Source of the DNA: Sandarakinorhabdus glacialis
Lineage (GTDB): Bacteria; Pseudomonadota; Alphaproteobacteria; Sphingomonadales; Sphingomonadaceae
DNA: 64,000 nt
Direction of reading: 5' to 3'
NCBI RefSeq assembly: GCF_014643455.1
Contig: NZ_BMJM01000013.1
Span: forward strand, 1-64,000
This document shows, piece after piece, positions 1 to 64,000 of the stretch. The position numbers and the translations under genes were made by a program. The stretch's first letter is position 1. Every line of letters begins with the position of its first letter. Below the pieces are notes generated by a model. The model did no database searches and was not told the DNA's origin. It saw only the letters and a program-made list of their open reading frames with translations.

Positions 1-421
1 ACCCATCGCACCGTCGCTAACATCAGTGCAAACACCAGTGCTTGCACCGGTGCTACCTCGCGGCACCCGTCAAACCAGGCAAGGCGGCCTTCACCGTAGG
101 CGTACTCGGAAACATGGCGCCCAATCCCCGATGACACCTGATCAGTGTGACGAATAATTACCTTGTAAATGGCTGGAGACAACCCCACCGCTTGGATCGA
201 CGCCAATGCAACGTCCCCAGGCCGCGCTTACCCTCAGCGGCCCACCAGCCTCGTGCAAATTCCCCCAGCTTCAGGGCCATTTCGTCAAGCGAACAGTAGT
301 ACCTAGCCCAATTTACCCAGCAATGAAGCCTCGCAGGATGAACGGGCTAGAGAGACGCCCACGATCATGTCGACACGGCCCCTCGCACCCGGCACACAAG
401 CTCGCCAACAAGGTGTAAGCC
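1..421. other. Upstream region without a recognisable gene
   Basis: No coding frame here resembles a known protein. An imperfect palindrome, TGACAC-CTGATCA-GTGTGA-like, lies at 132-150. An AT-richer stretch follows at about 150-172 and could hold the promoter of the aldolase gene that starts at 422. A core ACCGGT at 46-51 resembles the centre of the LacI boxes found elsewhere in the window, but its flanks do not match. An AGGTG element at about 410 is a plausible ribosome binding site for the gene at 422. Confidence 0.4.
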
Positions 422-1186
422 ATGAACAAGATCCGCGCTCTCTGGAATGCCGGCAAACCCGCGATCATCGGATGGATCAACATCCCCTCGATCCTTGCCG
501 CGGAAGCCCTTGCCGGCTGCGGCTACGACGGCCTGCTCGTCGATCTCCAGCACGGCGCCGCCGAAATGGCCAACGTCGCCCCCCTATTGCTGGCAATCGA
601 ACACGGCGGCGCCGAGCCGCTGGCGCGTGTCGCTGCCAACAACCCAGCCGACATCATGCGCCTGCTCGATTTCGGCGCCTATGGCATCATCGCGCCGATG
701 ATCAACACCGCAGCCGATGCCCAGACCTTCGCCGACGCCCTCCACTATCCCCCGCGCGGCCTTCGGTCTTTCGGGCCCCGTCGCCCGCAAATGCGCTTCG
801 GCCCCGACTATCTGGCGGCCGCATCCGACAGCATCGTCTCTCTCGCGATGATCGAAACCCGCGACGGCCTCGACAATCTCGAGGCCATTCTCGCGGTTCA
901 GGGCTACGACGGCATCTTCATCGGTCCGTCCGACCTGGCGCTCGCTCTCGGCCGGTCGCCGCGCCCCGACAACACCGATCCGATCTTGCTCGCCGCGATC
1001 GACAACATAATCGCGCGCTGCAAGGCCGCCGGAAAACATGTCGGCATCTACTGCTCGTCACCAGCCTATGCCCATCGCATGGTCGCCGCCGGCTGCGACA
1101 TCGTCTCGATCACCCCCGACCTGGTGATGCTGACCAACGCCGCGCGCGAGAGCGTCGCCGCCACCCGCGCCGGTTTGCTCCGTTAG
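422..1186 (+). CDS. HpcH/HpaI-family aldolase
   Basis: The 254-residue product has the length and motifs of class II pyruvate aldolases of the HpcH/HpaI family, which cleave 2-keto-3-deoxy acids to pyruvate plus an aldehyde using a divalent metal. Visible motifs are VDLQHG at residues 40-45 (the His is the usual catalytic base), PRGLRSFGPRR in the middle, the metal-ligand region ETRDGLDNLE, and GIFIGPSDLALALG. The stop codon overlaps by four bases the stop of the convergent MFS gene. In this hexuronate context it may act on 2-keto-3-deoxy sugar acids, for example 2-keto-3-deoxyglucarate-type substrates. That is inference, since the family also serves aromatic catabolism. AGGTG about eight bases upstream supports the ATG at 422. 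Confidence 0.85.
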   Translation: MNKIRALWNAGKPAIIGWINIPSILAAEALAGCGYDGLLVDLQHGAAEMANVAPLLLAIEHGGAEPLARVAANNPADIMRLLDFGAYGIIAPMINTAADAQTFADALHYPPRGLRSFGPRRPQMRFGPDYLAAASDSIVSLAMIETRDGLDNLEAILAVQGYDGIFIGPSDLALALGRSPRPDNTDPILLAAIDNIIARCKAAGKHVGIYCSSPAYAHRMVAAGCDIVSITPDLVMLTNAARESVAATRAGLLR

Positions 1187-2475
1187 CTGTTCGAAAGCTC
1201 GGCCCTTGCCAAGCGCGGGCTGAGCAGGTGCACGGCCCCCAGTGCGAGGAAATATGCCGACCCCGCGACGGCGAAAAGCGGCGTGTAGCTGCCGATGCTG
1301 TCGAGCACGAAGCCGGCATATTTCGCCATCATCATCCCGCCGATCGCACCAACGGTGCCGCCGATACCGATCACCGACCCAACTGCACTGCGCGGGAACA
1401 GGTCCGACGGCAGCGTATAAAGGTTCGCCGAGAACGCCTGGTGTGCCGCGGTCGCCAGCCCAATGACGAAGACATTCAACCACAGGCTGTCGATCGACTG
1501 CGACACGAACACCGGGGTCACCGCGATGGCACAGACCAGCATCGTCATCTTGCGCGCATAATTCACCGTCCGCCCGGACTTGATCATCCGCGACGAGGCC
1601 CAGCCACCCGCTACGCTACCGACATCCGACATCAGGTAGATGACCACCAGCGGCGGCCCGAAACTGACCAGATCAAGATCGTAACGCTTGCCGAGGAAAC
1701 CCGGCAGCCAGAACAGGAAGAACCACCAGATCGGGTCGATGAAGAACTTGCCGAGCGCATAGGCCCATGTTTCGCGCACCGTCAGCAGCTTGCGCCATGG
1801 CACCGGCGTCACCGGATCGGCGGGATCCTGCGTGATGTAAGCCAGTTCCTCGGGGGTAACCTGCGGCTTGTACGCGGGGCGGCGATAGATCATCAGCCAG
1901 GCGACCAGCCATACGACGCTGAAGCCGCCGGTGATGACAAAGGTCGATCGCCATCCATAGGCGATGGTCAGGGCCGGCACGAGCAACGGCGTGATGATCG
2001 CCCCCACATTGGCGCCGGCGTTGAAAATGCCGATCGCCGTGGCGCGCTCCTTGGCCGGGAACCACTCGGTCACTGCCTTGATGCCGGCCGGAAAATTGCC
2101 GGCCTCGCCGATGCCGAGCCCGAAACGCGCCATGGCGAACTGGGCGACGCTGTAAACGCCGCCGTGCGCCATGTGTGCGATCGTCCAGATCGTGAACGCC
2201 ACGGCATAGCCAAGCCGCTCGCCGATGATATCAACGACGCGCCCGAAGCCGATGTAGCCGATCGCGTACGCCATCTGGAAGAAGAAGATCACATTGGCAA
2301 AATCGGTCTCCGACCAACCAAGGTCGGCCGACAAGGTCGGCTTCAGCACGCCGATCATCTGCCGATCGATATAATTGATCGCCGTCGCCGCAAACAGCAG
2401 CGCGACGATGACCCAGCGATAGCGGCCTGTTCGGGCGGGACCCGACGCTGGCTCGGTCGTCTCTGCGGCCATCAT
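1183..2475 (-). CDS. MFS transporter, hexuronate (ExuT/ACS family)-like
   Basis: The 430-residue membrane protein shows about twelve hydrophobic segments and the anion:cation symporter signature. An early helix is followed by NYIDRQMIGVLKPTLSADLG, then GRVVDIIGERLGYAVAF, then GLGIGEAGNFPAGIKAV and EWFPAKERATAIGIFNAG. These are typical of ExuT/hexuronate and glucarate transporters of the inner membrane. It follows the MhpD-like hydratase gene on the same strand with a 28-base gap and is probably cotranscribed with it. GGGGAG about seven bases upstream supports the ATG at 2475. The likely substrate is galacturonate or a related hexuronate released from pectin. The context supports this strongly, but substrate specificity cannot be read from sequence. 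Confidence 0.85.
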   Translation of the reverse strand: MMAAETTEPASGPARTGRYRWVIVALLFAATAINYIDRQMIGVLKPTLSADLGWSETDFANVIFFFQMAYAIGYIGFGRVVDIIGERLGYAVAFTIWTIAHMAHGGVYSVAQFAMARFGLGIGEAGNFPAGIKAVTEWFPAKERATAIGIFNAGANVGAIITPLLVPALTIAYGWRSTFVITGGFSVVWLVAWLMIYRRPAYKPQVTPEELAYITQDPADPVTPVPWRKLLTVRETWAYALGKFFIDPIWWFFLFWLPGFLGKRYDLDLVSFGPPLVVIYLMSDVGSVAGGWASSRMIKSGRTVNYARKMTMLVCAIAVTPVFVSQSIDSLWLNVFVIGLATAAHQAFSANLYTLPSDLFPRSAVGSVIGIGGTVGAIGGMMMAKYAGFVLDSIGSYTPLFAVAGSAYFLALGAVHLLSPRLARAELSNS

Positions 2476-2503
2476 CTCTTACTCCCCAATGCCGTCCGCC
2501 TCT

Positions 2504-3328
2504 TTATTTGGAGGTCGGTTCAGCCTTTGAAATCCTGCACGACAGTGATTGCCGGTCGGCAAAGCGGACCACGGAACTTTGCCCGGCAGCAATCGCATGG
2601 ACCCCGGTTATCGCGCCCGTTGAAACCAGCGTTCCCTGGGGCACCGCAATCCCGCGCCGGGCCAGCAGCTCGAGCAGGAACCTTACCGAGCCCAGGCTGC
2701 CATCGGGAAAGTCCGCGGCAGTGCCGGTCCCGGCCGTGCTCCCGTCGATCTCGACTTCGATAGGCCAGGCATCGAAATCGACGTCCTGCCAATTTTCGAT
2801 CACGGGGCCGACGATCAAACCGTGGTTGTTACCGAAATCCGAGACCGTCACGGCCGGACCGAGGTCGTTAATCGCGCCGAGCGGCGAACTGGCGATCTCG
2901 ATGCCATAATGCACGCCGGTCACACAGGCCTTGGCCTCGGCGAGTGAATATTGCCGGTCGGCCGGGTCCACGATGCCCAGCCGATAGATGAATTCGGCTT
3001 CGACCGCGCCGAAACCGCCGACAAACACGGGCATGACGGTATCGCCGCCGGCAGCCACCATAGCCGGCGCAAATATCGGCCCTGCCAGGCGATTGCTGCC
3101 GAACACCATTGCTGCCGGCGGCCAGATCCGGCCGACTTTCCAACCGGCGACCGCATCGCCCTGCAAGGCGATAGCCAGGTCCTGGATCCGATAGCCATCG
3201 TCAAGACTTGCCGGTACGCGCCCAGGGTATTCGAGCAACGGGAGAGCCCCGCGGCGGGCCGCAACGAACGCCGCGGCAATCGTTTCAGCAGCGCCGTCAG
3301 CGTCGGTGGCTGGCATGTTCACGGTCAC
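2504..3328 (-). CDS. 2-keto-4-pentenoate hydratase-like protein (MhpD/FAH superfamily)
   Basis: The 274-residue protein resembles 2-hydroxypenta-2,4-dienoate hydratases of the fumarylacetoacetate hydrolase fold. Recognisable parts are GYRIQDLAIAL near residue 48, GWKVG, the acidic metal region AVEAEFIYRLG, and HYGIEIASSP, followed by the C-terminal strand region GTLVSTGAITGVHAIAAGQ. A hydratase of this kind beside a pyruvate aldolase is usual in aromatic meta-cleavage, but here the neighbours are hexuronate genes. It may dehydrate or hydrate a 2-keto-3-deoxy acid. That role is inference. GTG at 3328 is chosen because AGAGG lies just upstream; ATG at 3316 is an alternative. A LacI-type box lies at 3361-3374. 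Confidence 0.75.
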   Translation of the reverse strand: MTVNMPATDADGAAETIAAAFVAARRGALPLLEYPGRVPASLDDGYRIQDLAIALQGDAVAGWKVGRIWPPAAMVFGSNRLAGPIFAPAMVAAGGDTVMPVFVGGFGAVEAEFIYRLGIVDPADRQYSLAEAKACVTGVHYGIEIASSPLGAINDLGPAVTVSDFGNNHGLIVGPVIENWQDVDFDAWPIEVEIDGSTAGTGTAADFPDGSLGSVRFLLELLARRGIAVPQGTLVSTGAITGVHAIAAGQSSVVRFADRQSLSCRISKAEPTSK

Positions 3329-3360
3329 GAAACCTCTTCCCCAAGAAATTCATCGCTATA

Positions 3361-3374
3361 GGAAACCGGTGTCA
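3361..3374. promoter_or_regulatory. LacI-type operator, hydratase/MFS operon
   Basis: The sequence GGAAACCGGTGTCA differs by one base from the box GGTAACCGGTGTCA seen at 17501. It sits about 33 bases before the start of the minus-strand hydratase gene, where it could block transcription of the hydratase-transporter operon. The palindromic core is ACCGGT. Confidence 0.6.
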
Positions 3375-3416
3375 TAAGCAAATCGCCGATATCGATATTT
3401 TCGGCCGTCGACGATT

Positions 3417-4922
3417 TCACAGGGTCACGCCGCGCTTCCAGATCGCAATTTCGCGCTCGTCATTACGCTCCGCCGCAGTTGTTGCGCCCGAAGCAACCTC
3501 CCGGATCCGCGACATCATTGCTGCCGCCGCGCCGTCCAATCCATCGGCCAATACCGACCCGGCGTCGAAGTCGATCCACCTCGGCTTGGCTGCGGCCAAA
3601 GCCGAGTTCGAGGCAATCTTCAGCGTCGGCACCGGAAAGCCCAGCGGCGTGCCGCGCCCCGTCGTGAACAATATCACCGTCGCGCCAGCCGCCGCCAATG
3701 CCGTCGACGAAACCGCGTCATTGCCCGGCGCCTCGAGCAGGGTCAGCCCGGTTCGCCGCACCTGCGCGCCATAGGCGATGACGTCCTCGACGATGGCATG
3801 ACCGCCTTTTTGCACAGCCCCGAGCGATTTCTCCTCGAGCGTCGTAATGCCGCCGACGATATTTCCCGGCGACGGATTTTCCGAAACGGGTTCGCCATGC
3901 GCCAGGAAATAGCGTTTGAAATCGTTGACCAATCGCACGATGCCGTCGAACGTCGCCTCGTCGCGCGCCCGTGCCATCAACAAGGTTTCGGCGCCGAACA
4001 CCTCGGGGATTTCGGTCAGTACGGCGCTGCCGCCCGCCGCCGTCACCGCATCGGCCACGCGACCCACGAGCGGATTGGCCGTCAACCCGCTGAACGCATC
4101 CGACCCGCCGCACTTGAGCCCGACAACGAGGCGGTCGACCCCCACCTCCTGCCGCTCCGCGGTCGCCGCTATGTCGATCAGCTCATCGACCAGCGCCAGC
4201 CCCGCCTCGATCTCGTCGCCGGCACCCTGCGCGCGCAGCGTCCGTATCCGGTCGCGCCGTGCCTCGGGGATCAGCGCCAGCATCGCGTCGATCTGGTTCG
4301 ATTCGCAGCCAAGGCCGAGGATCAGCACACCGCCGGCATTGGGATGATTGGCCAGTGCCGCGAGGATCGCCCGGGTCCCGGCCAAATCGTTACCAAGCTG
4401 TGAACAGCCATGCGGATGACCGAACGCAAACACGCCACCAACGCTGCCGCGCACCGATGATCCGGCACGCGCCGCGATTTTCTGCGCCGTCCGCGCGACG
4501 CACCCGACCGTCGGCAGGATCCAGATCTCGTTACGCGTCCCGACCCGGCCGTCTTCGCGCACGAACCCGCTAAATGTCGCCGGCGACACCGCGCCGTGCA
4601 CCCGCGCGGCCGGCGGCACATAGGTATATTCGCCCTCGCCGCCCAATGCCGTCACCAGATTATGACTGTGGACATGTGCTCCTGCCACGATTGCCGTCGT
4701 CGCCCGGCCAATCGGAAAGCCGTATTTCACCACGACATCACCGTCCGCCAGCGCCGCCAACGCCAGCTTGTGACCCTTGGGCACCGCGGCGTCCGCAACC
4801 ACGGAGATCCCGCCCGCCACCAGTGTTTCGCCGGGTGCGATATCGCGCAGCGTCGTCGCCACATTGTCGCGCGGATCGACCCTCAGCACCGCCGGCAACA
4901 TGATTTCGATCGAGTTTTCCAT
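3417..4922 (-). CDS. uxaA: Altronate dehydratase
   Basis: The 501-residue protein has the two-part layout of UxaA. An N-terminal SAF domain (about residues 1-95, with KHGFPIG-like VVKYGFPIGRA and AHVHSHN) is joined to the large catalytic domain, which carries GRVGTRNEIWILPTVGC, FGHPHGCSQLG, GLGCESNQ, GLKCGGSDAFSG and the C-terminal TGRGTPLGFPVPTLKIASN. UxaA converts D-altronate to 2-keto-3-deoxygluconate in galacturonate catabolism. The ATG at 4922 is chosen because it opens the SAF domain; the frame stays open much further upstream, but that extension has no family similarity. It is divergent from the LacI gene, and an operator lies 16 bases upstream. No uxaB or uxaC is visible in the window. 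Confidence 0.93.
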   Translation of the reverse strand: MENSIEIMLPAVLRVDPRDNVATTLRDIAPGETLVAGGISVVADAAVPKGHKLALAALADGDVVVKYGFPIGRATTAIVAGAHVHSHNLVTALGGEGEYTYVPPAARVHGAVSPATFSGFVREDGRVGTRNEIWILPTVGCVARTAQKIAARAGSSVRGSVGGVFAFGHPHGCSQLGNDLAGTRAILAALANHPNAGGVLILGLGCESNQIDAMLALIPEARRDRIRTLRAQGAGDEIEAGLALVDELIDIAATAERQEVGVDRLVVGLKCGGSDAFSGLTANPLVGRVADAVTAAGGSAVLTEIPEVFGAETLLMARARDEATFDGIVRLVNDFKRYFLAHGEPVSENPSPGNIVGGITTLEEKSLGAVQKGGHAIVEDVIAYGAQVRRTGLTLLEAPGNDAVSSTALAAAGATVILFTTGRGTPLGFPVPTLKIASNSALAAAKPRWIDFDAGSVLADGLDGAAAAMMSRIREVASGATTAAERNDEREIAIWKRGVTL

Positions 4923-4937
4923 GCCGCCCAGTTTATA

Positions 4938-4951
4938 GGTTACCGGTGTCA
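4938..4951. promoter_or_regulatory. LacI-type operator between uxaA and lacI
   Basis: The sequence GGTTACCGGTGTCA lies in the divergent gap between uxaA (start 4922) and the regulator gene (start 5010). Its position would allow simultaneous repression of uxaA and autoregulation of the regulator. Confidence 0.7.
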
Positions 4952-5009
4952 GTGTCCGCGCTGGCGGGTCCGCCCGCGCCGCGCTAGGGTAACCAGAAAG
5001 GGGATACCA

Positions 5010-6053
5010 GTGGACACCAACGGCAATAGCGGGCGAGGCGGCAAGCCGACGATCAACGATATCGCCCGGCTCTCCGGCGTCTCCAAGAAAACCGTAAGTC
5101 GTGTCATCAATCGCTCGCCACTGCTCAACGAGGACACGCGCAAGCGCGTCGACGACATCATCCGGGCCACCGGCTATGTCCCCAATCCGCAAGCCCGCGC
5201 GCTCGCCTTGCGCCGCAATTTCCTCATCGGCCTCGTCCACGACAACCCCAATGCGCAGATGGTGCTGGGCGTCCAGCAGGGCATTCTCGGGGTGCTCAAG
5301 GGCACCGAATACGAGCTCATCGTCCGACCCGTCGATCGCGGCTCGACCACCCTTGTTGCCGATGTCCGCTCTTTTCTCGAGCGCCAGCGCCTCCACGGCG
5401 TCGTCCTGCTGCCGCCCATATCCGAGAATAACGGCCTTGCCGCGCTGTGTGATTCGCTTGGCTGCCGCTACGTCCGCATGGGCTCGGCCGATCTCGACGA
5501 CGCTGCCCATATGGTCGCCTCCAACGATCGCGAAGTCGTTCGCGACGCCGTCGCCTATCTCGCCGGCATCGGCCATCGCCGCATCGCCATCATCACCGGG
5601 CCACAAGGCTTCCGTTCCGCCTTCGAGCGCCGCCAGGGCTATGAGGAGGCGCTGTCCGCAGCTGGCATTGCCCCCAATCCAGGCTATGCCGCAGAGGGCA
5701 ACTACCGTTTCGAATCAGGCCTCGCCGCTGCTCGAATGCTGCTCGCCCAGGCTCCGCGCCCAACCGCCATCTTCGCCTCGAACGATGAAATGGCCGCCGG
5801 CACGCTCCATGCCGCGCGCATGATCGGGCTCGATGTTCCCGCCGACCTCTCGATCATCGGTTTCGACGATACCGCCATCGCCGCGCATATCTGGCCGCCG
5901 CTGACCACCGTTCGCTGGCCTATAGTCGAGATGGGCAAGGCCGCGGCACGCAAGCTCCTCGCCGGCACCATCGACGAGCAACCGGAGATGCCCGGCGACG
6001 CGCTGTTCCCCTCGCAGCTCATCCAGCGAGCTTCTACCGCGCCGCCGAAATAG
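5010..6053 (+). CDS. LacI-family transcriptional regulator of hexuronate genes
   Basis: The 347-residue protein has a LacI-type helix-turn-helix at about residues 14-40 ([18 protein letters not shown], then the hinge [17 protein letters not shown]). A periplasmic-binding-like effector domain follows, with [10 protein letters not shown]-type strands, [20 protein letters not shown] and [12 protein letters not shown]. The GTG at 5010 is preceded by AGAAAGGGG and gives the standard family length of about 345; the frame is open upstream without similarity. The gene lies between uxaA and kduI. Palindromic boxes with the ACCGGT core precede both neighbours and the pectate lyase and receptor genes near 17.4 kb, so it probably represses the pectin regulon. 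The effector could be 2-keto-3-deoxygluconate or a related intermediate; that is inference. Confidence 0.9.
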
Positions 6054-6078
6054 CCCTGAAAATTCTTGTCGGACAGCC

Positions 6079-6092
6079 TGACACCGGTTACC
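6079..6092. promoter_or_regulatory. LacI-type operator before kduI
   Basis: The sequence TGACACCGGTTACC, the exact reverse complement of the box at 17501-17514, lies about 40-50 bases before the kduI start. It is placed to control the kduI-kduD-kdgK-esterase operon. Confidence 0.75.
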
Positions 6093-6130
6093 ACGCCGTC
6101 ACAAGCCGCCCACAGCCGATGGAGCCTCAA

Positions 6131-6964
6131 ATGTTCGAGAAAACCTATCACGCCACCCATCCCGACATAATGGAGATGGTCGCCAACGACGAATTGCGCG
6201 ACCGCTACCTCGTCACCGGCCTGTTCCGCGCCGGCGAGGTCGTCCTCAACTATTCGCACAACGAGCGCTTCGTCATCGGCGGCGCCACCCCCGGCGCGGC
6301 GCCCCTGCCGCTCCCCGTCCAGACCGCCCCTGCATCCGCCGCCGGCAAGCCCTTTCTCGAGCGCCGCGAGCTCGCCGCCGTCAACGTCGGCGGCCCCGGC
6401 ACCATCACTGTCGATGGCCAGTCCTTCGACATGGCGCCGCGCGACTGCCTCTACATCCCGATGGGTGCCGTCGAAGTCAGCTTCGCCGGTGAAGGCGCGC
6501 GCTATTACCTCGCCAGCACCCCGGCGCACGTCGCCAAGACCGTGAAAAAGATCGCCATCGCCGAGGCCAACCCCCTCGAGCGCGGCGGCCTCGAAGGCTC
6601 GAACGAGCGCACCATTTACCAGATGGTCATCCCCGGCATCTGCGACAGCGCGCAGCTCCTGCTCGGCCTGACCATCCTCAAGCCCGGCAGCGTCTGGAAC
6701 ACCATGCCGCCGCACCTCCACGATCGCCGCAGCGAGATTTACTTCTACTTCGATCTCGGCGAGGACGACCGGGTCTTCCATTACATGGGCGAGCCCGACG
6801 CCATGCGCCACATCGTCATCGCCAACGAGGAGGCCGTCATCTCGCCGCCATGGTCGGTCCACATGGGCTCGGGCACGCGCAACTATGCCTTCATCTGGGC
6901 GATGGGTGGCGAAAACCTCGATTATACCGACATGAACGTCCTCGATATCTGCCAGCTCGCCTAA
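6131..6964 (+). CDS. kduI: 5-dehydro-4-deoxy-D-glucuronate isomerase
   Basis: The 277-residue protein matches KduI in length and sequence. KduI isomerises 4-deoxy-L-threo-5-hexosulose uronate, the product of unsaturated galacturonide cleavage, to 3-deoxy-D-glycero-2,5-hexodiulosonate. It has two cupin-like halves. The expected zinc ligands are present at His195, His197 and Glu202 (HLHDRRSE) and His244 (SVHMGSG), each one residue off the Escherichia coli numbering as I recall it. The ATG at 6131 is preferred because GGAG lies eight bases upstream; the ATG at 6119 lacks such a site. It is the first gene of a tight operon, with kduD ten bases downstream and a LacI box upstream. Confidence 0.95.
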
Positions 6965-6974
6965 GGTGGCAAAG

Positions 6975-7727
6975 ATGAGCCTGTTCGACCTCGGCGGGCG
7001 CGTTGCCATCGTCACCGGCGCCAACACCGGCATCGGCCAGGCGATCGCGCTCGCCTTGGCCGCCGCGGGTGCCGATATCGCCGCCGTCGGGCGCACCCCT
7101 GCCGAGGAAACCGCCGCCAAGATCCGCGCCATGGGCCGCCGCGCCATCATCATCGGCGCCGACCTGTCCACCATCGAACCTGTTCCGCGCATCGTCGCCG
7201 AAACCCTGGGTCAGCTCGGCGGCCTCGACATCCTCGTCAACAACGCCGGCATCATCCGCCGCGCCGACAGTGTCGATTTCACCGAGGCAGATTGGGACGC
7301 GGTCATCGACACCAACCTCAAATCGGTGTTCTTCCTCGCCCAGGCAGCGGGAAAACACATGATCGGACAAGGTTATGGCAAGATCATCAACATCGCCTCG
7401 ATGCTGACCTTCCAGGGCGGCATCCGCGTGCCGAGCTATACCGCGTCCAAATCGGGCGTCGGTGGCTTGACCAAGTTGCTCGCCAATGAATGGGCGGCCA
7501 AGGGCGTCAACGTCAACGCCATCGCGCCGGGCTATATCGCCACCAACAACACCGACGCGCTGCGTGCCGATCCCGATCGCAATGCCTCGATCATGGCGCG
7601 CATCCCCGCCGGCCGCTGGGGCCGCGGCGAAGATCTCGGCGGCGCCGCGGTCTTCCTCGCGTCCGCCGCCTCCGACTATATCGACGGCCATATCCTCGCC
7701 GTCGACGGCGGCTGGCTGGCGCGCTGA
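6975..7727 (+). CDS. kduD: 2-dehydro-3-deoxy-D-gluconate 5-dehydrogenase
   Basis: The 250-residue protein is a classical short-chain dehydrogenase. It has the cofactor motif TGANTGIG at residues 14-21, the NNAG stretch, the catalytic YxxxK (Tyr155, Lys159, in SYTASKSG) and the C-terminal DGGWLAR typical of KduD. KduD reduces the KduI product to 2-keto-3-deoxygluconate using NADH. The ATG at 6975 is preferred to the upstream GTG at 6966 because AAGGTGG lies in the right place and the protein then has the family N-terminus (SLFDLGGRVAIVTG). Its stop shares one base with the start of kdgK, which suggests translational coupling. Confidence 0.95.
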   Translation: MSLFDLGGRVAIVTGANTGIGQAIALALAAAGADIAAVGRTPAEETAAKIRAMGRRAIIIGADLSTIEPVPRIVAETLGQLGGLDILVNNAGIIRRADSVDFTEADWDAVIDTNLKSVFFLAQAAGKHMIGQGYGKIINIASMLTFQGGIRVPSYTASKSGVGGLTKLLANEWAAKGVNVNAIAPGYIATNNTDALRADPDRNASIMARIPAGRWGRGEDLGGAAVFLASAASDYIDGHILAVDGGWLAR

Positions 7728-8776
7728 TGACCCTCGCTACCGGCCCTGTTCTTGCCGAGGCCGCTAAGAACGGTCCTGTCGTCTGCTTCGGCGAGCTTCT
7801 CATCCGCCTCTCGGCCCCCGGCCGGTCGTTGCTGATGCAGGTCCCGTCGCTCGATATCCAGGTCGGCGGCGCCGAGGCCAATGTCGCCGTCGGCCTCGCC
7901 CGCCTCGGCCACAAGACCGCGGTGATCAGCGCGGTTCCAGCCAATGCGCTGGGGCAGGGCGCCATCGCCGCCGTCCGCGCCCACGGCGTCGAAACCAGCG
8001 GCGTCGTCGTCCGTGATGGCCGCATGGGGCTGTATTTCCTGTCGCCCGGCGCCGGGCTGCGCGCCGCCGAAATCGTCTACGACCGCGCCCACAGCAGCTT
8101 CGCCGCCGCGCCCGCCGGCACCTTCGACTGGCCCGTCCTGCTCGCCGGCGCCGCGCGCCTCCACCTCTCGGGCATCACTCCCGCACTCGGGCCGGTCGCG
8201 GCCGAAGCCGCAATCGCCGCCGCCGAAGCCGCAACCGCACTAGGCGTCCCGGTATCCTTCGACGGCAACTACCGCGCCCGCCTGTGGGAAGCCTGGGACA
8301 GCGATCCGCGCAGCATCCTGACGCGCCTCATCGCTCACGCCGACATATTGTTCGGCAACCACCAGGACGTCGCCCTCCTTCTCGGCCGCGATTTCCCCGG
8401 CGGCGGTGCCGATCGCCGCCGCGCCGCCGCCGAAGCCGCGTTCGAGGCCTTCCCCAAGCTCCAGCTCATCGCCTCGACCGCCCGCCACACCGAGGACGCC
8501 GACCGCCACCGCATCATCGCCCGCATCGACGCCCGCGACAGCCACGTCCAGACCGCCGAGATCCTCGTCTCCGGCATCGTCGACCGCATCGGTGCCGGCG
8601 ACGCCTTTGCCGCCGGCGTCCTCCATGGCCTCTCGCAGTCGGACGACATCGATCACGCCGCCAACATCGGCCTCGCACTGGCCTGCCTCAAACACTCGCT
8701 CCCCGGCGATTTCAGCCTGTTCGGCCAAGGCGACATCGACGCCTTCCTCGCCGGCAGCCTCGATGTCCGCCGCTGA
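7727..8776 (+). CDS. kdgK: 2-keto-3-deoxygluconate kinase (PfkB family)
   Basis: The 349-residue protein is a PfkB-family sugar kinase. Features include FGELLIRLSAP near the N-terminus, the substrate loop VGGAEANVAVGLARLG, FDGNYRARLW, the FGN(H/E) motif in the middle, and the ATP/anion-hole motif GAGDAFAAG with Asp292 as the likely catalytic base. It phosphorylates 2-keto-3-deoxygluconate to KDPG, which closes the pathway begun by KduI/KduD and UxaA. The KDPG aldolase is not in this window. The start overlaps the kduD stop by one base (TGATG), and the end overlaps the esterase gene by 14 bases, so the four genes form one operon. The C-terminus SLFGQGDIDAFLAG also fits KdgK. Confidence 0.93.
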   Translation: MTLATGPVLAEAAKNGPVVCFGELLIRLSAPGRSLLMQVPSLDIQVGGAEANVAVGLARLGHKTAVISAVPANALGQGAIAAVRAHGVETSGVVVRDGRMGLYFLSPGAGLRAAEIVYDRAHSSFAAAPAGTFDWPVLLAGAARLHLSGITPALGPVAAEAAIAAAEAATALGVPVSFDGNYRARLWEAWDSDPRSILTRLIAHADILFGNHQDVALLLGRDFPGGGADRRRAAAEAAFEAFPKLQLIASTARHTEDADRHRIIARIDARDSHVQTAEILVSGIVDRIGAGDAFAAGVLHGLSQSDDIDHAANIGLALACLKHSLPGDFSLFGQGDIDAFLAGSLDVRR

Positions 8777-10283
8777 CGGCCTTACCCGCCGGACGCTGAT
8801 CGGCGCTGGCACGTTAATCCTCGCTGCCCCCGCCTACGCAACGACCGCCCCCATCGCCCGCACTGCCGCTGGAAATTTCCGCGGCACCACCACCGCCGGC
8901 ATCCACAGCTTCCGCGGTGTCCGCTACGGCCGCGCCGCCCGCTTCCAGCCGCCAACCGCCGAGGCCAACCCCGGCCAGACCATCCCCGCCACCGCCTTCG
9001 GCCCGATCGCCCCCCAGTCCGGCAACCGCGACCTCCCCCAAAGCGAAGACTGCCTCTTCCTAAACGTCTGGACGCCCGCGCTCGATCACGGCGCCCGCAA
9101 GCCGGTCATGCTCTACATCCACGGCGGCGCCTATGCGAACGGCACCAGTACCGATCCGCTCAACGACGGCGCCGCGCTCGCCGCCCATGATGTCGTCGTC
9201 GTCACCGTCAACCACCGCCTCAACGCGCTCGGCTATCTCTACCTCGCCCGCCTCGACCCGCGCTTTCCGGACAGCGGCAACGCCGGCCAGCTCGACCTCG
9301 TCCTCGCCCTCGAATGGGTCCGCTCCAACATCGCGGCATTCGGCGGCGATTCCAGCAACATAACCGTCTTCGGCCAATCCGGCGGCGGCGCCAAGATCGC
9401 CACCCTCATGGGCACCCCCGCCGCCAGCGGCCTGTTCCACCGCGCCATCACCATGAGCGGCCAGCAAGTCACCGCGTCGGGACCCCTCAACGCCGCCGCC
9501 CGCGCCAGGGCATTCCTCGCCAAGCTCGCAACCGACCCCGTCACCGCTCCCACCGCCGCAATCATCGCAGCCCTTACCGCAACCGACCCCATCCTTGGCG
9601 GCAACGTCTATTTCGGCCCCGTCCTCGACATGCGCAGCCTCGTCCGCCACCCGTTCTGGCCCGATGCCAACCCGCAATCGAACGCCATCCCCATGCTGCT
9701 CGGCAACACCCGCGATGAAGCGCGCGCCTTCCTCCCACCCGACTCACCCAGGCTCGCCACCCTCGGCTGGGACAATCTTGCCGCCGTCATGGCTCCCGAG
9801 CTCCGCGTCGACATCCACCCCGAATGGCTCACCGCCCAATACCGCGCCCGCCACCCCGGCTGGTCGCCGCGCGAAATCCTGTGGGATGCCGTCACCGCCG
9901 GCCGCAGCTGGCGCGGGCAAATCGAGGAAGCCCAGGCCCGCGCCGCCGCCAACGCCCCGACCTGGGTCTATCAACTCGATTTCGCCGACCCCGCCCGCCC
10001 CGACGCCGGCGCCATGCACACCATGGACATCGCACTCGCCTTCGGCACGACCGCGCACCCGAGCGCCCCCACTGGTAACGGCGCCGCCGCGCAATCCCTC
10101 AGCCGCCGGATGATGAACGACTTCACGAAATTCGCCCGCACGGGCACGCTGCCCTGGCCGCAATACCGCACCGATCACCGCACCACGATGATCTACGACA
10201 CCGTCCCGCGCCCCGAAAACGACCCCCGCAAATGGCAGCGCGAACTTTTCGCCCGCGTCCCTTACATCCAGCCGGGAAGCTGA
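8763..10283 (+). CDS. Exported carboxylesterase, type B
   Basis: The 506-residue protein begins with a twin-arginine-like export signal (LTRRTLIGAGTLILAAPAYA), so it is likely periplasmic or secreted. The body is a type B carboxylesterase: SEDCLFLNVWTP, the oxyanion segment YIHGGAY, the nucleophile in GQSGGG (Ser206), the acidic region GNTRDEARAF and the catalytic His region MHTMDIALAFG. It overlaps kdgK by 14 bases and is the last gene of the kdu operon. Removal of acetyl or other ester groups from pectin fragments is a reasonable role, but the substrate is inferred only from the neighbours. It ends 16 bases before the convergent merR gene. Confidence 0.85.
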   Translation: MSAADGLTRRTLIGAGTLILAAPAYATTAPIARTAAGNFRGTTTAGIHSFRGVRYGRAARFQPPTAEANPGQTIPATAFGPIAPQSGNRDLPQSEDCLFLNVWTPALDHGARKPVMLYIHGGAYANGTSTDPLNDGAALAAHDVVVVTVNHRLNALGYLYLARLDPRFPDSGNAGQLDLVLALEWVRSNIAAFGGDSSNITVFGQSGGGAKIATLMGTPAASGLFHRAITMSGQQVTASGPLNAAARARAFLAKLATDPVTAPTAAIIAALTATDPILGGNVYFGPVLDMRSLVRHPFWPDANPQSNAIPMLLGNTRDEARAFLPPDSPRLATLGWDNLAAVMAPELRVDIHPEWLTAQYRARHPGWSPREILWDAVTAGRSWRGQIEEAQARAAANAPTWVYQLDFADPARPDAGAMHTMDIALAFGTTAHPSAPTGNGAAAQSLSRRMMNDFTKFARTGTLPWPQYRTDHRTTMIYDTVPRPENDPRKWQRELFARVPYIQPGS

Positions 10284-10299
10284 CGGACCCACGTGAAGC

Positions 10300-10701
10300 T
10301 CACACCGCCCGCGGCCCCAGCGCCTCGATGATCCGGCAATCCGAAATCGCGCCGCCCTTGCACGAACTGATAACCCCCTTCAACTCACGCCGCAGCGCCG
10401 TCAGATCCGCCAGCTTGCGCTCGACCTCCTCCAAATGCCTCCGGGCGATGGCGTCGATATCGGCACAGTCATCCTGCCGGTCATCCGACAACGCCAGCAA
10501 CGCGCGAACCTGGTCGAGCGAAAAGCCGAGGTCGCGCCCCCGGCGAATGAACGACAGGCGCGCCAGCTCGGCCGCGCCATAACTCCGGTAATTGCCGTCC
10601 GTACGCGGCGGCGCCGGCAGCAGGCCGATCCGCTCGTAATACCGGATCGTCTCGACCTTGGTGCCTGTCGTCCGGCCCAGGTCGCCGATGGTGACAGCCA
10701 T
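10300..10701 (-). CDS. MerR-family metal-responsive regulator
   Basis: The 133-residue protein has the N-terminal MerR winged helix (TIGDLGRTTGTKVETIRYYE, then IGLLPAP and NYRSY) and the long dimer helix. Three cysteines sit where divalent-metal sensors of the ZntR/CadR/PbrR group bind metal: Cys79, Cys114 and Cys122, with the loop ending CKGGAISDCRIIEAL. Cys79 favours a divalent-ion sensor, because copper sensors have Ser near that position. The metal itself is not determined. The gene lies 16 bases downstream of a TonB receptor gene on the same strand, and that operon begins with a MerR-type promoter at 12743-12773. Activation of its own operon is therefore the likely mode. Confidence 0.9.
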   Translation of the reverse strand: MAVTIGDLGRTTGTKVETIRYYERIGLLPAPPRTDGNYRSYGAAELARLSFIRRGRDLGFSLDQVRALLALSDDRQDDCADIDAIARRHLEEVERKLADLTALRRELKGVISSCKGGAISDCRIIEALGPRAV

Positions 10702-10717
10702 TTTCCCGATTCCCTCT

Positions 10718-12685
10718 CTAGCCGCCGCCGAACATCAGCCGTATCCCGCCATTCAGCACAAAGCCATCGGTCGGCGCCCAGACATCGACCGTCCAACGTC
10801 CGTCCGGGGCACGCACCGGCAGCAGCAGCGGATCAGATTTCGTCTGGCGGACATTCAGGATATTCTCGGCATTGAGAAACAGCCGCACCTTGCCCACCAC
10901 CATTTCCGCCAGCGCCCCGATCTCCAGGTAAGGCTTGCTCTCCGACCGATACGGATTGCCGTCGAGCTCCTGCCGGCCGGTATAATAGGCCTCGATGCCG
11001 ATACGCCCGCGCCCGCTTTCCTCCCACATGCCGACCAGCCCCGCGGTATGGCGCGGTGTCCGCGGCACGGTGCGGCGCCCCGGTGCCTCGGGGTCCGGTT
11101 CGCTGGCGTCGACATGGACATAGCTGCCGGTGATGCTGAACGCAGCGAGCCGATAGCGCAGCATGGCCTCGACGCCGCGCGTGCGGGTGATGCCATCGGC
11201 GTTTACGAGCCGGACCCGGTCGGGGCCGATCGCCTGCACCTGGACAGCCGCGCCGATATCGGAGGCGAACAGCGCCAAATTCGCGCTGAAGCCGCCGGCG
11301 CGATAACCGACATCGACCGAGGCGGTTTTGGCAGTCTCGGCACGCAGCCCGCCGATCGGCTCGAGGCGCGACAGCCCGCTCGCCTCAATCTGCTCGACAA
11401 ACGGCGTCGGCGCATAGAATCCCCGCCCATAGGACGCGCGGATGCTCCACGGCCCCGGCTTGAACAGCGCCGAGACGCGCGGGCTGAAATGCGATCCATA
11501 TTCGCTGTGATCGTCGAGGCGGGCACTGGCGGACAAGGTCAGTCTGTCGGTGGCCTCCGCCTCGACCTGAGCGAACAGGCCGGGCACGGTATAATCATAG
11601 TCGAACGCCGGAAACGCCTCCGAGCGATATCCGTCATATTGGACCGCGATACCCGCCAACCAGTCGATCGCGCCGCGACGCCCGCCCAGCGACGTCTCGG
11701 CGAACACCGTGTCATGCCGGTCGTTCTCGATGATCTCGCCAAACTGGTGGCGATGATCCTGTGTCGTGCCCGAGGCGCGCAGGTGGAGGACCATATCCCC
11801 GCCGACCGGCGCTTCGCCAACCAGGCCCGCATCGAGACGGCGCGTATCGAGCGCCTCGGCAAAGGGCCGCCCGTCCGGCGCGGTGCGCCCGGGCAGCGTG
11901 CCGCCGGTGCGATCCTCCTTCATCGCGCCAAGCGTCAGCATCAGCGTCTCGCCGTTCCCGCCGCCAAGGAACAGCCGCGGCCGCAGGGTCCAGCGCGCAT
12001 ATCCCGGCATGTCGGCCCAGCCGTCGCCATCGAGATCATTGGCGCGCTGCCGGTGATAGCCACCGGTCATCGACAGCCCGAGCCGGTCGCCGACCGGCAT
12101 CGCGGCATAGCCGGTGATATCCTGGCCGTGGCGGCTGGTCGCATTGAGCAACATCTCGGCTTCCGGCGCATCGCCCGGCCGGCGCGACACGAAATTGATG
12201 ACGCCGCCCAGCGCCGAGGGACCATAAAGCGCCGAGGCGGCCCCCTTGATGATTTCGACCTGGCCGAGATCGGTCGGGGCAATCTGCAGCAACCCCACCG
12301 ACGAGGTCTGCCCGCCATAAAGCGGCAGCCCGTCCGACAGCAGCTGCGTATATCGCCCCTCCATGCCCTGCATCCGGATGTTCGAGGATCCCAGCGACGG
12401 CGAGGTGACCTGGACGCGCACGCCCGGCGTTTCGGCGACGAGCATCGAGACATTGCCCGGCGTCATCAGGATCTTTTCCTCGATCTCCTCGCGGTCGAGG
12501 ACCTCGACGCGGATCGCCTCGTCGTCGACGCCCCGACCCGACCGGGTCGCCTGCACGATGATCTCCTCGTCCGCCACCGGCTGCGAAACTTCCTGCGCAC
12601 CGCCGGGCGCCGCCCCCATCAAGGCGGTCGTCCCCGCAGCCATCACGAGCCGAAGAAAAGCCGGAAGAATGACTGGCCGCTGCAC
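10718..12685 (-). CDS. TonB-dependent outer-membrane receptor, MerR-controlled
   Basis: The 655-residue protein has a signal peptide ending near GGAQE and a TonB-box-like EEIIVQATR. Its plug domain carries LSDGLPLYGG, VEIIKGAASALYGPSALGG and GVINFVSRRPG, and a C-terminal barrel ends in a short hydrophobic strand (LNGGIRLMFGGG). The GTG at 12685 is chosen with GGAG six bases upstream. It is the first gene of a two-gene operon with merR. Its size and plug style resemble receptors for metal chelates, cobalamin or small siderophores more than the larger polysaccharide receptors. The ligand is unknown. Control by a divalent-metal-type MerR protein hints at a metal or metal complex. Confidence 0.9.
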   Translation of the reverse strand: MQRPVILPAFLRLVMAAGTTALMGAAPGGAQEVSQPVADEEIIVQATRSGRGVDDEAIRVEVLDREEIEEKILMTPGNVSMLVAETPGVRVQVTSPSLGSSNIRMQGMEGRYTQLLSDGLPLYGGQTSSVGLLQIAPTDLGQVEIIKGAASALYGPSALGGVINFVSRRPGDAPEAEMLLNATSRHGQDITGYAAMPVGDRLGLSMTGGYHRQRANDLDGDGWADMPGYARWTLRPRLFLGGGNGETLMLTLGAMKEDRTGGTLPGRTAPDGRPFAEALDTRRLDAGLVGEAPVGGDMVLHLRASGTTQDHRHQFGEIIENDRHDTVFAETSLGGRRGAIDWLAGIAVQYDGYRSEAFPAFDYDYTVPGLFAQVEAEATDRLTLSASARLDDHSEYGSHFSPRVSALFKPGPWSIRASYGRGFYAPTPFVEQIEASGLSRLEPIGGLRAETAKTASVDVGYRAGGFSANLALFASDIGAAVQVQAIGPDRVRLVNADGITRTRGVEAMLRYRLAAFSITGSYVHVDASEPDPEAPGRRTVPRTPRHTAGLVGMWEESGRGRIGIEAYYTGRQELDGNPYRSESKPYLEIGALAEMVVGKVRLFLNAENILNVRQTKSDPLLLPVRAPDGRWTVDVWAPTDGFVLNGGIRLMFGGG

Positions 12686-12742
12686 GATAAGCTCCCGGTT
12701 GTCCGCGCCGTCCCAATCGACGGCAAGCGGCTTCGGTTGCCA

Positions 12743-12773
12743 GCGGTAAAGGCTGTAGTGACTATAGGGTCAA
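12743..12773 (-). promoter_or_regulatory. MerR-type promoter of the receptor-merR operon
   Basis: On the minus strand a -35 element TTGACC (12773-12768) and a -10-like TACCGC (12748-12743) are separated by 19 bp, the overlong spacer that MerR activators correct. The spacer holds the dyad CTATAGTCACTACAG. From memory, this closely matches the lead-responsive pbrA operator of PbrR (CTATAGTAACTAGAG). It lies about 58 bases before the receptor start. Confidence 0.75.
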
Positions 12774-13117
12774 CAGCTGATCGATACGCGCAGTCGCCTA
12801 TTTCTGGCCATCATATCGTTTGCAATTCGACGACCGCTACCGCCCCAAAGCCGGACATTCCAGTCGTAACGATGACCGTCCGATAGCGGTCAAAGGTTTC
12901 CGGCCTGCCAGCCGGACAACGGCACAATATCCTGCCAACCGAACAATAGCTTGCGTTACGGACAAGTAACGTTAACCGTTGCTGTGACGGGGGCTGCGGA
13001 CCATTCTCGTCTGGTCACAATCCAAACAATGGCGGGCACAGTGTTGCGGTGTCGCTGCCCGAGTGCGTCGATCGCTGAAACAAGACACGCGCACGGGTGC
13101 GCAACGGGAGCAATTTC
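12774..13117. other. Intergenic region before the GloVer-repeat gene
   Basis: No gene is apparent. An inverted pair GACCGCTA (12832-12839) / TAGCGGTC (12884-12891) encloses a segment that resembles short dispersed intergenic phrases found in many proteobacterial genomes (from memory). The promoter of the 13118 gene should lie between about 12900 and 13100, but no clear -35/-10 pair was found. GGGAG at 13106-13110 is the ribosome binding site of the next gene. Confidence 0.4.
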
Positions 13118-14404
13118 ATGGCAGGCCTTCGGCAAGCTACCGGCACGCTGGTCGGTACCGGACGCATGCGCCGTGCAGCACGCACCGGCATCATGGTCGG
13201 TATCGCGATGTTTGCGGCGTCATCGAGTTACGCCGCGACGCTGACGACACTGGTCAGCTTTGACGGCACCAACGGCGAAAGTTCCTTCGCCGGCCTGATC
13301 GCCGACGCGGCCGGCAATCTTTATGGCACGACCGCCTACGGCGGCGCTTCGGGCCAAGGCACCGTGTTCAAGCTGTCGGCCGGCGGCGCGCTGACGAGGC
13401 TGGCAAGCTTCGACAGCACCAGTGGCGCAGCTCCCTATGCCGGCCTGATTGCCGACGCGGCAGGCAATCTCTATGGCACGACCAACTACGGCGGCGATTT
13501 GGGTGGAGGCACCGTGTTCAAGCTGTCGGCCGTCGGCGCGCGGACGACGCTGGCAAGCTTCGACCACTACAATGGCGCAGCTTCCTTCGCCGGGCTTATC
13601 GCCGACGCGGCAGGCAATCTCTATGGCACGACCGCCGGAGGCGGCGCTTCGGGCTATGGCACCGTGTTCAAGCTGTCGGCCGGCGGCGCGCTGACGACGC
13701 TGGCAAGCTTCGACTACACCAGCGGCAGATATTCCTATGCCGGCCTGATCGCAGACGCGGCAGGCAATCTCTATGGCACGACCAGCAGCGGCGGCGCTTC
13801 GAACGTTGGCACCGTGTTCAAGCTGTCGGCTGGCGGCGCGCTGACGACGCTGGCAAGCTTCGACTACTACTCCAACGGCGGAAATTCCTATGCCGGCCTG
13901 ACCGCCGACGCGGCAAGCAATCTCTATGGCACGACCACCGAAGGCGGCGCTTCGGGCTATGGCACCGTGTTCAAGCTGTCGGCCGGCGGCGCGCTGACGA
14001 CGCTGGCAAGCTTCGACGGCACCAACGGCGGATATTCCTATGCCGGCCTGATCGCCGACGCGGCAGGCAATCTCTATGGCACGACCAACTACGGCGGCGC
14101 TTCGGGCTATGGCACCGTGTTCAAGGTGTCGGCTGGCGGCACGCTGACGACGCTGGCAAGCTTCAACGGCACCAACGGCGCAAGTTCTTACGCTGGCCTG
14201 ATCGCCGACGCGGCGGGCAATCTCTATGGCACGACCAGCAGCGGCGGCGCTTCGAACGTTGGCACCGTGTTCAAGCTGTCGGACACCGGCTTTGTTGTGA
14301 GTGTCGGCGACGTACCCGAGCCCGCGTCCTGGGCGATGATGATCGCCGGCTTCGGCCTCGTCGGTGCCGCCGCCCGGCGCCAGCGGCAGACGGTCGCCGC
14401 CTGA
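13118..14404 (+). CDS. GloVer-repeat protein with PEP-CTERM sorting signal
   Basis: The 428-residue exported protein has a signal peptide (a basic start, then the hydrophobic GIMVGIAMFAASSSYA). Seven consecutive units of about 50 residues follow, each containing AGLIADAAGNLYGTT, GGASGxGTVFKLS and TTLASFD. This is the GloVer-type tandem repeat, thought to form a beta-propeller-like fold. The end is a PEP-CTERM tripartite tail, PEPASWAMMIAGFGLVGAA followed by an Arg cluster, expected to be processed by an exosortase at the cell envelope. No exosortase gene is in the window. The ATG at 13118 has GGGAG seven bases upstream. Its function is unknown; surface display or extracellular-matrix roles are usual guesses for this class. 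Confidence 0.85.
   Translation: MAGLRQATGTLVGTGRMRRAARTGIMVGIAMFAASSSYAATLTTLVSFDGTNGESSFAGLIADAAGNLYGTTAYGGASGQGTVFKLSAGGALTRLASFDSTSGAAPYAGLIADAAGNLYGTTNYGGDLGGGTVFKLSAVGARTTLASFDHYNGAASFAGLIADAAGNLYGTTAGGGASGYGTVFKLSAGGALTTLASFDYTSGRYSYAGLIADAAGNLYGTTSSGGASNVGTVFKLSAGGALTTLASFDYYSNGGNSYAGLTADAASNLYGTTTEGGASGYGTVFKLSAGGALTTLASFDGTNGGYSYAGLIADAAGNLYGTTNYGGASGYGTVFKVSAGGTLTTLASFNGTNGASSYAGLIADAAGNLYGTTSSGGASNVGTVFKLSDTGFVVSVGDVPEPASWAMMIAGFGLVGAAARRQRQTVAA
13241..14284. repeat. Seven tandem 150-bp coding repeats
   Basis: Seven near-identical units with a 150-bp period (one of 153 bp) run through the GloVer-repeat gene. Phrases such as GGCACCGTGTTCAAG and CTCTATGGCACGACC recur at the same phase. 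High nucleotide identity, not only protein similarity, points to recent expansion or homogenisation. Confidence 0.85.
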
Positions 14405-14421
14405 CAGCTTAGCATCGTGCG

Positions 14422-14450
14422 CTGTGGTGACGGATCCACCGACACCACAG
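14422..14450. terminator. Possible stem-loop after the GloVer-repeat gene
   Basis: The arms CTGTGGTG (14422-14429) and CACCACAG (14443-14450) form a perfect 8-bp stem 17 bases after the stop codon. No T-run follows, so a role as an intrinsic terminator is uncertain. Confidence 0.35.
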
Positions 14451-14578
14451 CCACATCGGTCGGAGTCTCAACGGGCCTGCCATTCTTGCCCGGATTCGCC
14501 GAACCGGGAACGGCCGCCTTGCCGGTTCGATTTTCCCAAAGGCGATGGTCCGCTTCCCACCCATTGTTGCCGTGGGAG

Positions 14579-14812
14579 GTTTGGTTTGCAATCGAGATCG
14601 CTGCTCTACTTCTTCGCCACCGGATAAACCACGATCAGCACCAACGGCTCGGCGCCCGCCTGCACGATGCCGACGTTGGCGCCGGTATAAAGATGCGCCG
14701 CCATCCCCGGCGCCCGCTTCGCGCTGACGCCGTCGGACATCACCGTCCGGCCGCCCGACACGACATAATTGACTTGGTCATGGCCAAGCACGCGAAGCCT
14801 GATCGAAGCGCC
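14579..14812. repeat. Direct-repeat copy A (partner 15519-15752)
   Basis: This 234-bp segment matches 15519-15752 in the same orientation with a constant offset of 940. The two copies flank the GNAT gene, so they could recombine and delete it. Confidence 0.8.
14606..14812 (-). pseudogene. Truncated copy of the cupin gene at 15546
   Basis: The frame encodes the last part of a cupin domain (GASIRLRVLGHD, YVVSGGRTVMSDG, then APGMAAHLYTGANVG). It is nearly identical to the C-terminal half of the intact cupin encoded at 15546-15932. The similarity stops abruptly upstream at about 14812, where the frame meets a stop codon, so the first half and the start region are missing. The aligned DNA (14579-14812 with 15519-15752) is about 90% identical by hand count, with no insertions or deletions. 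It is a partial duplication left downstream of the acetyltransferase gene and is probably not expressed as a functional protein. Confidence 0.75.
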
Positions 14813-14861
14813 CCGATATCAGCCACTAAAAGTCGTAAAGCCGATTGCCGAAAGCAGCGCT

Positions 14862-15401
14862 TCAACAGGTTGGCGAACTGCGTTCGACCGGCTTGGCAAG
14901 GACGACATCGTCGTATTCGCGGTCTCCCACGCGGAAGCGCCGATCGGCGATCTGGATAAAGCCATTCTTGGCGTAGAAGGCACGGGCGCGATCATTCCCT
15001 GCGTAAACGCCCAGCAACAGGCGGCGAAAACCTTCGTCCGCCGCGTGAGCCACGGCCTGCCGCATCAACTCGGCGCCCAGGCCGCCGCCATGAAACCGGG
15101 AAAGAATGTAAATTCGCTTCAGCTCCACGTCGCTCCCATCGGACGCGCTTCCAGGAAGATTGGACTTTCCGACTAGAGAGAAGCCGATCGGTGCTTGCCC
15201 GCATCTTGCTTCGGCGAGCCATGCCGCATCGCCCCGTTCAAGACAGTTGCGATAGGCGGCCGCGCTATGTTCCCGCTCACAGTGCAACGTGATCGCGTCA
15301 CCGGCAAGCACACCCGCGAATGTTTCCAGGAAGGTCGCACTGCCGATCAGCGCAAGGCGACCCGCATCGGTCGTCGTCGCCCGTCGCGCCGTCCAGTTCA
15401 T
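14862..15401 (-). CDS. GNAT-family N-acetyltransferase
   Basis: The 179-residue protein has the GNAT fold pattern. An N-terminal ARRATTTDAGRLALIGSATF is followed by a central strand ELKRIYILSRFHGGGLGAEL, which contains the acetyl-CoA pyrophosphate loop (Q/RxxGxG/A form, RFHGGGLG). Next come LLLGVYAGNDRARAFYAKNG and a final strand. This is the usual order of motifs A and B. It resembles acetyltransferases of the RimI/phosphinothricin-type group that act on small molecules or protein N-termini; the substrate is unknown. The ATG at 15401 is chosen because GGAGG lies directly upstream and it gives a normal family length; a longer upstream start has no support. It lies between two copies of cupin-gene DNA. 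Confidence 0.85.
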   Translation of the reverse strand: MNWTARRATTTDAGRLALIGSATFLETFAGVLAGDAITLHCEREHSAAAYRNCLERGDAAWLAEARCGQAPIGFSLVGKSNLPGSASDGSDVELKRIYILSRFHGGGLGAELMRQAVAHAADEGFRRLLLGVYAGNDRARAFYAKNGFIQIADRRFRVGDREYDDVVLAKPVERSSPTC

Positions 15402-15518
15402 GATTTCCTCCGCCCTCCCTGCAGCATGTCGTCTGGCCCATTGCGACGGGAAAGCAAAGGTCGGCCAGGACCTCACCGAAAGCCGCCCGCCCGCAATCCA
15501 CCAATCCCGCCTTTCGAG

Positions 15519-15752
15519 ATTTGGTTCGCAATCGGCATCACTGCCCTATTTTTTCACCACCGGATACGCGATGATCAGCACCAGCGGCTCGGCGCCCGCC
15601 TGCACGATGCCGACGTTGGCGCCGGTATAAAGATACGCCGCCATCCCCGGCGCCAGCTTCGCGCTGACGCCATCGGACATCACCGTCCCGCCGCCAGACA
15701 CGACATAATAGACCTCGTCATGGCCAAGCACGTGGAGCCCGATCGAAGCGCC
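15519..15752. repeat. Direct-repeat copy B (partner 14579-14812)
   Basis: This is the part of the intact cupin gene, plus some downstream DNA, that is duplicated at 14579-14812. The copies are about 90% identical without gaps by hand comparison. Confidence 0.8.
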
Positions 15753-15932
15753 CTTGTCGAGCGCACGCTTGCGGAATTCCATCGTCCGCCCCGGTGCCCG
15801 GTCGCTCATCCGGTAGGCGGTGCTCATGCCGGTACCGTCATGCGGCGGCACCTCGCGGACCATCACCTGCTTTTCGTCGACGACGACCATCGGCGGGACC
15901 GCGGCCAACAAGCCGATCAGCAAACCGATCAT
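15546..15932 (-). CDS. Small cupin-domain protein
   Basis: The 128-residue protein has a short hydrophobic N-terminus (MIGLLIGLLAAVPPMVV) that may be a signal peptide or anchor, and a single cupin barrel. The barrel has RALDKGASIGLHVLGHDEVYYV (metal motif 1 reduced to His and Glu) and APGMAAYLYTGANVGIVQ. Its start overlaps the stop of the pectate lyase gene by four bases, so the two are probably translated together. Cupins of this kind next to pectin genes are sometimes involved in sugar-acid sensing or isomerisation; no function can be assigned. The three-prime half is duplicated as a broken copy at 14606. Confidence 0.75.
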   Translation of the reverse strand: MIGLLIGLLAAVPPMVVVDEKQVMVREVPPHDGTGMSTAYRMSDRAPGRTMEFRKRALDKGASIGLHVLGHDEVYYVVSGGGTVMSDGVSAKLAPGMAAYLYTGANVGIVQAGAEPLVLIIAYPVVKK

Positions 15933-17305
15933 TTGCGAACAGCCTCCCGCATCGACTTGTCGCGCACCGACAGATGCTCCTGTGGTGCCGGCGCTTTCTG
16001 CCCCGGATACAGGCCGGATTTCGGCTCCATCGTCACCAGGTTCCAGTCGGCCTCGACGAACGCCGCCTTGGTCGGCGCCTGCTTCGGGTATCCACCGACC
16101 TCCTTCTCGTCATCGAGGATCGCGCCGCGTCCTTCGGCGATGAAGAACAACACCCGTATATCGTCGGCATCGCGATCCCAGGGCCGCGCCCCGGCGTTGG
16201 CGAGCACATGCGTTTCGACATCGCGCACCGGCAGCACCGTCACGCCCGCCGGCAATGCGTCGGGGGTCTTCGCCTCGATCAACTGTGCCCGCGTCTCGCC
16301 GTACCGCCCGAACATCGGCGCTGCCGTGCCGAACTTGTCGACGGCGATATTGTCCTTGCCGAAATAGCGCAGGTCGCCGTCGCCGCCGAGCATGAGGAAC
16401 GGCAGCCCGGCATCGGTCGACGGCCCGGCGCGCATGACATTGCCGATCGCGGTCAGCCGGCCCTCCACATAGGGCTGTCCCGCCCATTCAAGCGCCATCA
16501 GGTTATAATGCACCGCGCGCTTACCCGGATCATAGATCAGATTGTTGACCATCACTGCCTGCGCACCGCCCTTTAACAGCGGCGATCGCTCGACATTGTG
16601 CGCCCAGATATTGCGCCAGAACACGATGCCCGTCGCATTGTCGTGGATCAGGCTGCCCTTCGAATGCTCGCCCTTGGGATGGCTGGCGTTGGCCAGGCCC
16701 TCGGCGGCGAGATTGTACGAAAACAGGAAATTGCGGCTGGTATGCTGGCGCCACGCCGCGACTGTGTTGCCGCCGGCGAACCGAGGCCCCGACGCCGACA
16801 TGTTCTCGTCGATGCCCCAGGTGAAGCTGCAATGGTCGACGATCACGTCATGCGCGGCGACCCCCGAAAACGCATCGGCCTCCCAACCCGACAGCGCCGC
16901 CTGCCCATCGCGGCCGGTCCGCACGCGGATATGCCGGATGATGACGTCATGGCCCTTCAGGTCGATGCCGCCGCGGATGATGGTGATGCCCGGCGACGGT
17001 GCCGTCTGTCCGGCAATGGTCAGGTAGGGCTCGGAAACGACCAGCCCGCTGCGGGCGAGGTCAATGATGCCGCCGACCTCGAACACGACAATGCGCTTGC
17101 CCTTGGTCTCGACCGCGGCGCGAAACGAGCCTGGCCCGGCCGCATTGAGGTTGGTGACGCGGACAATCGCGCCGCCTTGCCCCCCGACAGTCCCGGTACC
17201 ACCCGCCGCCAGTACCGAAACCGGCTCAGTTCCACCCGCCGACACGCTCGCCAAGGCCCCGGCAACGATCGCGATCAAGCCCGAGAAACCCGCAAATACC
17301 CGCAT
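15929..17305 (-). CDS. Pectate lyase, secreted
   Basis: The 458-residue protein starts with a signal peptide (RVFAGFSGLIAIVAGALASV) and continues with a right-handed beta-helix typical of polysaccharide lyase family 1. It has VVFEVGGIIDLARSGLVV, TIAGQTAPSPGITIIRGG, VIIRHIRVRTG, the calcium-site region HDVIVDHCSFTWGIDENMS, then FLFSYNL and FWRNIWAHN. Pectate lyases cleave polygalacturonate by beta-elimination to unsaturated oligomers, which supply the substrate for KduI/KduD after uptake. ATG at 17305 opens the signal peptide; the longer open frame upstream has no such signal. It is divergent from the frameshifted TonB receptor, and a LacI box lies 56-69 bases upstream. The cupin gene follows with an ATGA overlap. 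Confidence 0.88.
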   Translation of the reverse strand: MRVFAGFSGLIAIVAGALASVSAGGTEPVSVLAAGGTGTVGGQGGAIVRVTNLNAAGPGSFRAAVETKGKRIVVFEVGGIIDLARSGLVVSEPYLTIAGQTAPSPGITIIRGGIDLKGHDVIIRHIRVRTGRDGQAALSGWEADAFSGVAAHDVIVDHCSFTWGIDENMSASGPRFAGGNTVAAWRQHTSRNFLFSYNLAAEGLANASHPKGEHSKGSLIHDNATGIVFWRNIWAHNVERSPLLKGGAQAVMVNNLIYDPGKRAVHYNLMALEWAGQPYVEGRLTAIGNVMRAGPSTDAGLPFLMLGGDGDLRYFGKDNIAVDKFGTAAPMFGRYGETRAQLIEAKTPDALPAGVTVLPVRDVETHVLANAGARPWDRDADDIRVLFFIAEGRGAILDDEKEVGGYPKQAPTKAAFVEADWNLVTMEPKSGLYPGQKAPAPQEHLSVRDKSMREAVRK

Positions 17306-17360
17306 TCCGTTCCCCAACCCGCTTCTTGACAAAACCCGTCGACACGGACATTGCTGGCGA

Positions 17361-17374
17361 TGACACCGGTTACT
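17361..17374. promoter_or_regulatory. LacI-type operator before pectate lyase
   Basis: TGACACCGGTTACT differs from the box at 6079-6092 only in its last base. It lies in the divergent gap, on the pectate lyase side. Confidence 0.7.
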
Positions 17375-17500
17375 TAACACCAAAAACGGTGCAGATCACA
17401 GCAAATGTGGCGCGAAGGGGAGGATGAGGCAGCCCGATATCCGGACGCCGATTTCCAAATCAGACCGCCAAAGTCATTAAATATCAATGCCGCAGCCCGG

Positions 17501-17514
17501 GGTAACCGGTGTCA
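17501..17514. promoter_or_regulatory. LacI-type operator before the pectin TonB receptor
   Basis: GGTAACCGGTGTCA is the exact reverse complement of the box at 6079-6092. It ends 30 bases before the receptor start codon, so it should overlap the leader or promoter. Confidence 0.75.
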
Positions 17515-17544
17515 TGCGGCCTGGCGGCACTCGGGGAGAGCGAA

Positions 17545-20390
17545 ATGACCAACACCAGCAGCAAATACATGATTCGACTTTTGAGCTGTGCCTCACTGTC
17601 GGTCGTCGCGATCGGCTCGGCCAGCGCCCAGCAAGCCGCCACCCCAGTCGCCAGCGCGCCACTTGATGATGAAATTCTCGTCACCGGCTACCGCGCCTCG
17701 CTCGCCGGCGCCCTCAATGACAAACGCGAAGCCATTGGCATCGTTGACGTAGTTCGCGCCGAAGACATCGCCGACTTCCCCGACAACAATCTCGCTGAAT
17801 CGATCCAGCGTATCCCCGGCGTCACCATCACCCGCGACCAGGGCGAAGGCCGCAACATCACCGTCCGCGGCCTCGGGCCGACCTTCACCCGCGTCCGCAT
17901 CAACGGCATCGAGGGCCTGTCGACGACCGGCGGCGCCGACGCCAGCGGCGGTGCCAACCGCAGCCGCTCCTTCGATTTCAACGTCTTCGCATCCGAACTA
18001 TTCAACTCGATCACGGTCCGCAAATCGGCCTCGGCCGACATCGAAGAAGGCTCGCTCGGCGCCACCGTCGACCTGATGACGGCGCGCCCGTTCGACTACA
18101 AGGACGACTTCACCGTCGCCGGCTCGGCCCAGATCGGCATCAACGACCTCTCCAACTCGGTCGATCCCAAGTTCGCCGGCCTGATCTCGAAAAAATTCGC
18201 CGACGGCAAGATTGGCATCCTGCTTTCCGCCGCCTATTCCAAGCGCGGCATTGCGGAGGAAGGCCTGTCCACCGTGCGCTGGGAACGCGGCACCGACAAC
18301 GGCCCCGCTACACCGCGCCCAACAGGCGCCTTTGCCCCGGGCTCGGCGCTGCCCAACGGCGCCCAGCAGGGCTATGCCTTTTTCGCACCCCGCATCCCGC
18401 GCTACGACAGCTATCGCTATGAAACCGAACGCTTGGGCCTGACCGGATCGGTCCAGTTCCAGCCGACCGACGCGACCCTGCTCAGCTTCGACGCGCTATA
18501 TGCAACCTTCAAATCGAAGCGCGCGGAACAATATCTCGAGGCGATTTCGTTCAGCCGCGGTGCCGGCGGCAAGCAGGACACCGTCATCCTGCCCGGCGCC
18601 GTCGTCGACGCCAACAACAGCCTCGTCAGCGGCAGTTTCAACAACGTAGATGTCCGCGTCGAATCGCGTTACGACGAGCTCGAAACCGAATTCCAGCAGT
18701 ATACGGGCTCGCTGCATCAGGAATTCGGCGATCGCGTCCGCCTCGACCTGCTCGGCGGTTACTCCAAATCGGCGTTTTCGAACCCGATCCAGACCACGAT
18801 CGCGCTCGATGTCGCCAACGTCCAGGGCTATAGCTACGACTTCACCACCCGGTCGCCGACCCTCAACTATGGCAACCTCAACGTTGCCGACGCGACGCGA
18901 TATGCGCTGGGGGAAATTCGCCTGCGCCCGCAATATGTCGACAATGATTTCAAGGTCGCACGGGCACAGCTCGAATTCGACGCCACCGACACGTTCAAGC
19001 TTCGCGTCGGCGGCGACTGGAAAAAATACGGCTACAGCTCGCAGGAATACCGCCGCACCAGCGAAACCGATGTTGCGGGGCTACTGGCGCCCGGGCAGCT
19101 GCCGGGCCTGACCAATATCTATTCGTTCAGCCCGAACACGGCGCTCGGCGGCTCGCCCGCCAGCTTCGTCGTGCCCAACATCGATGCCTTTGCCAGCGTC
19201 GTCGGCATCTATTCCAACACCGGCCGGTTCGCATTGACGGGCATCACCAACGCCAGTGCCCGGGGCAATTTCACCACTGTATCCGAGCGCAGCCTCGGCG
19301 GCTTCGGACAGGTCGTCTATGACGGCGAGATCGCCGGCCTTCGGGTTCGCGGCGACGCCGGCGTTCGCTATGTCGATACCAAGCAGGTATCGACGGGTTA
19401 CCAGAACACCCCCGTCGCGCCGGGTTTCCAGCTCATCGAAGTCGAGCGCAGCTATGGCAGCTGGCTGCCATCGGCCAACCTCAGCGTCGATGTCGCCGAG
19501 GATGTCGTCCTGCGCGCCGCCGTCGCCCGGGTCATGGCGCGGCCCAACATCGGCACGGTAAATCCGGGCGGCTCGTTCTCGATCAGCGGTGGCAACCGCA
19601 CGCTGTCGCTCGGCAACCCTTACGTCGATCCGACCCGCGCCACCGACTATAACCTTGGTGCCGAATGGTATTTCGGCAAGGGCGCGGCTCTGACGCTTGG
19701 CCTGTCTACAAGGACATCTCGAGCTTCGTCGCCACCACCACCCAGCAAGTGCCGTTCAATCAGCTCGGCCTGCCGGATTCGCTGCTCGCCGGCACCGGCG
19801 TGTTGCCGACCGACCTGTTCACCGTCACCCAGCCGGCGAACAGCAAGGGCGGCTCGCTCAAGGGCCTCGAGGTCGGTCTGCAGACGCCGTTCAGCTTCTT
19901 GCCCGGCAGCTGGTCGAACTTCGGCGTCCAGCTCAACTACACCTTCGTCGATTCCGAAATCGAGTATCCGCTCGCCAACGCCATCGGCGCGCCGGTCGTC
20001 ATCCAGCCGCTCGTCAACCTGTCGAAGCACAGCGCCAACGGCACGCTTTACTACGAGGACGATGTCTTCTCGGTGCGCGGCTCGGTGTCGTATCGCAGCG
20101 GCTATTTGACCGCAGTTCCTGGCCGCAACGGCGTCGCTCCTGGCGCCGGGCCGGTCTTCAACGCCAATTCGGGACAGCCGACCTTCAACGACGTCGAAGG
20201 CACCCACGGCACTGTCAACGTCGACATGTCGGCGTCGGTGAAGTTCAACGAAAACATCAGCCTGACGCTCGAGGCGATCAACCTGACCGACCAGTATATC
20301 GACCAGTATATCGACAGCGCCGCCGATCGGCTCAGCGTCTATCACCACACCGGTCGTCAATTCTACTTCGGTGTCCGCTTCAAATACTGA
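17545..20390 (+). pseudogene. TonB-dependent receptor, single frameshift
   Basis: The gene encodes a receptor of about 948 residues of the large Xanthomonas/Caulobacter carbohydrate-receptor type. It has a signal peptide (SVVAIGSASAQQ), TonB box DDEILVTGY, plug motifs NLAESIQRIPGVTITRDQGEGR and RGLGPTFTRVRINGIEG, and a barrel ending VYHHTGRQFYFGVRFKY. The frame breaks near 19704, where LTLGL should run into FYKDISSF; one T appears to be missing in CTGTCTACAAG, and the rest is in the next frame. All downstream sequence to the proper C-terminus is intact, so this is a very recent mutation or a sequencing error. GGGGAG supports ATG 17545. The likely role is uptake of pectin oligomers under the LacI regulator. 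Confidence 0.88.
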
Positions 20391-20399
20391 CCGGTTCGC

Positions 20400-20420
20400 C
20401 CCCTCCCCGGCGGGGAGGGG
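20400..20420. repeat. GC hairpin between receptor and hydrolase genes
   Basis: CCCCTCCCC (20400-20408) and GGGGAGGGG (20412-20420) form a perfect 9-bp stem with a 3-base loop. The similar hairpin at 32966-32989 suggests a dispersed element rather than a dedicated terminator; only CTTT follows. Confidence 0.6.
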
Positions 20421-20457
20421 CTTTCGGCTCGGCGCCGTTCGGCTAAAAGGCGTCAGC

Positions 20458-21423
20458 ATGAACCGCCGCCATCTCCTGCTCGCAGCCCTCGCAGCCCCGG
20501 CGGCGGCACAGACGCCGCCGCCCAGCGGCAAGACCGTCGCCGGGCTGCCGGCACCGCTGGAAACCCTCGACCTCTGGCCGAAAGGCGCGCCCGGCGGCCC
20601 GAAGTCGATGCCGACCGAGATCGTCACCGAGCGCAGTACCGATGCCCAGCTTACCGACCGCGCCGTCGGCGGTATCTCACGACCGCGGCTGGTGGTGTTC
20701 CGGCCGCTGCGACCCAACGGTGCCGCCATGCTGATCACGCCGGGCGGCGGCTACAAATGGGTGGTCGTCGACCGGGAGGGCTATGAACTGGGGCGCTGGC
20801 TGGCGGCGCGCGGCGTCACCGCATTCATACTGTTCTACCGCCTGCCGGGCGATGGCTGGGCCGCCGGACCCGATGTGGCGCTCTCGGATGCCCAGCGCGC
20901 CATCCGGCTGATCCGCCACCGTGCCGCCGACTATGGCGTCGATCCGCAGCGGGTCGGTGCGCTGGGCTTTTCGGCCGGCGGGCATGTCTGTGCCGATCTC
21001 GGCGCGCGCTTTGCGACTGCTACCTACAAGCCTGTCGATGCCGCCGATCGCCTGTCGCCGCGGCCGCTGCTGGCGGCGCCGATCTATCCCGTCGTCTCGA
21101 TGTCGCTGCCCGTCGCCCACCCCGGCTCGCGCCAGTTGCTCATCGGCGGCGACACGGCGCTCGAGGCGGCGCACAGCCCGCATCTCAACGTGCCCGCCAA
21201 CGCGCCGCCGCACTTTCTTGTCCACGCCGAGGACGATAATGTCGTGCCGGTCGAGAATAGCCTGCTGCTCCGCGCGGCCCTGCGAGCCCGCGGCATTCCG
21301 GTCGAAACGCATCTGTTTACGCACGGCGGCCACGGATTCGGGCTGAACAAGGCCATGGGCAAACCTGCTGCGGCCTGGCCCGACCTGTTCATGGCCTGGG
21401 CGGCGACGATGGGGCTTGTTTAA
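20458..21423 (+). CDS. Exported alpha/beta hydrolase (acetylesterase-like)
   Basis: The 321-residue protein has a short signal peptide (MNRRHLLLAALAAPAAAQ) and an alpha/beta hydrolase body. It has the oxyanion region LITPGGGYKWVV, the nucleophile elbow GFSAGGHVCADLG, the acid region VHAEDDNVVPVENS and the catalytic His in HGGHGFGL. This matches periplasmic acetyl-xylan/pectin esterase-like enzymes found in polysaccharide utilisation loci. It lies directly downstream of the pectin receptor, so release of acetyl groups from oligogalacturonides is a fair guess. The start at 20458 is chosen for the signal peptide and the AAAAGG upstream. No separate promoter was recognised in the 67-base gap, which holds a strong hairpin. 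Confidence 0.82.
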   Translation: MNRRHLLLAALAAPAAAQTPPPSGKTVAGLPAPLETLDLWPKGAPGGPKSMPTEIVTERSTDAQLTDRAVGGISRPRLVVFRPLRPNGAAMLITPGGGYKWVVVDREGYELGRWLAARGVTAFILFYRLPGDGWAAGPDVALSDAQRAIRLIRHRAADYGVDPQRVGALGFSAGGHVCADLGARFATATYKPVDAADRLSPRPLLAAPIYPVVSMSLPVAHPGSRQLLIGGDTALEAAHSPHLNVPANAPPHFLVHAEDDNVVPVENSLLLRAALRARGIPVETHLFTHGGHGFGLNKAMGKPAAAWPDLFMAWAATMGLV

Positions 21424-21605
21424 GCTGACTTGGCAGGTTGGCAGGCCAGGCTTCGAAGCCGGTCGCAATCCTTAACATTTTCCACATTTTCCGCTTTCAC
21501 GCTTTTCTGCGCGAGCGGCGATTCGTATCCGGCAATTTCAAAGAGCGGGTCGTGACAGCCTGACGATGGATAGCCCAATTGGGGCGTGTAGGACAGAGTT
21601 CCGGG

Positions 21606-22061
21606 TTAGGCGCCGCGCCGCAACCCCGCGACCAGTGCGGCATCGAGCGCCTGCACGAAGCGCGACCGGTCGGCCTTGCTGAAGGCTGCCGCGCCGCCGG
21701 GGATGACGTCGCCGCCGGCGCGCAGGTCGGCCATGATGGCGCGTACGGCAATCGCCGAGCCGATCGAATTGGCCGTAAACGCCCGGCCGTTGTGGCCGAG
21801 AACGACCGCGCCCGCCTTCAGGCAGCGGTCGGCCAGCAGGATGTCGCCGGTAATCACCACCGCATCCGCGCCGCTATTTTCGGCGATCCAGTCGTCGGCG
21901 GCGTCGAAGCCGTCGCTGACCATGACCTGCCCGACCAACGGATGGCCGGGCATGCGCATGCCGCTGTTCGAAACGACCGTGACCGCTACCGCGTGCCGGA
22001 TGGCGACGCGGTAGATTTCATCCTTTACCGGGCAGGCGTCGGCATCGACGAGCACCCGCAT
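21606..22061 (-). CDS. YaiI/YqxD family protein (DUF188)
   Basis: The 151-residue protein matches the conserved UPF0178/DUF188 family in length and sequence: the start VDADACPVKDEIYRVA, the centre VVITGDILLADRCL and the C-terminal segment LGHNGRAFTANSIG. The fold is PIN-like with clustered acidic residues, which suggests a nuclease-type site, but no activity is established for the family as far as I know. The start lies three bases after the stop of the DEAD-box helicase gene, so the two are cotranscribed. The 180 bases downstream, up to the hydrolase gene at 21423, hold no gene that I recognise. Confidence 0.88.
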   Translation of the reverse strand: MRVLVDADACPVKDEIYRVAIRHAVAVTVVSNSGMRMPGHPLVGQVMVSDGFDAADDWIAENSGADAVVITGDILLADRCLKAGAVVLGHNGRAFTANSIGSAIAVRAIMADLRAGGDVIPGGAAAFSKADRSRFVQALDAALVAGLRRGA

Positions 22062-22064
22062 CGG

Positions 22065-24002
22065 TCAGCCCTGCCGGAACTTGCCGCGCTGCTGCGGATT
22101 TGCCGGGCCGGGGCGTGGTCCGGCATGGGGGCCGGGGCCCTTGGCAAAGCCGTTCGCACCGATCGGACGCACCAGCACCGGGCGGTTCGGCCTGGCACCT
22201 GCCCCGGCACCCGAACGCGGGCCGGCACCCTGGCGCGGCGGCGGGCCGTTGGCCGGGATGATGCGGATGCCGCCTTCGGGCGAGCGATCCTCGCCCTCGG
22301 TGCGGTGCAAGGCGTCGGAGAACCGATCCGCAATCGAGCGCGGGATCTCGAACATGGTTTCTTCCGGCCCGATCTTGATGGCGCCGATCTCGGTCTTGGT
22401 GACATGGCCACGGCGGCAGATCAGCGGAAGGATCCAGCGCGGATCGGCGTTGAGGCGGCGGCCGACGTCCATGCGGAACCAGACGGTTTCTTCGAAGCCC
22501 GGGCGCGGGCCATCGCTCGGGGACGGCCGTTCGCCGCGCTGCGGCGGACCGCTGTTGTCGATCAGCTCCTCGACAGCGGGCATCTTGGAGCGGTGCATCC
22601 GGACGAGCGCCGCGGCGATATCCTGCGGGCTGCGTTCGGCGAGCAGACGATCGGCCAGCGCGCGATCCTCGTCGTCGATCTCGGTCGGCACTTCCATCAA
22701 GGCCGACAGCAGCCGGTCATGATCGTTGCGGCGAATGTCGGCAGTCGTCGGCACCGGCAGCCATTCGGCGTTGATGCGTGCGCCGCGGAGCATGCCATCG
22801 ACGCGGCGGCGCGCCGGATACGGCACGATCAGGATCGCGGTGCCCTTCTTGCCGGCGCGTCCGGTGCGGCCCGAACGATGCTGGAGGATTTCGGCATCGC
22901 GCGGCAGCTCGACGTGGATGACCAGCGACAGGTTCGGCAGATCGATGCCGCGCGAGGCGACATCGGTGGCGACGCAGATCCGCGCGCGGCGGTCACGAAG
23001 CGCCTGCAACGCCTGGTTGCGCTCGGACTGGCTATGCTCGCCCGACAGCGCGACGGCGTCGAAGCCGCGCTCGATCAGGCTGGCGTGAAGATGACGGACA
23101 TTGTCGCGGGTGGCGCAGAACAGCATTGCCGTCGGGGCTTCGTGGAAACGCAGCAGGTTGACGACGGCGTTCTCGATGTCGGCGGGGGCGACGGTGATCG
23201 CCTGGTAGCTGATGTCGCCGTGGCCGCGATCCTCGCCGACCGTCGAGATGCGCAATGCGTCCTTCTGGTAACGCTTCGCCAGCGCCACGATGGGCTTGGG
23301 CATCGTTGCCGAGAACATGAAGGTGCGGCGGGCATCGGGGGTGGCGTCGAGGATCTGCTCGAGATCGTCACGAAAGCCCATGTCGAGCATTTCATCGGCT
23401 TCGTCGAGGATGGCGACCTTGACCTGGCCGAGCTGCAGCGCGCCGCGCTCGAGGTGATCCCGCAGGCGGCCCGGGGTCCCGACGACGATGTGCGCACCCT
23501 GGCCGAGCATCTTGCGCTCCTTGCTGGCGTCCATGCCGCCGACGCAGGTAGCAATGCGCGCGCCGGTCTTGCCGTACAGCCAGATCAGCTCGCGGCTGAC
23601 CTGCAGCGCCAGCTCGCGGGTCGGTGCGATGACCAGCGCCAGCGGGGCGCCGGGGCGATCGGTGCGGCCGTCGGCGCCGAGCAGCTGCGGTGCCATGGCG
23701 ACACCGAAGGCGACGGTCTTGCCCGAGCCGGTCTGTGCCGAGACGATAAGGTCGCGGCCTTCGGCTTCGGGCTTCATGACGGCGGCCTGGACCGGGGTGG
23801 GGGCCTCGTAGCCGCGCGCGGCGAGCGCTTCGGAAAGCAGGGTGGGCAGGCTTGCAAAAGGCGACACGACGACCGGTGCGGCTTGGGGGGCGGCTTCGAC
23901 GGCTACAGTTTCGGCGGCCTTGGTTTCGACTGCCTTGGCTTCGACTGGCGCGGTTTCGGCGGGGATGGATTCGTTCTCGAACGACTGTGTTTCGATAGAC
24001 AT
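22065..24002 (-). CDS. DEAD-box RNA helicase with DbpA-type RNA-binding domain
   Basis: The 645-residue protein carries all core motifs: Q motif (GYEAPTPVQ), AQTGSGKT (motif I), PTREL, TPGR, DEAD (motif II), SAT (motif III) and HRSGRTGRAG (motif VI). A DbpA-like RNA-recognition domain follows (WFRMDVGRRLNADPRWILPLIC, EIGAIKIGPEETMFEI). The tail is Gly/Pro/Arg-rich and basic. A low-complexity Ala/Glu/Val stretch of about 45 residues precedes the core. The protein probably remodels structured RNA in ribosome assembly or in the cold. AGGAG nine bases upstream supports ATG at 24002. It is followed by yaiI after three bases. Confidence 0.93.
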   Translation of the reverse strand: MSIETQSFENESIPAETAPVEAKAVETKAAETVAVEAAPQAAPVVVSPFASLPTLLSEALAARGYEAPTPVQAAVMKPEAEGRDLIVSAQTGSGKTVAFGVAMAPQLLGADGRTDRPGAPLALVIAPTRELALQVSRELIWLYGKTGARIATCVGGMDASKERKMLGQGAHIVVGTPGRLRDHLERGALQLGQVKVAILDEADEMLDMGFRDDLEQILDATPDARRTFMFSATMPKPIVALAKRYQKDALRISTVGEDRGHGDISYQAITVAPADIENAVVNLLRFHEAPTAMLFCATRDNVRHLHASLIERGFDAVALSGEHSQSERNQALQALRDRRARICVATDVASRGIDLPNLSLVIHVELPRDAEILQHRSGRTGRAGKKGTAILIVPYPARRRVDGMLRGARINAEWLPVPTTADIRRNDHDRLLSALMEVPTEIDDEDRALADRLLAERSPQDIAAALVRMHRSKMPAVEELIDNSGPPQRGERPSPSDGPRPGFEETVWFRMDVGRRLNADPRWILPLICRRGHVTKTEIGAIKIGPEETMFEIPRSIADRFSDALHRTEGEDRSPEGGIRIIPANGPPPRQGAGPRSGAGAGARPNRPVLVRPIGANGFAKGPGPHAGPRPGPANPQQRGKFRQG

Positions 24003-24300
24003 GGGACAGGACTCCTGGCCCGGGGCTGATGCGCCAGGCCTCGACACGCCCGATAATTTGCCGTGCGGCGGTTCTGCGCCGGGGCGGCGGCACAGGACTC
24101 TTCGCTTGGACACCAAGGCTCGTCGGCCATCCCAAGGCCAGACGATATCCCGGTTCGCCGAAGAGCGCCTATGGCGCCGAAGCCGGAGTATCTCCGGACG
24201 TTCAACCAGCAAGGTTGGAAGAAGTGTGCCCCATCCGGACCGAAATCCGAAAACACGAAAAAACGGGGGCAAGCGTAAGCTGGCACTCGAAACAGGAAAA
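24003..24300 (-). other. Leader region between tRNA-Arg and the helicase gene
   Basis: No gene is seen. On the minus strand, T-rich sequence at about 24250-24265 just after the tRNA could end its transcript. The stem CCGGAG/CTCCGG at 24183-24197 and GC-rich dyads nearer the helicase start suggest a structured leader. No specific riboswitch or cold-shock element was recognised. Confidence 0.4.
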
Positions 24301-24377
24301 TGGTGCGCCCGGAACGATTCGAACGTCCGACCCTCAGATTCGTAGTCTGATGCTCTATCCAGCTGAGCTACGGGCGC
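24301..24377 (-). tRNA. tRNA-Arg (anticodon ACG)
   Basis: On the minus strand the sequence folds as a complete cloverleaf. The acceptor GCGCCCG pairs with CGGGCGC, the D-arm is AGCTCAGCTGGATAGAGC, the anticodon stem-loop is CAGACTACGAATCTG with anticodon ACG, the T-arm contains GTTCGAATC, and the discriminator A is followed by an encoded CCA. ACG is read as inosine-CG after deamination and decodes CGN arginine codons. It lies upstream of the helicase gene in the same direction. Confidence 0.97.
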
Positions 24378-24457
24378 GAAGAAGGCGCCACATACGGTAG
24401 GTTTCCGGGCTTGGCAACAGCTTGCGTGACCGGGCAGCGGAGGATAGCAGCATTTAT

Positions 24458-25030
24458 ATGCGATTTACTCTCGTCCAGCCGGTTCGCGCGCCCGTCGCGC
24501 TTGTCTCCATCATAGGAGCGCTGGCGCTTTCCGGCTGCTCGGGAATGAACCGCGACGGCAAATGGCCGACGCTGGCGCCGCGGGCGGGCGAAATCTCGCC
24601 GCTGGTGCCGCGGACACCGCTGGGGGCGTGTGCCGGCTGCGGGCAGGACATGATCGCGCCGCCCGCGCCGCCGCCGGTTGCGGTGGCATTGCCGCCGGCG
24701 CCGGCAGATACGGTTTCGCGGCTCGATGCCATCGACAAGGCGATTGCCGAGGTGGCGGCGGCGTTTCCGGCCCAGCGCCGCGCGTTGCGAACTGCGCTGG
24801 CTGCCGCCGCGGGCAAGGCGGACGATTCGAATGCCGCGACCGAAGCCGAAGTCGAGCGCAGCCGGTTCGAGACGCTGTTCTTGCCGCTGGCGGTGCAGGA
24901 CAAGGCGCTCGATGCGATGGAGGATGATCTGGCCGGGCGTGCGGCGACCGAGGCGTATCGGGAGCGAATTGCCGGGCTGCGGGCGCGGATTGTGACCCTG
25001 GAGGCGGATCGGGCGCAGGTCGGGTATTAG
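24458..25030 (+). CDS. Hypothetical lipoprotein
   Basis: The 190-residue protein has a lipoprotein signal with lipobox LALSGC (the Cys near residue 27), so it should be lipidated and membrane-anchored. A Pro-rich linker (APPAPPPVAVALPPAPAD) is followed by an Ala/Glu/Arg-rich helical region from about residue 85 to the end with coiled-coil character. CAGC..C pairs (GACAGCGQD) lie in the mature N-terminal part. No family is recognised. The ATG at 24458 is favoured by the signal peptide; GGAGGA upstream is about 13 bases away, a long spacing. It is a single gene, ending just before a large inverted repeat and the convergent P1 peptidase gene. Confidence 0.7.
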   Translation: MRFTLVQPVRAPVALVSIIGALALSGCSGMNRDGKWPTLAPRAGEISPLVPRTPLGACAGCGQDMIAPPAPPPVAVALPPAPADTVSRLDAIDKAIAEVAAAFPAQRRALRTALAAAAGKADDSNAATEAEVERSRFETLFLPLAVQDKALDAMEDDLAGRAATEAYRERIAGLRARIVTLEADRAQVGY

Positions 25031-25042
25031 GGTTCGTGGGAT

Positions 25043-25132
25043 CGTCATGCTGAACTTGTTTCAGCATCCAGTGTGCGGCTGGCACGCGCTCGCCTGAGGC
25101 GCGATGGATGCTGAAACAAGTTCAGCATGACG
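25043..25132. repeat. 28-bp perfect inverted repeat between convergent genes
   Basis: The arm at 25043-25070 (starting CGTCATGCTGAACTTG) is the exact reverse complement of 25105-25132, with 34 bases between. It lies between two convergent genes, so it could act as a bidirectional terminator. From memory, this phrase is a dispersed repeat in sphingomonad-type genomes. Confidence 0.85.
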
Positions 25133-25151
25133 AACTGTTTTTAGGGTCGCT

Positions 25152-26039
25152 TCAAGCCTCGGCAACGCCGCGTCGTACCGCGCGCGCCACCAGGTCCGCC
25201 GCGATCGTGCCGATCTCGGTCAGCAGCACCGGATCGCTGCCGCTGCCGGTCTCGGGCGCGGTCGAGATCACGAAGATCGCATCGCCGTCGAACGGCGAAT
25301 GGATCGGCCGGATGGCGCGGGCGAGGCCGTCCTGCGCCATCATCGCCACCCGCCGCGCCTGCGCCCGGGTCAGCGGCGCATCGGTCGCCACCGCGCCAAT
25401 GCAGGTGTTCTGCCGGGCGAGACCCTCGACACGCCCCAGCTTCGGCATCGGCACCGCGCCCTCGGGCGGCGCGCCATCGTAAACCTCGCCGAAGCAGTTG
25501 ACCGCGACGAGCGCGCCGATGACGTGCCCGGTGCTCAGGACCGCCGACACGCTGCCGGTGCCGCCCGCCCGGCTGCCGGCACGGGCGCCGTGCCCCGCGC
25601 CGACGCGGCCACTCTCGTCTCCGTAGCCCAGCGCCGCGAACGCCGCCCGCGCCAGCCGCCGATAGGGGGGGTCGTTGCCCCAGTCCTTGTCGCCGCCGTT
25701 GGCCAGGTCGAACAGGATCGCGCCCGGCACCACCGGCACCGGCGGCAAGCCCGGCCGCATCGGCAGGCCGATCCCCGCCGCGGACAGGCACAGCACGAGT
25801 TCGTCGGCGGCGGCGAGGCCGAACACCGTGCCGCCCGACAGCGACAGGCCGTGGACGCGCTCGACCAGTGTCGACGGATCGAGCGCATCAGTCTCGCGCG
25901 TCCCCGGCCCGCCGCCGCGGACATCGACCGCCATCACGGCCGGTGCCAACGGAACGATGACCGTCACGCCGGTGTTTACATGCCTGTCATGGGCATGGCC
26001 GACCCGGACCCCCGGCACATCGCTGAAACGATCGTTCAT
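25152..26039 (-). CDS. P1 family peptidase (DmpA/NylC-type)
   Basis: The 295-residue protein belongs to the P1 family of self-cleaving N-terminal-nucleophile hydrolases, which include L-aminopeptidase/D-esterase and NylC. Conserved parts are FSDVPGVRVGHAHD, VDVRGGGPGTRETDAL, LSGGTVFGLAAADEL and HVIGALVAVNCFGEVYDG, plus the processing site in QNTCIGAVATDAPLT. The Asn-Thr bond there fits the NylC-type cleavage that exposes a threonine nucleophile. The ATG at 26039 gives the standard family start (MNDRFSDVPGV) with GGTGGGA upstream. It is divergent from the type III PKS gene. The substrate is unknown; beta-aminopeptidase or amidase activity is possible. Confidence 0.88.
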   Translation of the reverse strand: MNDRFSDVPGVRVGHAHDRHVNTGVTVIVPLAPAVMAVDVRGGGPGTRETDALDPSTLVERVHGLSLSGGTVFGLAAADELVLCLSAAGIGLPMRPGLPPVPVVPGAILFDLANGGDKDWGNDPPYRRLARAAFAALGYGDESGRVGAGHGARAGSRAGGTGSVSAVLSTGHVIGALVAVNCFGEVYDGAPPEGAVPMPKLGRVEGLARQNTCIGAVATDAPLTRAQARRVAMMAQDGLARAIRPIHSPFDGDAIFVISTAPETGSGSDPVLLTEIGTIAADLVARAVRRGVAEA

Positions 26040-26121
26040 TCCCACCGTATAGCAGTGACCGTGCGCCGCCTTGCAACTTCCTCGTCCGAAGCGCAGGTAA
26101 ACCCCAGGACGGGAGATATTG

Positions 26122-27216
26122 ATGGTAACCGCGCACATCAACCGCATCGGCACCGCCGTCCCGCCCAACGATGTTCATGACGCATTCGTGCGCTTCGTCG
26201 GCGGCATGATCGACGATCGCCGCTCGGAGCTAATCTTCAAGCGCATGGTCGGCCGCGCCGGCATCGACCACCGCTTTTCCTATTTCGAGCCGGTGACCAA
26301 CCCCGATGGCTTCGAGGCGGACACCGAGGGCTTTTATACACCGGGCAAGTTTCCGAGTACGGCGGCGCGCATGGCGCGGTTCGAAAAGACCGCGCCGATG
26401 ATTGCCGCCGATGCGCTCGACGCGCTGGGGCTCGAGGGCGAGCGCGAGCGGATCACGCATTTGGTGGTGGCGTCGTGCACGGGGTTCATCGCGCCGGGAA
26501 TCGACCAGTTGATCGTCAAGGCGGCGGGGCTCAATCCGGGGGTCGAGCGGACGGTCGTCGGCTTCATGGGCTGTTATGCGGCGGTCAATTCGCTGCGGCT
26601 GGCGCATCATTTCGTGCGATCGGATCCGGCGGCGCGGGTGCTGGTCGTCAACCTCGAACTGTGCACGCTGCATTTCCAGGAAACCGGCAATATCGAGCAA
26701 TTGCTGTCGATGCTGTTGTTCGGCGACGGCTGTTCGGCGGCGCTGGTGACGGCCGACGAAACCGGGCTAGCGCTCAATGATTTCCGATCGACGACGATTG
26801 CCGATTCGGCCGAGGCGATCACCTGGCGGATCGGCGACCAGGGCTTCGACATGCATTTGTCGGGGGAGGTGCCCGGGCGCATCCAGCGGGCGCTGAAGTA
26901 CGAAGCCGAGCGCAACGACGGCGAGGGGCTGCTGCGCGGGACGCAGGTGGCGGACTATGATGTGTGGGCGGTCCATGCCGGCGGGCGGACGATCCTCGAT
27001 GCGGTCGAGAGCGGTTTCGGCTTGCCGGGGGACGCGCTGCACTGGTCGCGCGGCGTGCTCAAGGATTTCGGCAACATGTCGTCAGCGACGCTGATGTTCG
27101 TGCTGGACAGGATCATGGGACAGGTCGGCGGCAATGTGGAAAAGGCCTCAAAGGGCTTCGGTGTCGCCTTCGGGCCGGGGCTCGCTGCCGAAAGCTTCCG
27201 CTTCACGGCTGTATGA
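26122..27216 (+). CDS. Type III polyketide synthase
   Basis: The 364-residue protein is a chalcone/stilbene-synthase-like homodimeric enzyme. The catalytic triad is visible: Cys151 in GFMGCYAAVNSLR, His285 in AVHAGGRTILDAV and Asn318 in DFGNMSSATLMFVL, with spacing like plant chalcone synthase (164/303/336). Such enzymes extend an acyl-CoA with malonyl-CoA and cyclise it to resorcinols, pyrones or quinone precursors. The ATG at 26122 has GGGAG upstream. Its stop overlaps the methyltransferase start (ATGA), and a flavoprotein gene follows the same way, so all three form one operon. The product is probably a phenolic or quinone lipid, by analogy with the Streptomyces srs operon. Confidence 0.92.
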   Translation: MVTAHINRIGTAVPPNDVHDAFVRFVGGMIDDRRSELIFKRMVGRAGIDHRFSYFEPVTNPDGFEADTEGFYTPGKFPSTAARMARFEKTAPMIAADALDALGLEGERERITHLVVASCTGFIAPGIDQLIVKAAGLNPGVERTVVGFMGCYAAVNSLRLAHHFVRSDPAARVLVVNLELCTLHFQETGNIEQLLSMLLFGDGCSAALVTADETGLALNDFRSTTIADSAEAITWRIGDQGFDMHLSGEVPGRIQRALKYEAERNDGEGLLRGTQVADYDVWAVHAGGRTILDAVESGFGLPGDALHWSRGVLKDFGNMSSATLMFVLDRIMGQVGGNVEKASKGFGVAFGPGLAAESFRFTAV

Positions 27217-27923
27217 GTCCCGCCGAACCCATCGATTTTCGGCGCCGGACGACCTTGCCGGAGCGGATGGACGCCGAGGATCTCGACCCGGCGACGTACG
27301 CGGCGCTGATCGCCGATCTTGCCCGCGTCAACACCGTCACGCTGGCGCGGCGGCCGACGCTGGCGTGGCTGGGGCGGGCAACGCGCGATTCGGGCAGTTT
27401 CAGCCTCGTCGATATCGGGTTCGGCCATGGTGACATGTTGAGGGCGATCGCCCATTGGGCGCGCAGGAACGGCAAAGCCGCGCGGCTGGTCGGCGTCGAT
27501 CTCAACCCGCGCAGTGCTCCGGTCGCGGAAGCGGCAACGGGGCCTGACCTCGGCATCGAATTTTTGACCGGCGATGCTGCGCAGCTCGATTTCACGCCCG
27601 ATTTCATCATCTCGTCGCTCGTGGCGCACCACATGGAGGACGACGAGCTGACCGCCTTTCTGCGCTGGATGGAGGCGACGGCGGCGCGCGGCTGGTTCAT
27701 CAACGATCTCCACCGCCACCCGATTGCCTGGGCGGGCTTCGGCCTGCTCTCGAACGCGCTCGGCTGGCATCCGATCGTCCGGCACGATGGCGCGCTGTCG
27801 GTGCGGCGCGCCTTCGTCCGTGCCGATTGGGACCGGCTGCTGACTGCTGCCGGGCTTACGCAACCACCAGTCGCAATCCGCTGGCACATTCCCTTCCGCT
27901 GGGGCGTCGGGCGCCTGAAATGA
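27213..27923 (+). CDS. Class I SAM-dependent methyltransferase
   Basis: The 236-residue protein has the Rossmann-like methyltransferase core: motif I LVDIGFGHGDMLRAI, then LVGVDLNPRS at the acidic strand-2 end, and motif IV region DFIISSLVAHHMEDDEL. The N-terminus FRRRTTLPERMDAEDLD is typical of the group that accompanies bacterial type III polyketide synthases. It starts inside the PKS stop codon (ATGA) and ends inside the start of the flavoprotein gene (ATGATG). It probably methylates the PKS product on oxygen or carbon. The exact position is not inferable. Confidence 0.87.
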   Translation: MSPAEPIDFRRRTTLPERMDAEDLDPATYAALIADLARVNTVTLARRPTLAWLGRATRDSGSFSLVDIGFGHGDMLRAIAHWARRNGKAARLVGVDLNPRSAPVAEAATGPDLGIEFLTGDAAQLDFTPDFIISSLVAHHMEDDELTAFLRWMEATAARGWFINDLHRHPIAWAGFGLLSNALGWHPIVRHDGALSVRRAFVRADWDRLLTAAGLTQPPVAIRWHIPFRWGVGRLK

Positions 27924-29020
27924 TGCAGCCGGTCATCATCGGCGGCGGTCTGGCGGGCGGCAGCGTGGCGACCCGGCTGGCGCAGCTTGGCCACGCGCCG
28001 GTCCTGCTCGAGCGCGAGCCCGGCGCCCACGACAAGATCTGCGGCGAATTTCTCAGCGTCGAAGCCTCGCGTCACCTTGCTGCCATCGGCTTCGATGTCG
28101 CGCGGCTCGGCGGCGCGCGTATCGACACCATGCGGCTTCATGTGGGTGGCCGCACCGCCGAGGCGCGGCTGCCGTTCGTCGCCACCGGCATCACCCGCCG
28201 CAGCCTCGATGCGGCGCTGCTCGACCACGCTGCCGCCGCCGGGGCGGAGATTCGGCGCGGCATCAGCGTTCGGCATATCGACGAGGGCCGCGTCGTCACC
28301 GCCGAGGGCGAGATCGGCCGCGGCCCGGTCATTCTCGCCACCGGCAAGCACGAACTCCGCGGCGAGGCGCGCGACCCCGCCGGCACGATCGCCGACCTGA
28401 TCGGCTTCAAGCAATTCTTCCGCACGACCCCGGCGCTGTCGCGCGCGCTCGCCGGCGCGGTTACTGTCACCGCCTTCGATGGCGGCTATGCCGGGCTGCA
28501 ATGCGTCGAGGGCGGGAGGCTCAACCTGTGCCTGCTCGTCGATCGTGCCCGCTTCAAGGGCGCTGGTAGCTGGGAAGCCCTGTTCGCCGCGCTCGTCCGC
28601 GAACCCGGTCTCGCCTTGCTCGCCGATGCCGAGCCGCTGCTGCCCAGGCCCCTGACCATCGCCGCCGTCCCCTATGGCTATCTCGCGACCCCCGCCGCCG
28701 GCGACCCGATCTGGCGGCTCGGCGACCAGGCTGCCGTCATCCCCAGCTTCTGCGGCGACGGCATGGCGATGGCCCTCCACGGCGGGCGCCTCGCCGCCGA
28801 CATGCTCGCCGCCGGTGCCGCGCCGCACCACTTTCAGGCCCGCCTGCGCCGCGACGTGTCCCGGCAGGTCCGCCTCGCCATCGCCGTGCAACGCTTTGCC
28901 GGCACCCGCGCCGGGCGGTTTGCCCTCGTCGCCGGTCTCGCTGCCGTTCCCGCCGCGCTGTCGGCACTCGCCCGCTGGACGCGCGTCGAGACATCGGCGG
29001 TCGCCCGCGCCGGCGCCTGA
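27920..29020 (+). CDS. FAD-dependent oxidoreductase (geranylgeranyl-reductase/hydroxylase type)
   Basis: The 366-residue flavoprotein opens with the dinucleotide-binding motif VIIGGGLAGGSVATRLA (GxGxxG at residues 8-13), then LLEREPGAHDKICGEFLSVEA as in geranylgeranyl reductase relatives. The second FAD motif follows at RLGDQAAVIPSFCGDGMAMAL. It is the third gene of the PKS operon. In the comparable Streptomyces srs operon a flavoprotein hydroxylates the resorcinol ring to a hydroquinone, so ring hydroxylation or reduction of the polyketide product is the best guess. A small C-terminal helical region follows the FAD domain. No downstream terminator was identified before the receptor gene at 29120. 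Confidence 0.87.
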   Translation: MMQPVIIGGGLAGGSVATRLAQLGHAPVLLEREPGAHDKICGEFLSVEASRHLAAIGFDVARLGGARIDTMRLHVGGRTAEARLPFVATGITRRSLDAALLDHAAAAGAEIRRGISVRHIDEGRVVTAEGEIGRGPVILATGKHELRGEARDPAGTIADLIGFKQFFRTTPALSRALAGAVTVTAFDGGYAGLQCVEGGRLNLCLLVDRARFKGAGSWEALFAALVREPGLALLADAEPLLPRPLTIAAVPYGYLATPAAGDPIWRLGDQAAVIPSFCGDGMAMALHGGRLAADMLAAGAAPHHFQARLRRDVSRQVRLAIAVQRFAGTRAGRFALVAGLAAVPAALSALARWTRVETSAVARAGA

Positions 29021-29119
29021 TAAATTATATCGTCATTCAAACAGTTTCGGGGGATTCCACCGTCCCCTTTCGTTAAGGACGTGCCGGCACCACCGCATCG
29101 GCTTGGGAATCGCATCAGC

Positions 29120-31885
29120 ATGAGTCTCGGCAAGTCCCCCGGGGTCGCTGGGTCACGGGCCCTCTCCCCGCTCTGGCTGGCAGCGTTCATCGCGGTTCCG
29201 CTCCATGCCCAGACGGCTCCCGATACAGCACCCGCTGCCGCCGCCGCGGCAAATCCCGACGATGTCGAGGATGACGAGATCACCGTCACCGCGCAGCGCC
29301 AGCGCGGTACCGTGCTCGGTGATATCGCCCCCGAAGTGCAGCTCGGGCCATCGGACATTCGCGCCATCGGCGCCGGCAGCATCGAGGAACTTCTCGCCGT
29401 GCTTGCCCCGCAAACCACCAGCGGGCGCGGCCGCGACGGCGCCGGGCCGGTCACCCTCGTCAACGGCAAGCGCATCTCGAGCTTTGCCGAAATCCGCACC
29501 ATCCCGCCCGAAGCGATCGAACGCATCGATATCCTGCCCGAGGAAGTCGCGCTCAAATACGGCTATCGCGCCGACCAGCGCGTCGTGAACTTCGTCCTCC
29601 GCGAGCGTTTCCGCGCGCTGACCAGTGAGGTCGAATTCGGCGGGCCCACTGCCGGCGGGCGCAGCAGCTACGAGGCCAAGGGCAATATCCTGCGCATCCG
29701 CAAGGGTGTCCGCATGAGCATCGAGGGCGAATACACCATCGACACCATGCTCCTTGAAAGCGAGCGCGACATCCTGCCGGTGCGCCTGCGCCGGCCGTAC
29801 GACCTTGCCGGCAACATCACTGCCGCTCGCGTCGGCGACGAGATCGACCCGAGCCTGAGTGCACTCGCCGGCACGGTCGTCACGGTCGCCGGGGTCCCCG
29901 CCGGTGCCGCCGGCGGCGCTCCCGGCCTGCCCAGTTTCGTCCCCGGCGCCAACAACGCCAATGTCACCGACATTTCGCAATACCGCTCGCTGTTGCCCGA
30001 AACTCGCGCGCTCAAGTTCGGCGGCGTCTATGCCGGCGCCATCGGCGACACGCCGGCGACGATCACCGCCGGGTTCGAATCGACGAGCAGCGAAAGCCGC
30101 CTCGGCCTGCCGGCGGTCGTGTTGGTCCTGCCCGCCGCCAACCCCTATTCGCCGTTCTCGGTCGATACGACGCTCAACCGCTATGGCACCGGGGCGCTGG
30201 TGCGATCGAGCGACAGCTGGACCGGCCGCATCGGCACTGCGATCAACGGCCGCGTCGACACCTGGAACTGGAACGTCACTGCCAACTACAGCCATTCCGA
30301 AAGCGACCAGCTGACCGACCGCAGGCTCGACCTGCTGGCCGTGCAGAACCGCATCCTGGTGGGCAACACCAGCCTCAACCCGTTCGGCCCGCAAGCTGTC
30401 ACCGGCGCACTTGTCCAAGACATCGCCAAGAGCAATACCGATGTCGCCGACGCCGATATCGTCACCAACGGCTCGCTGTTCGCGCTGCCGGCCGGCGACC
30501 TGACCGCGACCTTCAAGTTCGGCGGCTCGGCGCGCAGCATCGGGTCGGAATCGCGCTGGCTGGGGATCTACAACACCACCAGCCTGTCGCGGACGCAGGG
30601 CAATTTTCAGGGCAATTTCGACCTGCCCATCGCCAGCGTCCGCAACGATACGCTGTCGGCCATCGGCAATCTGTCGGCCAATCTCAACATCGCCTATGAC
30701 CAATTGTCCGATTTCGGCACGCTGCGCACCATCGGCTATGGCCTGACCTGGCGACCGATCGACTCCATCAGCCTGATCGCCTCGGCCACCCATGAAGAAG
30801 GCGCGCCGACGATCCAGCAGCTCGGCAACCCCACCCAGGTGACGCCCAATGTCCGTGTCTTCGATTTCATCGCCGGCACCACGGTCGATATCTCGCGCGT
30901 CGACGGCGGCAACCCCACGCTCGTTGCCGACAACCGCCGCGTCTTCAAGCTCGGCGCGACGATCAAGCCGCTGAGCGGTGCCGACCTGACGCTCATCGCC
31001 AATTTCGTCGACAGCCATATCGACAACTCGATCGCCGCCTTCCCGACCGCAACCGCCGAACTCGAGGCCGCCTTTCCGGGGCGCTTCATCCGCGACGGCG
31101 AGGGCCGGCTGTTGCAGATCGACAATCGCCCGGTCAATTTCGTCAGCTCGGACCGGCAGGAATTGCGCTGGGGGATCAATTTCTCCGAACCGCTCGAACC
31201 CAGCAAGGCCGAGCGCGACGCCGCGGCCACCCGCCGCGCCGCCTTCGAGGCGCAGCGCGCCGCAGGGGGCGCACCCGGCGCGCCGGGCGGTCCTAGCGCC
31301 GCTGGCTCACGCGGCGATCGCCCCGCGGGCGGTTTCGGCGGCCCCGGCGGCCCGGGCGGCGGTCGCCCCGGCGGTCGGGGCGGCCTCGATGGCCGGCTGC
31401 AACTGTCGATCTTCCACACCTGGCATCTCCAGGAACAGCTCGTCATCCGCGACGGCGTGCCGGTGCTCGACCTGCTCAACGGCTCGGCGACGGGTAACAG
31501 CGGCGGCGAACCCCGCCACGAGATCGAGGCGCGCGCCGGCATCGGCAAGAACGGCCTCGGCGCCCGGCTCAGCGTCAATTGGCAAAGCGCCACCAGCGTG
31601 CTGCGCGATCCGACCGGCGCCACCACCTCGCCCGACGACCTGTTCTTCTCGAGCCTCGCGACCGTTAACCTGCGGCTGTTCGCCGATCTCGGACAGCGCC
31701 GCAGCCTGGTCGCCAAGGCGCCATTTTTTCGCGGCAGCCGGATCAGCCTCGGCATCGACAATATCGCCGACGCCCGGCTAAACGTCCGCGACCGCGAGGG
31801 CGTCGTTCCGATCAACTATCAGCGCGACATCATCGACCCGCTCGGCCGCACGGTAACGCTGTCGTTTCGGAAACTGTTTTTCTAG
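29120..31885 (+). CDS. TonB-dependent receptor with Gly/Pro-rich insert
   Basis: The 921-residue protein has a signal peptide (LWLAAFIAVPLHAQ), TonB-box-like DDEITVTAQRQRG, a plug with GSIEELLAVLAP, GPVTLVNGKRISSFAEIRTI and PPEAIERIDILPEEVALKYG, and a barrel ending GRTVTLSFRKLFF. Within the barrel, at about residues 712-756, lies a low-complexity Gly/Pro/Arg-rich stretch that must form a long flexible loop. This receptor class is common in sphingomonads, and the ligand is unknown. It follows the polyketide operon by about 100 bases. ATG 29120 is chosen because it opens the signal peptide. A link to export or uptake of the polyketide product is possible but not shown. Confidence 0.88.
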   Translation: MSLGKSPGVAGSRALSPLWLAAFIAVPLHAQTAPDTAPAAAAAANPDDVEDDEITVTAQRQRGTVLGDIAPEVQLGPSDIRAIGAGSIEELLAVLAPQTTSGRGRDGAGPVTLVNGKRISSFAEIRTIPPEAIERIDILPEEVALKYGYRADQRVVNFVLRERFRALTSEVEFGGPTAGGRSSYEAKGNILRIRKGVRMSIEGEYTIDTMLLESERDILPVRLRRPYDLAGNITAARVGDEIDPSLSALAGTVVTVAGVPAGAAGGAPGLPSFVPGANNANVTDISQYRSLLPETRALKFGGVYAGAIGDTPATITAGFESTSSESRLGLPAVVLVLPAANPYSPFSVDTTLNRYGTGALVRSSDSWTGRIGTAINGRVDTWNWNVTANYSHSESDQLTDRRLDLLAVQNRILVGNTSLNPFGPQAVTGALVQDIAKSNTDVADADIVTNGSLFALPAGDLTATFKFGGSARSIGSESRWLGIYNTTSLSRTQGNFQGNFDLPIASVRNDTLSAIGNLSANLNIAYDQLSDFGTLRTIGYGLTWRPIDSISLIASATHEEGAPTIQQLGNPTQVTPNVRVFDFIAGTTVDISRVDGGNPTLVADNRRVFKLGATIKPLSGADLTLIANFVDSHIDNSIAAFPTATAELEAAFPGRFIRDGEGRLLQIDNRPVNFVSSDRQELRWGINFSEPLEPSKAERDAAATRRAAFEAQRAAGGAPGAPGGPSAAGSRGDRPAGGFGGPGGPGGGRPGGRGGLDGRLQLSIFHTWHLQEQLVIRDGVPVLDLLNGSATGNSGGEPRHEIEARAGIGKNGLGARLSVNWQSATSVLRDPTGATTSPDDLFFSSLATVNLRLFADLGQRRSLVAKAPFFRGSRISLGIDNIADARLNVRDREGVVPINYQRDIIDPLGRTVTLSFRKLFF

Positions 31886-31946
31886 TCGAGGCTTGCAACG
31901 CGCCCGCTCCTCACTATTTCTCGCTGCAGCGTTTGGGAGACATGCG

Positions 31947-32933
31947 GTGGGACTCGGTGATTTCTTCAGGAAGCAGCTGGTCGACGTCATCGACTGGACC
32001 GACGAACCCGGCGTGCTCGGGGTGCGCTACCCGATCGCCGACCGCGAGATCCAGCACGGCGGGCAACTGACCGTCCGCGAAGGGCAGGCGGCAATCTTCA
32101 TGACCGAGGGCCAGGTCGCCGACCGCTTCGGCGCCGGCCAGCACACCCTCGATACAGCGACGCTGCCGCTGCTGTCGTCGCTCGAAAACTGGAAGACAGG
32201 CTTCCAGGCGCCGTTCAAGTCCGACGTCTATTTCTTCTCGCTGCGCCAGCAGATCGACCGGAAATGGGGCACCACCCAGCCGATCACCCTGCGCGACAAG
32301 GATTTCGGCACGATCCGTTTGCGGGCTTTCGGCCGCTATGGTTTCGCCATCGCCGACCCGGCAAAATTCTTCGATACGCTGATGGGCAACCTCGAGCGCT
32401 ACACCGTCGACGAAGTCGAACCTCAACTCCGCGCCGCGATTGCCACCGGCCTCGCCGCCAAGCTGGGCGCGGGCGAGGTGCCGTTTCTCGATCTCGCCGC
32501 CAACCAGACCCTGTTGTCCGACACGCTCAAGGCCGCCATCGCCCCGGCGTTCGAGCAATATGGCCTCGCGCTCTCCAGCTTCTACGTCGAAAGCCTGTCG
32601 CTGCCCGAGGAAGTCCAGGCCGCGATCGACAAATCCTCGTCGATCCGCGCGCTGGGTGACCTAGACGCCTATACCAAGTTCCAGGCCGCCGAGAGCATCA
32701 GCGTTGCAGCCGCCAACCAGGGCGGCGTGGCCGGCATCGGCGCCAGTGCGGCGGCCGGCATGGCGATCGGTTCGGCGATGTCGGGCGGGCTGCAAAGCGC
32801 AGCTCCCGCCGCCGCAGCACCAGCCGAGGACCCTTTCGTCGTGATCGGCAAGCTCCACACCCTGATGACCGCCGGTGCCATCACCCAAGCCGAGTTCGAC
32901 GCCAAGAAAGCCGCGCTCCTCGCGAAAATCTGA
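31947..32933 (+). CDS. SPFH/Band-7 domain protein with SHOCT tail
   Basis: The 328-residue protein resembles the virion-core/YdjI-type SPFH family. It starts GLGDFFRKQLVDVIDW, has QHGGQLTVREGQAAIF and DVYFFSLRQQIDRKWGT, and continues with LRAFGRYGFAIADPAKF and the helical region SLPEEVQAAIDKSSSI. The C-terminal 35 residues (DPFVVIGKLHTLMTAGAIT, EFDAKKAALL) form a SHOCT oligomerisation motif after an Ala/Gly-rich linker. No transmembrane helix is evident, so it probably scaffolds at the membrane by oligomerising. The GTG at 31947 has GGGAGA six bases upstream. It is the first gene of a run of eight on this strand that ends with AdoMet decarboxylase. Confidence 0.85.
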   Translation: MGLGDFFRKQLVDVIDWTDEPGVLGVRYPIADREIQHGGQLTVREGQAAIFMTEGQVADRFGAGQHTLDTATLPLLSSLENWKTGFQAPFKSDVYFFSLRQQIDRKWGTTQPITLRDKDFGTIRLRAFGRYGFAIADPAKFFDTLMGNLERYTVDEVEPQLRAAIATGLAAKLGAGEVPFLDLAANQTLLSDTLKAAIAPAFEQYGLALSSFYVESLSLPEEVQAAIDKSSSIRALGDLDAYTKFQAAESISVAAANQGGVAGIGASAAAGMAIGSAMSGGLQSAAPAAAAPAEDPFVVIGKLHTLMTAGAITQAEFDAKKAALLAKI

Positions 32934-32965
32934 TGCCGAACTTGGGGGAGCCTCTCTTTTCTTCC

Positions 32966-32989
32966 CCCCTCCCTACTTCTAGGGAGGGG
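32966..32989. repeat. GC hairpin in the SPFH-DUF4178 gap
   Basis: CCCCTCCCT (32966-32974) pairs with AGGGAGGGG (32981-32989) across a 6-base loop. It matches the style of the hairpin at 20400-20420. It might attenuate transcription between the first and second genes of the cluster. Confidence 0.55.
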
Positions 32990-33024
32990 TCGGGGGCGGG
33001 TATCTTCCTTCCATCCCGCCGAAA

Positions 33025-33705
33025 ATGACCACGCTCTGCCCGAACTGCGGCGCCGAAATCACCTTCCGCTCGATCGGCCTCTCTGTCATCGTCTGCGACT
33101 TCTGCCGCAGCACGATCCTGCGCAGCGGCGATGTCCTGTCGATCATGGGCACCGCCGCCACCGTCCCCGACACCATCAGCCCGCTCCAGATCGGCACCAC
33201 CGGCGTCCATAACGGCGCAAGCTTCGAGCTCATCGGCCGTGTCCGCTGGAGCTGGAGTGAGGGCGAACAAATCATGGGCGGCTGGACCGAATGGCTGGCG
33301 CTGTTCGCGGACGGCAGCCACGGCTGGCTCGCCGAAGCGATGGGCCGCTACATGCTGACCCGCCGCATCGACGCCGTCGGTGACCCCATCCTCAAGGCGG
33401 TGGCCTGGGGCGAACCCCTCACCCCCGGCGACGGCGCCGATCTCGCCGGCAGTTCCTATGCGATCACCGACGCCCGCCCGGCGACCGTCGTCGGCAGCGA
33501 CGGCGAACTGCCCTTCGCCGCACCCAAGGGCGAAACCGTCTTCAGCGTCGACATGATCGACGGCGCCGGCGGCTGTGCCAGCGTGCAGAAACACGGCGAC
33601 AACGTCTCCGCCTATGTCGGCCGCTACGTGGCGCTGTCCGACCTGCAACTACGCAACCTGCGCAAGATCGAAGGCTGGCCCCCGCCGGCCTGGGCCGCCG
33701 CGTGA
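33025..33705 (+). CDS. DUF4178 protein with N-terminal zinc ribbon
   Basis: The 226-residue protein starts with a zinc ribbon (Cys5-Pro-Asn-Cys8 and Cys24-Asp-Phe-Cys27), followed by the DUF4178 beta-rich domain. The latter includes LQIGTTGVHNGASFELIGRV, then WTEWLALFADGSHGWLAEA and, late, FSVDMIDG. No transmembrane segment is seen, so this is the soluble partner of the next gene, which encodes a second, membrane-bound DUF4178 protein. The stop overlaps that gene's GTG start (GTGA). The function of DUF4178 is not known; its consistent place next to polyamine enzymes and DUF350 suggests a membrane-associated assembly. Confidence 0.85.
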   Translation: MTTLCPNCGAEITFRSIGLSVIVCDFCRSTILRSGDVLSIMGTAATVPDTISPLQIGTTGVHNGASFELIGRVRWSWSEGEQIMGGWTEWLALFADGSHGWLAEAMGRYMLTRRIDAVGDPILKAVAWGEPLTPGDGADLAGSSYAITDARPATVVGSDGELPFAAPKGETVFSVDMIDGAGGCASVQKHGDNVSAYVGRYVALSDLQLRNLRKIEGWPPPAWAAA

Positions 33706-34937
33706 AGGACGACCCCGGCGCTCCCCGCGCGCTGACCTGCCCCAATTGCGGCGCGCCGATCATTGTCCGCGCCGCCGGGCTCACCGTCTCCGTCATCTGC
33801 GGCAATTGCGGCAGCACACTTGACGCCGCTGATCCCGTCCTCACCCTCATCGAGCGCAGCAACGCCGCCCTCGCCCGGCCACTGATCCCGCTGGGCTCGC
33901 GCGGCAGTCTCGACGGCATCGAATGGGAGGTCGTCGGCTATCTCGAACGCAGCGGCGACGACGTCGAATGGGAAGAGTATCTGCTCTTCAACCCGTGGAG
34001 CGGCTATCGCTTCCTCATCCATGTCGAGGGCAATTGGCGCCTCGGCCAGGCGCTCGATCGCCTGCCGCGCCTCGACGGCGGTACCGCCCTCCTGGACGGC
34101 GATGCCTATCGCGGCAGCGACCCCTATAACGCGCGGGTCGATTTCGTCGTCGGCGAATTCTACTGGCGCGTCAGCGTCGGCGAGACGGTCGCCGCCACCG
34201 ACTACAGCGCCGGCGGGACCAGCCTGTCACGCGAGGACAATGCACAGGAATCGAGCTGGACCCAGCTCAAGGACTTGCCCCCCGGCACGGTCGGCAAGGC
34301 GTTCGGCCTCACCCCGCCGCTCGGCGCCGGCAAGACCGCCAACACCGCCTGGCGTGACTTCGTCCACAGCCTGATCATTGCCGCCATCGGCTTCGCCGCG
34401 CTCCTTGTCGTGCTGGTTGCCGCGCCGGCTTCGCAACTCATTGCGCAGGATACGCTGCTGCTCGAACCCGAAGGCCCGGCCATCACCCGCGTCATCGGCC
34501 CGGTCGAAATCCAGCGCCGCAGCAGCGCCGTCGAGGTCCGCGCCACCACCGAGGTCGAAAACGCCTGGGTCGACCTCGGCTACGCGCTTGTCGAGCGCCG
34601 CACCCAGCAACGCTTCGAAGCCAGCGCCACCGCCGAATACTACAGCGGCAGCGATGCGGACGGCAATTGGTCCGAAGGCGACAAGCGCCCCGCATCATTG
34701 TTCGCCAGCATCCCGCGCGGCAGCTACGACCTCGTCGTCGAGGCGCGCGCCAAGCAATGGGGCGGTTCGTTCGGCGGATCGCAGCCCTCCGTCGCCGTCA
34801 CCATAGGCATCGTCCGCGATACCGGCTTCGGCGGCCTGTTCCTGTTCGCTGCGATCATGCTCGCCATCGGCCCGGCATGGCGCGCGTGGCGCCTTTACAG
34901 CAGCGGCGCCGGCCCCGACCGGGACACGACCTGGTGA
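33702..34937 (+). CDS. Membrane-bound DUF4178 protein
   Basis: The 411-residue protein repeats the layout of its neighbour: a zinc ribbon (Cys13, Cys16, Cys33, Cys36) and a DUF4178 domain (IPLGSRGSLDGIEWEVVGYL, EWEEYLLFNPWSGYRFL). It adds a transmembrane helix at about residues 222-245 (LIIAAIGFAALLVVLVAA), a beta-rich extracytoplasmic-type domain, and a second helix near residue 385 (GLFLFAAIMLAIGPAWRAW). Both ends are thus likely cytoplasmic with the beta domain outside. It starts with GTG inside the previous stop and its own stop overlaps the next GTG, which shows tight translational coupling. Confidence 0.85.
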   Translation: MKDDPGAPRALTCPNCGAPIIVRAAGLTVSVICGNCGSTLDAADPVLTLIERSNAALARPLIPLGSRGSLDGIEWEVVGYLERSGDDVEWEEYLLFNPWSGYRFLIHVEGNWRLGQALDRLPRLDGGTALLDGDAYRGSDPYNARVDFVVGEFYWRVSVGETVAATDYSAGGTSLSREDNAQESSWTQLKDLPPGTVGKAFGLTPPLGAGKTANTAWRDFVHSLIIAAIGFAALLVVLVAAPASQLIAQDTLLLEPEGPAITRVIGPVEIQRRSSAVEVRATTEVENAWVDLGYALVERRTQQRFEASATAEYYSGSDADGNWSEGDKRPASLFASIPRGSYDLVVEARAKQWGGSFGGSQPSVAVTIGIVRDTGFGGLFLFAAIMLAIGPAWRAWRLYSSGAGPDRDTTW

Positions 34938-35110
34938 AGTTCACCAACATCCTGTTCGCGCTCTGGTGCCTCGCCGTCGTCGCGCTGTTCGCCTTGGCCG
35001 TCGATCGCGGCTATTCGCCATTTGCGCAGGGCGGCGGGCCCGGCGGTCGCGGCGGGTTCTTCTTCTTCGGCGGGTTCGGTGGCGGCAGCTCCGGTCCACG
35101 GCACAAATAA
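34934..35110 (+). CDS. 58-residue membrane protein with Gly/Phe-rich tail
   Basis: This very small gene begins with GTG overlapping the preceding stop (GTGA) and ends TAA at 35110. The product has one hydrophobic helix (NILFALWCLAVVALFALAV), then a Gly-rich tail containing FFFFGGFGGGSSG. No family is recognised. The overlap at its start and the fact that the frame exactly fills the space before the DUF350 gene support it as real. Its role in the cluster is unknown; a small membrane subunit is likely. Confidence 0.7.
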   Translation: MKFTNILFALWCLAVVALFALAVDRGYSPFAQGGGPGGRGGFFFFGGFGGGSSGPRHK

Positions 35111-35152
35111 TTCACCCGGGGCAGGGGGCCCCGCACCAAAGGAGGACGCCCG

Positions 35153-35362
35153 ATGCTCAGCCTGTCCGTTTTCGCCGCGTCGCTGCTCTATGCGTTCGTC
35201 GGTATCGTCATCTTCGTCCTTGGTTTCCGCATCTGGGACTGGCTGACCCCGACCGACGTCTGGAAAGAAATCGCCGAGCGCGGCAACATCGCGCTCGCCA
35301 TCCTCGCCGGCGCGGTCGCGATCGGGCTCGCGATCATCATCGGCAGTGCCATACATGGCTGA
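35153..35362 (+). CDS. DUF350 membrane protein (YjfL-like)
   Basis: The 69-residue protein has two hydrophobic helices (SVFAASLLYAFVGIVIFVLG and IALAILAGAVAIGLAIIIG) joined by a short polar loop, DWLTPTDVWKEIAERGN. This matches a single DUF350 unit; longer YjfL proteins have more copies. AGGAGG lies just upstream of the ATG. Its end overlaps the start of the spermidine-synthase-like gene by eight bases. DUF350 proteins occur in the Escherichia coli yjf locus beside a glutathionylspermidine-synthetase-like gene (from memory), which is a second link between this small membrane protein and polyamines. Confidence 0.88.
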   Translation: MLSLSVFAASLLYAFVGIVIFVLGFRIWDWLTPTDVWKEIAERGNIALAILAGAVAIGLAIIIGSAIHG

Positions 35363-36878
35363 TGCCCCCACCGGCGCCCGCGACCTGGCGCCGGTGCTGC
35401 TGTTTTCGGCCTTTGTCGTCGCCACCTGCGGGCTGGTCTACGAACTCCTCGCCGGCACCCTCGCCAGCTATTTGCTCGGCGACAGCGTCACGCAATTCTC
35501 GACCGTCATCGGCACCTATCTGTTTGCCATGGGCATCGGCGCGTGGCTCTCGCGCTACGTCACCGCCAACGAGCTCGCTGTCTTCGTCCGCACCGAAATC
35601 CTCATCGCGGCGATTGGCGGCAGCTCGGCGGCATTGCTGTTCCTGCTCTTCGACCGCGTCGGCGATTTCCGGCTGCCGCTTTACGGCCTCGTCCTGATCA
35701 TCGGCACTCTCGTCGGCCTCGAGATCCCGCTGCTCATGCGCATCCTCAAGGACCGCCTCGAATTCGGCGACCTGGTCTCGAAAGTCCTGACCTTCGACTA
35801 TATCGGCGCCCTCGCCGCGTCGCTGCTGTTCCCGCTCGTCCTCGTCCCCCATCTCGGCCTGATCCGCACCGGCTTCCTGTTCGGCCTCGCCAATGTCGGC
35901 GTCGCGCTGGCGATGCTGTGGATGCTCCCCCAGGCGTCGAGACTCCGCGGCGAGATGGCGGCCGGCATCCTCGTCGCCATCGCGCTCGTCGCCGGGCTGT
36001 TCAGCGCCGAACGCCTGCAACGCCTCGCCGAGGTCGCCGCCTATCAGGCGCCGATCATCCACGCCGTCTCGACCCCCTACCAGCGCATCGTGCTGACCCG
36101 CCGGAACGACGATGTGCGGCTGTTCCTGAACGGCAACCTGCAATTTTCGAGCCGCGACGAATATCGCTACCACGAGGCCCTCGTCCACCCGGCGCTCGGC
36201 CGCATCGCCCATCCCGCAAACGTGCTCATCCTCGGCGGCGGCGACGGCCTCGCCGCGCGCGAGGTCCTCAAATATCCGGGCGTCCGGTCGATCACCCTCG
36301 TCGATCTCGACCCGGCGATGACCCGGCTGTTCACCGATGCGCCGATGCTGGCGGCGCTCAACGGCAACGCCCTGCGCTCGCCGAAACTGATCATCGTCAA
36401 CGCCGACGCGTTCGTGTGGCTGCGTGCCAACCAGCGCCGCTTCGGCGCCGTCATCGTCGATTTCCCCGATCCGACGAACTTTTCGATCGGCAAGCTCTAC
36501 ACCCTCAGCCTCTACCGCGAGCTGGCGCGCGCCATCGCGCCGGGCGGCATCGCGGTCGTGCAGAGCACCTCGCCGCTGGTCGCCCCCAACGCCTATTGGA
36601 CCGTCGCCACCACCCTCGAGGCGGCCGGGCTGACGACGCGCGGCTACCACGCCTATGTGCCCAGCTTCGGCGAATGGGGCTTCATCCTCGCCGCGCACGG
36701 GGCCATCGCCGACGCTGTCGCCCTGCCGCCCGGCCTGCGGTTCCTCACCCCGCGCACCGCGGCGCTGGCGTTCGATTTTCCGCCCGACATGGCGCGCCGG
36801 CCGACGCCGGTGAACCGTCTCGACAACCAGGCGTTGGTCCGCGCCTTCGACGCCGAATGGAGCCGGGTGGAAGGCTGA
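35355..36878 (+). CDS. Membrane-anchored spermidine-synthase-like aminopropyltransferase
   Basis: The 507-residue protein has an N-terminal block of about seven hydrophobic helices (residues 10-215) fused to a spermidine-synthase fold. The catalytic part has a beta-stranded entry (YQRIVLTRRNDDVRLFLNG, then EYRYHEALVHPAL), the cofactor loop ILGGGDGLAAREVLKYPGV with LVDLDPAM, and the active-site acid motif VIVDFPDPTNFSIGKLY. Such enzymes transfer the aminopropyl group of decarboxylated AdoMet to an amine acceptor. AdoMet decarboxylase is encoded two genes downstream, which fits. The acceptor may be membrane-bound rather than free putrescine. ATG 35355 is preferred over GTG 35346. Confidence 0.88.
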   Translation: MADAPTGARDLAPVLLFSAFVVATCGLVYELLAGTLASYLLGDSVTQFSTVIGTYLFAMGIGAWLSRYVTANELAVFVRTEILIAAIGGSSAALLFLLFDRVGDFRLPLYGLVLIIGTLVGLEIPLLMRILKDRLEFGDLVSKVLTFDYIGALAASLLFPLVLVPHLGLIRTGFLFGLANVGVALAMLWMLPQASRLRGEMAAGILVAIALVAGLFSAERLQRLAEVAAYQAPIIHAVSTPYQRIVLTRRNDDVRLFLNGNLQFSSRDEYRYHEALVHPALGRIAHPANVLILGGGDGLAAREVLKYPGVRSITLVDLDPAMTRLFTDAPMLAALNGNALRSPKLIIVNADAFVWLRANQRRFGAVIVDFPDPTNFSIGKLYTLSLYRELARAIAPGGIAVVQSTSPLVAPNAYWTVATTLEAAGLTTRGYHAYVPSFGEWGFILAAHGAIADAVALPPGLRFLTPRTAALAFDFPPDMARRPTPVNRLDNQALVRAFDAEWSRVEG

Positions 36879-38470
36879 TGCTGACCCGCCGTTCCCTGCT
36901 GGCGACGCCCGCACTCGCCGTTCCGGGCTGCAGCTTTCTTGGCGCTCTCCCCGGCACCCTGTCGGGCGCCGACATGGCACGCGGGCATCTGCTCCGCACC
37001 CCGTTCGCCGCCGGCACCCCCGCCGAAACCCGTCGTACCAAAATTGCCATCATCGGCGGCGGTATCGCCGGGCTCAGCGCCGCCTTCACCCTCGCCGAGG
37101 CCGGCCACCGCGACTTCCGCCTGTTCGAGCTCGAGGACAGCGCCGGCGGAAACTCGCGTGCCGGCCGCAATGCCGTCTCGGCCTATCCGCTCGGCGCGCA
37201 CTATTTGCCGATCCCCAACCCCGAATCATCGGGCGTCCGCCATTTCCTCGAGCGTATTGGCACCATTACCGGCTGGCAGGGCGGCAAGCCCGTCTTCGAC
37301 CCCTATCAGATTGTTGCCGACCCCGAGGAACGCATCCTCCACCTCGGGCGCTGGCAGGAGGGCCTGATCCCCGCAATCGTCCCCGACGCCGACCGCGCCG
37401 ACCTCGCCGCGTTTTTCGCCGCCATGGACCGCTTCCGCGATCACAAGACCAGCGACGGTCGCCGGGCCTTCGCCATCCCGATGGACCTGAGCAGCCGCGA
37501 TCCCGACCTGCGCGCCCTCGACGCACTGAGCTTCACCGCCTGGCTCGACGCGCGAGGCTGGTCCACCCCGACGCTGCGCGCCCACCTCCGCTATTGCACC
37601 CGCGACGAATACGGCACCGAGCCCGGCGAAGTCTCGGCTTGGGCGGGCATCCATTATTTCGCCGCCCGGCGCGGTGAAGCGGCGAATTGCGCCGGCGATG
37701 CGGTGCTCACCTGGCCGGCGGGCAACGGCTATCTCGCCGCCGCGATGGCGCGCCGCGTTGCCGGCCATATCGAACCCGGCATCGTCGTCGCCGCTGTCCG
37801 CACCAGCGGTGACGGCGCCCAAATCGACGCGCTCGATGTCGCCAACCGCCGCCGCATCCGCATCCTTGCCGACGCCGCCATCATCGCGTTGCCCCGCTTC
37901 GTCGCCGCGCATGTCGTCGCGGGCGCCTCGGCAAAAGGTTTCGGCTATTCGCCATGGGTCGTCGCCAACGTCACCGCTGATCGCCTGCCGGCAGGGCAGG
38001 GTGCCAAGCTCGCCTGGGACAATGTCTCGGCCACCAGCGATTCGCTCGGCTATGTCGTCGCCACCCACCAGGGCCTCGCCGCCGTGCCGGGGCCGACCGT
38101 GCTGACCTGGTACACGGCGCTGTCCGACATGACGCCCGCCACAGCGCGCACCCTGATGACCGATCGCCCGCTGGCCGATTGGCAGCGGATCGTCCATGAC
38201 GATTTGATGGCGATGAATCCCGATCTTGCCGGCGCCATCCGCCGCATCGACGTCTGGCGCTGGGGCCATGCCATGGTCCGCCCGGTCCCCGGCTTCTTCT
38301 TCGGCGGCGCACGCGAAAACGCCGCAAAATCGGCGCCGCCGCTATTCAACGCCCATTCCGACCTCAGCGGGCTCTCCATCTTCGAGGAAGCCCATTTCCG
38401 CGGCAGCACCGCCGCCGAAGCCGCCATGACCCACCTCGGTTTCGCGCATGTATCGGTCCACACCGCATGA
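36878..38470 (+). CDS. Exported FAD-dependent amine-oxidase-like flavoprotein
   Basis: The 530-residue protein starts with a Tat-like signal (LTRRSLLATPALAVPGCSFL). The Cys after ALAVPG also makes a lipoprotein possible. The FAD-binding start IAIIGGGIAGLSAAFTLAEA, then FELEDSAGGNSRAG, is typical of flavin monoamine oxidases and phytoene-desaturase relatives. Later FAD contacts are at GNGYLAAAMARRVAGHI and near the C-terminus (SIFEEAHFRGSTAAEAA). The start overlaps the stop of the aminopropyltransferase gene by one base, and the stop overlaps speD by four. Oxidation of a polyamine or polyamine conjugate at the membrane outer face is the natural guess; this is inference. Confidence 0.85.
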   Translation: MLTRRSLLATPALAVPGCSFLGALPGTLSGADMARGHLLRTPFAAGTPAETRRTKIAIIGGGIAGLSAAFTLAEAGHRDFRLFELEDSAGGNSRAGRNAVSAYPLGAHYLPIPNPESSGVRHFLERIGTITGWQGGKPVFDPYQIVADPEERILHLGRWQEGLIPAIVPDADRADLAAFFAAMDRFRDHKTSDGRRAFAIPMDLSSRDPDLRALDALSFTAWLDARGWSTPTLRAHLRYCTRDEYGTEPGEVSAWAGIHYFAARRGEAANCAGDAVLTWPAGNGYLAAAMARRVAGHIEPGIVVAAVRTSGDGAQIDALDVANRRRIRILADAAIIALPRFVAAHVVAGASAKGFGYSPWVVANVTADRLPAGQGAKLAWDNVSATSDSLGYVVATHQGLAAVPGPTVLTWYTALSDMTPATARTLMTDRPLADWQRIVHDDLMAMNPDLAGAIRRIDVWRWGHAMVRPVPGFFFGGARENAAKSAPPLFNAHSDLSGLSIFEEAHFRGSTAAEAAMTHLGFAHVSVHTA

Positions 38471-38856
38471 CGGTCACCCCCAACGGCACCCACCTGCTCG
38501 CCGATCTCTACGGCTGCCAACACCTCGCCGACCCAGCCGCCATCGAGGCCGCGCTGCGCGCCGCTGTCGCCGCCGCCTGCGCCACGCTGGTCGACATCCG
38601 CCTCCACCATTTCGGCCCGGCCCAAGGCGTTACCGGCGTCGCCTTGCTCGCCGAATCGCATATCTCGATCCACAGCTGGCCCGAACATGGCTACGCCGCC
38701 ATCGACATCTTCCTGTGCGGGGCAGCCCATGACATCAAGGGCGCGCTGTCGGCACTGGTGACAGCGTTGGAAGCCGAATCGGTGACCAGCCATATCTTCA
38801 CCCGCGGCATGGCCTCGACCGCAGGCCATATCCAATTTCCTGTCAGCCCGGGGTGA
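38467..38856 (+). CDS. speD: S-adenosylmethionine decarboxylase proenzyme
   Basis: The 129-residue protein matches the short bacterial/archaeal AdoMet decarboxylase (SpeH-type). It has the self-cleavage site ESHISIHSWPE with Glu63-Ser64 (Ser64 becomes the pyruvoyl group), the proton donor His69, and Cys84 in IDIFLCG. It makes decarboxylated AdoMet, the aminopropyl donor for the enzyme encoded two genes upstream. The start overlaps the preceding stop (ATGA). It is the last gene of the eight-gene cluster, which ends eleven bases before a convergent cysteine-hydrolase gene. No ornithine or arginine decarboxylase gene is present here, so the amine acceptor must come from elsewhere. Confidence 0.93.
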   Translation: MTVTPNGTHLLADLYGCQHLADPAAIEAALRAAVAAACATLVDIRLHHFGPAQGVTGVALLAESHISIHSWPEHGYAAIDIFLCGAAHDIKGALSALVTALEAESVTSHIFTRGMASTAGHIQFPVSPG

Positions 38857-38866
38857 CAGTATATGT

Positions 38867-39466
38867 TTACTCCAGCGCCGCCAGGAACGCCGTGTGCGAC
38901 ATCGGCCGCGAGAACATCGCGAAGTCCTTGGCGACCGCCATCTGCTGTTCTTCCTCGCTGAGAGTCGCGGTGCAATCGGTGATCGTCGCCACCTGGTAAC
39001 CGCGCTCATATGCCGACCGCATCGTCGATTCGACGCAGCAGTTGGTCAGGAAACCGGCGATGGCGACATCGGTGATGCCTCGCGCCCGGAGGATGAAGTC
39101 GAGGTTGGTGCTGGCAAAACAGTCGAGTCCGCGCTTGCCCTCGATGACGATGTCATAACCCTGCGGCTTCATCTCGTCGACGATTTCGGCGCCCCAGCCG
39201 CCCTTCTTGAATGCCGCCGATGCGACGATGCCGGCGAGGATGCCATAGGGTTCGGCGGGAATTTCGGGATAGCCGGGCGCAAAGGAAATCGGCACGTGCA
39301 TGATGCAGACGCCGGCCTCGCGTGCCGCCTGCAACAGATGCTGGCTGAGGGTAAACATGTCGGTGCTCGCCATCACGTCCTTGACACCGTCGTGGAGGGC
39401 GCCGCCTTCCTTGACGAAGTCATTCTGGTACTCGATCAGCACCAGCGCAGTGTTTTTCGGGTTCAT
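38867..39466 (-). CDS. Isochorismatase-family cysteine hydrolase
   Basis: The 199-residue protein has the Asp-Lys-Cys triad of the family: Asp in LVLIEYQNDF, Lys in VIEGKRGLDCF and Cys in FLTNCCVESTMRSAYERGY. The cis-peptide motif before the Cys is also present (IAGFLTN). Members hydrolyse amides, carbamoyl groups or isochorismate. AAGGAG upstream supports ATG at 39466 and gives the normal family length. It is convergent with speD and lies 90 bases downstream of the alpha-hydroxyacid oxidase gene on the same strand. The substrate cannot be inferred. Confidence 0.88.
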   Translation of the reverse strand: MNPKNTALVLIEYQNDFVKEGGALHDGVKDVMASTDMFTLSQHLLQAAREAGVCIMHVPISFAPGYPEIPAEPYGILAGIVASAAFKKGGWGAEIVDEMKPQGYDIVIEGKRGLDCFASTNLDFILRARGITDVAIAGFLTNCCVESTMRSAYERGYQVATITDCTATLSEEEQQMAVAKDFAMFSRPMSHTAFLAALE

Positions 39467-39556
39467 CGCGAATTCTCCTTGCGAGTCCGCGGCGCCGGCG
39501 GATCGGGGCCGACAAATAGCCGCTGCCCCGGATGCGGGCAACGACCCGCTTCGGGC

Positions 39557-40708
39557 TCAACAGGTCAGGCGTTTGCCGCCATTTTGCGCGTCCAGCACAT
39601 GCGCGCGCGATATCCCCGCCGGCGTCCGGCAACCGAGTTGCGCCTGCGCCAGCTCATATTCCGCCCGCAGGATGTGGAGGACATGCGCGACGCCGATCAC
39701 CCCGGCGACCGCCAGCGCATGGAGTTGCGGCCGCCCGACCAGCACCGCGTCGGCACCCAGCGCCAGCGCCTTGGCGATATCGGTGCCTTGCCGGATGCCG
39801 CCGTCGACCAGCACCGCCGCGCGCCCGCCGACCGCTTCGGCGATGCCGGGCAACACCGATAGCGGCGTCGGCAGCCCGTCCATGACCCGGCCGCCGTGGT
39901 TGGAGACGATGATGCCGTCGGCGCCGTGCTCGATGGCGAGACGCGCATCGTCAGCCGCGAGTATGCCCTTGACGATCAACGGCAGTGTCGTCGCCTGGCG
40001 CAACCACGCAAGATCATCCCACGTCGGCGCAGCGTCGATCAGCGGCGTGCCGAACAATATCGGGCCCCCGGCAATTCCAGTCTGCGACCGGCTCGGCAGC
40101 CCGCGCAAATTCGCCGCCGCGATCCCCGCCGGCAAGGTAAAGCCCGACCGTTTCAGCGACGCGTCGACGGTCAGCACGATCGCGTCATACCCAGCGGCTT
40201 CAGCGCGCCGGACCAGCGCGGCGCTACGCTCGCGATCGTCCTGCAGATACAGCTGGAACCACAAAGGCGCCGGATCGCGGCCGAGTTCGCGCGACGCAGC
40301 CCGGCTGGCCAGCGCGATCTCCTCGAGGGTGAAGCTCGACAACGTGCTCACCACCATGCCGGTGCCGAGCGCCGCGGCGGCGCGGGCCACCGCCAGCTCG
40401 CCATCGGGATGCGCCAGCCGGTGATAGGCCAGCGGCGCCAGCAGCATCGGCGCGGCGAGGTCCATGCCAAGCAGCCTGATCGCGGTGCTGCCGCCGGAAA
40501 GATCGGCGAGCACACGCGGCAACAGTTGCAGCGCGTCGAACTGGGCGATGTTGGCGGCCAGCGTGATCTCGCGATCGGCGCCCGACTGGATGTGTCGCCA
40601 CGAAGCGGCGGGCATATGGTGCACGGCACGGCGTTCGTAATCGGCGAGGGTGACGATGTCGGCAGGGATCGCCGCCAGCGCCGGCAACACGGTCACGTCA
40701 CCGACCAT
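39557..40708 (-). CDS. FMN-dependent alpha-hydroxy-acid oxidase/dehydrogenase
   Basis: The 383-residue protein belongs to the LldD/glycolate oxidase family. It has ADYERRAVHHMPAASWRHI at the start, PMLLAPLAYHRLAHPDGE, VVSTLSSFTLEEIA, LWFQLYLQDD, the FMN-phosphate Lys in LPLIVKGI, the catalytic His in IIVSNHGGR and DGGIRQGTDIAKALALGAD near the end. It oxidises an L-2-hydroxy acid such as lactate, glycolate or mandelate to the 2-keto acid. The start overlaps the end of the PiuC-type gene by 16 bases, so the two are cotranscribed. The C-terminal tail looks complete. Confidence 0.9.
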   Translation of the reverse strand: MVGDVTVLPALAAIPADIVTLADYERRAVHHMPAASWRHIQSGADREITLAANIAQFDALQLLPRVLADLSGGSTAIRLLGMDLAAPMLLAPLAYHRLAHPDGELAVARAAAALGTGMVVSTLSSFTLEEIALASRAASRELGRDPAPLWFQLYLQDDRERSAALVRRAEAAGYDAIVLTVDASLKRSGFTLPAGIAAANLRGLPSRSQTGIAGGPILFGTPLIDAAPTWDDLAWLRQATTLPLIVKGILAADDARLAIEHGADGIIVSNHGGRVMDGLPTPLSVLPGIAEAVGGRAAVLVDGGIRQGTDIAKALALGADAVLVGRPQLHALAVAGVIGVAHVLHILRAEYELAQAQLGCRTPAGISRAHVLDAQNGGKRLTC

Positions 40709-41373
40709 TGCCGCAGCAGATTGTGATAAACGCCCGTCAGCCTGTCGATCAAGCCATGGTCGGGATGGTCGCCGGTCAATTGCTGGATCGCCGTGTCGAG
40801 CTCGAACAAAGTCCGCCGCTGCTGGTCGGAGGCAACCAGGCTCTGCGTCCAGAAGAACGACGCCAGCCGCACGCCGCGGGTCACGGGGGCGACCCGGTGC
40901 AGGCTGCTGCCGGGATAGATGACCATGTGCCCGGCCGGCAGCTTGACAGTCTGCGCGCCGAAACTGTCCTCGATCACCAACTCGCCCCCGTCATACTGGT
41001 CGGGCTCGGTGAGGAACAACGTCGCCGAAATGTCGCTGCGGACCCGCAGCGTCGATCCGGGGATCGGAAAGATCGCGTTATCGATGTGATTGCCATAGGC
41101 GCCGCCGCCCTCATACCGGTTGAAGCGCGGCGGCAACACCCGCAGCGGCAGTGCCGCGGCAATGAACAAAGGGCATTGCCCCAGTCTGTCGATGATGCGG
41201 TCGCCCAGCGTCCGCCCCAGCGGGTGATCGAGCGGCAGTTGCAGATTGCCCTTGACCAGCGCCGCCCGGTGGCCGGCAGTTCGGCGGCCATCCTCCCAGT
41301 CCGCCTGTTCGAGCAGCTGCCGCGCCTCGTCGACTTCGGCGGCCGAGAGCAGGTCCGGGATCTGGAGCAGCAT
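40693..41373 (-). CDS. PKHD-type Fe(II)/2-oxoglutarate hydroxylase (PiuC/YbiX-like)
   Basis: The 226-residue protein matches the PKHD hydroxylase family in length and motifs. It starts MLLQIPDLLSAAEVDEARQL, has the iron ligands His and Asp in YGNHIDNAI and the distal His in YPGSSLHRVAPV, and the 2-oxoglutarate Arg in RGVRLASFFW. In many bacteria it accompanies TonB siderophore receptors and is iron-regulated. Here no receptor adjoins it, and no clear Fur box was seen in the long upstream region. It is the first gene of an operon with the FMN-dependent hydroxyacid oxidase. Confidence 0.9.
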   Translation of the reverse strand: MLLQIPDLLSAAEVDEARQLLEQADWEDGRRTAGHRAALVKGNLQLPLDHPLGRTLGDRIIDRLGQCPLFIAAALPLRVLPPRFNRYEGGGAYGNHIDNAIFPIPGSTLRVRSDISATLFLTEPDQYDGGELVIEDSFGAQTVKLPAGHMVIYPGSSLHRVAPVTRGVRLASFFWTQSLVASDQQRRTLFELDTAIQQLTGDHPDHGLIDRLTGVYHNLLRQWSVT

Positions 41374-42257
41374 GGGCCGGCGGACTTCCCTGTCAGACGA
41401 TCGCCGCGCGGCGAGCGGCGATCCCTAGCATCTCCGCCGTCATCAGGAAAACCCGGGCGGAAAGCGTGTCTGTGGTCAGCGAAGCTGCACCGCCCATCGT
41501 TGGTAACTCAAAAACGTGCGCCGAGGAAAACTTTCATAGCCTGCGCCAAAGTGACCAGGTCATTCGCAAAGAATGCGCCAACGGAAATTTCATTCCCAGA
41601 GGCTTACGGCCCAATTGGCCTGAACGCCGAACGAGGGCGTCTACACGACTATATAGGTGCGCGCATGTAAAAGCGGTCGTGCGGACAGTTCCGCCCGAGG
41701 CTGATCCTCGGACTATGCACCGGCGCTAACCATCTGTCCAAGTCATGCCCGGCAGGCGAGACAAATAACTCTGTTCAATCGAGCGGTGAATAGCCTGCAC
41801 ATGGAGCACCGACTGCCGCAGGGCCTTGTCGGGCCAAGGTGGGCGGAAGGACTTCGTTTTCTTAAGCGTGACGTCTGCTCCCTTCCCGTTTATAGGGTTG
41901 GAATTAACTTTCGACGATCAATCTCAAATCGTTGTCCGTGCTCCGGAACATGCGCTCTTCATTCGGTACGCCCCATCCGAAGCAGTCATGTGTTGCCAGC
42001 GTCGCCTGTTCCGCCGAGGCAGCCGGCTGCAACCATCTTCCCGCGCCGCGCATGCATGGCTGGCGTCCACTCCGCGCAATGTGCCAGAAGGCACCCCACG
42101 GTCTCGGGACGCATGGCAGGATACAGGGCCATTACGGGACCTGCGAGACCGGCAGCGGCGGCACAAGCTGCACTCGTATCGCCGGTCAGGGTGATCTGCT
42201 GAGGGGACCAGGGATGGAACGCAATAGTCGTAGCTGCAGCGGTAGCATGGCCGGGTT
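41374..42257. other. Gene-poor 880-bp region
   Basis: No frame here gives a product I recognise. Several medium-length frames exist on both strands but lack homology-like patterns, have unusual composition and overlap one another. AT-rich patches, such as those near 41640-41670 and 41890-41940, stand out from the surrounding high-GC DNA. The region marks the switch from the polyamine/PiuC block to the isovalerate block. It could hold decayed genes, but none can be named. Confidence 0.4.
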
Positions 42258-44090
42258 TCAGCTCTCGCGCCGATCGATGTTAGCCAGGGCTGCGCCGGCC
42301 ACGGCCTGTCCACCGGCAACCGCGGCCAGCGCAACGACAATGCCATCGAACGGCGCCACGAGCGTGTGCTCCATTTTCATGGCTTCAAGCGTCAGCAGCT
42401 TCTGACCTTTGGTGACCGCTTCGCCTTCGCCGACGAAAACGGCGATGATGCGTCCCGGCATTGGCGACAGGATGGCGCCGTTGGCCGCGGCATCGCCGCC
42501 CCCGCCGACGATGCGCCATCTGGACAAGGCCCACATCTGGCCATGCTCGGCGATCAATATCTGGTCTTGTCCACCAGCTTGGTCGCCGATTGGCAACCGG
42601 ATCGGCACGCCATCGAGCAAGAAGCTACCTTCGCGCACGGCGCAGGCGTTAAGGCGGAAGCCGTTGATGGCGCCCGGTCGCACCAGGGCGCTGGCGGCTC
42701 CGGCAAGCGCCATCGGTGACGGCTGCACGGGAGGCAGCAAGGCATCGCCTTCGCGCGCGATCAAACCTGTGTCGAGACGGACACCGGCAAAATCCGGGTG
42801 GGCCAGCGCCATCCCGAGGAAACCAGCGTTGGTCCGCAACGGCCAGATCTGCATACCGCCCAGCGTCGTGGCAAGGGATGATCGCGCCGCTTCACGGTCC
42901 ACGCCATGGGCGATGACCTTGGCGATCATCGGGTCGTAGAACGGCGAGATGGCATCGCCCTGCCTGACGCCGGTATCGATCCGCCAAGCAGTCCCGACAT
43001 CGAACACTTCCAACTTGCCGATCGACGGCAGGAAGCCGGTGGCCGGGTCTTCGGCATAGAGCCGAGCTTCCATTGCCCATCCGTCGATTGCCAATTCGTC
43101 CTGGCGGCGCGGCAATGCCTCGCCGCTCGCCACGCGCAATTGCCATTCGACGAGGTCGACCCCGGTGATCGCCTCGGTTACGGGATGCTCGACTTGCAGT
43201 CGCGTGTTCATTTCCATGAACCAGATGCGGTCAGCCCGCAGGCCATCGCTGGCATCGGCGATGAATTCAATGGTGCCGGCCCCGACATAGTCGACTGCGC
43301 GCGCCGCCTGCACCGCGGTTGCACAGAGCGCTGCCCGCGTTGCGGCATCCATACCTGGCGCGGGCGCTTCTTCGATAACTTTCTGATGCCGCCGTTGCAG
43401 CGAGCAATCGCGTTCGAACAGGTGAACGACATTGCCATGCAAGTCGCCGAACACCTGCACTTCGATATGACGCGGCGACAGGATATACTTTTCGATAAGG
43501 ACGCGATCCTCTCCGAAGGAAGCTGCCGCTTCGCGCCGGCAGGATTCGAGCGCATCGCCAAAGTCGGCGGCGTTTTCGACCCGGCGCATGCCCTTGCCGC
43601 CGCCGCCGGCAACCGCCTTGATCAGCACGGGATAGCCGATGGCGTCGGCTTCGGCCTGCAACCGCGCGGGCGACTGGTCATCGCCAAGATACCCCGGCGT
43701 TGTCGGAACGCCCGCCGCCTGCATCAGCCGCTTGGCGGCGTCCTTCAGTCCCATGGCAATGATCGAGGCGGGCTTGGGGCCGACCCAGACCAGGCCGGCA
43801 TCGATGACGGCTTGCGCAAATCCCGCGTTTTCCGACAGGAAGCCATAGCCGGGGTGGATGGCGTCTGCGCCGCTGGCCGCTGCCGCCGCCAGGATTTTTC
43901 CAGGAACGAGGTAGCTTTCGCGCGCGGGTGAGGCGCCGATGTGGATGGCTTCGTCGGCGTGGCTGACATGCAGCGCCTGCGCGTCGGCGTCCGAATATAT
44001 TGCGACGGTGGCAATGCCCATGGCACGCGCCGTGCGGATGATGCGGCAGGCGATTTCGCCGCGATTGGCGATCAGCAGTTTCTTGATCAT
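42258..44090 (-). CDS. mccA: Methylcrotonyl-CoA carboxylase biotin-containing subunit
   Basis: The 610-residue protein has a biotin carboxylase domain (IKKLLIANRGEIACRIIRTA, the glycine loop KAVAGGGGKGMRRV, FGEDRVLIEKYI, FMEMNTRLQVEHPVTE) and a C-terminal biotinyl domain with the modified Lys in LEAMKMEHT. Neighbouring ivd and mccB identify it as the alpha subunit of 3-methylcrotonyl-CoA carboxylase in leucine/isovalerate breakdown. Geranyl-CoA carboxylase is the alternative. ATG at 44090 is chosen with AGGA seven bases upstream; GTG at 44096 overlaps the mccB stop and is possible. It is the third gene of the operon. No hydratase (liuC) or HMG-CoA lyase gene follows. Confidence 0.92.
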   Translation of the reverse strand: MIKKLLIANRGEIACRIIRTARAMGIATVAIYSDADAQALHVSHADEAIHIGASPARESYLVPGKILAAAAASGADAIHPGYGFLSENAGFAQAVIDAGLVWVGPKPASIIAMGLKDAAKRLMQAAGVPTTPGYLGDDQSPARLQAEADAIGYPVLIKAVAGGGGKGMRRVENAADFGDALESCRREAAASFGEDRVLIEKYILSPRHIEVQVFGDLHGNVVHLFERDCSLQRRHQKVIEEAPAPGMDAATRAALCATAVQAARAVDYVGAGTIEFIADASDGLRADRIWFMEMNTRLQVEHPVTEAITGVDLVEWQLRVASGEALPRRQDELAIDGWAMEARLYAEDPATGFLPSIGKLEVFDVGTAWRIDTGVRQGDAISPFYDPMIAKVIAHGVDREAARSSLATTLGGMQIWPLRTNAGFLGMALAHPDFAGVRLDTGLIAREGDALLPPVQPSPMALAGAASALVRPGAINGFRLNACAVREGSFLLDGVPIRLPIGDQAGGQDQILIAEHGQMWALSRWRIVGGGGDAAANGAILSPMPGRIIAVFVGEGEAVTKGQKLLTLEAMKMEHTLVAPFDGIVVALAAVAGGQAVAGAALANIDRRES

Positions 44091-44092
44091 GG

Positions 44093-45694
44093 TCACATCC
44101 TGAACACGCCAAAGGCGGCCCGCTCCGGGATTGGCGCGTTGAGTGTCGCCGCCAGTGCCAGCCCGAGCACATCACGGGTCTGAGCGGGATCGATGACCCC
44201 ATCGTCCCACAGCCGTGCCGTCGCGAACCAAGGATTGCCTTCGTCCTCATAGGTCTGACGGATTGACGCCTTGAAGGCTTCGACCTCGTCCGGCGTCCAC
44301 GTCGCGGCTTCGCGATGGACGGTGGCCAGCACGCTTGCCGCCTGTTCCCCACCCATCACGCTGATCCGGGCATTGGGCCAAGTGAACAGGAACCGCGGGG
44401 AATACGCGCGCCCGCACATGCCATAGTTGCCGGCACCGAAACTGCCGCCGATGATTACGGTAATCTTGGGGACCTGTGCCGTGGCGACCGCGGTGACGAG
44501 CTTGGCGCCGTGCTTGGCGATGCCCTCGGCTTCGTACTTTCCGCCGACCATGAAACCCGAAATGTTCTGCAGGAAAAGCAGGGGCACGCCACGTTGACAG
44601 GCAAGTTCGATGAAATGCGCTCCCTTTTGCGCGCTTTCGCTGAACAGAATGCCATTATTGGCCAGAATTGCGATAGGCATTCCCCAGATATGGGCAAAGC
44701 CGCACACCAAAGTTGCGCCATAGAGCGGCTTGAATTCGTGGAATTCCGATGCGTCGACAATACGGGCGATGACCTCGCGCACATCATAGGGCTCGCGCAC
44801 ATCCTGCGGGATGATTCCGTACAGTTCGTCGGGATTGTGCCTGGGCGGCCGTGGCGGCTCCAATGCCACATCGGCGACGCGATCCTTTCGCAGATGCGAG
44901 ACGATATCGCGCACGATGCTCAGCGCGTGCTCGTCATTTTCCGCCACATGATCGACCACGCCCGACGTGCGCCCGTGCAGGTCGCCGCCGCCCAGCGCTT
45001 CGGCGGAGATCACTTCGCCGGTGGCGGCTTTAACCAGCGGCGGCCCGGCGAGAAAAATCGTGCCTTGGTTGCGGACGATCACGGTTTCGTCGGACATGGC
45101 TGGCACATAAGCACCGCCAGCCGTGCAACTACCCATTACGCAGGCAATCTGCGCGATGCCGCGCCCCGACATATTGGCCTGGTTGTAGAAAATGCGCCCG
45201 AAATGCTCGCGGTCGGGAAAGACCTCGGCTTGGTGGGGTAGGTTGGCACCGCCGGAATCGACGAGATAAATGCACGGCAGGCGGTTGGCCTTGGCGATTT
45301 CCTGGGCGCGCAGGTGCTTCTTGACGGTCATCGGATAATAGGTGCCGCCTTTAACCGTCGCGTCGTTGCAGACGACCATCACTTGGCGACCCGAAACCCG
45401 GCCGATGCCGGCGATGATCCCCGCACCGGGGACTTCGTCATCATACATGCCGCCTGCCGCCAATTGCCCGATTTCGAGAAATGCCGAACCCGCGTCGAGG
45501 ACAAGTTCGACCCGTTCGCGGGGCAACAGCTTGCCGCGTGCGACATGGCGCTCGCGGGCCTTTGCCGGTCCGCCGTCAGCGGCAGTCGCCACGCGGGCAT
45601 GAAGGGCGTCACGCAGCGCGCCATTGTGCGCTGCGTTGGCGCGAAAGCCGTCGCTGTCCGGCGCGGCGTTGCTGGCGATGACGGGGCCGCTCAT
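44093..45694 (-). CDS. mccB: Methylcrotonyl-CoA carboxylase carboxyltransferase subunit
   Basis: The 533-residue protein matches Mcc[41 protein letters not shown], then [19 protein letters not shown] and the acyl-CoA site [17 protein letters not shown]. The C-terminal half has [19 protein letters not shown] and [20 protein letters not shown]. It transfers carboxyl from biotin to 3-methylcrotonyl-CoA. ATG at 45694 overlaps the stop of ivd (ATGA), and its own stop overlaps the mccA start region. Length and motifs favour methylcrotonyl over propionyl carboxylase. Confidence 0.93.
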
Positions 45695-46833
45695 GCGCCG
45701 ATCAATTCGCGACCGATCAGCATGCGACGGATTTCGTTGGTACCGGCGCCAATATCGAGGAGTTTGGCGTCACGGGCAAAGCGCTCGACGGGCCAATCCT
45801 TGGTATAGCCGGCGCCGCCCAGCGCCTGGATAGCCTCGAGGCTGACGCGCACGGCATTTTCGCTCGCCAGCAGGATGGCACCCGCTGCGTCGAACCGTGT
45901 CGTCCGCCCGGAATCGCACGATCGCGCCACGGCATAGACATAGGCGCGCGACGAGTTCAGCGCGACATACATGTCCGCGATCTTGGCCTGCATCAGCTGG
46001 AACGTGCCGATCGCCTTGCCGAACTGCTGGCGCTCGCGAACATATGGCAGGACGACATCCAGGCAGCCCTGCATGATGCCCAGCTGGATACCAGCGAGCA
46101 CGGCACGTTCATAATCGAGACCCGACATCAGCACACCGACGCCGCCGTTAAGCGGGCCCATGACATTTTCACTGGGCACGAAGCAATCGTTGAACACCAG
46201 TTCCGCGGTTGGTGACCCGCGCATGCCCATCTTGTCGATCTTCTGGCCGATAGAAAAACCCGGCATGGTGTTTTCGATCAGAAATGCCGTCAGGCCGCGC
46301 GAGCCGTCACCGGTACGGGCATAGACAACCAGCGTATTGGCGTAGGTCGCATTGGTGATCCAGAACTTCGTGCCGTTGAGTAGAAACCCGTTGTCGGTTG
46401 CAACCGCGCGCAACTTCATGCCGACGACATCGGAGCCGGCGCCGGCTTCCGACATGGCCAGTGCGCCGAGATGCTCGCCCGAAATCAGTTTCGGCAGGAA
46501 TTTTGCCTTCTGCTCCGGGTCGGCCCAGCGACTGATCTGATTGATGCAGAGGTTGGAATGGGCCCCATAGCTGAGGCCGACGGATGCCGAGGCCCTGGAT
46601 ACTTCCTCCACTGCGATGACATGCTCGAGATAGCCAAGGCCAAGGCCCCCGTCGGCGACTGGCACCGTGATGCCGTGCAAGCCCAGTTCGCCCATGGCTG
46701 GCCAGAGGTCGCGCGGAAACCAGTCTTCGGCGTCGATCCGCTTGGCAAGCGGCGCGATGCGGGCCGTGGCAAACTTTGCCGTCGTCTCGCGAATCATGTC
46801 CGCGTGCTCACCAAGCGCGAAATCGAAATCCAT
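45691..46833 (-). CDS. ivd: Isovaleryl-CoA dehydrogenase
   Basis: The 380-residue protein is an acyl-CoA dehydrogenase. The catalytic Glu is in [11 protein letters not shown], the unusual helix G position characteristic of isovaleryl-CoA dehydrogenases, rather than near residue 370. Other signatures are [43 protein letters not shown] and [20 protein letters not shown]. It oxidises isovaleryl-CoA to 3-methylcrotonyl-CoA, the substrate of MccAB encoded next. ATG at 46833 has GGAG eight bases upstream and is preferred over the GTG at 46842. It is the first gene of the operon and is divergent from a LysR gene, with a dyad in the gap. Confidence 0.93.
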
Positions 46834-46891
46834 CACGGTCACTCCTGCAATCCACTATTGATTAGGGCCGATCCGATCGCAGCGGAAATTG

Positions 46892-46907
46892 ATAGTTCAA
46901 GGACTAT
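46892..46907. promoter_or_regulatory. LysR-type operator dyad in the ivd-lysR gap
   Basis: ATAGT (46892-46896) and ACTAT (46903-46907) form a perfect interrupted dyad of the T-N11-A type. It lies 16 bases before the lysR start codon in the divergent gap and is positioned to control both directions. Confidence 0.6.
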
Positions 46908-46923
46908 ACTATAGGGAGCGTCT

Positions 46924-47799
46924 ATGATGGATCGCTACCTCGTCCGTTACTTTTTGGCGGTCATTGATCACGGCAATTTCTCCAAGGCAGCGGCAGCCTG
47001 CAATGTGGCGCAGCCCACATTGTCGGTCGGCATCGCCAAGCTGGAACGGGGTTTCGGCACGCCGCTGTTCCGGCGCAGCAACAGGAGGGTCGAATTGACC
47101 GCTGCCGGCGCCCGGTTGGCGGCGCCCGCCCGCGCGGTGGAAGCCAGCTTTGCCCAGGCCGAGAATGCAGTCCGCGGGTCTGCAGCGTCAGTACCGCTGC
47201 GCATCGGCGTCCTCTCCACCGTCCCGGCCGAGTGGGTCGAGGCCATCGCACGGCGACTGAACGATAATCGTCCCGGCCGGCTGGAGATTGTCGAGGGAGG
47301 CGAGCGCGCCCTCCACGAGCGCCTCAGGCGGGCGCGGCTCGACATCGCACTGACGATTATCCATCCAAGTGTGGATCGGCTTGAAAGTGAACCCTTGTTC
47401 TCCGAAGGATATTCGCTGGCGTTGTCGGCGGATCATCCGTTGGCGCGGCGCACCACGATCGCCGCGGAGGAACTCGCCGAAAACGCGATGATCGTCCGAC
47501 GCCAGTGCGAGGTCCTTTCCGAAACCAGCCGGCATTTCACCGAGCGCGGTGTCCGCCCCCATTTTTCGGCGCGGACCAACAGCGATTTGCGAGCCATAGG
47601 CTATGTGCGCGCTGGACTCGGCGTAACGGTGATGCCCGACTGTTTTCAAGCCGACGGCATGACACGGCCGAAACTTGAGGACTTTCACCATACTCGCACA
47701 CTGGGCCTTGCATACCGATCTGATCTAGACCGTTCGCAGGAGGAACTCGCGCGCTCGATTGCAATATTGTCAGAGACAATCGATCATCTAATTCGCTAG
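46924..47799 (+). CDS. LysR-family transcriptional regulator
   Basis: The 291-residue protein has a LysR winged helix at residues 5-62 (FLAVIDHGNFSKAAAACNVA, QPTLSVGIAKLE, GTPLFRRSNRRVELTAAG) and a periplasmic-binding-like effector domain (PLRIGVLSTVPAEW, ALTIIHPSVDRLESEPLF, YVRAGLGVTVMPDCF). It is divergent from ivd-mccB-mccA and probably activates that operon in response to an isovalerate-pathway acyl-CoA. That differs from the MerR-type LiuR known in other proteobacteria. The first two codons are both ATG; GGGAG upstream fits either. It is convergent with the first Baeyer-Villiger monooxygenase gene. Confidence 0.9.
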   Translation: MMDRYLVRYFLAVIDHGNFSKAAAACNVAQPTLSVGIAKLERGFGTPLFRRSNRRVELTAAGARLAAPARAVEASFAQAENAVRGSAASVPLRIGVLSTVPAEWVEAIARRLNDNRPGRLEIVEGGERALHERLRRARLDIALTIIHPSVDRLESEPLFSEGYSLALSADHPLARRTTIAAEELAENAMIVRRQCEVLSETSRHFTERGVRPHFSARTNSDLRAIGYVRAGLGVTVMPDCFQADGMTRPKLEDFHHTRTLGLAYRSDLDRSQEELARSIAILSETIDHLIR

Positions 47800-47834
47800 T
47801 CGCAATCGCAGTTGCGTGGAAGCAGCACGAGAAT

Positions 47835-47958
47835 GCCTCCGGCGGCCGGGGCCGCAGGCCCCGGACCCCATCTGTTTAACTTCCGCGGTAAGGGCCGGGT
47901 GATGCCGGTGGGACCGGAATAACGGGGTTTGGGGCCTGCGGCCTCAACCGCCGGAGGC
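47835..47958. repeat. Large interrupted inverted repeat between convergent genes
   Basis: The left arm contains GCCTCCGGCGG (47835-47845) and GGCCGCAGGCCCC (47850-47862). The right arm holds their exact reverse complements at 47948-47958 and 47931-47943. The arms are 68 bases apart. It fills most of the 340-bp gene-free gap (47800-48139) and could stop transcription from both sides. It has the look of a dispersed GC-rich element. Confidence 0.75.
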
Positions 47959-48139
47959 CCTGCTTCAAATTGAATGAAATCGAGCCTAGCCCGAAAGCGC
48001 ACAGCTTCGCTCGCATGTGCCCGGTCCGGCGGTCAGCCCAGCCGGGGTCCTCGCCGACCCCGGCATTTGCATCATATGGTCATTCCGCCGAGGGGATCAT
48101 CAACAGCACAAACATCGTCGGCGCCTGTTGCCGCCGGTA

Positions 48140-49942
48140 TTACTGCGTTGTCGTCAGCGCCAGGTCGCGCTCGATTGCCTCGTTGCTGCCGATCCAGTCT
48201 CGCAGCACATCCATGTATTCGAACGGGCCACCGCCATAGTTGCTGAGCCAGATCGAGTCACGCTGGTCCTTACCCTCGTTGTTGTAATAGCCCGGCGTAC
48301 ATTCGCGCAGGAAAGTATCGTCCTTCATGGCCTTGTCGGCGAGGACTTCGAGCCATGCCTCTTCGGCTTCGGGTTTCACGTCGAAATTGTTGCCTGTCTC
48401 GAGGCAGCGTCTCACCAGTGCCGCAAAATGTTCGGCTTGGCGCCGGTTCATGAAGGTGATGCTCCACGTGATCCCCGCCTGCTTGAGCCCGCTGATGATG
48501 CCCATGTTCGGGAACGTGTGCACAAGCATGCCGTGCAGCGACTTGCGGCCGTTCGCCCAATACTCCGACAGCGACGTACCGCCAACGCCGCGCATGTCGA
48601 AGCCGGCGGTTCGGTCAGGCGGCGAAGCCACTTCGAACCCGCTTGCATAGATTATGCAGTCGACCTCGTATTCCACGCCCTCGAACACGATCCCCTTCTC
48701 GGTAATGCGGTCGAGGCCTCGCCCCTTGGTGTCGATCAAAGTGACGTTGGGGCGGTTGAAGGTTTCAAAATAATTGTCGACGAATAGCGGTCGCTTGCAC
48801 ATCCAGTTGAAGTACGGCTTCAGCGCCTCCGCCGTCGCGGGGTCCTTGACGATGTTTGCGATCCGCGCGCGCATTGCCTCCATCTTCTCGAAATCGGCCT
48901 CCTGACGCAGTTGGGCCATCTCCTCGGGAGTTCGACCTTTGTACATCGCCTCGGTCATTTTGCTCCAGTTCCGCGTCCAGCCGTTCTGGATCAGGTCCTG
49001 CTCCTGCGGAATCGAGTTGACGAAGCCCTCGAAATTCAACGCGCGACGCTCCCACCAGCCCGGTTCCTGGCTATTGTACCAATCGGGGTTGGTCGGTGCG
49101 TTCTCGCGATCATCGACCGCGGCCGGCGTACGCTGAACGACTAATAGATTCTGACACCATTCACCCAGATACGGGATCGCCTGGACCGCGCTGGCGCCGG
49201 TGCCGATGATCACCACCCTCTTGTCTTTCAATCCGGTCAAGCCGCCGGTCGAGTCGCCCTTGGTATAGTCGTAGTCCCAACGTGAGGTGTGAAAGCTATG
49301 GCCCTTGAAGTCGCGGGCGCCGGGAATGCCAGGTAGTTTGGGACGGCTGAGGATGCCGCTTGCCATGCACACGAAGCGTGCGCGGATCGTGTCGCCACGG
49401 TCGGTGGTAACGATCCAGCGGCCGGTTGCTGCGTCCCAGTCGGCGCCGCAGACCCCGGTTTGCAGCAGCGTTTTATCGTAAAGTCCGGTGCGCTCGGCAA
49501 TGCGCCTGGCATGGTCCAGGATCTCGGGCGCGCGCGCGAAATTTTCCGTGGGCATTGCGCCATGATCTTCGATCAACGGCAGGTAGGTATAGGAGTCGAC
49601 ATCGCAGCGGCAGCCGGGATAACGGTTCCAGTACCAGGTGCCGCCGACATCGCTGCCCTTTTCGATCATCCGGATGTCGGTCACGCCTTCCTTTGCCAGG
49701 CTGGCGGCGGAAAGCAGGCCAGAAAAGCCGCCGCCGACGACCACGACATCGACGTCCTCGTTGACCGGCGCGCGCTCGATCCGGGCGCCGGCGTACGGGT
49801 CGTCGATAACGCCGATGAACGGATTATCCATTGCGACATACTGGGCCGTGCCGTCGCTGCGCAGACGCTTGTCGCGCTCGGCCAAATACTTGTCGTGGAG
49901 CGCTTCGAGTTTCAACGCGGGGGTCTGGGTGTCGGTCATCAT
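48140..49942 (-). CDS. Type I Baeyer-Villiger monooxygenase
   Basis: The 600-residue flavoprotein has two dinucleotide-binding motifs (VVVVGGGFSGLLSAASLA for FAD and VVIIGTGASAVQAIPYLG for NADPH). Between them lies the intact type I fingerprint FxGxxxHxxxW(D) at FKGHSFHTSRWD (Phe212, His218). GGTWYWNRYPGCRCDVDSYTY is also typical. It inserts oxygen next to a carbonyl in a cyclic or linear ketone. The long N-terminal extension (residues 1-65) recalls cyclododecanone/steroid-type enzymes; the substrate is unknown. Its ATG overlaps the stop of the CoA-transferase gene, so both are in one operon divergent from gntR. GGGAG upstream supports the start. Confidence 0.92.
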   Translation of the reverse strand: MMTDTQTPALKLEALHDKYLAERDKRLRSDGTAQYVAMDNPFIGVIDDPYAGARIERAPVNEDVDVVVVGGGFSGLLSAASLAKEGVTDIRMIEKGSDVGGTWYWNRYPGCRCDVDSYTYLPLIEDHGAMPTENFARAPEILDHARRIAERTGLYDKTLLQTGVCGADWDAATGRWIVTTDRGDTIRARFVCMASGILSRPKLPGIPGARDFKGHSFHTSRWDYDYTKGDSTGGLTGLKDKRVVIIGTGASAVQAIPYLGEWCQNLLVVQRTPAAVDDRENAPTNPDWYNSQEPGWWERRALNFEGFVNSIPQEQDLIQNGWTRNWSKMTEAMYKGRTPEEMAQLRQEADFEKMEAMRARIANIVKDPATAEALKPYFNWMCKRPLFVDNYFETFNRPNVTLIDTKGRGLDRITEKGIVFEGVEYEVDCIIYASGFEVASPPDRTAGFDMRGVGGTSLSEYWANGRKSLHGMLVHTFPNMGIISGLKQAGITWSITFMNRRQAEHFAALVRRCLETGNNFDVKPEAEEAWLEVLADKAMKDDTFLRECTPGYYNNEGKDQRDSIWLSNYGGGPFEYMDVLRDWIGSNEAIERDLALTTTQ

Positions 49943-51189
49943 AATCTCCCGGGGGCAGCGAAGTCACGGCTTCCGACAACGCTGTCGGCAATCAGCGCGT
50001 CGATCTGTTCAGGTTGATAGCCAAGTTCCGCTAACACGATCCGGCTATGCTCGCCGAGGGCAGGCGGTCGCAGCCGTACCGCAAGGCGCTCGCCGTCGAT
50101 CCGAAGCGGCGAGGCAACTGTCTGGAAGCTGCCGTCGCGCAGGATCATGCCCGAGGCTTCGGTGTGCGGATGACCGGACAACTCGCCAAGCGTGTGAACG
50201 GGAGACGATGGAATGCCGCGCGTGGCAAATGCCTCGAGCCATGCGGTACGACTGCGACGGGCAAGAATATCCGCGACGATCGGGATCAGGATGGCGCGGT
50301 TGGCGACGCGGTCGCCGTTGGTCGTGAACCTGGGATCTTCGGCAAGTAAGCGCATGCCAGCCAGTTCGCAGAAAGCGTACCAGAAACCATCGTTGGCGAC
50401 GCCCAGGATGATCGGCTCGTCGGCGGTCGCGAACGCCTGGTATGGACAGAGCGACTCGTGGCCCGAACCCGGGCGCTCGGGCTCGGTCCCGCGCAGCCAG
50501 TAGTTCTGGAGGAAATAACCAAGCAGGCCGACCGCGGAATCGAAAAGCGACGCTTCGATCTTCGCGCCGCAACCGGTTCGATCCCGCTGCATCAGCGCAC
50601 CCATGATGCCGATAACGGCGTGATAGCCGGTCGCCTGATCGACAGGCGAGAAGGGGGAACGCGCCGGCGGACCGCCCGGCTCACCGGTCAGTGACAACAT
50701 CCCGGTGAAAGCCTGGGCGATCAGGTCGTAACCTTTTCCGTCCTTCATCGGACCCCGTGTTCCATAGCCGGATATGCTCGCGTACAAGAGGCGCGGATTG
50801 AGGGCAGACAACCGGCCCCAGCCGATGCCCAACCGATCGGCGGCGCCTGGTCCGAAACTTTCGACGACAACGTCCGCTTTAGTGGCCAAGTCGTGCGCAA
50901 TCGCCAGACCGGACGACTTGCGAAGGTCCAACACGATACCGCGCTTGTTGCGGTTTACCGCCGTAAAGATCGCCCCCACCCCTTCGGCGAACGGTGGCCA
51001 GTTGCGCGTGTCATCGCCCCCGGGCGGCTCTACCTTGAGGACGTCAGCACCCAGGTCAGCCAGATACTGGGTACAAAGCGGTCCCGCGAGGATCTTGGAA
51101 AAATCGAGTACACGGACGCCAGCGAGTGGGCGGAATGGTCCCGCGCCTGCATCCGCCGACCCTGAAATTTTGACCGTTTCCATCACCAT
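49939..51189 (-). CDS. Family III (CaiB/BaiF) CoA-transferase
   Basis: The 416-residue protein has the family III fold markers: LAGVRVLDFSKILAGPLCTQ at the start, LGADVLKVEPPGGDDTRNW, FTAVNRNKRGIVLDL and SISGYGTRGPMKDGKGYD. The likely catalytic Asp lies in GYDLIAQAFTGMLSLTGE. It moves CoA between acids, activating a carboxylate without ATP. It forms an operon with the following Baeyer-Villiger monooxygenase gene (ATGA overlap) and is divergent from gntR across a 54-base gap holding a FadR-type box. ATG at 51189 is used; 51183 is an in-frame alternative. An acid formed after ring opening is a likely substrate. Confidence 0.9.
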   Translation of the reverse strand: MVMETVKISGSADAGAGPFRPLAGVRVLDFSKILAGPLCTQYLADLGADVLKVEPPGGDDTRNWPPFAEGVGAIFTAVNRNKRGIVLDLRKSSGLAIAHDLATKADVVVESFGPGAADRLGIGWGRLSALNPRLLYASISGYGTRGPMKDGKGYDLIAQAFTGMLSLTGEPGGPPARSPFSPVDQATGYHAVIGIMGALMQRDRTGCGAKIEASLFDSAVGLLGYFLQNYWLRGTEPERPGSGHESLCPYQAFATADEPIILGVANDGFWYAFCELAGMRLLAEDPRFTTNGDRVANRAILIPIVADILARRSRTAWLEAFATRGIPSSPVHTLGELSGHPHTEASGMILRDGSFQTVASPLRIDGERLAVRLRPPALGEHSRIVLAELGYQPEQIDALIADSVVGSRDFAAPGRL

Positions 51190-51197
51190 CTTATTTA

Positions 51198-51213
51198 TGG
51201 TCCTACAATTGAC
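51198..51213. promoter_or_regulatory. FadR/GntR-type operator beside gntR
   Basis: TGGTCCTACAATTGAC contains the half-site pattern T-N-GT-N3-AC-N-A expected for FadR-subfamily regulators. It shares GGTCC(A/T)ACAATTGAC with both arms of the inverted repeat at 59852-59927. It lies between the divergent CoA-transferase and gntR genes, so it may control both. Confidence 0.65.
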
Positions 51214-51243
51214 TTGTCCAGTGGTAATAGCTACGGTTTGGAA

Positions 51244-52035
51244 ATGGCAAACGATATTCCTCTGACGAACTCAAATGCCGAGTCGATGCTGGATGGACTC
51301 GGGCGCATCAAGGTGCCGAAGTCGAGCGATGTCCTTGCCGAGCGTCTCAAACGAGAAATCTTGAGCGACGGCTATACTCTCGGCGCCTCGTTGCCAACCG
51401 AGCGGGAACTCGTATCGACCACAGGCTTGAGCCGCGGGTCGGTGCGGGAGGCGTTGCGCATCCTCGAAACCCAAGGGCTCGTCAATACGCGTGCCGGACG
51501 GTACGGGGGCACGACGGTTGCGCAACCGAGCGCCGATCATCTGGCGAGCCATATCAACCTGTACATTAAAGGACGCAGCGTCACGCTTAGTGCGCTGATC
51601 GAGGTGCGGCTGGCGCTTGAGCCGGCGGTGGCCGCGCTGGCCGCGGAGCGGCGGACAGAGGAAGATTTATCGGCCTTGCGCGCGATCGCGAAACGGATCG
51701 ACTGGGCCGCTGACAACGATCTGAGCGCGTTCCTCGAGGAAAACGTCAACTGGCATGATGCAATCGCTGCAGCCAGCCACAATGATCTGCTGCACGCGTT
51801 TGCGACATCGGTCAGCGGTTTGATGTTCGAGGCATCGCAAATCAAGGAGTTTGCGTCGGCCGACGTGCGCCAGCGAGTGCGGTATGCGCATGCGCGTATC
51901 TTTGCGGCGATCGAAGCAGGCGACGCGGAACTGGCTCGGAGCCGCGTCGAGCGCGACGTCCAGGCTTATGCATCCATCTTGGCGACCACGGTCGCGGGTA
52001 CAAGCAGCGTAACAGCGGTGGACCAGAGCCGATAG
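51244..52035 (+). CDS. GntR-family regulator, FadR subfamily
   Basis: The 263-residue protein has a GntR winged helix (SDVLAERLKREILSDGYTLG, LPTERELVSTTGLSRGSVRE, ALRILETQGLVNTR) at about residues 30-95. An all-helical FCD effector domain follows, with EVRLALEPAVAALAAERRTE, the metal-ligand His pattern NVNWHDAIAAASHNDLL, and RYAHARIFAAIEAGDAEL. The ATG at 51244 follows the box at 51198-51213. The same box occurs twice before the receptor and second monooxygenase near 59.9 kb, so this protein is the likely repressor of the whole cluster. The inducer would be an acid or acyl-CoA intermediate. The acyl-CoA ligase gene follows after 31 bases. Confidence 0.9.
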   Translation: MANDIPLTNSNAESMLDGLGRIKVPKSSDVLAERLKREILSDGYTLGASLPTERELVSTTGLSRGSVREALRILETQGLVNTRAGRYGGTTVAQPSADHLASHINLYIKGRSVTLSALIEVRLALEPAVAALAAERRTEEDLSALRAIAKRIDWAADNDLSAFLEENVNWHDAIAAASHNDLLHAFATSVSGLMFEASQIKEFASADVRQRVRYAHARIFAAIEAGDAELARSRVERDVQAYASILATTVAGTSSVTAVDQSR

Positions 52036-52066
52036 CCGGCGCGAAATTGGGGGTCACGACAGTCGG

Positions 52067-53647
52067 ATGGACGAGGCAAAATCAAGGAGCGAGGCGCACT
52101 GGGATCGCGTTGTCACCTGCTACCCAGAGCGCGCAGCGAGCTTTGCGGAACATATGGCGGCGGTCGCGGCAAAACGGCCGGCGGTCGTTGCCGTAATCGA
52201 AGGCGACGACCAACTTTGTTACGTCGACCTGTACGCCCAGGCAGGGTCGCTTGCCGCCGGGCTGGCGGAGGGCGGGGTCAATGCCGGAGACCGGGTTGCG
52301 GTCATGCTGGCCAACGGGATCGATGCTGTCCGGACGGTTATGGCGATCCTGCGGCTCGGCGCGGTGCTGGTGCCGATCGGCACCCGGTCGCGCGCCGCCG
52401 AACTGGATTATCTCTGTGCCGACTGCACCCCAACAGCAATCATCCACGGACCCGAGTTCGCCGATATAGTGGCGGCGGCACCCGCCGTTCCGGCGGCGCG
52501 CTACGATGTGTCGGCTCCTGTCTGGCGTGATGCGATCGCCCGGATCGGCGCACCGCCGCCAGATCCGCCCGCCGACGAGAACGCCTTGTTCGCGATCCTT
52601 TATACCTCTGGCACGACGGGCAAGCCCAAGGGTGCGATGCTGACGCATTTGGGAGCCATCCATTCATGCCTGCACTGGCGCGACGCGCTCGCCCTTGGCA
52701 GTGCAGAGCGCACGCTGGTTTGCGTGCCGTGGGCGCATGTCAGCGGGCTGTGCGGCGTGGTCATGCCCTTCCTTTACCTGGGCGGCACTATGGTCATGCT
52801 GCGTGAATTCAAGCGCCGCACTGCGCTGGAGCTCGCCGCCAAAGAACGCATCACGCACGCGCTGATGGTCCCGGCGATGTACGGCCTTTGCTTGCTCGAG
52901 CCTGACCTGGCCGAATTCGACCTGACATCGTGGCGGATCGCCGCGTACGGCGGCGCGCCCATGCCCGAGCCGACCATCACACGCTTTGCCGCCGCCTTCC
53001 CGTGGCTCGCGATGTGCAACGCTTATGGCGCGACCGAAACGACATCGCCTGCGACGATCATGCCACCGGGCGAGGGAACCGCGCGCGCCGACAGCATCGG
53101 CAGGGTCGTGACGTGCGGGGACATCCGGGCGATGGACGACCAAGGCCGCGAAGTGTTGCCCGGCAATGACGGCGAACTCTGGATAGCCGGCCCGATGGTG
53201 GTGCCCGGCTATTGGCGCAACCCGGAAGCGACCGCCGCGTCTTTCGTCGGCGGCTATTGGAAGTCGGGCGACATCGGCAGCGTCGACGCCGAAGGCTATG
53301 TGCGCATCGCCGATCGCAAGAAGGACATGATCATCCGCGGCGGCTTCAAGGTTTACCCTGCCGAAGTCGAAAGCGTGCTCGCAGGACTGGATGGCGTGGT
53401 TGAGGCCGCGGTGGTTGGACGGGCTGATGCAATGCTTGGCGAAGCCGTGGTGGCGTTCGTGTCGACTGGGCGTGATGGCATGATGCCGCACGAGGTGCGC
53501 GCATGGTGCGCGGAACGGCTGTCCGATTACAAGGTGCCCACTGAAGTCGTGATCGAGACAGAGGCGCTGCCCCGCAACGCCAACGGCAAGATACAAAAGG
53601 CCATCTTGCGCGAACGCGCAGCGGCGCTTGGTGAGTGTGTCCTGTGA
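52067..53647 (+). CDS. AMP-forming acyl-CoA synthetase
   Basis: The 526-residue protein is an adenylate-forming ligase. It has the P-loop YTSGTTGKPKGAMLTH, the A5 motif AYGATETTSP, the A7 region YWKSGDIGS, the A8 hinge RIADRKKDMIIRGGFKVYP and the A10 catalytic Lys in PRNANGKIQK. It activates a carboxylic acid as acyl-CoA. It is the second gene of the gntR operon, and its stop overlaps the thiolase-like gene (GTGA). The absence of a fatty-acid-specific signature and the neighbourhood suggest a ring-derived or branched acid as substrate. That is inference. Confidence 0.92.
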   Translation: MDEAKSRSEAHWDRVVTCYPERAASFAEHMAAVAAKRPAVVAVIEGDDQLCYVDLYAQAGSLAAGLAEGGVNAGDRVAVMLANGIDAVRTVMAILRLGAVLVPIGTRSRAAELDYLCADCTPTAIIHGPEFADIVAAAPAVPAARYDVSAPVWRDAIARIGAPPPDPPADENALFAILYTSGTTGKPKGAMLTHLGAIHSCLHWRDALALGSAERTLVCVPWAHVSGLCGVVMPFLYLGGTMVMLREFKRRTALELAAKERITHALMVPAMYGLCLLEPDLAEFDLTSWRIAAYGGAPMPEPTITRFAAAFPWLAMCNAYGATETTSPATIMPPGEGTARADSIGRVVTCGDIRAMDDQGREVLPGNDGELWIAGPMVVPGYWRNPEATAASFVGGYWKSGDIGSVDAEGYVRIADRKKDMIIRGGFKVYPAEVESVLAGLDGVVEAAVVGRADAMLGEAVVAFVSTGRDGMMPHEVRAWCAERLSDYKVPTEVVIETEALPRNANGKIQKAILRERAAALGECVL

Positions 53648-55119
53648 ATGCAGCGGCAATCTCTCCACGGACGCCGGTGCTGGTCGGTGTCGGGGTGGCG
53701 ATGCGGCGTGAGGAGGACCCCGCACGCGCGCTCGAACCGATCGACCTGATGCTGGAAGCAGTGCGCACCGCCGGCGCCGATTGCGGTGCGTCGGCGCTGC
53801 TCTCCGACGTCGGCACCATTGCCGTGCCGCGCGGACGCTGGCGTTACCGCAATCCGGCGGGGGAGATTGCGCGCGCTCTCGGGGCGGCACGCGCAACGAC
53901 GATCGTGTCGAGCGTCGGTGTCCTGCAGCAAACACTTGTCGCCAACGCGTGCGAGGCGATCGCGGCAGGCGAGATCGACAGCGCCCTCGTTACCGGGGCG
54001 GATGCGGGCTACCGGCTCTTGCGGGCGCGGCTGGGCGGAAGCCGCGCGACCGAGCGTGATCAGAACGACGATCCGGACGTACGGCTGGAACCGAAGGCCG
54101 AACTGCGTCATCCGGCCGAGGTCGCCGCAGGCTTGAAAATGCCGGTCGGGCTTTATGCCATGCTCGAAAGCGCGCGGCGGGCAGCGGCCGGCTTGTCGCT
54201 CGACGACCATCGCGACCGCCTTGCCGCGCGCTATGCGCGTTTCGCGACGATTGCGACGGGCAATCCCGATGGCTGGTCACGCACGCCGCTCGACGCGGCA
54301 ACGATTCGTGACGACGGTCCTCGCAACCCGATGCAGGCCTTCCCTTACACACGTGCGCATTGCTCGACCTGGAATGTCGATCAGGCGGCGGCGCTGCTGT
54401 TCTGCTCAGCCGAGCGAGCGCTGGCCTTGAATATCGATCGTTCGCGCTGGGTATTTCCAGTAGCCAGCGCCGAATCGAACCACATGGTCTCGCTTTCTGC
54501 CCGTGCCGACCTAGTCCGTTCGCCCGGTGCCGAGGCGACCGCACGCGCGGTGCTTGAAGCAGGCGGCATGACAATGTCCGAGATAGACCTGATCGAGCTG
54601 TACAGTTGCTTTCCGGTTGCCGTCGACGCGTTCGCCGATGCGCTCGGCCTGTCGCCAGATCGTGATCTGACCATCACAGGCTCGATGGCTTTCGCGGGCG
54701 GGCCTTATAACAACTACTTTTTTCAGGCCACGGCGCGCGCGGCTCAATTATTGCGTGCCGGTGCTGGGCGCACCGCGCTGCTCTCGTGCGTATCGGGTAT
54801 CCTGACCAAACAGGCCTTCGCCTTGTGGTCGAGTGAGCCGTCCGGCGGCGCCTTCGTGCGACGCGACGTGACGGCCGAAGTCGCCGCGGCGTCCGATGAA
54901 CTGCCGGTTGTCGAAAACTATACCGGAGGCGGCCGAATTGCGGGCTGCACGGTCTTGCACGAGCGTGGCAGACAGCCGGAAGCAGTGGCATTAATCGATA
55001 CCGACGATGGAGCGCGAGCTATGGCCGGGTCGGATGAAGCCGAGATCGTTACGAGCATGCAATGCGATGAATGGGTAGGGCGCCGGGTGCACGTCGTTGC
55101 CGGACGTCTGGCGGCGTGA
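53644..55119 (+). CDS. Thiolase-like protein lacking the usual nucleophile Cys
   Basis: The 491-residue protein resembles the acetyl-CoA acetyltransferase/SCP-x-like branch of thiolases. It has PVLVGVGVAMRREEDPARAL, a core IDLIELYSCFPVAVDAFADA, MAFAGGPYNNYFFQATARAA and a C-terminal OB-like tail (ENYTGGGRIAGCTVLHERGR). Where degradative thiolases have the nucleophilic Cys (CxSG), the protein reads VSSVGVLQQTL, so normal thiolysis is doubtful. GGPYNNY replaces the usual GHPxG motif. Relatives with this pattern occur in steroid and terpenoid clusters, where some act in aldol-type side-chain cleavage with hotdog partners (from memory). It starts with GTG in the ligase stop and overlaps the next gene the same way. 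Confidence 0.82.
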   Translation: MNAAAISPRTPVLVGVGVAMRREEDPARALEPIDLMLEAVRTAGADCGASALLSDVGTIAVPRGRWRYRNPAGEIARALGAARATTIVSSVGVLQQTLVANACEAIAAGEIDSALVTGADAGYRLLRARLGGSRATERDQNDDPDVRLEPKAELRHPAEVAAGLKMPVGLYAMLESARRAAAGLSLDDHRDRLAARYARFATIATGNPDGWSRTPLDAATIRDDGPRNPMQAFPYTRAHCSTWNVDQAAALLFCSAERALALNIDRSRWVFPVASAESNHMVSLSARADLVRSPGAEATARAVLEAGGMTMSEIDLIELYSCFPVAVDAFADALGLSPDRDLTITGSMAFAGGPYNNYFFQATARAAQLLRAGAGRTALLSCVSGILTKQAFALWSSEPSGGAFVRRDVTAEVAAASDELPVVENYTGGGRIAGCTVLHERGRQPEAVALIDTDDGARAMAGSDEAEIVTSMQCDEWVGRRVHVVAGRLAA

Positions 55120-55952
55120 GCGCGATGGTCGAACAAGCAGATGGCGAGCGGGGCGACGACGTCTGCGCGTTGCCCCTGGTCCGGCGTATGGCCGCCCTGC
55201 TCGACCGCGATCCGGCCGGCTTTTCGGATGGCGACGCATTGCCGCGCGGCTGGCACGTCGCGTTGTTCAATCCGCCGACGCGGCAGTCGGAACTGCGCGC
55301 CGACGGTGCGGCGCATCTGGGCGTCACGCTCCCTGATCTCGGAATGCCGAGGCTGATGATGGGCGGGCGTCGAATGGAGTTCGCTGGCGACATTGCAATC
55401 GGCTCGCGCGTGCTCAGGACGAGTCGGCTGGGCACGGTCACGATCAAGACAGGGCGATCGGGTCGATTTGCGCTGGTCGATGTTCAGCACCGGATCAATG
55501 TCGACGGCGATGACGTGCCGGTCCTGATCGAGACAACAAGCTATGTCCTGCGGGAGCAGGACAGCAGCGCGCCGGCGAGCGTTGCGCCAAAAATGGCCGT
55601 GACGATCCCACCGGCGAAGGTGTCACGAACCATTGTACCTGACGAAACCATGCTGTTCCGCTATTCTGCGATTACCGATAACCCGCACCGCATCCATTAT
55701 GATCTGAAGTACGCACGATCCGAGGGGTACCCTGCCCTTATCGTGAACGGAACCGTTCCGACGATGCTGCTGCTCGAGATGTTCCGCGCTCACTCGGGCG
55801 GCGAACCGGCGGGATGGCACAGCCGCAACTTGGCACCGATCTTCTGTGGCGTGCCGCTGACCCTGACCCTTGCGGAAGACGACAACGGCTGCGTCATGCG
55901 CGCCTATGGCCCGCTTGGTGAAGTCGCACTGGAAGCGAGAGCCTGGCAATGA
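55116..55952 (+). CDS. MaoC/HTD2-like hotdog dehydratase
   Basis: The 278-residue protein resembles type 2 hydroxyacyl-thioester dehydratases and mesaconyl-CoA hydratase-like proteins. It has GDALPRGWHVALFNPP, LGMPRLMMGGRRMEFAGDI and a C-terminal hotdog part with FRYSAITDNPHRIHYDLKYA, the usual hydratase 2 motif with Asp and His. It could hydrate an enoyl-CoA formed from the acyl-CoA made by the upstream ligase. It starts with GTG in the preceding stop (GTGA) and its stop overlaps the next ATG, so five genes from gntR onward form one transcription unit. ATG at 55125 is an alternative start. Confidence 0.82.
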   Translation: MSAMVEQADGERGDDVCALPLVRRMAALLDRDPAGFSDGDALPRGWHVALFNPPTRQSELRADGAAHLGVTLPDLGMPRLMMGGRRMEFAGDIAIGSRVLRTSRLGTVTIKTGRSGRFALVDVQHRINVDGDDVPVLIETTSYVLREQDSSAPASVAPKMAVTIPPAKVSRTIVPDETMLFRYSAITDNPHRIHYDLKYARSEGYPALIVNGTVPTMLLLEMFRAHSGGEPAGWHSRNLAPIFCGVPLTLTLAEDDNGCVMRAYGPLGEVALEARAWQ

Positions 55953-57079
55953 CAAACGAAGCACCTTCGCAGACGCCCGCACTTTGGCCGGGCGCTCTGG
56001 AGGAAGCGCGCGCGCTTATCGGGGTCGATCTGCGTCGGACCGGCCAGCAATGGAATACCGAAGCCTCGCCCGACGCAGTCCGTCACTTCTGCTGGGGTAT
56101 CGGCGATGACAATCCGCTGTACACCGACCCTGACTATGGCGCGGCTTCGGCTCATGGGTCGGCATTAGCGCCCGGGTGCTTCCTCTACACGATCGACACG
56201 ACGGTGGTCGCGCCCAAGCTGCGCGGCATCCAATGGTTGTATGGCGGCACCGATTTTGAATGGTACGAGCCGATACGTCATCGCGACAGCTTCAAGGTAA
56301 GCGCCAAGCTGCTTGATGCCGTTGAAAAGGCGGGCGGCAAGGCGGCCAAGTTCATTATTCAGACCGGCGAGACGCGCTATACCAATCAGCATGGCCAGTT
56401 GGTCTGCCTGGCGCATGGTCATACGGCACGGACCGCGCGGTCGAAGGCAAGTGGCGGACTAAGCTACGCGCCGCGCGAGCCCCACCGCTATTCGCTGGAG
56501 GAGCTGGAGGCGATCGCCCAGGCGATCGAGACCGAAGAACAACGGGGTGCGGCGCCCCGCTTCTGGGAGGAGGTCGAGGTCGGAACCGAAATCCAGCCGA
56601 TGCTCAAGGGCCCGCTCAACATCACCGACATGATCTGCTGGTATTCCGGCGGCGGGCACAGCTACCAATCGCACCGCCGCGCCGTGATGCACCGCGGGCG
56701 CCATCCCGCCGATGCCTTCGTGAATGCCGACACCGGTGCGCAGGACAGCGCCGCGCGCGGCCATACCGAAGCGAGAATGGCGCGCGAGGTGGGAATGCCC
56801 GGCGGCTACGACGTCGGTCCGCAGCGCATCTCGTGGCTGGGGCAGCACATGACGAACTGGATGGGCGACGCTGGCTTTTTACGCCGCCTGAGCGTGTCGG
56901 TGCGCCGGCCCAACATCTTCGGCGACGTGTCGTGGTGCCGCGCCGATATCGTCGACAAGCGCGTCGAGGATGGCGCGCATGTGGTTGACCTGGCGCTGCG
57001 GGTCGAAAATCAGCTAGGCGAGGTTACCGCAAAGGGGACGGCGACTGTCGCTTTACCCGCCAGGACCACGACAGCCTGA
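55949..57079 (+). CDS. FAS1-like/MaoC double-hotdog dehydratase
   Basis: The 376-residue protein has an N-terminal FAS1-like dehydratase hotdog (RHFCWGIGDDNPLYTDPDYG, then ALAPGCFLYTID), which keeps the Asp-Asn hydratase motif. A second hotdog-like half begins at about residue 200 (WEEVEVGTEIQPMLKGPLNI, later VRRPNIFGDVSWCRADIVDK). Such double-hotdog proteins hydrate or dehydrate CoA esters of bulky acids, often as partners of a second MaoC protein and a thiolase-like protein, as seen directly upstream. It is the last gene of the gntR operon. A terminator for the convergent receptor gene lies in the following gap. Confidence 0.85.
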   Translation: MTNEAPSQTPALWPGALEEARALIGVDLRRTGQQWNTEASPDAVRHFCWGIGDDNPLYTDPDYGAASAHGSALAPGCFLYTIDTTVVAPKLRGIQWLYGGTDFEWYEPIRHRDSFKVSAKLLDAVEKAGGKAAKFIIQTGETRYTNQHGQLVCLAHGHTARTARSKASGGLSYAPREPHRYSLEELEAIAQAIETEEQRGAAPRFWEEVEVGTEIQPMLKGPLNITDMICWYSGGGHSYQSHRRAVMHRGRHPADAFVNADTGAQDSAARGHTEARMAREVGMPGGYDVGPQRISWLGQHMTNWMGDAGFLRRLSVSVRRPNIFGDVSWCRADIVDKRVEDGAHVVDLALRVENQLGEVTAKGTATVALPARTTTA

Positions 57080-57194
57080 TCTGCCTGCATTCAACAACAA
57101 CCAGCCCGCGCCCCCATCGGGCCACCAGATCTCATGGCGGGCCACGGCCGCCGCCGCATTTTCGTTCGGCGTGGCAACTGGGCCAAACAGGAAA

Positions 57195-57224
57195 GCGGGC
57201 ATCATGATGTTTCATGATGCCCGC
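57195..57224 (-). terminator. Intrinsic terminator of the TonB receptor gene
   Basis: GCGGGCATCATGA (57195-57207) and its exact complement at 57212-57224 form a 13-bp stem with a 4-base loop. On the minus strand it is followed by TTTCCTGTTT, so it fits an intrinsic terminator for the receptor gene that ends at 57286. It could also serve the opposite direction. Confidence 0.75.
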
Positions 57225-57285
57225 CCCGAATACAGATTTTTGTGTTGCAGTTCAAAAAGCTATGTTCGCTTCCTGCTTCACCGGT

Positions 57286-59787
57286 TCAATTCTTGATACT
57301 GAAAGTAATGCCGTACGTGACCGGCTGCCCGACGAACCGGACGGTCGCGTCGAGATAGTGGGCCGCATTGGTCACATAGTATTTATTGAGGACGTTCTTG
57401 CCCCAAACCATGACCTTGTAGCGGCGATCACCGAACTCGTACCCGATCCGCGCATCGACCGTGGCATAAGCCGGAATGACGAACGGCTGACTGATGTCGG
57501 CCGCATGCCGATCGTTGACCAAGTTGCGGAACTGTATGGAACGACCGTTCAGCGTGGCTACCGACGAGGACTGCCCGCGCAGGTTGGCGCCCAGGATGAG
57601 CACACCACTGCCGAGGTCGCTACGATAGTCGGCATCCAGAGTGTACGACCAGTTTGGCGTGAACGGCAATTCGCTACCGGTGAAATCGCAAGGCCCGGGG
57701 CGGCCGCCAGCGGTAGTGCAGCTATTGCCATAGGCCGTCGGCCCTACGAAAGGCACTCCGTCCTTGGCGCGCACCTTCGAGTTCAGATAGACCACCGACG
57801 TGCCCACCGAGAGGCCTTGGGCCGGCCGCACGATCAGTTCGGCCTCGGCCCCCAGCACCCGCGATTTCGGCACGTTGATGAGCACGTCGAGTACGTCGAA
57901 GATCGGGTCCACGACCTTGCCGCGGATCTGCTTGTCGTTGTAATCATAATAGAACGCCGCGCCGTTAAGCTGGATCATGTTGTCGGCCAATGACGCCTTG
58001 AAGCCGGCCTCATACGACGTCACCGATTCCTGGATGACGGGGAAGTAGGCTTTGAAATCCGCGCTGGCGAGAGTCGGGAAGCTGCCCGCCTTGTAGCCGC
58101 GCGAAACGTTGGCGAAGAACAGTGTGTCCGAATTCAGCTTGTAGTCGAGCCCGGCCCGCCAAGAAATATTATCCTCCGCAAGCGTGTTCTTGATCCGATC
58201 GCCGGGAACGCCTTTGCTGTTCAGCACGTAGCAGCCATTCACCCCTATGGGCGTGAACGGATTGCCCGACAACCCGCCGATGATGTTGAACAGGTCCGAC
58301 ACCAGGCCGTCACCGTTGCCCTTGGAGCAAAGCTCCGCGCTGTTGCGGGAGTTGGTGTAGCGTCCGCCCAGTTTTAGCGTTAGTTTGCTGTTTAGGTCAT
58401 ACTCACCATTTGCGAAAAAGGCGTAGTTGCGGATGTCTTGCTGCACTTCGCTGCTTGTTGTGTTTATGAACAGCGTGCCAGGGGCGGAAGATGACCCATT
58501 GGCAAAAGTCAGGGCCTGATCCTCGAAGGTCTTGCTGTTTTCATAGTTTCCACCGACGACCCAGCGGAACGGTCCGTTCCCGGTGTTGGCGATGCGTAGT
58601 TCCTGGTTGAAAGAACGGATGTTCCCGAGACCGTCACCGATGTTGGCTACCGCTTGAGCGCTGCCGTCCTTGTCGCTGAAAAGGTGCTGATCGAAGTCAA
58701 GATAGGAAGTGTTCGAGGTGAGCGTTGCCACATCGCCGAGTTCGAGGTCGGCACGGAGCGCGCCTTGAATGAACTTGCGATTGCTCCGCGGGTCAAGTGA
58801 TGCCGTCGTCTTAGGGACGATCCTGAAATCACCCTTGGTCGGATCCTTGAAGACAACATAATTTGCCGTGGTGGTCCAGTCTGCCGAGCGCGGGTCCGTC
58901 GTCCCGAACGGCGAAGCCAGCAATCCGGCTTGAACGGACGCAGGGTTTTGCCCTCGAACGGCGATGAGTTGCGCCGCCTGTGGCTCGCTCTTGTCCTGCC
59001 AGGCCGTGACAGTGGCGCGCAGCGCCAGCGCATCTGTCGGGTTCAGCGTAAAGGTCAGCCGCCCCGAAATGTACTTCTGTGCACCGTTGCGGTCATCGGG
59101 CCGGGTCAGACTGCGCTGCCAGCCGTCGCCGTCTGCCGCCGACACGGCCAAACGCACGCCTGCCTTGTCGCCGAGCGGTGCGCCAATGAAGGCATTGCCG
59201 TTTACGGCATTGAAACGCCCATAGCTTAAGTCGGCGCCGTATTGCAGCGTGTCTGTCGGCTTCGCGGCAATATAGTTGATCGCGCCGCCGGTAGCGTTCT
59301 GGCCGAACAGCGTGCCCTGCGGCCCCTTGAGAACTTCGACCCGTTCGAGATCGAAGGCCGCCCGCAGCGTCAGCACCGGAAACGGGAGCGGCACTTCGTC
59401 GGTATAGACACTGACAGATGGGTAGACGCCAAGGCTCTCTTCATTGAAGCCGATGCCGCGCAGCGTGTAGATAGGCGTGCCCGCGCCGCTTTCGGCAAAC
59501 TTGAGACCGGGCACCGCAGCGGCGACATCCTGGACTGAAGTAATTCGCCTGTCTGCAAGCGCCTGAGAGCCGATCGCCGTCACTGACAGGCCGACATCGT
59601 TAAGGTTCTGCTCGCGCTTGTTGGCGGTTACGACGATTTCACCTTCGTCTGTCGGACTCGCCGCGAGCCTGGCTGACGCCGTCGCCGCTTGTTCGGTCTG
59701 CGCGGTCTGCGCGCTTGTCGCTGCTGCCAGCCCTACCGCTAGCGCGAACAATCCAGATCCTTGAAATGCGCGACGATATCCGCTCAT
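57286..59787 (-). CDS. TonB-dependent receptor of the BVMO cluster
   Basis: The 833-residue protein has a signal peptide (GLFALAVGLAAATSAQ), TonB box DEGEIVVTANKREQ, a plug with VGLSVTAIGSQALADRRI, YTLRGIGFNEESLGVYPSVS and VEVLKGPQGTLFGQNATGG, and a barrel that ends KVMVWGKNVLNKYYVTN and ITFSIKN. This is the sphingomonad FecA/catabolic type often found with aromatic or steroid catabolic genes. It is divergent from the second monooxygenase, and the gap holds a perfect 23-bp inverted repeat containing the GntR box. Uptake of the hydrophobic cluster substrate is likely. Confidence 0.92.
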   Translation of the reverse strand: MSGYRRAFQGSGLFALAVGLAAATSAQTAQTEQAATASARLAASPTDEGEIVVTANKREQNLNDVGLSVTAIGSQALADRRITSVQDVAAAVPGLKFAESGAGTPIYTLRGIGFNEESLGVYPSVSVYTDEVPLPFPVLTLRAAFDLERVEVLKGPQGTLFGQNATGGAINYIAAKPTDTLQYGADLSYGRFNAVNGNAFIGAPLGDKAGVRLAVSAADGDGWQRSLTRPDDRNGAQKYISGRLTFTLNPTDALALRATVTAWQDKSEPQAAQLIAVRGQNPASVQAGLLASPFGTTDPRSADWTTTANYVVFKDPTKGDFRIVPKTTASLDPRSNRKFIQGALRADLELGDVATLTSNTSYLDFDQHLFSDKDGSAQAVANIGDGLGNIRSFNQELRIANTGNGPFRWVVGGNYENSKTFEDQALTFANGSSSAPGTLFINTTSSEVQQDIRNYAFFANGEYDLNSKLTLKLGGRYTNSRNSAELCSKGNGDGLVSDLFNIIGGLSGNPFTPIGVNGCYVLNSKGVPGDRIKNTLAEDNISWRAGLDYKLNSDTLFFANVSRGYKAGSFPTLASADFKAYFPVIQESVTSYEAGFKASLADNMIQLNGAAFYYDYNDKQIRGKVVDPIFDVLDVLINVPKSRVLGAEAELIVRPAQGLSVGTSVVYLNSKVRAKDGVPFVGPTAYGNSCTTAGGRPGPCDFTGSELPFTPNWSYTLDADYRSDLGSGVLILGANLRGQSSSVATLNGRSIQFRNLVNDRHAADISQPFVIPAYATVDARIGYEFGDRRYKVMVWGKNVLNKYYVTNAAHYLDATVRFVGQPVTYGITFSIKN

Positions 59788-59851
59788 GGCAGTCCCCTCC
59801 CCTTAATGTCTTGTTGACTTATTGACCTATCATCGCGCCAAGAAATCGTTC

Positions 59852-59927
59852 TGTCAATTGTTGGACCGTAGAAAATTGAGGTGGCTTCGGTGTGGAATTA
59901 ACGGTTTCTACGGTCCAACAATTGACA
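59852..59927. promoter_or_regulatory. Paired GntR-type operators as a 23-bp inverted repeat
   Basis: The arm at 59852-59874 (starting TGTCAATTGTTGGACC) is the exact reverse complement of 59905-59927, with 30 bases between. Each arm holds GGTCCAACAATTGAC, one base different from the box at 51199-51213. They lie 65 bases from the receptor start and 52 from the monooxygenase start, so one arm should control each divergent promoter. Confidence 0.8.
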
Positions 59928-59978
59928 TGGATCGATGCTGAAGCTAAATCTGGCGCCGACGGGGAAGGGAGATACAGC

Positions 59979-61622
59979 GTGAATCATTCACATAAGCGGT
60001 CGACAGAGGTCGACGCGGTGATAGTCGGGGCAGGATTTTCCGGACTGTACATGCTGCATCGCCTGCGCGAACTCGGGTTCACGACGCGGATGTTCGAGGC
60101 TGCCGATGGCGTCGGCGGAGCCTGGTACTGGAACCGTTACCCAGGCGCTCGCTGCGACTCGGAAAGCCACTATTACTGCTATTCGTTTTCCGACGAGGTG
60201 CGGAAAGAGTGGAAGTGGAGCTGCCGCTACCCGGCCCAACCCGAGATTCTGGGCTATCTGAATTTTGTCGCTGATCGCCTCGATCTGAAGAAGGATATCG
60301 ACTTCGGCACCCGCGTGACGGCCGGCACCTTCGACGAAGACACGCACGACTGGGTGGTCGAGACCAACGGCGGCGAGACCGTTCGCGCCCGGTTTCTGAT
60401 CACTGCAGTCGGGAACACGTCGGCGCCAAGCAAGCCAGCCATCCAAGGGCTCGATGATTTTGCTGGCAAGATCTATTATACTGCGAGCTGGCCGCACGAA
60501 AAGATCGACTTTTCAGGGCAGCGGGTCGGACTCATCGGCACTGGCTCGAGCGGAATCCAGTGCACGCCGCATCTGGCGGCAGAGGCCGATCGGCTGACGG
60601 TATTCCAGCGGACGGCGAACTACAGCGTCCCCGCGCGCAACCACCTTTTGACCGACGCGATGCGACTCGAGCAGGAAGAGAAGCACCAGGATCTGCGACG
60701 CAAGACGCTGGCATCGCCGATCGGCATGCCTTTTGATCTGCCGCAACTCTCGGCACTCGAAGTTTCGGCGGAAGATCGCAAGCGCCGCTATGACGAACTA
60801 TGGGCCGGCGGCGGCTTCCGGTTCATGTTCACCAGCTTCAACGACTTAACCGTCGACCTGAAGGCGAACGACACCATCGCCGAGTACATCGGGGCAAAGA
60901 TCCGCGACACCGTTCGCGATCCCGCGACTGCCGAGGTTCTGTGTGACTTCAACCACCCTGCCGGTACCAAGCGCCCGCCGATCGACACGGATTACTACGA
61001 GACATTCAACCGCGACAACGTCAACGTGGTGAGTATCCGGACGAACCCCATCCGGGAGATTATGGCCGACGGGATCATCCTTCAGGATAACGAGCGGTAT
61101 GAGCTCGATACTATCGTGTTTGCAACAGGATTTGATGCGGTAACCGGTTCGATCCTCAACATGAACCTGCGCGGTAAAGGGGGCGAGGCGCTCAGGGATA
61201 AATGGGATCGTGGACCACGGGCGTATCTCGGCCTCTCGCCGGCAGGCTTTCCCAACATGTTCATGGTCACCGGTCCAGGCAGTCCGTCGATCCTGGCCAA
61301 TTTCCCGGTCTGCATCGAGCAGCATGTCGACTGGATCGCCGAATGCATGGTTCACATGCGCGAAAACGGTATCGACGAGATCGAGGCGCTGCCGGAGCCT
61401 GAGGATGCATGGGCGAAGATGATCGCCGAAGAAGCGAACAAGACACTGCTCCCGCTGGCTAACTCATGGTACATGGGCGCCAATATACCGGGCAAGCCGC
61501 GCGTCTTTCTCGCCTATCCGAGCGGTGTGCATGCTTACACCGTGATATGCGATGATGTTGCCAAACGCGGCTATGAGGGGTTTGCGCTGCGCAGTCGCAA
61601 GATGGCCGAAGCCGTTTCCTGA
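59979..61622 (+). CDS. Baeyer-Villiger-type flavin monooxygenase with altered fingerprint
   Basis: The 547-residue protein has the FAD motif AVIVGAGFSGLYMLHRL, GGAWYWNRYPGARCDSESHY, the NADPH motif VGLIGTGSSGIQCTPHL and the C-terminal domain found in cyclohexanone-monooxygenase-like enzymes. The type I fingerprint FxGxxxHxxxWP reads FAGKIYYTASWP, so Tyr167 stands in place of the conserved His. Activity may still be that of a Baeyer-Villiger enzyme, but this residue is atypical. GTG at 59979 is chosen with GGGAAGGGAGA upstream; the frame is open further upstream across the operator, which makes an earlier start unlikely. It is convergent with the fused CoA-transferase gene 22 bases away. Confidence 0.9.
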   Translation: MNHSHKRSTEVDAVIVGAGFSGLYMLHRLRELGFTTRMFEAADGVGGAWYWNRYPGARCDSESHYYCYSFSDEVRKEWKWSCRYPAQPEILGYLNFVADRLDLKKDIDFGTRVTAGTFDEDTHDWVVETNGGETVRARFLITAVGNTSAPSKPAIQGLDDFAGKIYYTASWPHEKIDFSGQRVGLIGTGSSGIQCTPHLAAEADRLTVFQRTANYSVPARNHLLTDAMRLEQEEKHQDLRRKTLASPIGMPFDLPQLSALEVSAEDRKRRYDELWAGGGFRFMFTSFNDLTVDLKANDTIAEYIGAKIRDTVRDPATAEVLCDFNHPAGTKRPPIDTDYYETFNRDNVNVVSIRTNPIREIMADGIILQDNERYELDTIVFATGFDAVTGSILNMNLRGKGGEALRDKWDRGPRAYLGLSPAGFPNMFMVTGPGSPSILANFPVCIEQHVDWIAECMVHMRENGIDEIEALPEPEDAWAKMIAEEANKTLLPLANSWYMGANIPGKPRVFLAYPSGVHAYTVICDDVAKRGYEGFALRSRKMAEAVS

Positions 61623-61644
61623 CTGCTTTCAGGCGTGATCGGCG

Positions 61645-63981
61645 TCAGCCGATCACGCCTTCGGCGGTAAGCCGGTCGAATTCTGTCTCCGACAAGCCAA
61701 GGATGCCGCGCAGAACGCGCACGTTGTCCTCGCCCACGACCGGCCCACGGGTGCCGGTAGCAATCGTCAGCCCGCTGATGTTCCATGGCGCCGTGAACAG
61801 CATCTCGGAACCCAGGCCGGGTATGTCGATCATTTCCGACAAGCCGCGCGCGGCGATCTGGGGATCGTTCCAAAGTCCTTCGATATCGTTGACCGGCGAC
61901 GCCGGCACCCCCGCCGCGCGCAGATCGGCGACAAGAGTATCGCGGTCGCAGGTCGCGGTCCACGCAGCGAGCATGGAATCCAGCGCCTCTCGCTTGGCTA
62001 TACGGTCGCCGGTGCCGGCCCATACTGCGTCGCGCATCCACGGTTGATTGCCGGCGACACCCGCCAGCGCTTTCCAGTCATCGTCGTCACGTATGGCGAT
62101 CGACAGCCAGCAATCGGCGCCGACGGCTGGATAAATGCCATGCGGTGCCATCCCTGGATGCGCGTTGCCCGTCGTCGGCGGCTGTTGCCCCTCGATCTGG
62201 ACCTGGAGAATGTAGGGCGTGAGCGTGGCGAACAGCGCCTCGGTCTGCGACAGGTCGATGTAGCACCCTTGCCCCGTCGTCTCGCGGCGCGCGAGAGCGG
62301 CGAACACCGCGACCAGCGCGTGCGCCGCGGCGTTCGGATCACCGATTGCGAAATTGAGCGCCCCGGTCGGCAACTCGCCAGCGTACCCGACAAGCGATTC
62401 GAGGCCGACATAGCTCGACATGGTTGGGGCATAGGTTCGCATGTCGGCCATCGGCCCGAACTGCCCGGCACCCGACATCGCGACCATGACGAGCCTAGGG
62501 TTGGCCGCGCGGAGAACGTCATAGCCGATGCCCGAGCGTTCGACCGATCCCGCCGACATGTTCTCCAGCACGATATCGCTGGTATTCGCCAAGCGCTTGG
62601 CCAGTTCGACGCCCGCCGGATCCTTCAGGTTCAACGTGATCCCAAGCTTGCCTTTGTTGATCTGATGAAACATCGGCGACATGTCGGCATTCTGGCCCTC
62701 GACTCGCTGGCCGTCGCGGATGATGACGCCGGACAAGCGCGAATTGTCGGGCCGCGCGCGATGTTCGACCTTGATGACCTCCGCCCCCAATTGGGCGAGG
62801 ATGCTACCGACCTGTGGCGCGGACCACACCCAGCCCAGATCGAGCACGCGCAGTCCGGCCAGCGGAAGAGCCCCAGCGGCGCGCTGGCCGCCAGCGTGCG
62901 CCAGCAGCCCGTTCGCCGAATTGGACGCCTGCGCGATACCGCGAGTTTCGGCGATGCGAAACGGCAGGCCTGGACCGCGCAACTGGCGACCGTTGACCAT
63001 CCATGGACGAAGGAAACCCCGCTCGGCCAGCTGCGGCGTGGCGAGCACGTCCGGCAAATCACGCAGCGGTGCGATGGTCAGCTGGAAACGATCGGCAATC
63101 GCTTCGATCTCGGCCTTCGTGTGATCGAGCAACCACGGCGTGATCAACGCATCGACTTCGGCCGGATACTGCTGCCCCATCGCGCGCAGTTTTTGATAGC
63201 GAGGCTCCTGCGACCACGCTGGTGATCCCATCGCTTCGACGAAGCGTTGCCACTCCGGGCGGGTTCGGCCTGACAGGCATACGGCACCGTCGGCGCATGG
63301 CAGGATGACGAAGGGATAGGCGCCACCCGAATCGGATGCCCGCCGGCCCGCGCGCTGCCAGCGCATGCCGTGATGAATATAAAAGCGGCAATTGACCCCG
63401 ACGTAATGCGCCAGCACGTCGTTTAGGGCGATGTCGACGATCCGCCCACTAGCCGGCGCCGGTCCGGCCAGCCGCGCCATCAGGCAGGCGGCGGCGAGAT
63501 GCGCGCCTGCCTGACATTCCAGCACGCCGGGCGGGATCGAAAGCGGCGGCCGACCCGGCTCGCCGAGCGCCCAGGCAACGCCCGCTTCGGCCTGCGCGTC
63601 GATCGCGGCCGCAGGCACCCCCGCCAGCGGGCCGGTCAATCCGAAAACCGACGTGACGCCGAATACCGTATCGGGTTGACTCGCCGCAACTTCGGCGAGC
63701 GTGCGGCCGATCAGGGCGGCAAAGCGCCCAGCATCGTCGGTTATGACGATGTCGGCGATAGCGATTGCGCCTGCCAAGTCTCCGGGCGACGTCGTCGGCT
63801 TTTCGGCTGCGTAGTAAGCCAGGGCCAAAGCGATCGGATCGGCTCCGTCGGCCACCGTCGACGGGACACCGATGCGCACCACCTCGGCACCCATCTGTTG
63901 CAACAGCCATCCACAATAGGCACCGGCGATGCCGCTGCTGATTTCCACCACACGTAGCGGCGTTCCGGGCGTGCTGGTCAT
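61645..63981 (-). CDS. Tandem-fused family III CoA-transferase
   Basis: The 778-residue protein is about twice the normal length and contains two CaiB/BaiF domains in one chain. The first is residues 8 to about 370 (RVVEISSGIAGAYCGWLLQQ, LGEPGRPPLSIPPGVLECQA). The second runs from about 377 (LAGLRVLDLGWVWSAPQVGS, LGAEVIKVEHRARPDNSRLS, DIVLENMSAG, PTGALNFAIGDPNAAAHALV). The first has IDAQAEAG where the catalytic Asp normally lies; the second has TYAPTMSSYVGLESL without an Asp at that spot, so only one half may be catalytic. It starts 19 bases before the window end, so any upstream operator is not fully visible. Intact families usually work as interlocked dimers, and the fusion may mimic that. 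Confidence 0.88.
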   Translation of the reverse strand: MTSTPGTPLRVVEISSGIAGAYCGWLLQQMGAEVVRIGVPSTVADGADPIALALAYYAAEKPTTSPGDLAGAIAIADIVITDDAGRFAALIGRTLAEVAASQPDTVFGVTSVFGLTGPLAGVPAAAIDAQAEAGVAWALGEPGRPPLSIPPGVLECQAGAHLAAACLMARLAGPAPASGRIVDIALNDVLAHYVGVNCRFYIHHGMRWQRAGRRASDSGGAYPFVILPCADGAVCLSGRTRPEWQRFVEAMGSPAWSQEPRYQKLRAMGQQYPAEVDALITPWLLDHTKAEIEAIADRFQLTIAPLRDLPDVLATPQLAERGFLRPWMVNGRQLRGPGLPFRIAETRGIAQASNSANGLLAHAGGQRAAGALPLAGLRVLDLGWVWSAPQVGSILAQLGAEVIKVEHRARPDNSRLSGVIIRDGQRVEGQNADMSPMFHQINKGKLGITLNLKDPAGVELAKRLANTSDIVLENMSAGSVERSGIGYDVLRAANPRLVMVAMSGAGQFGPMADMRTYAPTMSSYVGLESLVGYAGELPTGALNFAIGDPNAAAHALVAVFAALARRETTGQGCYIDLSQTEALFATLTPYILQVQIEGQQPPTTGNAHPGMAPHGIYPAVGADCWLSIAIRDDDDWKALAGVAGNQPWMRDAVWAGTGDRIAKREALDSMLAAWTATCDRDTLVADLRAAGVPASPVNDIEGLWNDPQIAARGLSEMIDIPGLGSEMLFTAPWNISGLTIATGTRGPVVGEDNVRVLRGILGLSETEFDRLTAEGVIG

Positions 63982-64000
63982 CGTGCGGCCTCATGCGCGG

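Follow-up and report, generated by a model that had tools for sequence, protein, structure and literature searches.

A conserved C-terminal lysine on membrane-anchored tails is a candidate target of a membrane-fused aminopropyltransferase

The gene cluster described here may well encode a protein-modification system, in which a SpeE-like aminopropyltransferase fused to seven transmembrane (TM) helices would aminopropylate the C-terminal lysine of a small tail protein. We assign this reading a probability of about 0.57. Operons of this type pose the question of what the SpeE fusion aminopropylates, and one invariant end residue on a little-conserved tail narrows it. If the reading is true, it would reveal a new protein modification and place a polyamine enzyme outside the cytoplasm.

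The analyzed stretch of DNA, called the window, consists of positions 1-64,000 of contig NZ_BMJM01000013.1 of Sandarakinorhabdus glacialis (GCF_014643455.1). An earlier note on this DNA proposed an eight-gene, same-strand cluster, and eight ORFs indeed occupy the + strand at 31947-38856, seven of them tightly packed (Table 1). The overlaps it described from the DUF4178 genes onward are present on reading the sequence (GTGA, GTGA, 8 nt, 1 nt and ATGA); gaps of 91 nt and 42 nt lie 3' of the SPFH gene and 5' of the DUF350 gene, respectively. The SPFH part of the proposed SPFH/SHOCT protein is strongly supported, but the C-terminal SHOCT match is weak (22.7 bits, below the cut-off of 27). CxxC pairs can be read in the 226-aa DUF4178 protein, and the TM segments of the 411-aa one were judged by eye. 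A PDB sequence search with DUF4178 gave no match. The AdoMet decarboxylase is presumably of class 1b.

Table 1. Features of the cluster, in window coordinates.
Feature	Positions	Strand	Evidence or remark
SPFH/Band-7 protein, 328 aa, GTG start	31947..32933	+	PF13421 (Band_7_1) E 4.1e-70
DUF4178 zinc-ribbon protein, 226 aa, no TM segment apparent	33025..33705	+	PF13785 43.8 bits, over cut-off
DUF4178 zinc-ribbon protein, 411 aa, two apparent TM segments	33702..34937	+	PF13785 55.2 bits, over cut-off
Single-TM tail protein, 58 aa, end ...GPRHK	34934..35110	+	C-terminal Lys conserved; proposed aminopropyl acceptor
His-Lys codons CAC AAA	35102..35107	+	TAA stop directly after, 35108-35110
Half-length DUF350 membrane protein, 69 aa	35153..35362	+	PF03994 55.9 bits, family positions 3-66 of 133
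7TM-aminopropyltransferase (SpeE-like) fusion, 507 aa	35355..36878	+	NF002956/PRK03612 646.8 bits, cut-off 472
Tat-type FAD amine-oxidase-fold protein, 530 aa	36878..38470	+	PF01593 (Amino_oxidase)
S-adenosylmethionine decarboxylase (AdoMet_dc), 129 aa	38467..38856	+	PF02675 E 3.9e-34; TIGR03330 over cut-off

The neighborhood is conserved, as the earlier note expected: it is retained in 75 of 80 related loci, which are the 80 best matches of the SpeE fusion with the window itself not counted. HMMs seeded with the window proteins detected SPFH at 42 of these loci, DUF4178 at 75, DUF350 at 70, the FAD protein at 75 and SpeD at 56. The association of these genes exceeds chance. Plasmid searches produced no actinobacterial (DUF4247-type) operons.

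What is new here is the 58-residue single-TM protein, noted earlier only as a small membrane protein, whose conservation lies mainly at its extreme C-terminus. All 76 loci that can be compared, the window among them, have a tail ending in lysine (74 end in HK and two in GK). With its TM filter, the tail rule recovers no more than 62 of the first 80 loci; the other tails there were identified by position. Five of the 81 loci are not comparable (L029, L038, L043, L056 and L068), either since the rest of the cluster lies off the locus or since the contig ends. Among 398 evenly drawn Pseudomonadota, a Lys-ended tail protein accompanies 44/44 other over-cutoff 7TM-SpeE loci (43 genomes); 39 of these tails were found by a fixed rule near the SpeE fusion, four beside a distant DUF350 gene and one just beyond the neighborhood edge. 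Ordinary SpeE loci have such a tail in 0 of 20 cases.

The lysine end is also found beyond Pseudomonadota, at 9/11 loci of Bacteroidota and, with the motif rule unchanged and without the TM filter, at 22/25 of Acidobacteriota and 5/6 of Verrucomicrobiota. All five plasmid loci have it. Lys-ended TM ORFs make up 89 of the 120 that adjoin DUF350 or SpeE, a count that omits ORFs matching a cluster HMM, versus 93 of 1165 elsewhere. This adjacency rule finds a Lys-ended ORF in 102/141 loci. A strict rule gave a lysine end in 60 of 102 TM, G/S-rich ORFs, and overlooked many tails, as the linkers are variable. The xK element of the tail rule was settled post hoc, after inspection of the data. At L146, L150, L151, L157 and L178, unrelated HK ORFs were also caught, and the tail counted is the one by DUF350 that ends in RGK, GGK or FGK. 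Four rows were left unassigned: L252 and L261 lie at a contig edge, and L243 and L257, from one genome and the latter at a contig end, show neither DUF350 nor DUF4178.

The lysine end persists on differing carriers, namely a small TM protein, a DUF4178 fusion or a lipoprotein-like protein of ~300 aa. In some relatives, the HK tail is carried by the DUF4178 protein that matches the 411-aa window protein. All 12 synonymous codon and stop combinations for HK-stop occur among relatives; thus, selection acts on the protein end. The window tail matches no Pfam or NCBIfam family (E 0.01 and 0.1), nor were families found for other tails checked against NCBIfam (two) or Pfam (eight). Charge gives only a moderate topology signal for the small tails, with 43 of 74 being N-in, 14 the opposite and 17 equal. 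No literature on the tail or its lysine was found in a search judged by titles and abstract openings.

The 58-residue protein thus belongs to a widespread, otherwise hypervariable class of Lys-ended membrane-anchored tails, and its lysine is therefore the best candidate target of an enzyme that transfers aminopropyl groups. The earlier proposal of a membrane-bound acceptor is supported and refined by this candidate. SpeD would provide decarboxylated AdoMet (dcSAM), with which the 7TM-SpeE fusion would aminopropylate, at the epsilon-amine, the C-terminal lysine of a membrane-anchored, mostly Gly/Ser-rich tail, which in the window is the protein ending in GPRHK. A lysine side chain resembles putrescine or cadaverine on a tether, so the product would have a spermidine-like tip. 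The SPFH, DUF4178 and DUF350 proteins might organize the site at the membrane.

The AlphaFold model of the fusion (from 35346; pLDDT 88.8) has seven long helices directly followed by a SpeE fold. The fold and its catalytic-type motifs are retained, and acidic residues are conserved within the helices of the 7TM part. Closest among solved structures to the catalytic domain, by both sequence and fold, are ACL5 thermospermine synthase and the Thermus triamine/agmatine aminopropyltransferase, both of which are enzymes solved without a TM part that act on free amines. The K+R charge bias places the SpeE domain outside the cytoplasm in 129/129 fusions, and we infer that this domain is extracytoplasmic. 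With the tail presumably also outside, the 7TM part may give dcSAM access to the active site. However, dcSAM is made in the cytosol, a point against the proposed reaction unless modification precedes export. Also against it, the conserved lysine could instead be a docking end.

A second group of DUF350-linked systems resembles this arrangement. Where a ligase of the GSP_synth (glutathionylspermidine-synthetase) type is present, tails mostly end in Gly-Gly, a pattern noted here and not an established definition; the window tail ends in ...GPRHK instead. A search at E 0.01 of the eight cluster proteins and two neighbors found no PF03738 (GSP_synth ligase). Of the sampled DUF1190 proteins, 10/14 end in Gly-Gly, as do 9/12 at DUF1190 loci with a ligase homologue (the exceptions are L189, L191 and L193). 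L185 has a GG end, yet no ligase was seen in its 3.5 kb. Both Bacteroidota fusion loci that have a ligase (L229 and L230) carry a tail ending in GG, and 16.5 kb of sequence showed none ending in Lys; thus, the fusion needs no Lys tail when the ligase is present. In E. coli, the DUF1190 proteins YjfM and YgiB end in Gly-Gly, and their partners YjfC and YgiC are annotated as peptide-spermidine ligases. The E. coli system (Pederick et al. 2023) likewise has DUF350 in the yjf operon, a Gly/Ser-rich membrane-anchored tail and polyamine chemistry at a peptide, but uses an ATP-grasp ligase rather than SpeE and a Gly-Gly rather than a Lys end.

We suggest tentatively, and at somewhat less than even odds, that bacteria of at least four phyla modify a C-terminal lysine outside the cytoplasm by N-epsilon-aminopropylation, through a membrane-fused aminopropyltransferase drawing on dcSAM across the membrane, and that this and the mostly Gly-Gly ligase systems are two convergent DUF350-linked routes to a polyamine-tipped membrane-anchored tail. 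If so, the SpeE-type and peptide-spermidine-ligase-type operons would share the single theme of polyamine-tipped envelope tails.

An acceptor that is only a lipid, by analogy with an MprF-like synthase plus flippase, was our first idea and became a rival once the tail was seen. In this rival reading, a lipid or small molecule would be the acceptor of the SpeE fusion, and the Lys-ended tail would be an unmodified structural or sensory partner whose end fits into SpeE, DUF350 or the flavoprotein as a docking peptide. The position of the SpeE domain immediately after the TM helices would suit such a substrate, a docking peptide would likewise show an invariant C-terminus, and L229 and L230 keep the fusion where no Lys tail is seen. 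However, lysine stays constant while its carrier varies, and which residue ends the tail tends to follow the type of enzyme, Lys with SpeE alone and mostly Gly-Gly with the ligase, which joins amines to a carboxylate. Pure docking does not predict this pattern. We regard this explanation as unlikely.

The gene set is already in print. In the main text of Ravi et al. 2024 (PMC11237479), operons with DUF350, DUF4178 and 7TM-SpeE are described, including a band-7 variant in which an AdoMet decarboxylase and a polyamine oxidase also occur. The window shares with this variant the 7TM-SpeE fusion, DUF350, DUF4178, the AdoMet decarboxylase and an amine-oxidase-fold protein that would correspond to the polyamine oxidase; the variant's band-7 protein has a C-terminal 2TM region plus SHOCT, and in the window the band-7 match is strong and the SHOCT match below its cut-off. 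The same text suggests aminopropylation of other substrates tied to membrane dynamics. The earlier statement that no function is settled thus fits the literature found, in which no identified acceptor for the SpeE fusion of these operons appears, but neither the gene set nor the idea of other substrates is new. A lipoprotein, Ctha_1186, is named in a SpeE operon in that text without its end being given; the word "lysine" occurs 0 times there, and no small tail or C-terminal lysine is mentioned. Its example AAN56744, of the lipoprotein type, comes from Shewanella oneidensis MR-1. Ravi et al. propose a module for envelope stress, similar to PSP, in which the polyamine level is sensed and aminopropylation is a signaling output on unspecified substrates. 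The SPFH protein here and the PspA partners reported for other subtypes (PMC11237479) agree with such a module, which leaves the invariant lysine unexplained. As a rival we consider it improbable, and it is compatible with aminopropylation of the Lys tail, whose physiological purpose it could be.

The cluster contains no ornithine or arginine decarboxylase, as was noted earlier. An ODC-like gene elsewhere in the genome (G000:C2) adjoins a gene for a deoxyhypusine-synthase-family 1,9-bis(guanidino)-5-aza-nonane synthase, and this pair looks like a separate, dcSAM-independent polyamine route. The only Spermine_synth and AdoMet_dc matches of the genome are the cluster genes. These two observations favor the suggested role beyond bulk polyamine synthesis. 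Li et al. 2019 (Biochem J 476:2579) reportedly described an MFS-SpdSyn fusion with a functional AdoMetDC and DUF350 linkage, found no spermidine and no complementation, and proposed a polyamine-independent AdoMetDC role with an acceptor that was not identified and was thought not to be putrescine. The window fusion differs, since it passes the PRK03612 model and not that of the fused MFS/spermidine synthase, NF037959 (MFS_SpdSyn; 30.7 bits, cut-off 40). That the cluster simply serves to synthesize spermidine, or a relative of it, with membrane proteins tuning the process, is very improbable: the SpeD and SpeE folds do have conserved catalytic-type motifs and NCBIfam calls the fusion a "polyamine aminopropyltransferase," but the cluster lacks an amine-forming decarboxylase, the genome has its separate route, the SpeE of the ordinary pathway is soluble whereas this one carries seven TM helices, and the reported results of Li et al. 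speak against it.

Under the preferred reading, aminopropylation of the tail lysine, the exported flavoprotein of the HK subtype probably oxidizes or removes the added group. Its model (pLDDT 93.6) is nearest to structures of MAO-A, putrescine oxidase and SpdH, and an RR motif occurs in 73 of the 86 relatives scored, a set without L062, where a Rossmann motif was not detected, and without flavoproteins that score <150. MAO and PAO enzymes have a catalytic lysine, whereas none stands in any alignment column of the cluster flavoprotein that is invariant or nearly so, which counts against this step. In the draw of 44 loci, with HK status assigned by hand, the flavoprotein lies within the locus at 10/13 HK loci and 0/31 non-HK loci (Fisher p 1e-7, uncorrected for kinship). 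A perfect coupling of HK ends with the flavoprotein was rejected, as L075 (...GGK) and L164 (...HGK) also have the flavoprotein.

Passages of Ravi et al. 2024 (PMC11237479) describe the gene set of the cluster, including a variant with band-7/SHOCT, AdoMet decarboxylase and polyamine oxidase genes, propose "aminopropylation of other substrates," and refer to Li et al. The cluster as such was thus already known. Among the papers listed by our literature search, judged on titles and abstract openings, we found nothing on the acceptor of the SpeE fusion. Li et al. reportedly describe a fusion without complementation, and its linkage to DUF350. We propose, with a probability of about 0.57, that the aminopropyl acceptor is the C-terminal lysine of a membrane-anchored protein end (the tail) encoded in the cluster. 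Aminopropylation of the lysine ε-amine would create the side chain (CH2)4-NH-(CH2)3-NH2, which has the pattern of spermidine.

Relatives of the window's fusion were taken as its best 80 matches, which span many phyla and form a set biased toward close relatives. In 68 of 76 comparable loci, window included, a small ORF with a single transmembrane (TM) segment and a His-Lys (HK) end lies between the membrane DUF4178 gene and DUF350 or SpeE; 5 of the 81 loci (L029, L038, L043, L056, L068), where the neighborhood is absent, were left out. Six of the other eight (L063, L066, L076, L078, L079, L081) lack a small HK ORF, and their DUF4178 ORF ends in HK after a Gly/Ser-rich tail; the L066 sequence, examined in whole, contains a TM segment. 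The last two, both acidobacterial, have tails ending ...TGK and ...GGK. By eye, tail sequences share little beyond the TM segment and final residues. All 12 possible codon/stop combinations for HK-stop are used among the relatives, which argues for selection on the protein end.

A fixed rule (Lys-ended motif plus TM filter) found the tail in 62 of these 80 closest loci, the remaining tails being assigned by position. Lys ends occur in 89 of 120 TM ORFs adjoining DUF350 or SpeE and in 93 of 1165 elsewhere in the same loci. All locus counts given here are uncorrected for kinship, which varies among the loci. The part of the rule covering ends other than HK (xK) was composed after the first xK tails were known and before the control, the five-genome test and the last two draws. 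A Lys-ended membrane tail is almost certainly a core component of this cluster type.

An even draw of 398 Pseudomonadota genomes yielded an over-cutoff fusion in 44, including the window's genome. All 44 other such places, in 43 genomes, were examined, and the motif and TM rule found a Lys-ended tail in 39. For the five places without a hit (L122, L132, L133, L152, L155), tails were sought at the DUF350 gene of each genome and judged by eye. Genome G207 has DUF350 10 kb from the fusion, with a tail ending ...GGGHK; G164, G052 and G057 have it on another contig, with tails ending ...GVGK, ...GGGK and ...RGGK, respectively; and in G074 the tail-bearing DUF4178 gene, ending ...GGAHK, lies just beyond the edge of the first fetched stretch. 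The same rule found no Lys-ended tail at 20 ordinary SpeE loci, a control that we picked from below-cutoff matches. In three loci (L119, L123, L162), DUF350 is about 2.4 to 4.8 kb from the fusion, and the tail stays beside DUF350; the fusion match of L162 (genome G389) is split in two pieces.

Among 198 Bacteroidota genomes, 12 have an over-cutoff fusion, one already known, and 9 of the 11 other loci have a Lys-ended tail, the exceptions being L229 and L230. With the motif rule unchanged, no TM filter and flanks of about 1.5 kb, tails were found in 22 of 25 Acidobacteriota and 5 of 6 Verrucomicrobiota loci, phylum names being from the record titles of seed loci. Tails were missed at four loci: three (L252, L257, L261) lie at contig edges, and the fourth, L243, lacks both DUF350 and DUF4178 nearby.

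In the AlphaFold model of the fusion (pLDDT 88.8), seven long helices precede a SpeE fold that matches aminopropyltransferases in PDB structure comparison. Loops 2-3, 4-5 and 6-7 are richer in K+R than the opposite side in 129 of 129 aligned fusions (means 9.2 vs 3.2), and the N-terminus, on the same side, adds 3.1, a figure that includes misassigned starts. By the positive-inside rule, this bias places the C-terminal SpeE domain outside the cytoplasm. By charge, 43 of 74 HK tails are N-in/C-out, 14 the opposite and 17 equal; DUF4178-fused tails follow a zinc-ribbon domain, which should be cytosolic. The reaction is likely extracytoplasmic, and the 7TM part, whose modelled helices contain invariant acidic positions E33, E126 and D151, may let decarboxylated AdoMet (dcSAM) through. 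The alternative to dcSAM passage is that the tail is modified before export.

A comparison with ligase systems bears on the proposed lysine acceptor. The E. coli DUF1190 proteins YjfM and YgiB end ...GHWGG and ...RSMGG, and their genes adjoin yjfC and ygiC, whose products RefSeq names peptide-spermidine ligases. Pederick et al. 2023 reportedly deals with these ligases. A set of 150 genomes gave 14 DUF1190 proteins (L181-L194), 10 of which end in GG (all except L189, L191, L193 and L194); a YjfC/YgiC homologue lies inside the 3.5-kb locus of 12, and 9 of those 12 end in GG. This pattern would fit a ligase substrate; glutathione likewise ends in Gly. Thus, systems with a ligase, which joins an amine to a C-terminal carboxylate, mostly have Gly-Gly ends, whereas those with an aminopropyltransferase and no ligase have a Lys end. 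Our strongest reason for reading the tail tip as an enzyme substrate, and not a docking end, is that the end residue goes with enzyme class. Because aminopropyl-lysine has the spermidine pattern, the SpeE and ligase types would converge on one product, a polyamine-tipped tail. L229 and L230 are a natural hybrid of the two types: alongside SpeD, each encodes a GSP_synth ligase (PF03738) and a protein that ends ...TRSYGG and by eye has a TM segment, and our HMMs found no DUF350 or DUF4178 within 16.5 kb.

The flavoprotein is tied to the HK subtype, not absolutely (exceptions L075, L164). In the Pseudomonadota draw, it is present in 10 of 13 HK loci; the GR[IV]K loci (L134, L135, L137, L139, L140) are all without it; and RGK/GGK/SGK ends are on other carriers, those of Shewanella-type operons being lipoprotein-like and ~300 aa. 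A predicted amine-oxidase fold is well supported, because the structures nearest to the flavoprotein model (pLDDT 93.6) are monoamine oxidase A, protoporphyrinogen oxidase, putrescine oxidase and spermidine dehydrogenase. Under a lenient pattern, 73 of 86 relatives carry an RR export motif; 35 of the 86 carry a lipobox. MAO/PAO enzymes have a catalytic Lys. The alignment of relatives has no Lys in invariant or nearly invariant columns; thus, the chemistry may differ from that of MAO/PAO enzymes.

Profile searches of the window's genome gave one Spermine_synth and one AdoMet_dc match, both cluster genes, and two Orn_Arg_deC_N matches, both outside the cluster. One of the latter is diaminopimelate decarboxylase, over cutoff; the second, with NCBIfam scores under cutoff, we read as an ODC-like protein. 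The earlier note's absence of a decarboxylase thus holds for the cluster but not for the genome. The ODC-like gene is directly 5' of a deoxyhypusine-synthase-family gene over the NF002699 (1,9-bis(guanidino)-5-aza-nonane synthase) cutoff, a pair that possibly provides a guanidino-homospermidine route. Therefore, this organism seems to make a triamine without dcSAM.

The same note had placed eight genes on one strand at 31947-38856, which the sequence bears out. The SPFH gene is set off by 91 nt; the junctions from gene 2 onward are GTGA, GTGA, a 42-nt gap 5' of DUF350 containing AAAGGAGG, an 8-nt overlap, a 1-nt overlap and ATGA. The DUF350 family model is twice as long as the protein encoded here, and the fusion scores over the NF002956 (PRK03612) cutoff and under that of NF037959. 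Upstream on the same strand are a FAD_binding_3/DAO-type oxidoreductase gene and a large ORF that by eye resembles a TonB-dependent receptor with a Gly/Pro-rich stretch.

Lys-ended tails are also present in each of the five plasmid loci retrieved (HGK, HK, NRVK, ESGK, SSGK). One plasmid-borne version, from Alteromonas mediterranea, has the order SpeE fusion, SpeD, hypothetical, toxic anion resistance protein, DUF4178, 510-aa ...PSSGK protein, DUF350.

Coordinates of features in the window and in other fetched loci
Feature	Location	Strand	Remark
tRNA-Arg, anticodon acg	window 24301-24377	minus	sole tRNA gene found by ARAGORN in the window
Oxidoreductase gene and large ORF	window 27905-31885	plus	
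Large ORF	window 29081-31885	plus	
Isochorismatase-family hydrolase	window 38867-39541	minus	directly convergent with cluster end
ODC-like gene and 1,9-bis(guanidino)-5-aza-nonane synthase	G000:C2 (L118 5630-8067)		another place in the window's genome
7TM-SpeE fusion, SpeD, GSP_synth ligase, ...SYGG TM protein	L229 6183-9533; L230 6177-9530		Bacteroidota
Plasmid-borne cluster version	L168 5944-12602		Alteromonas mediterranea
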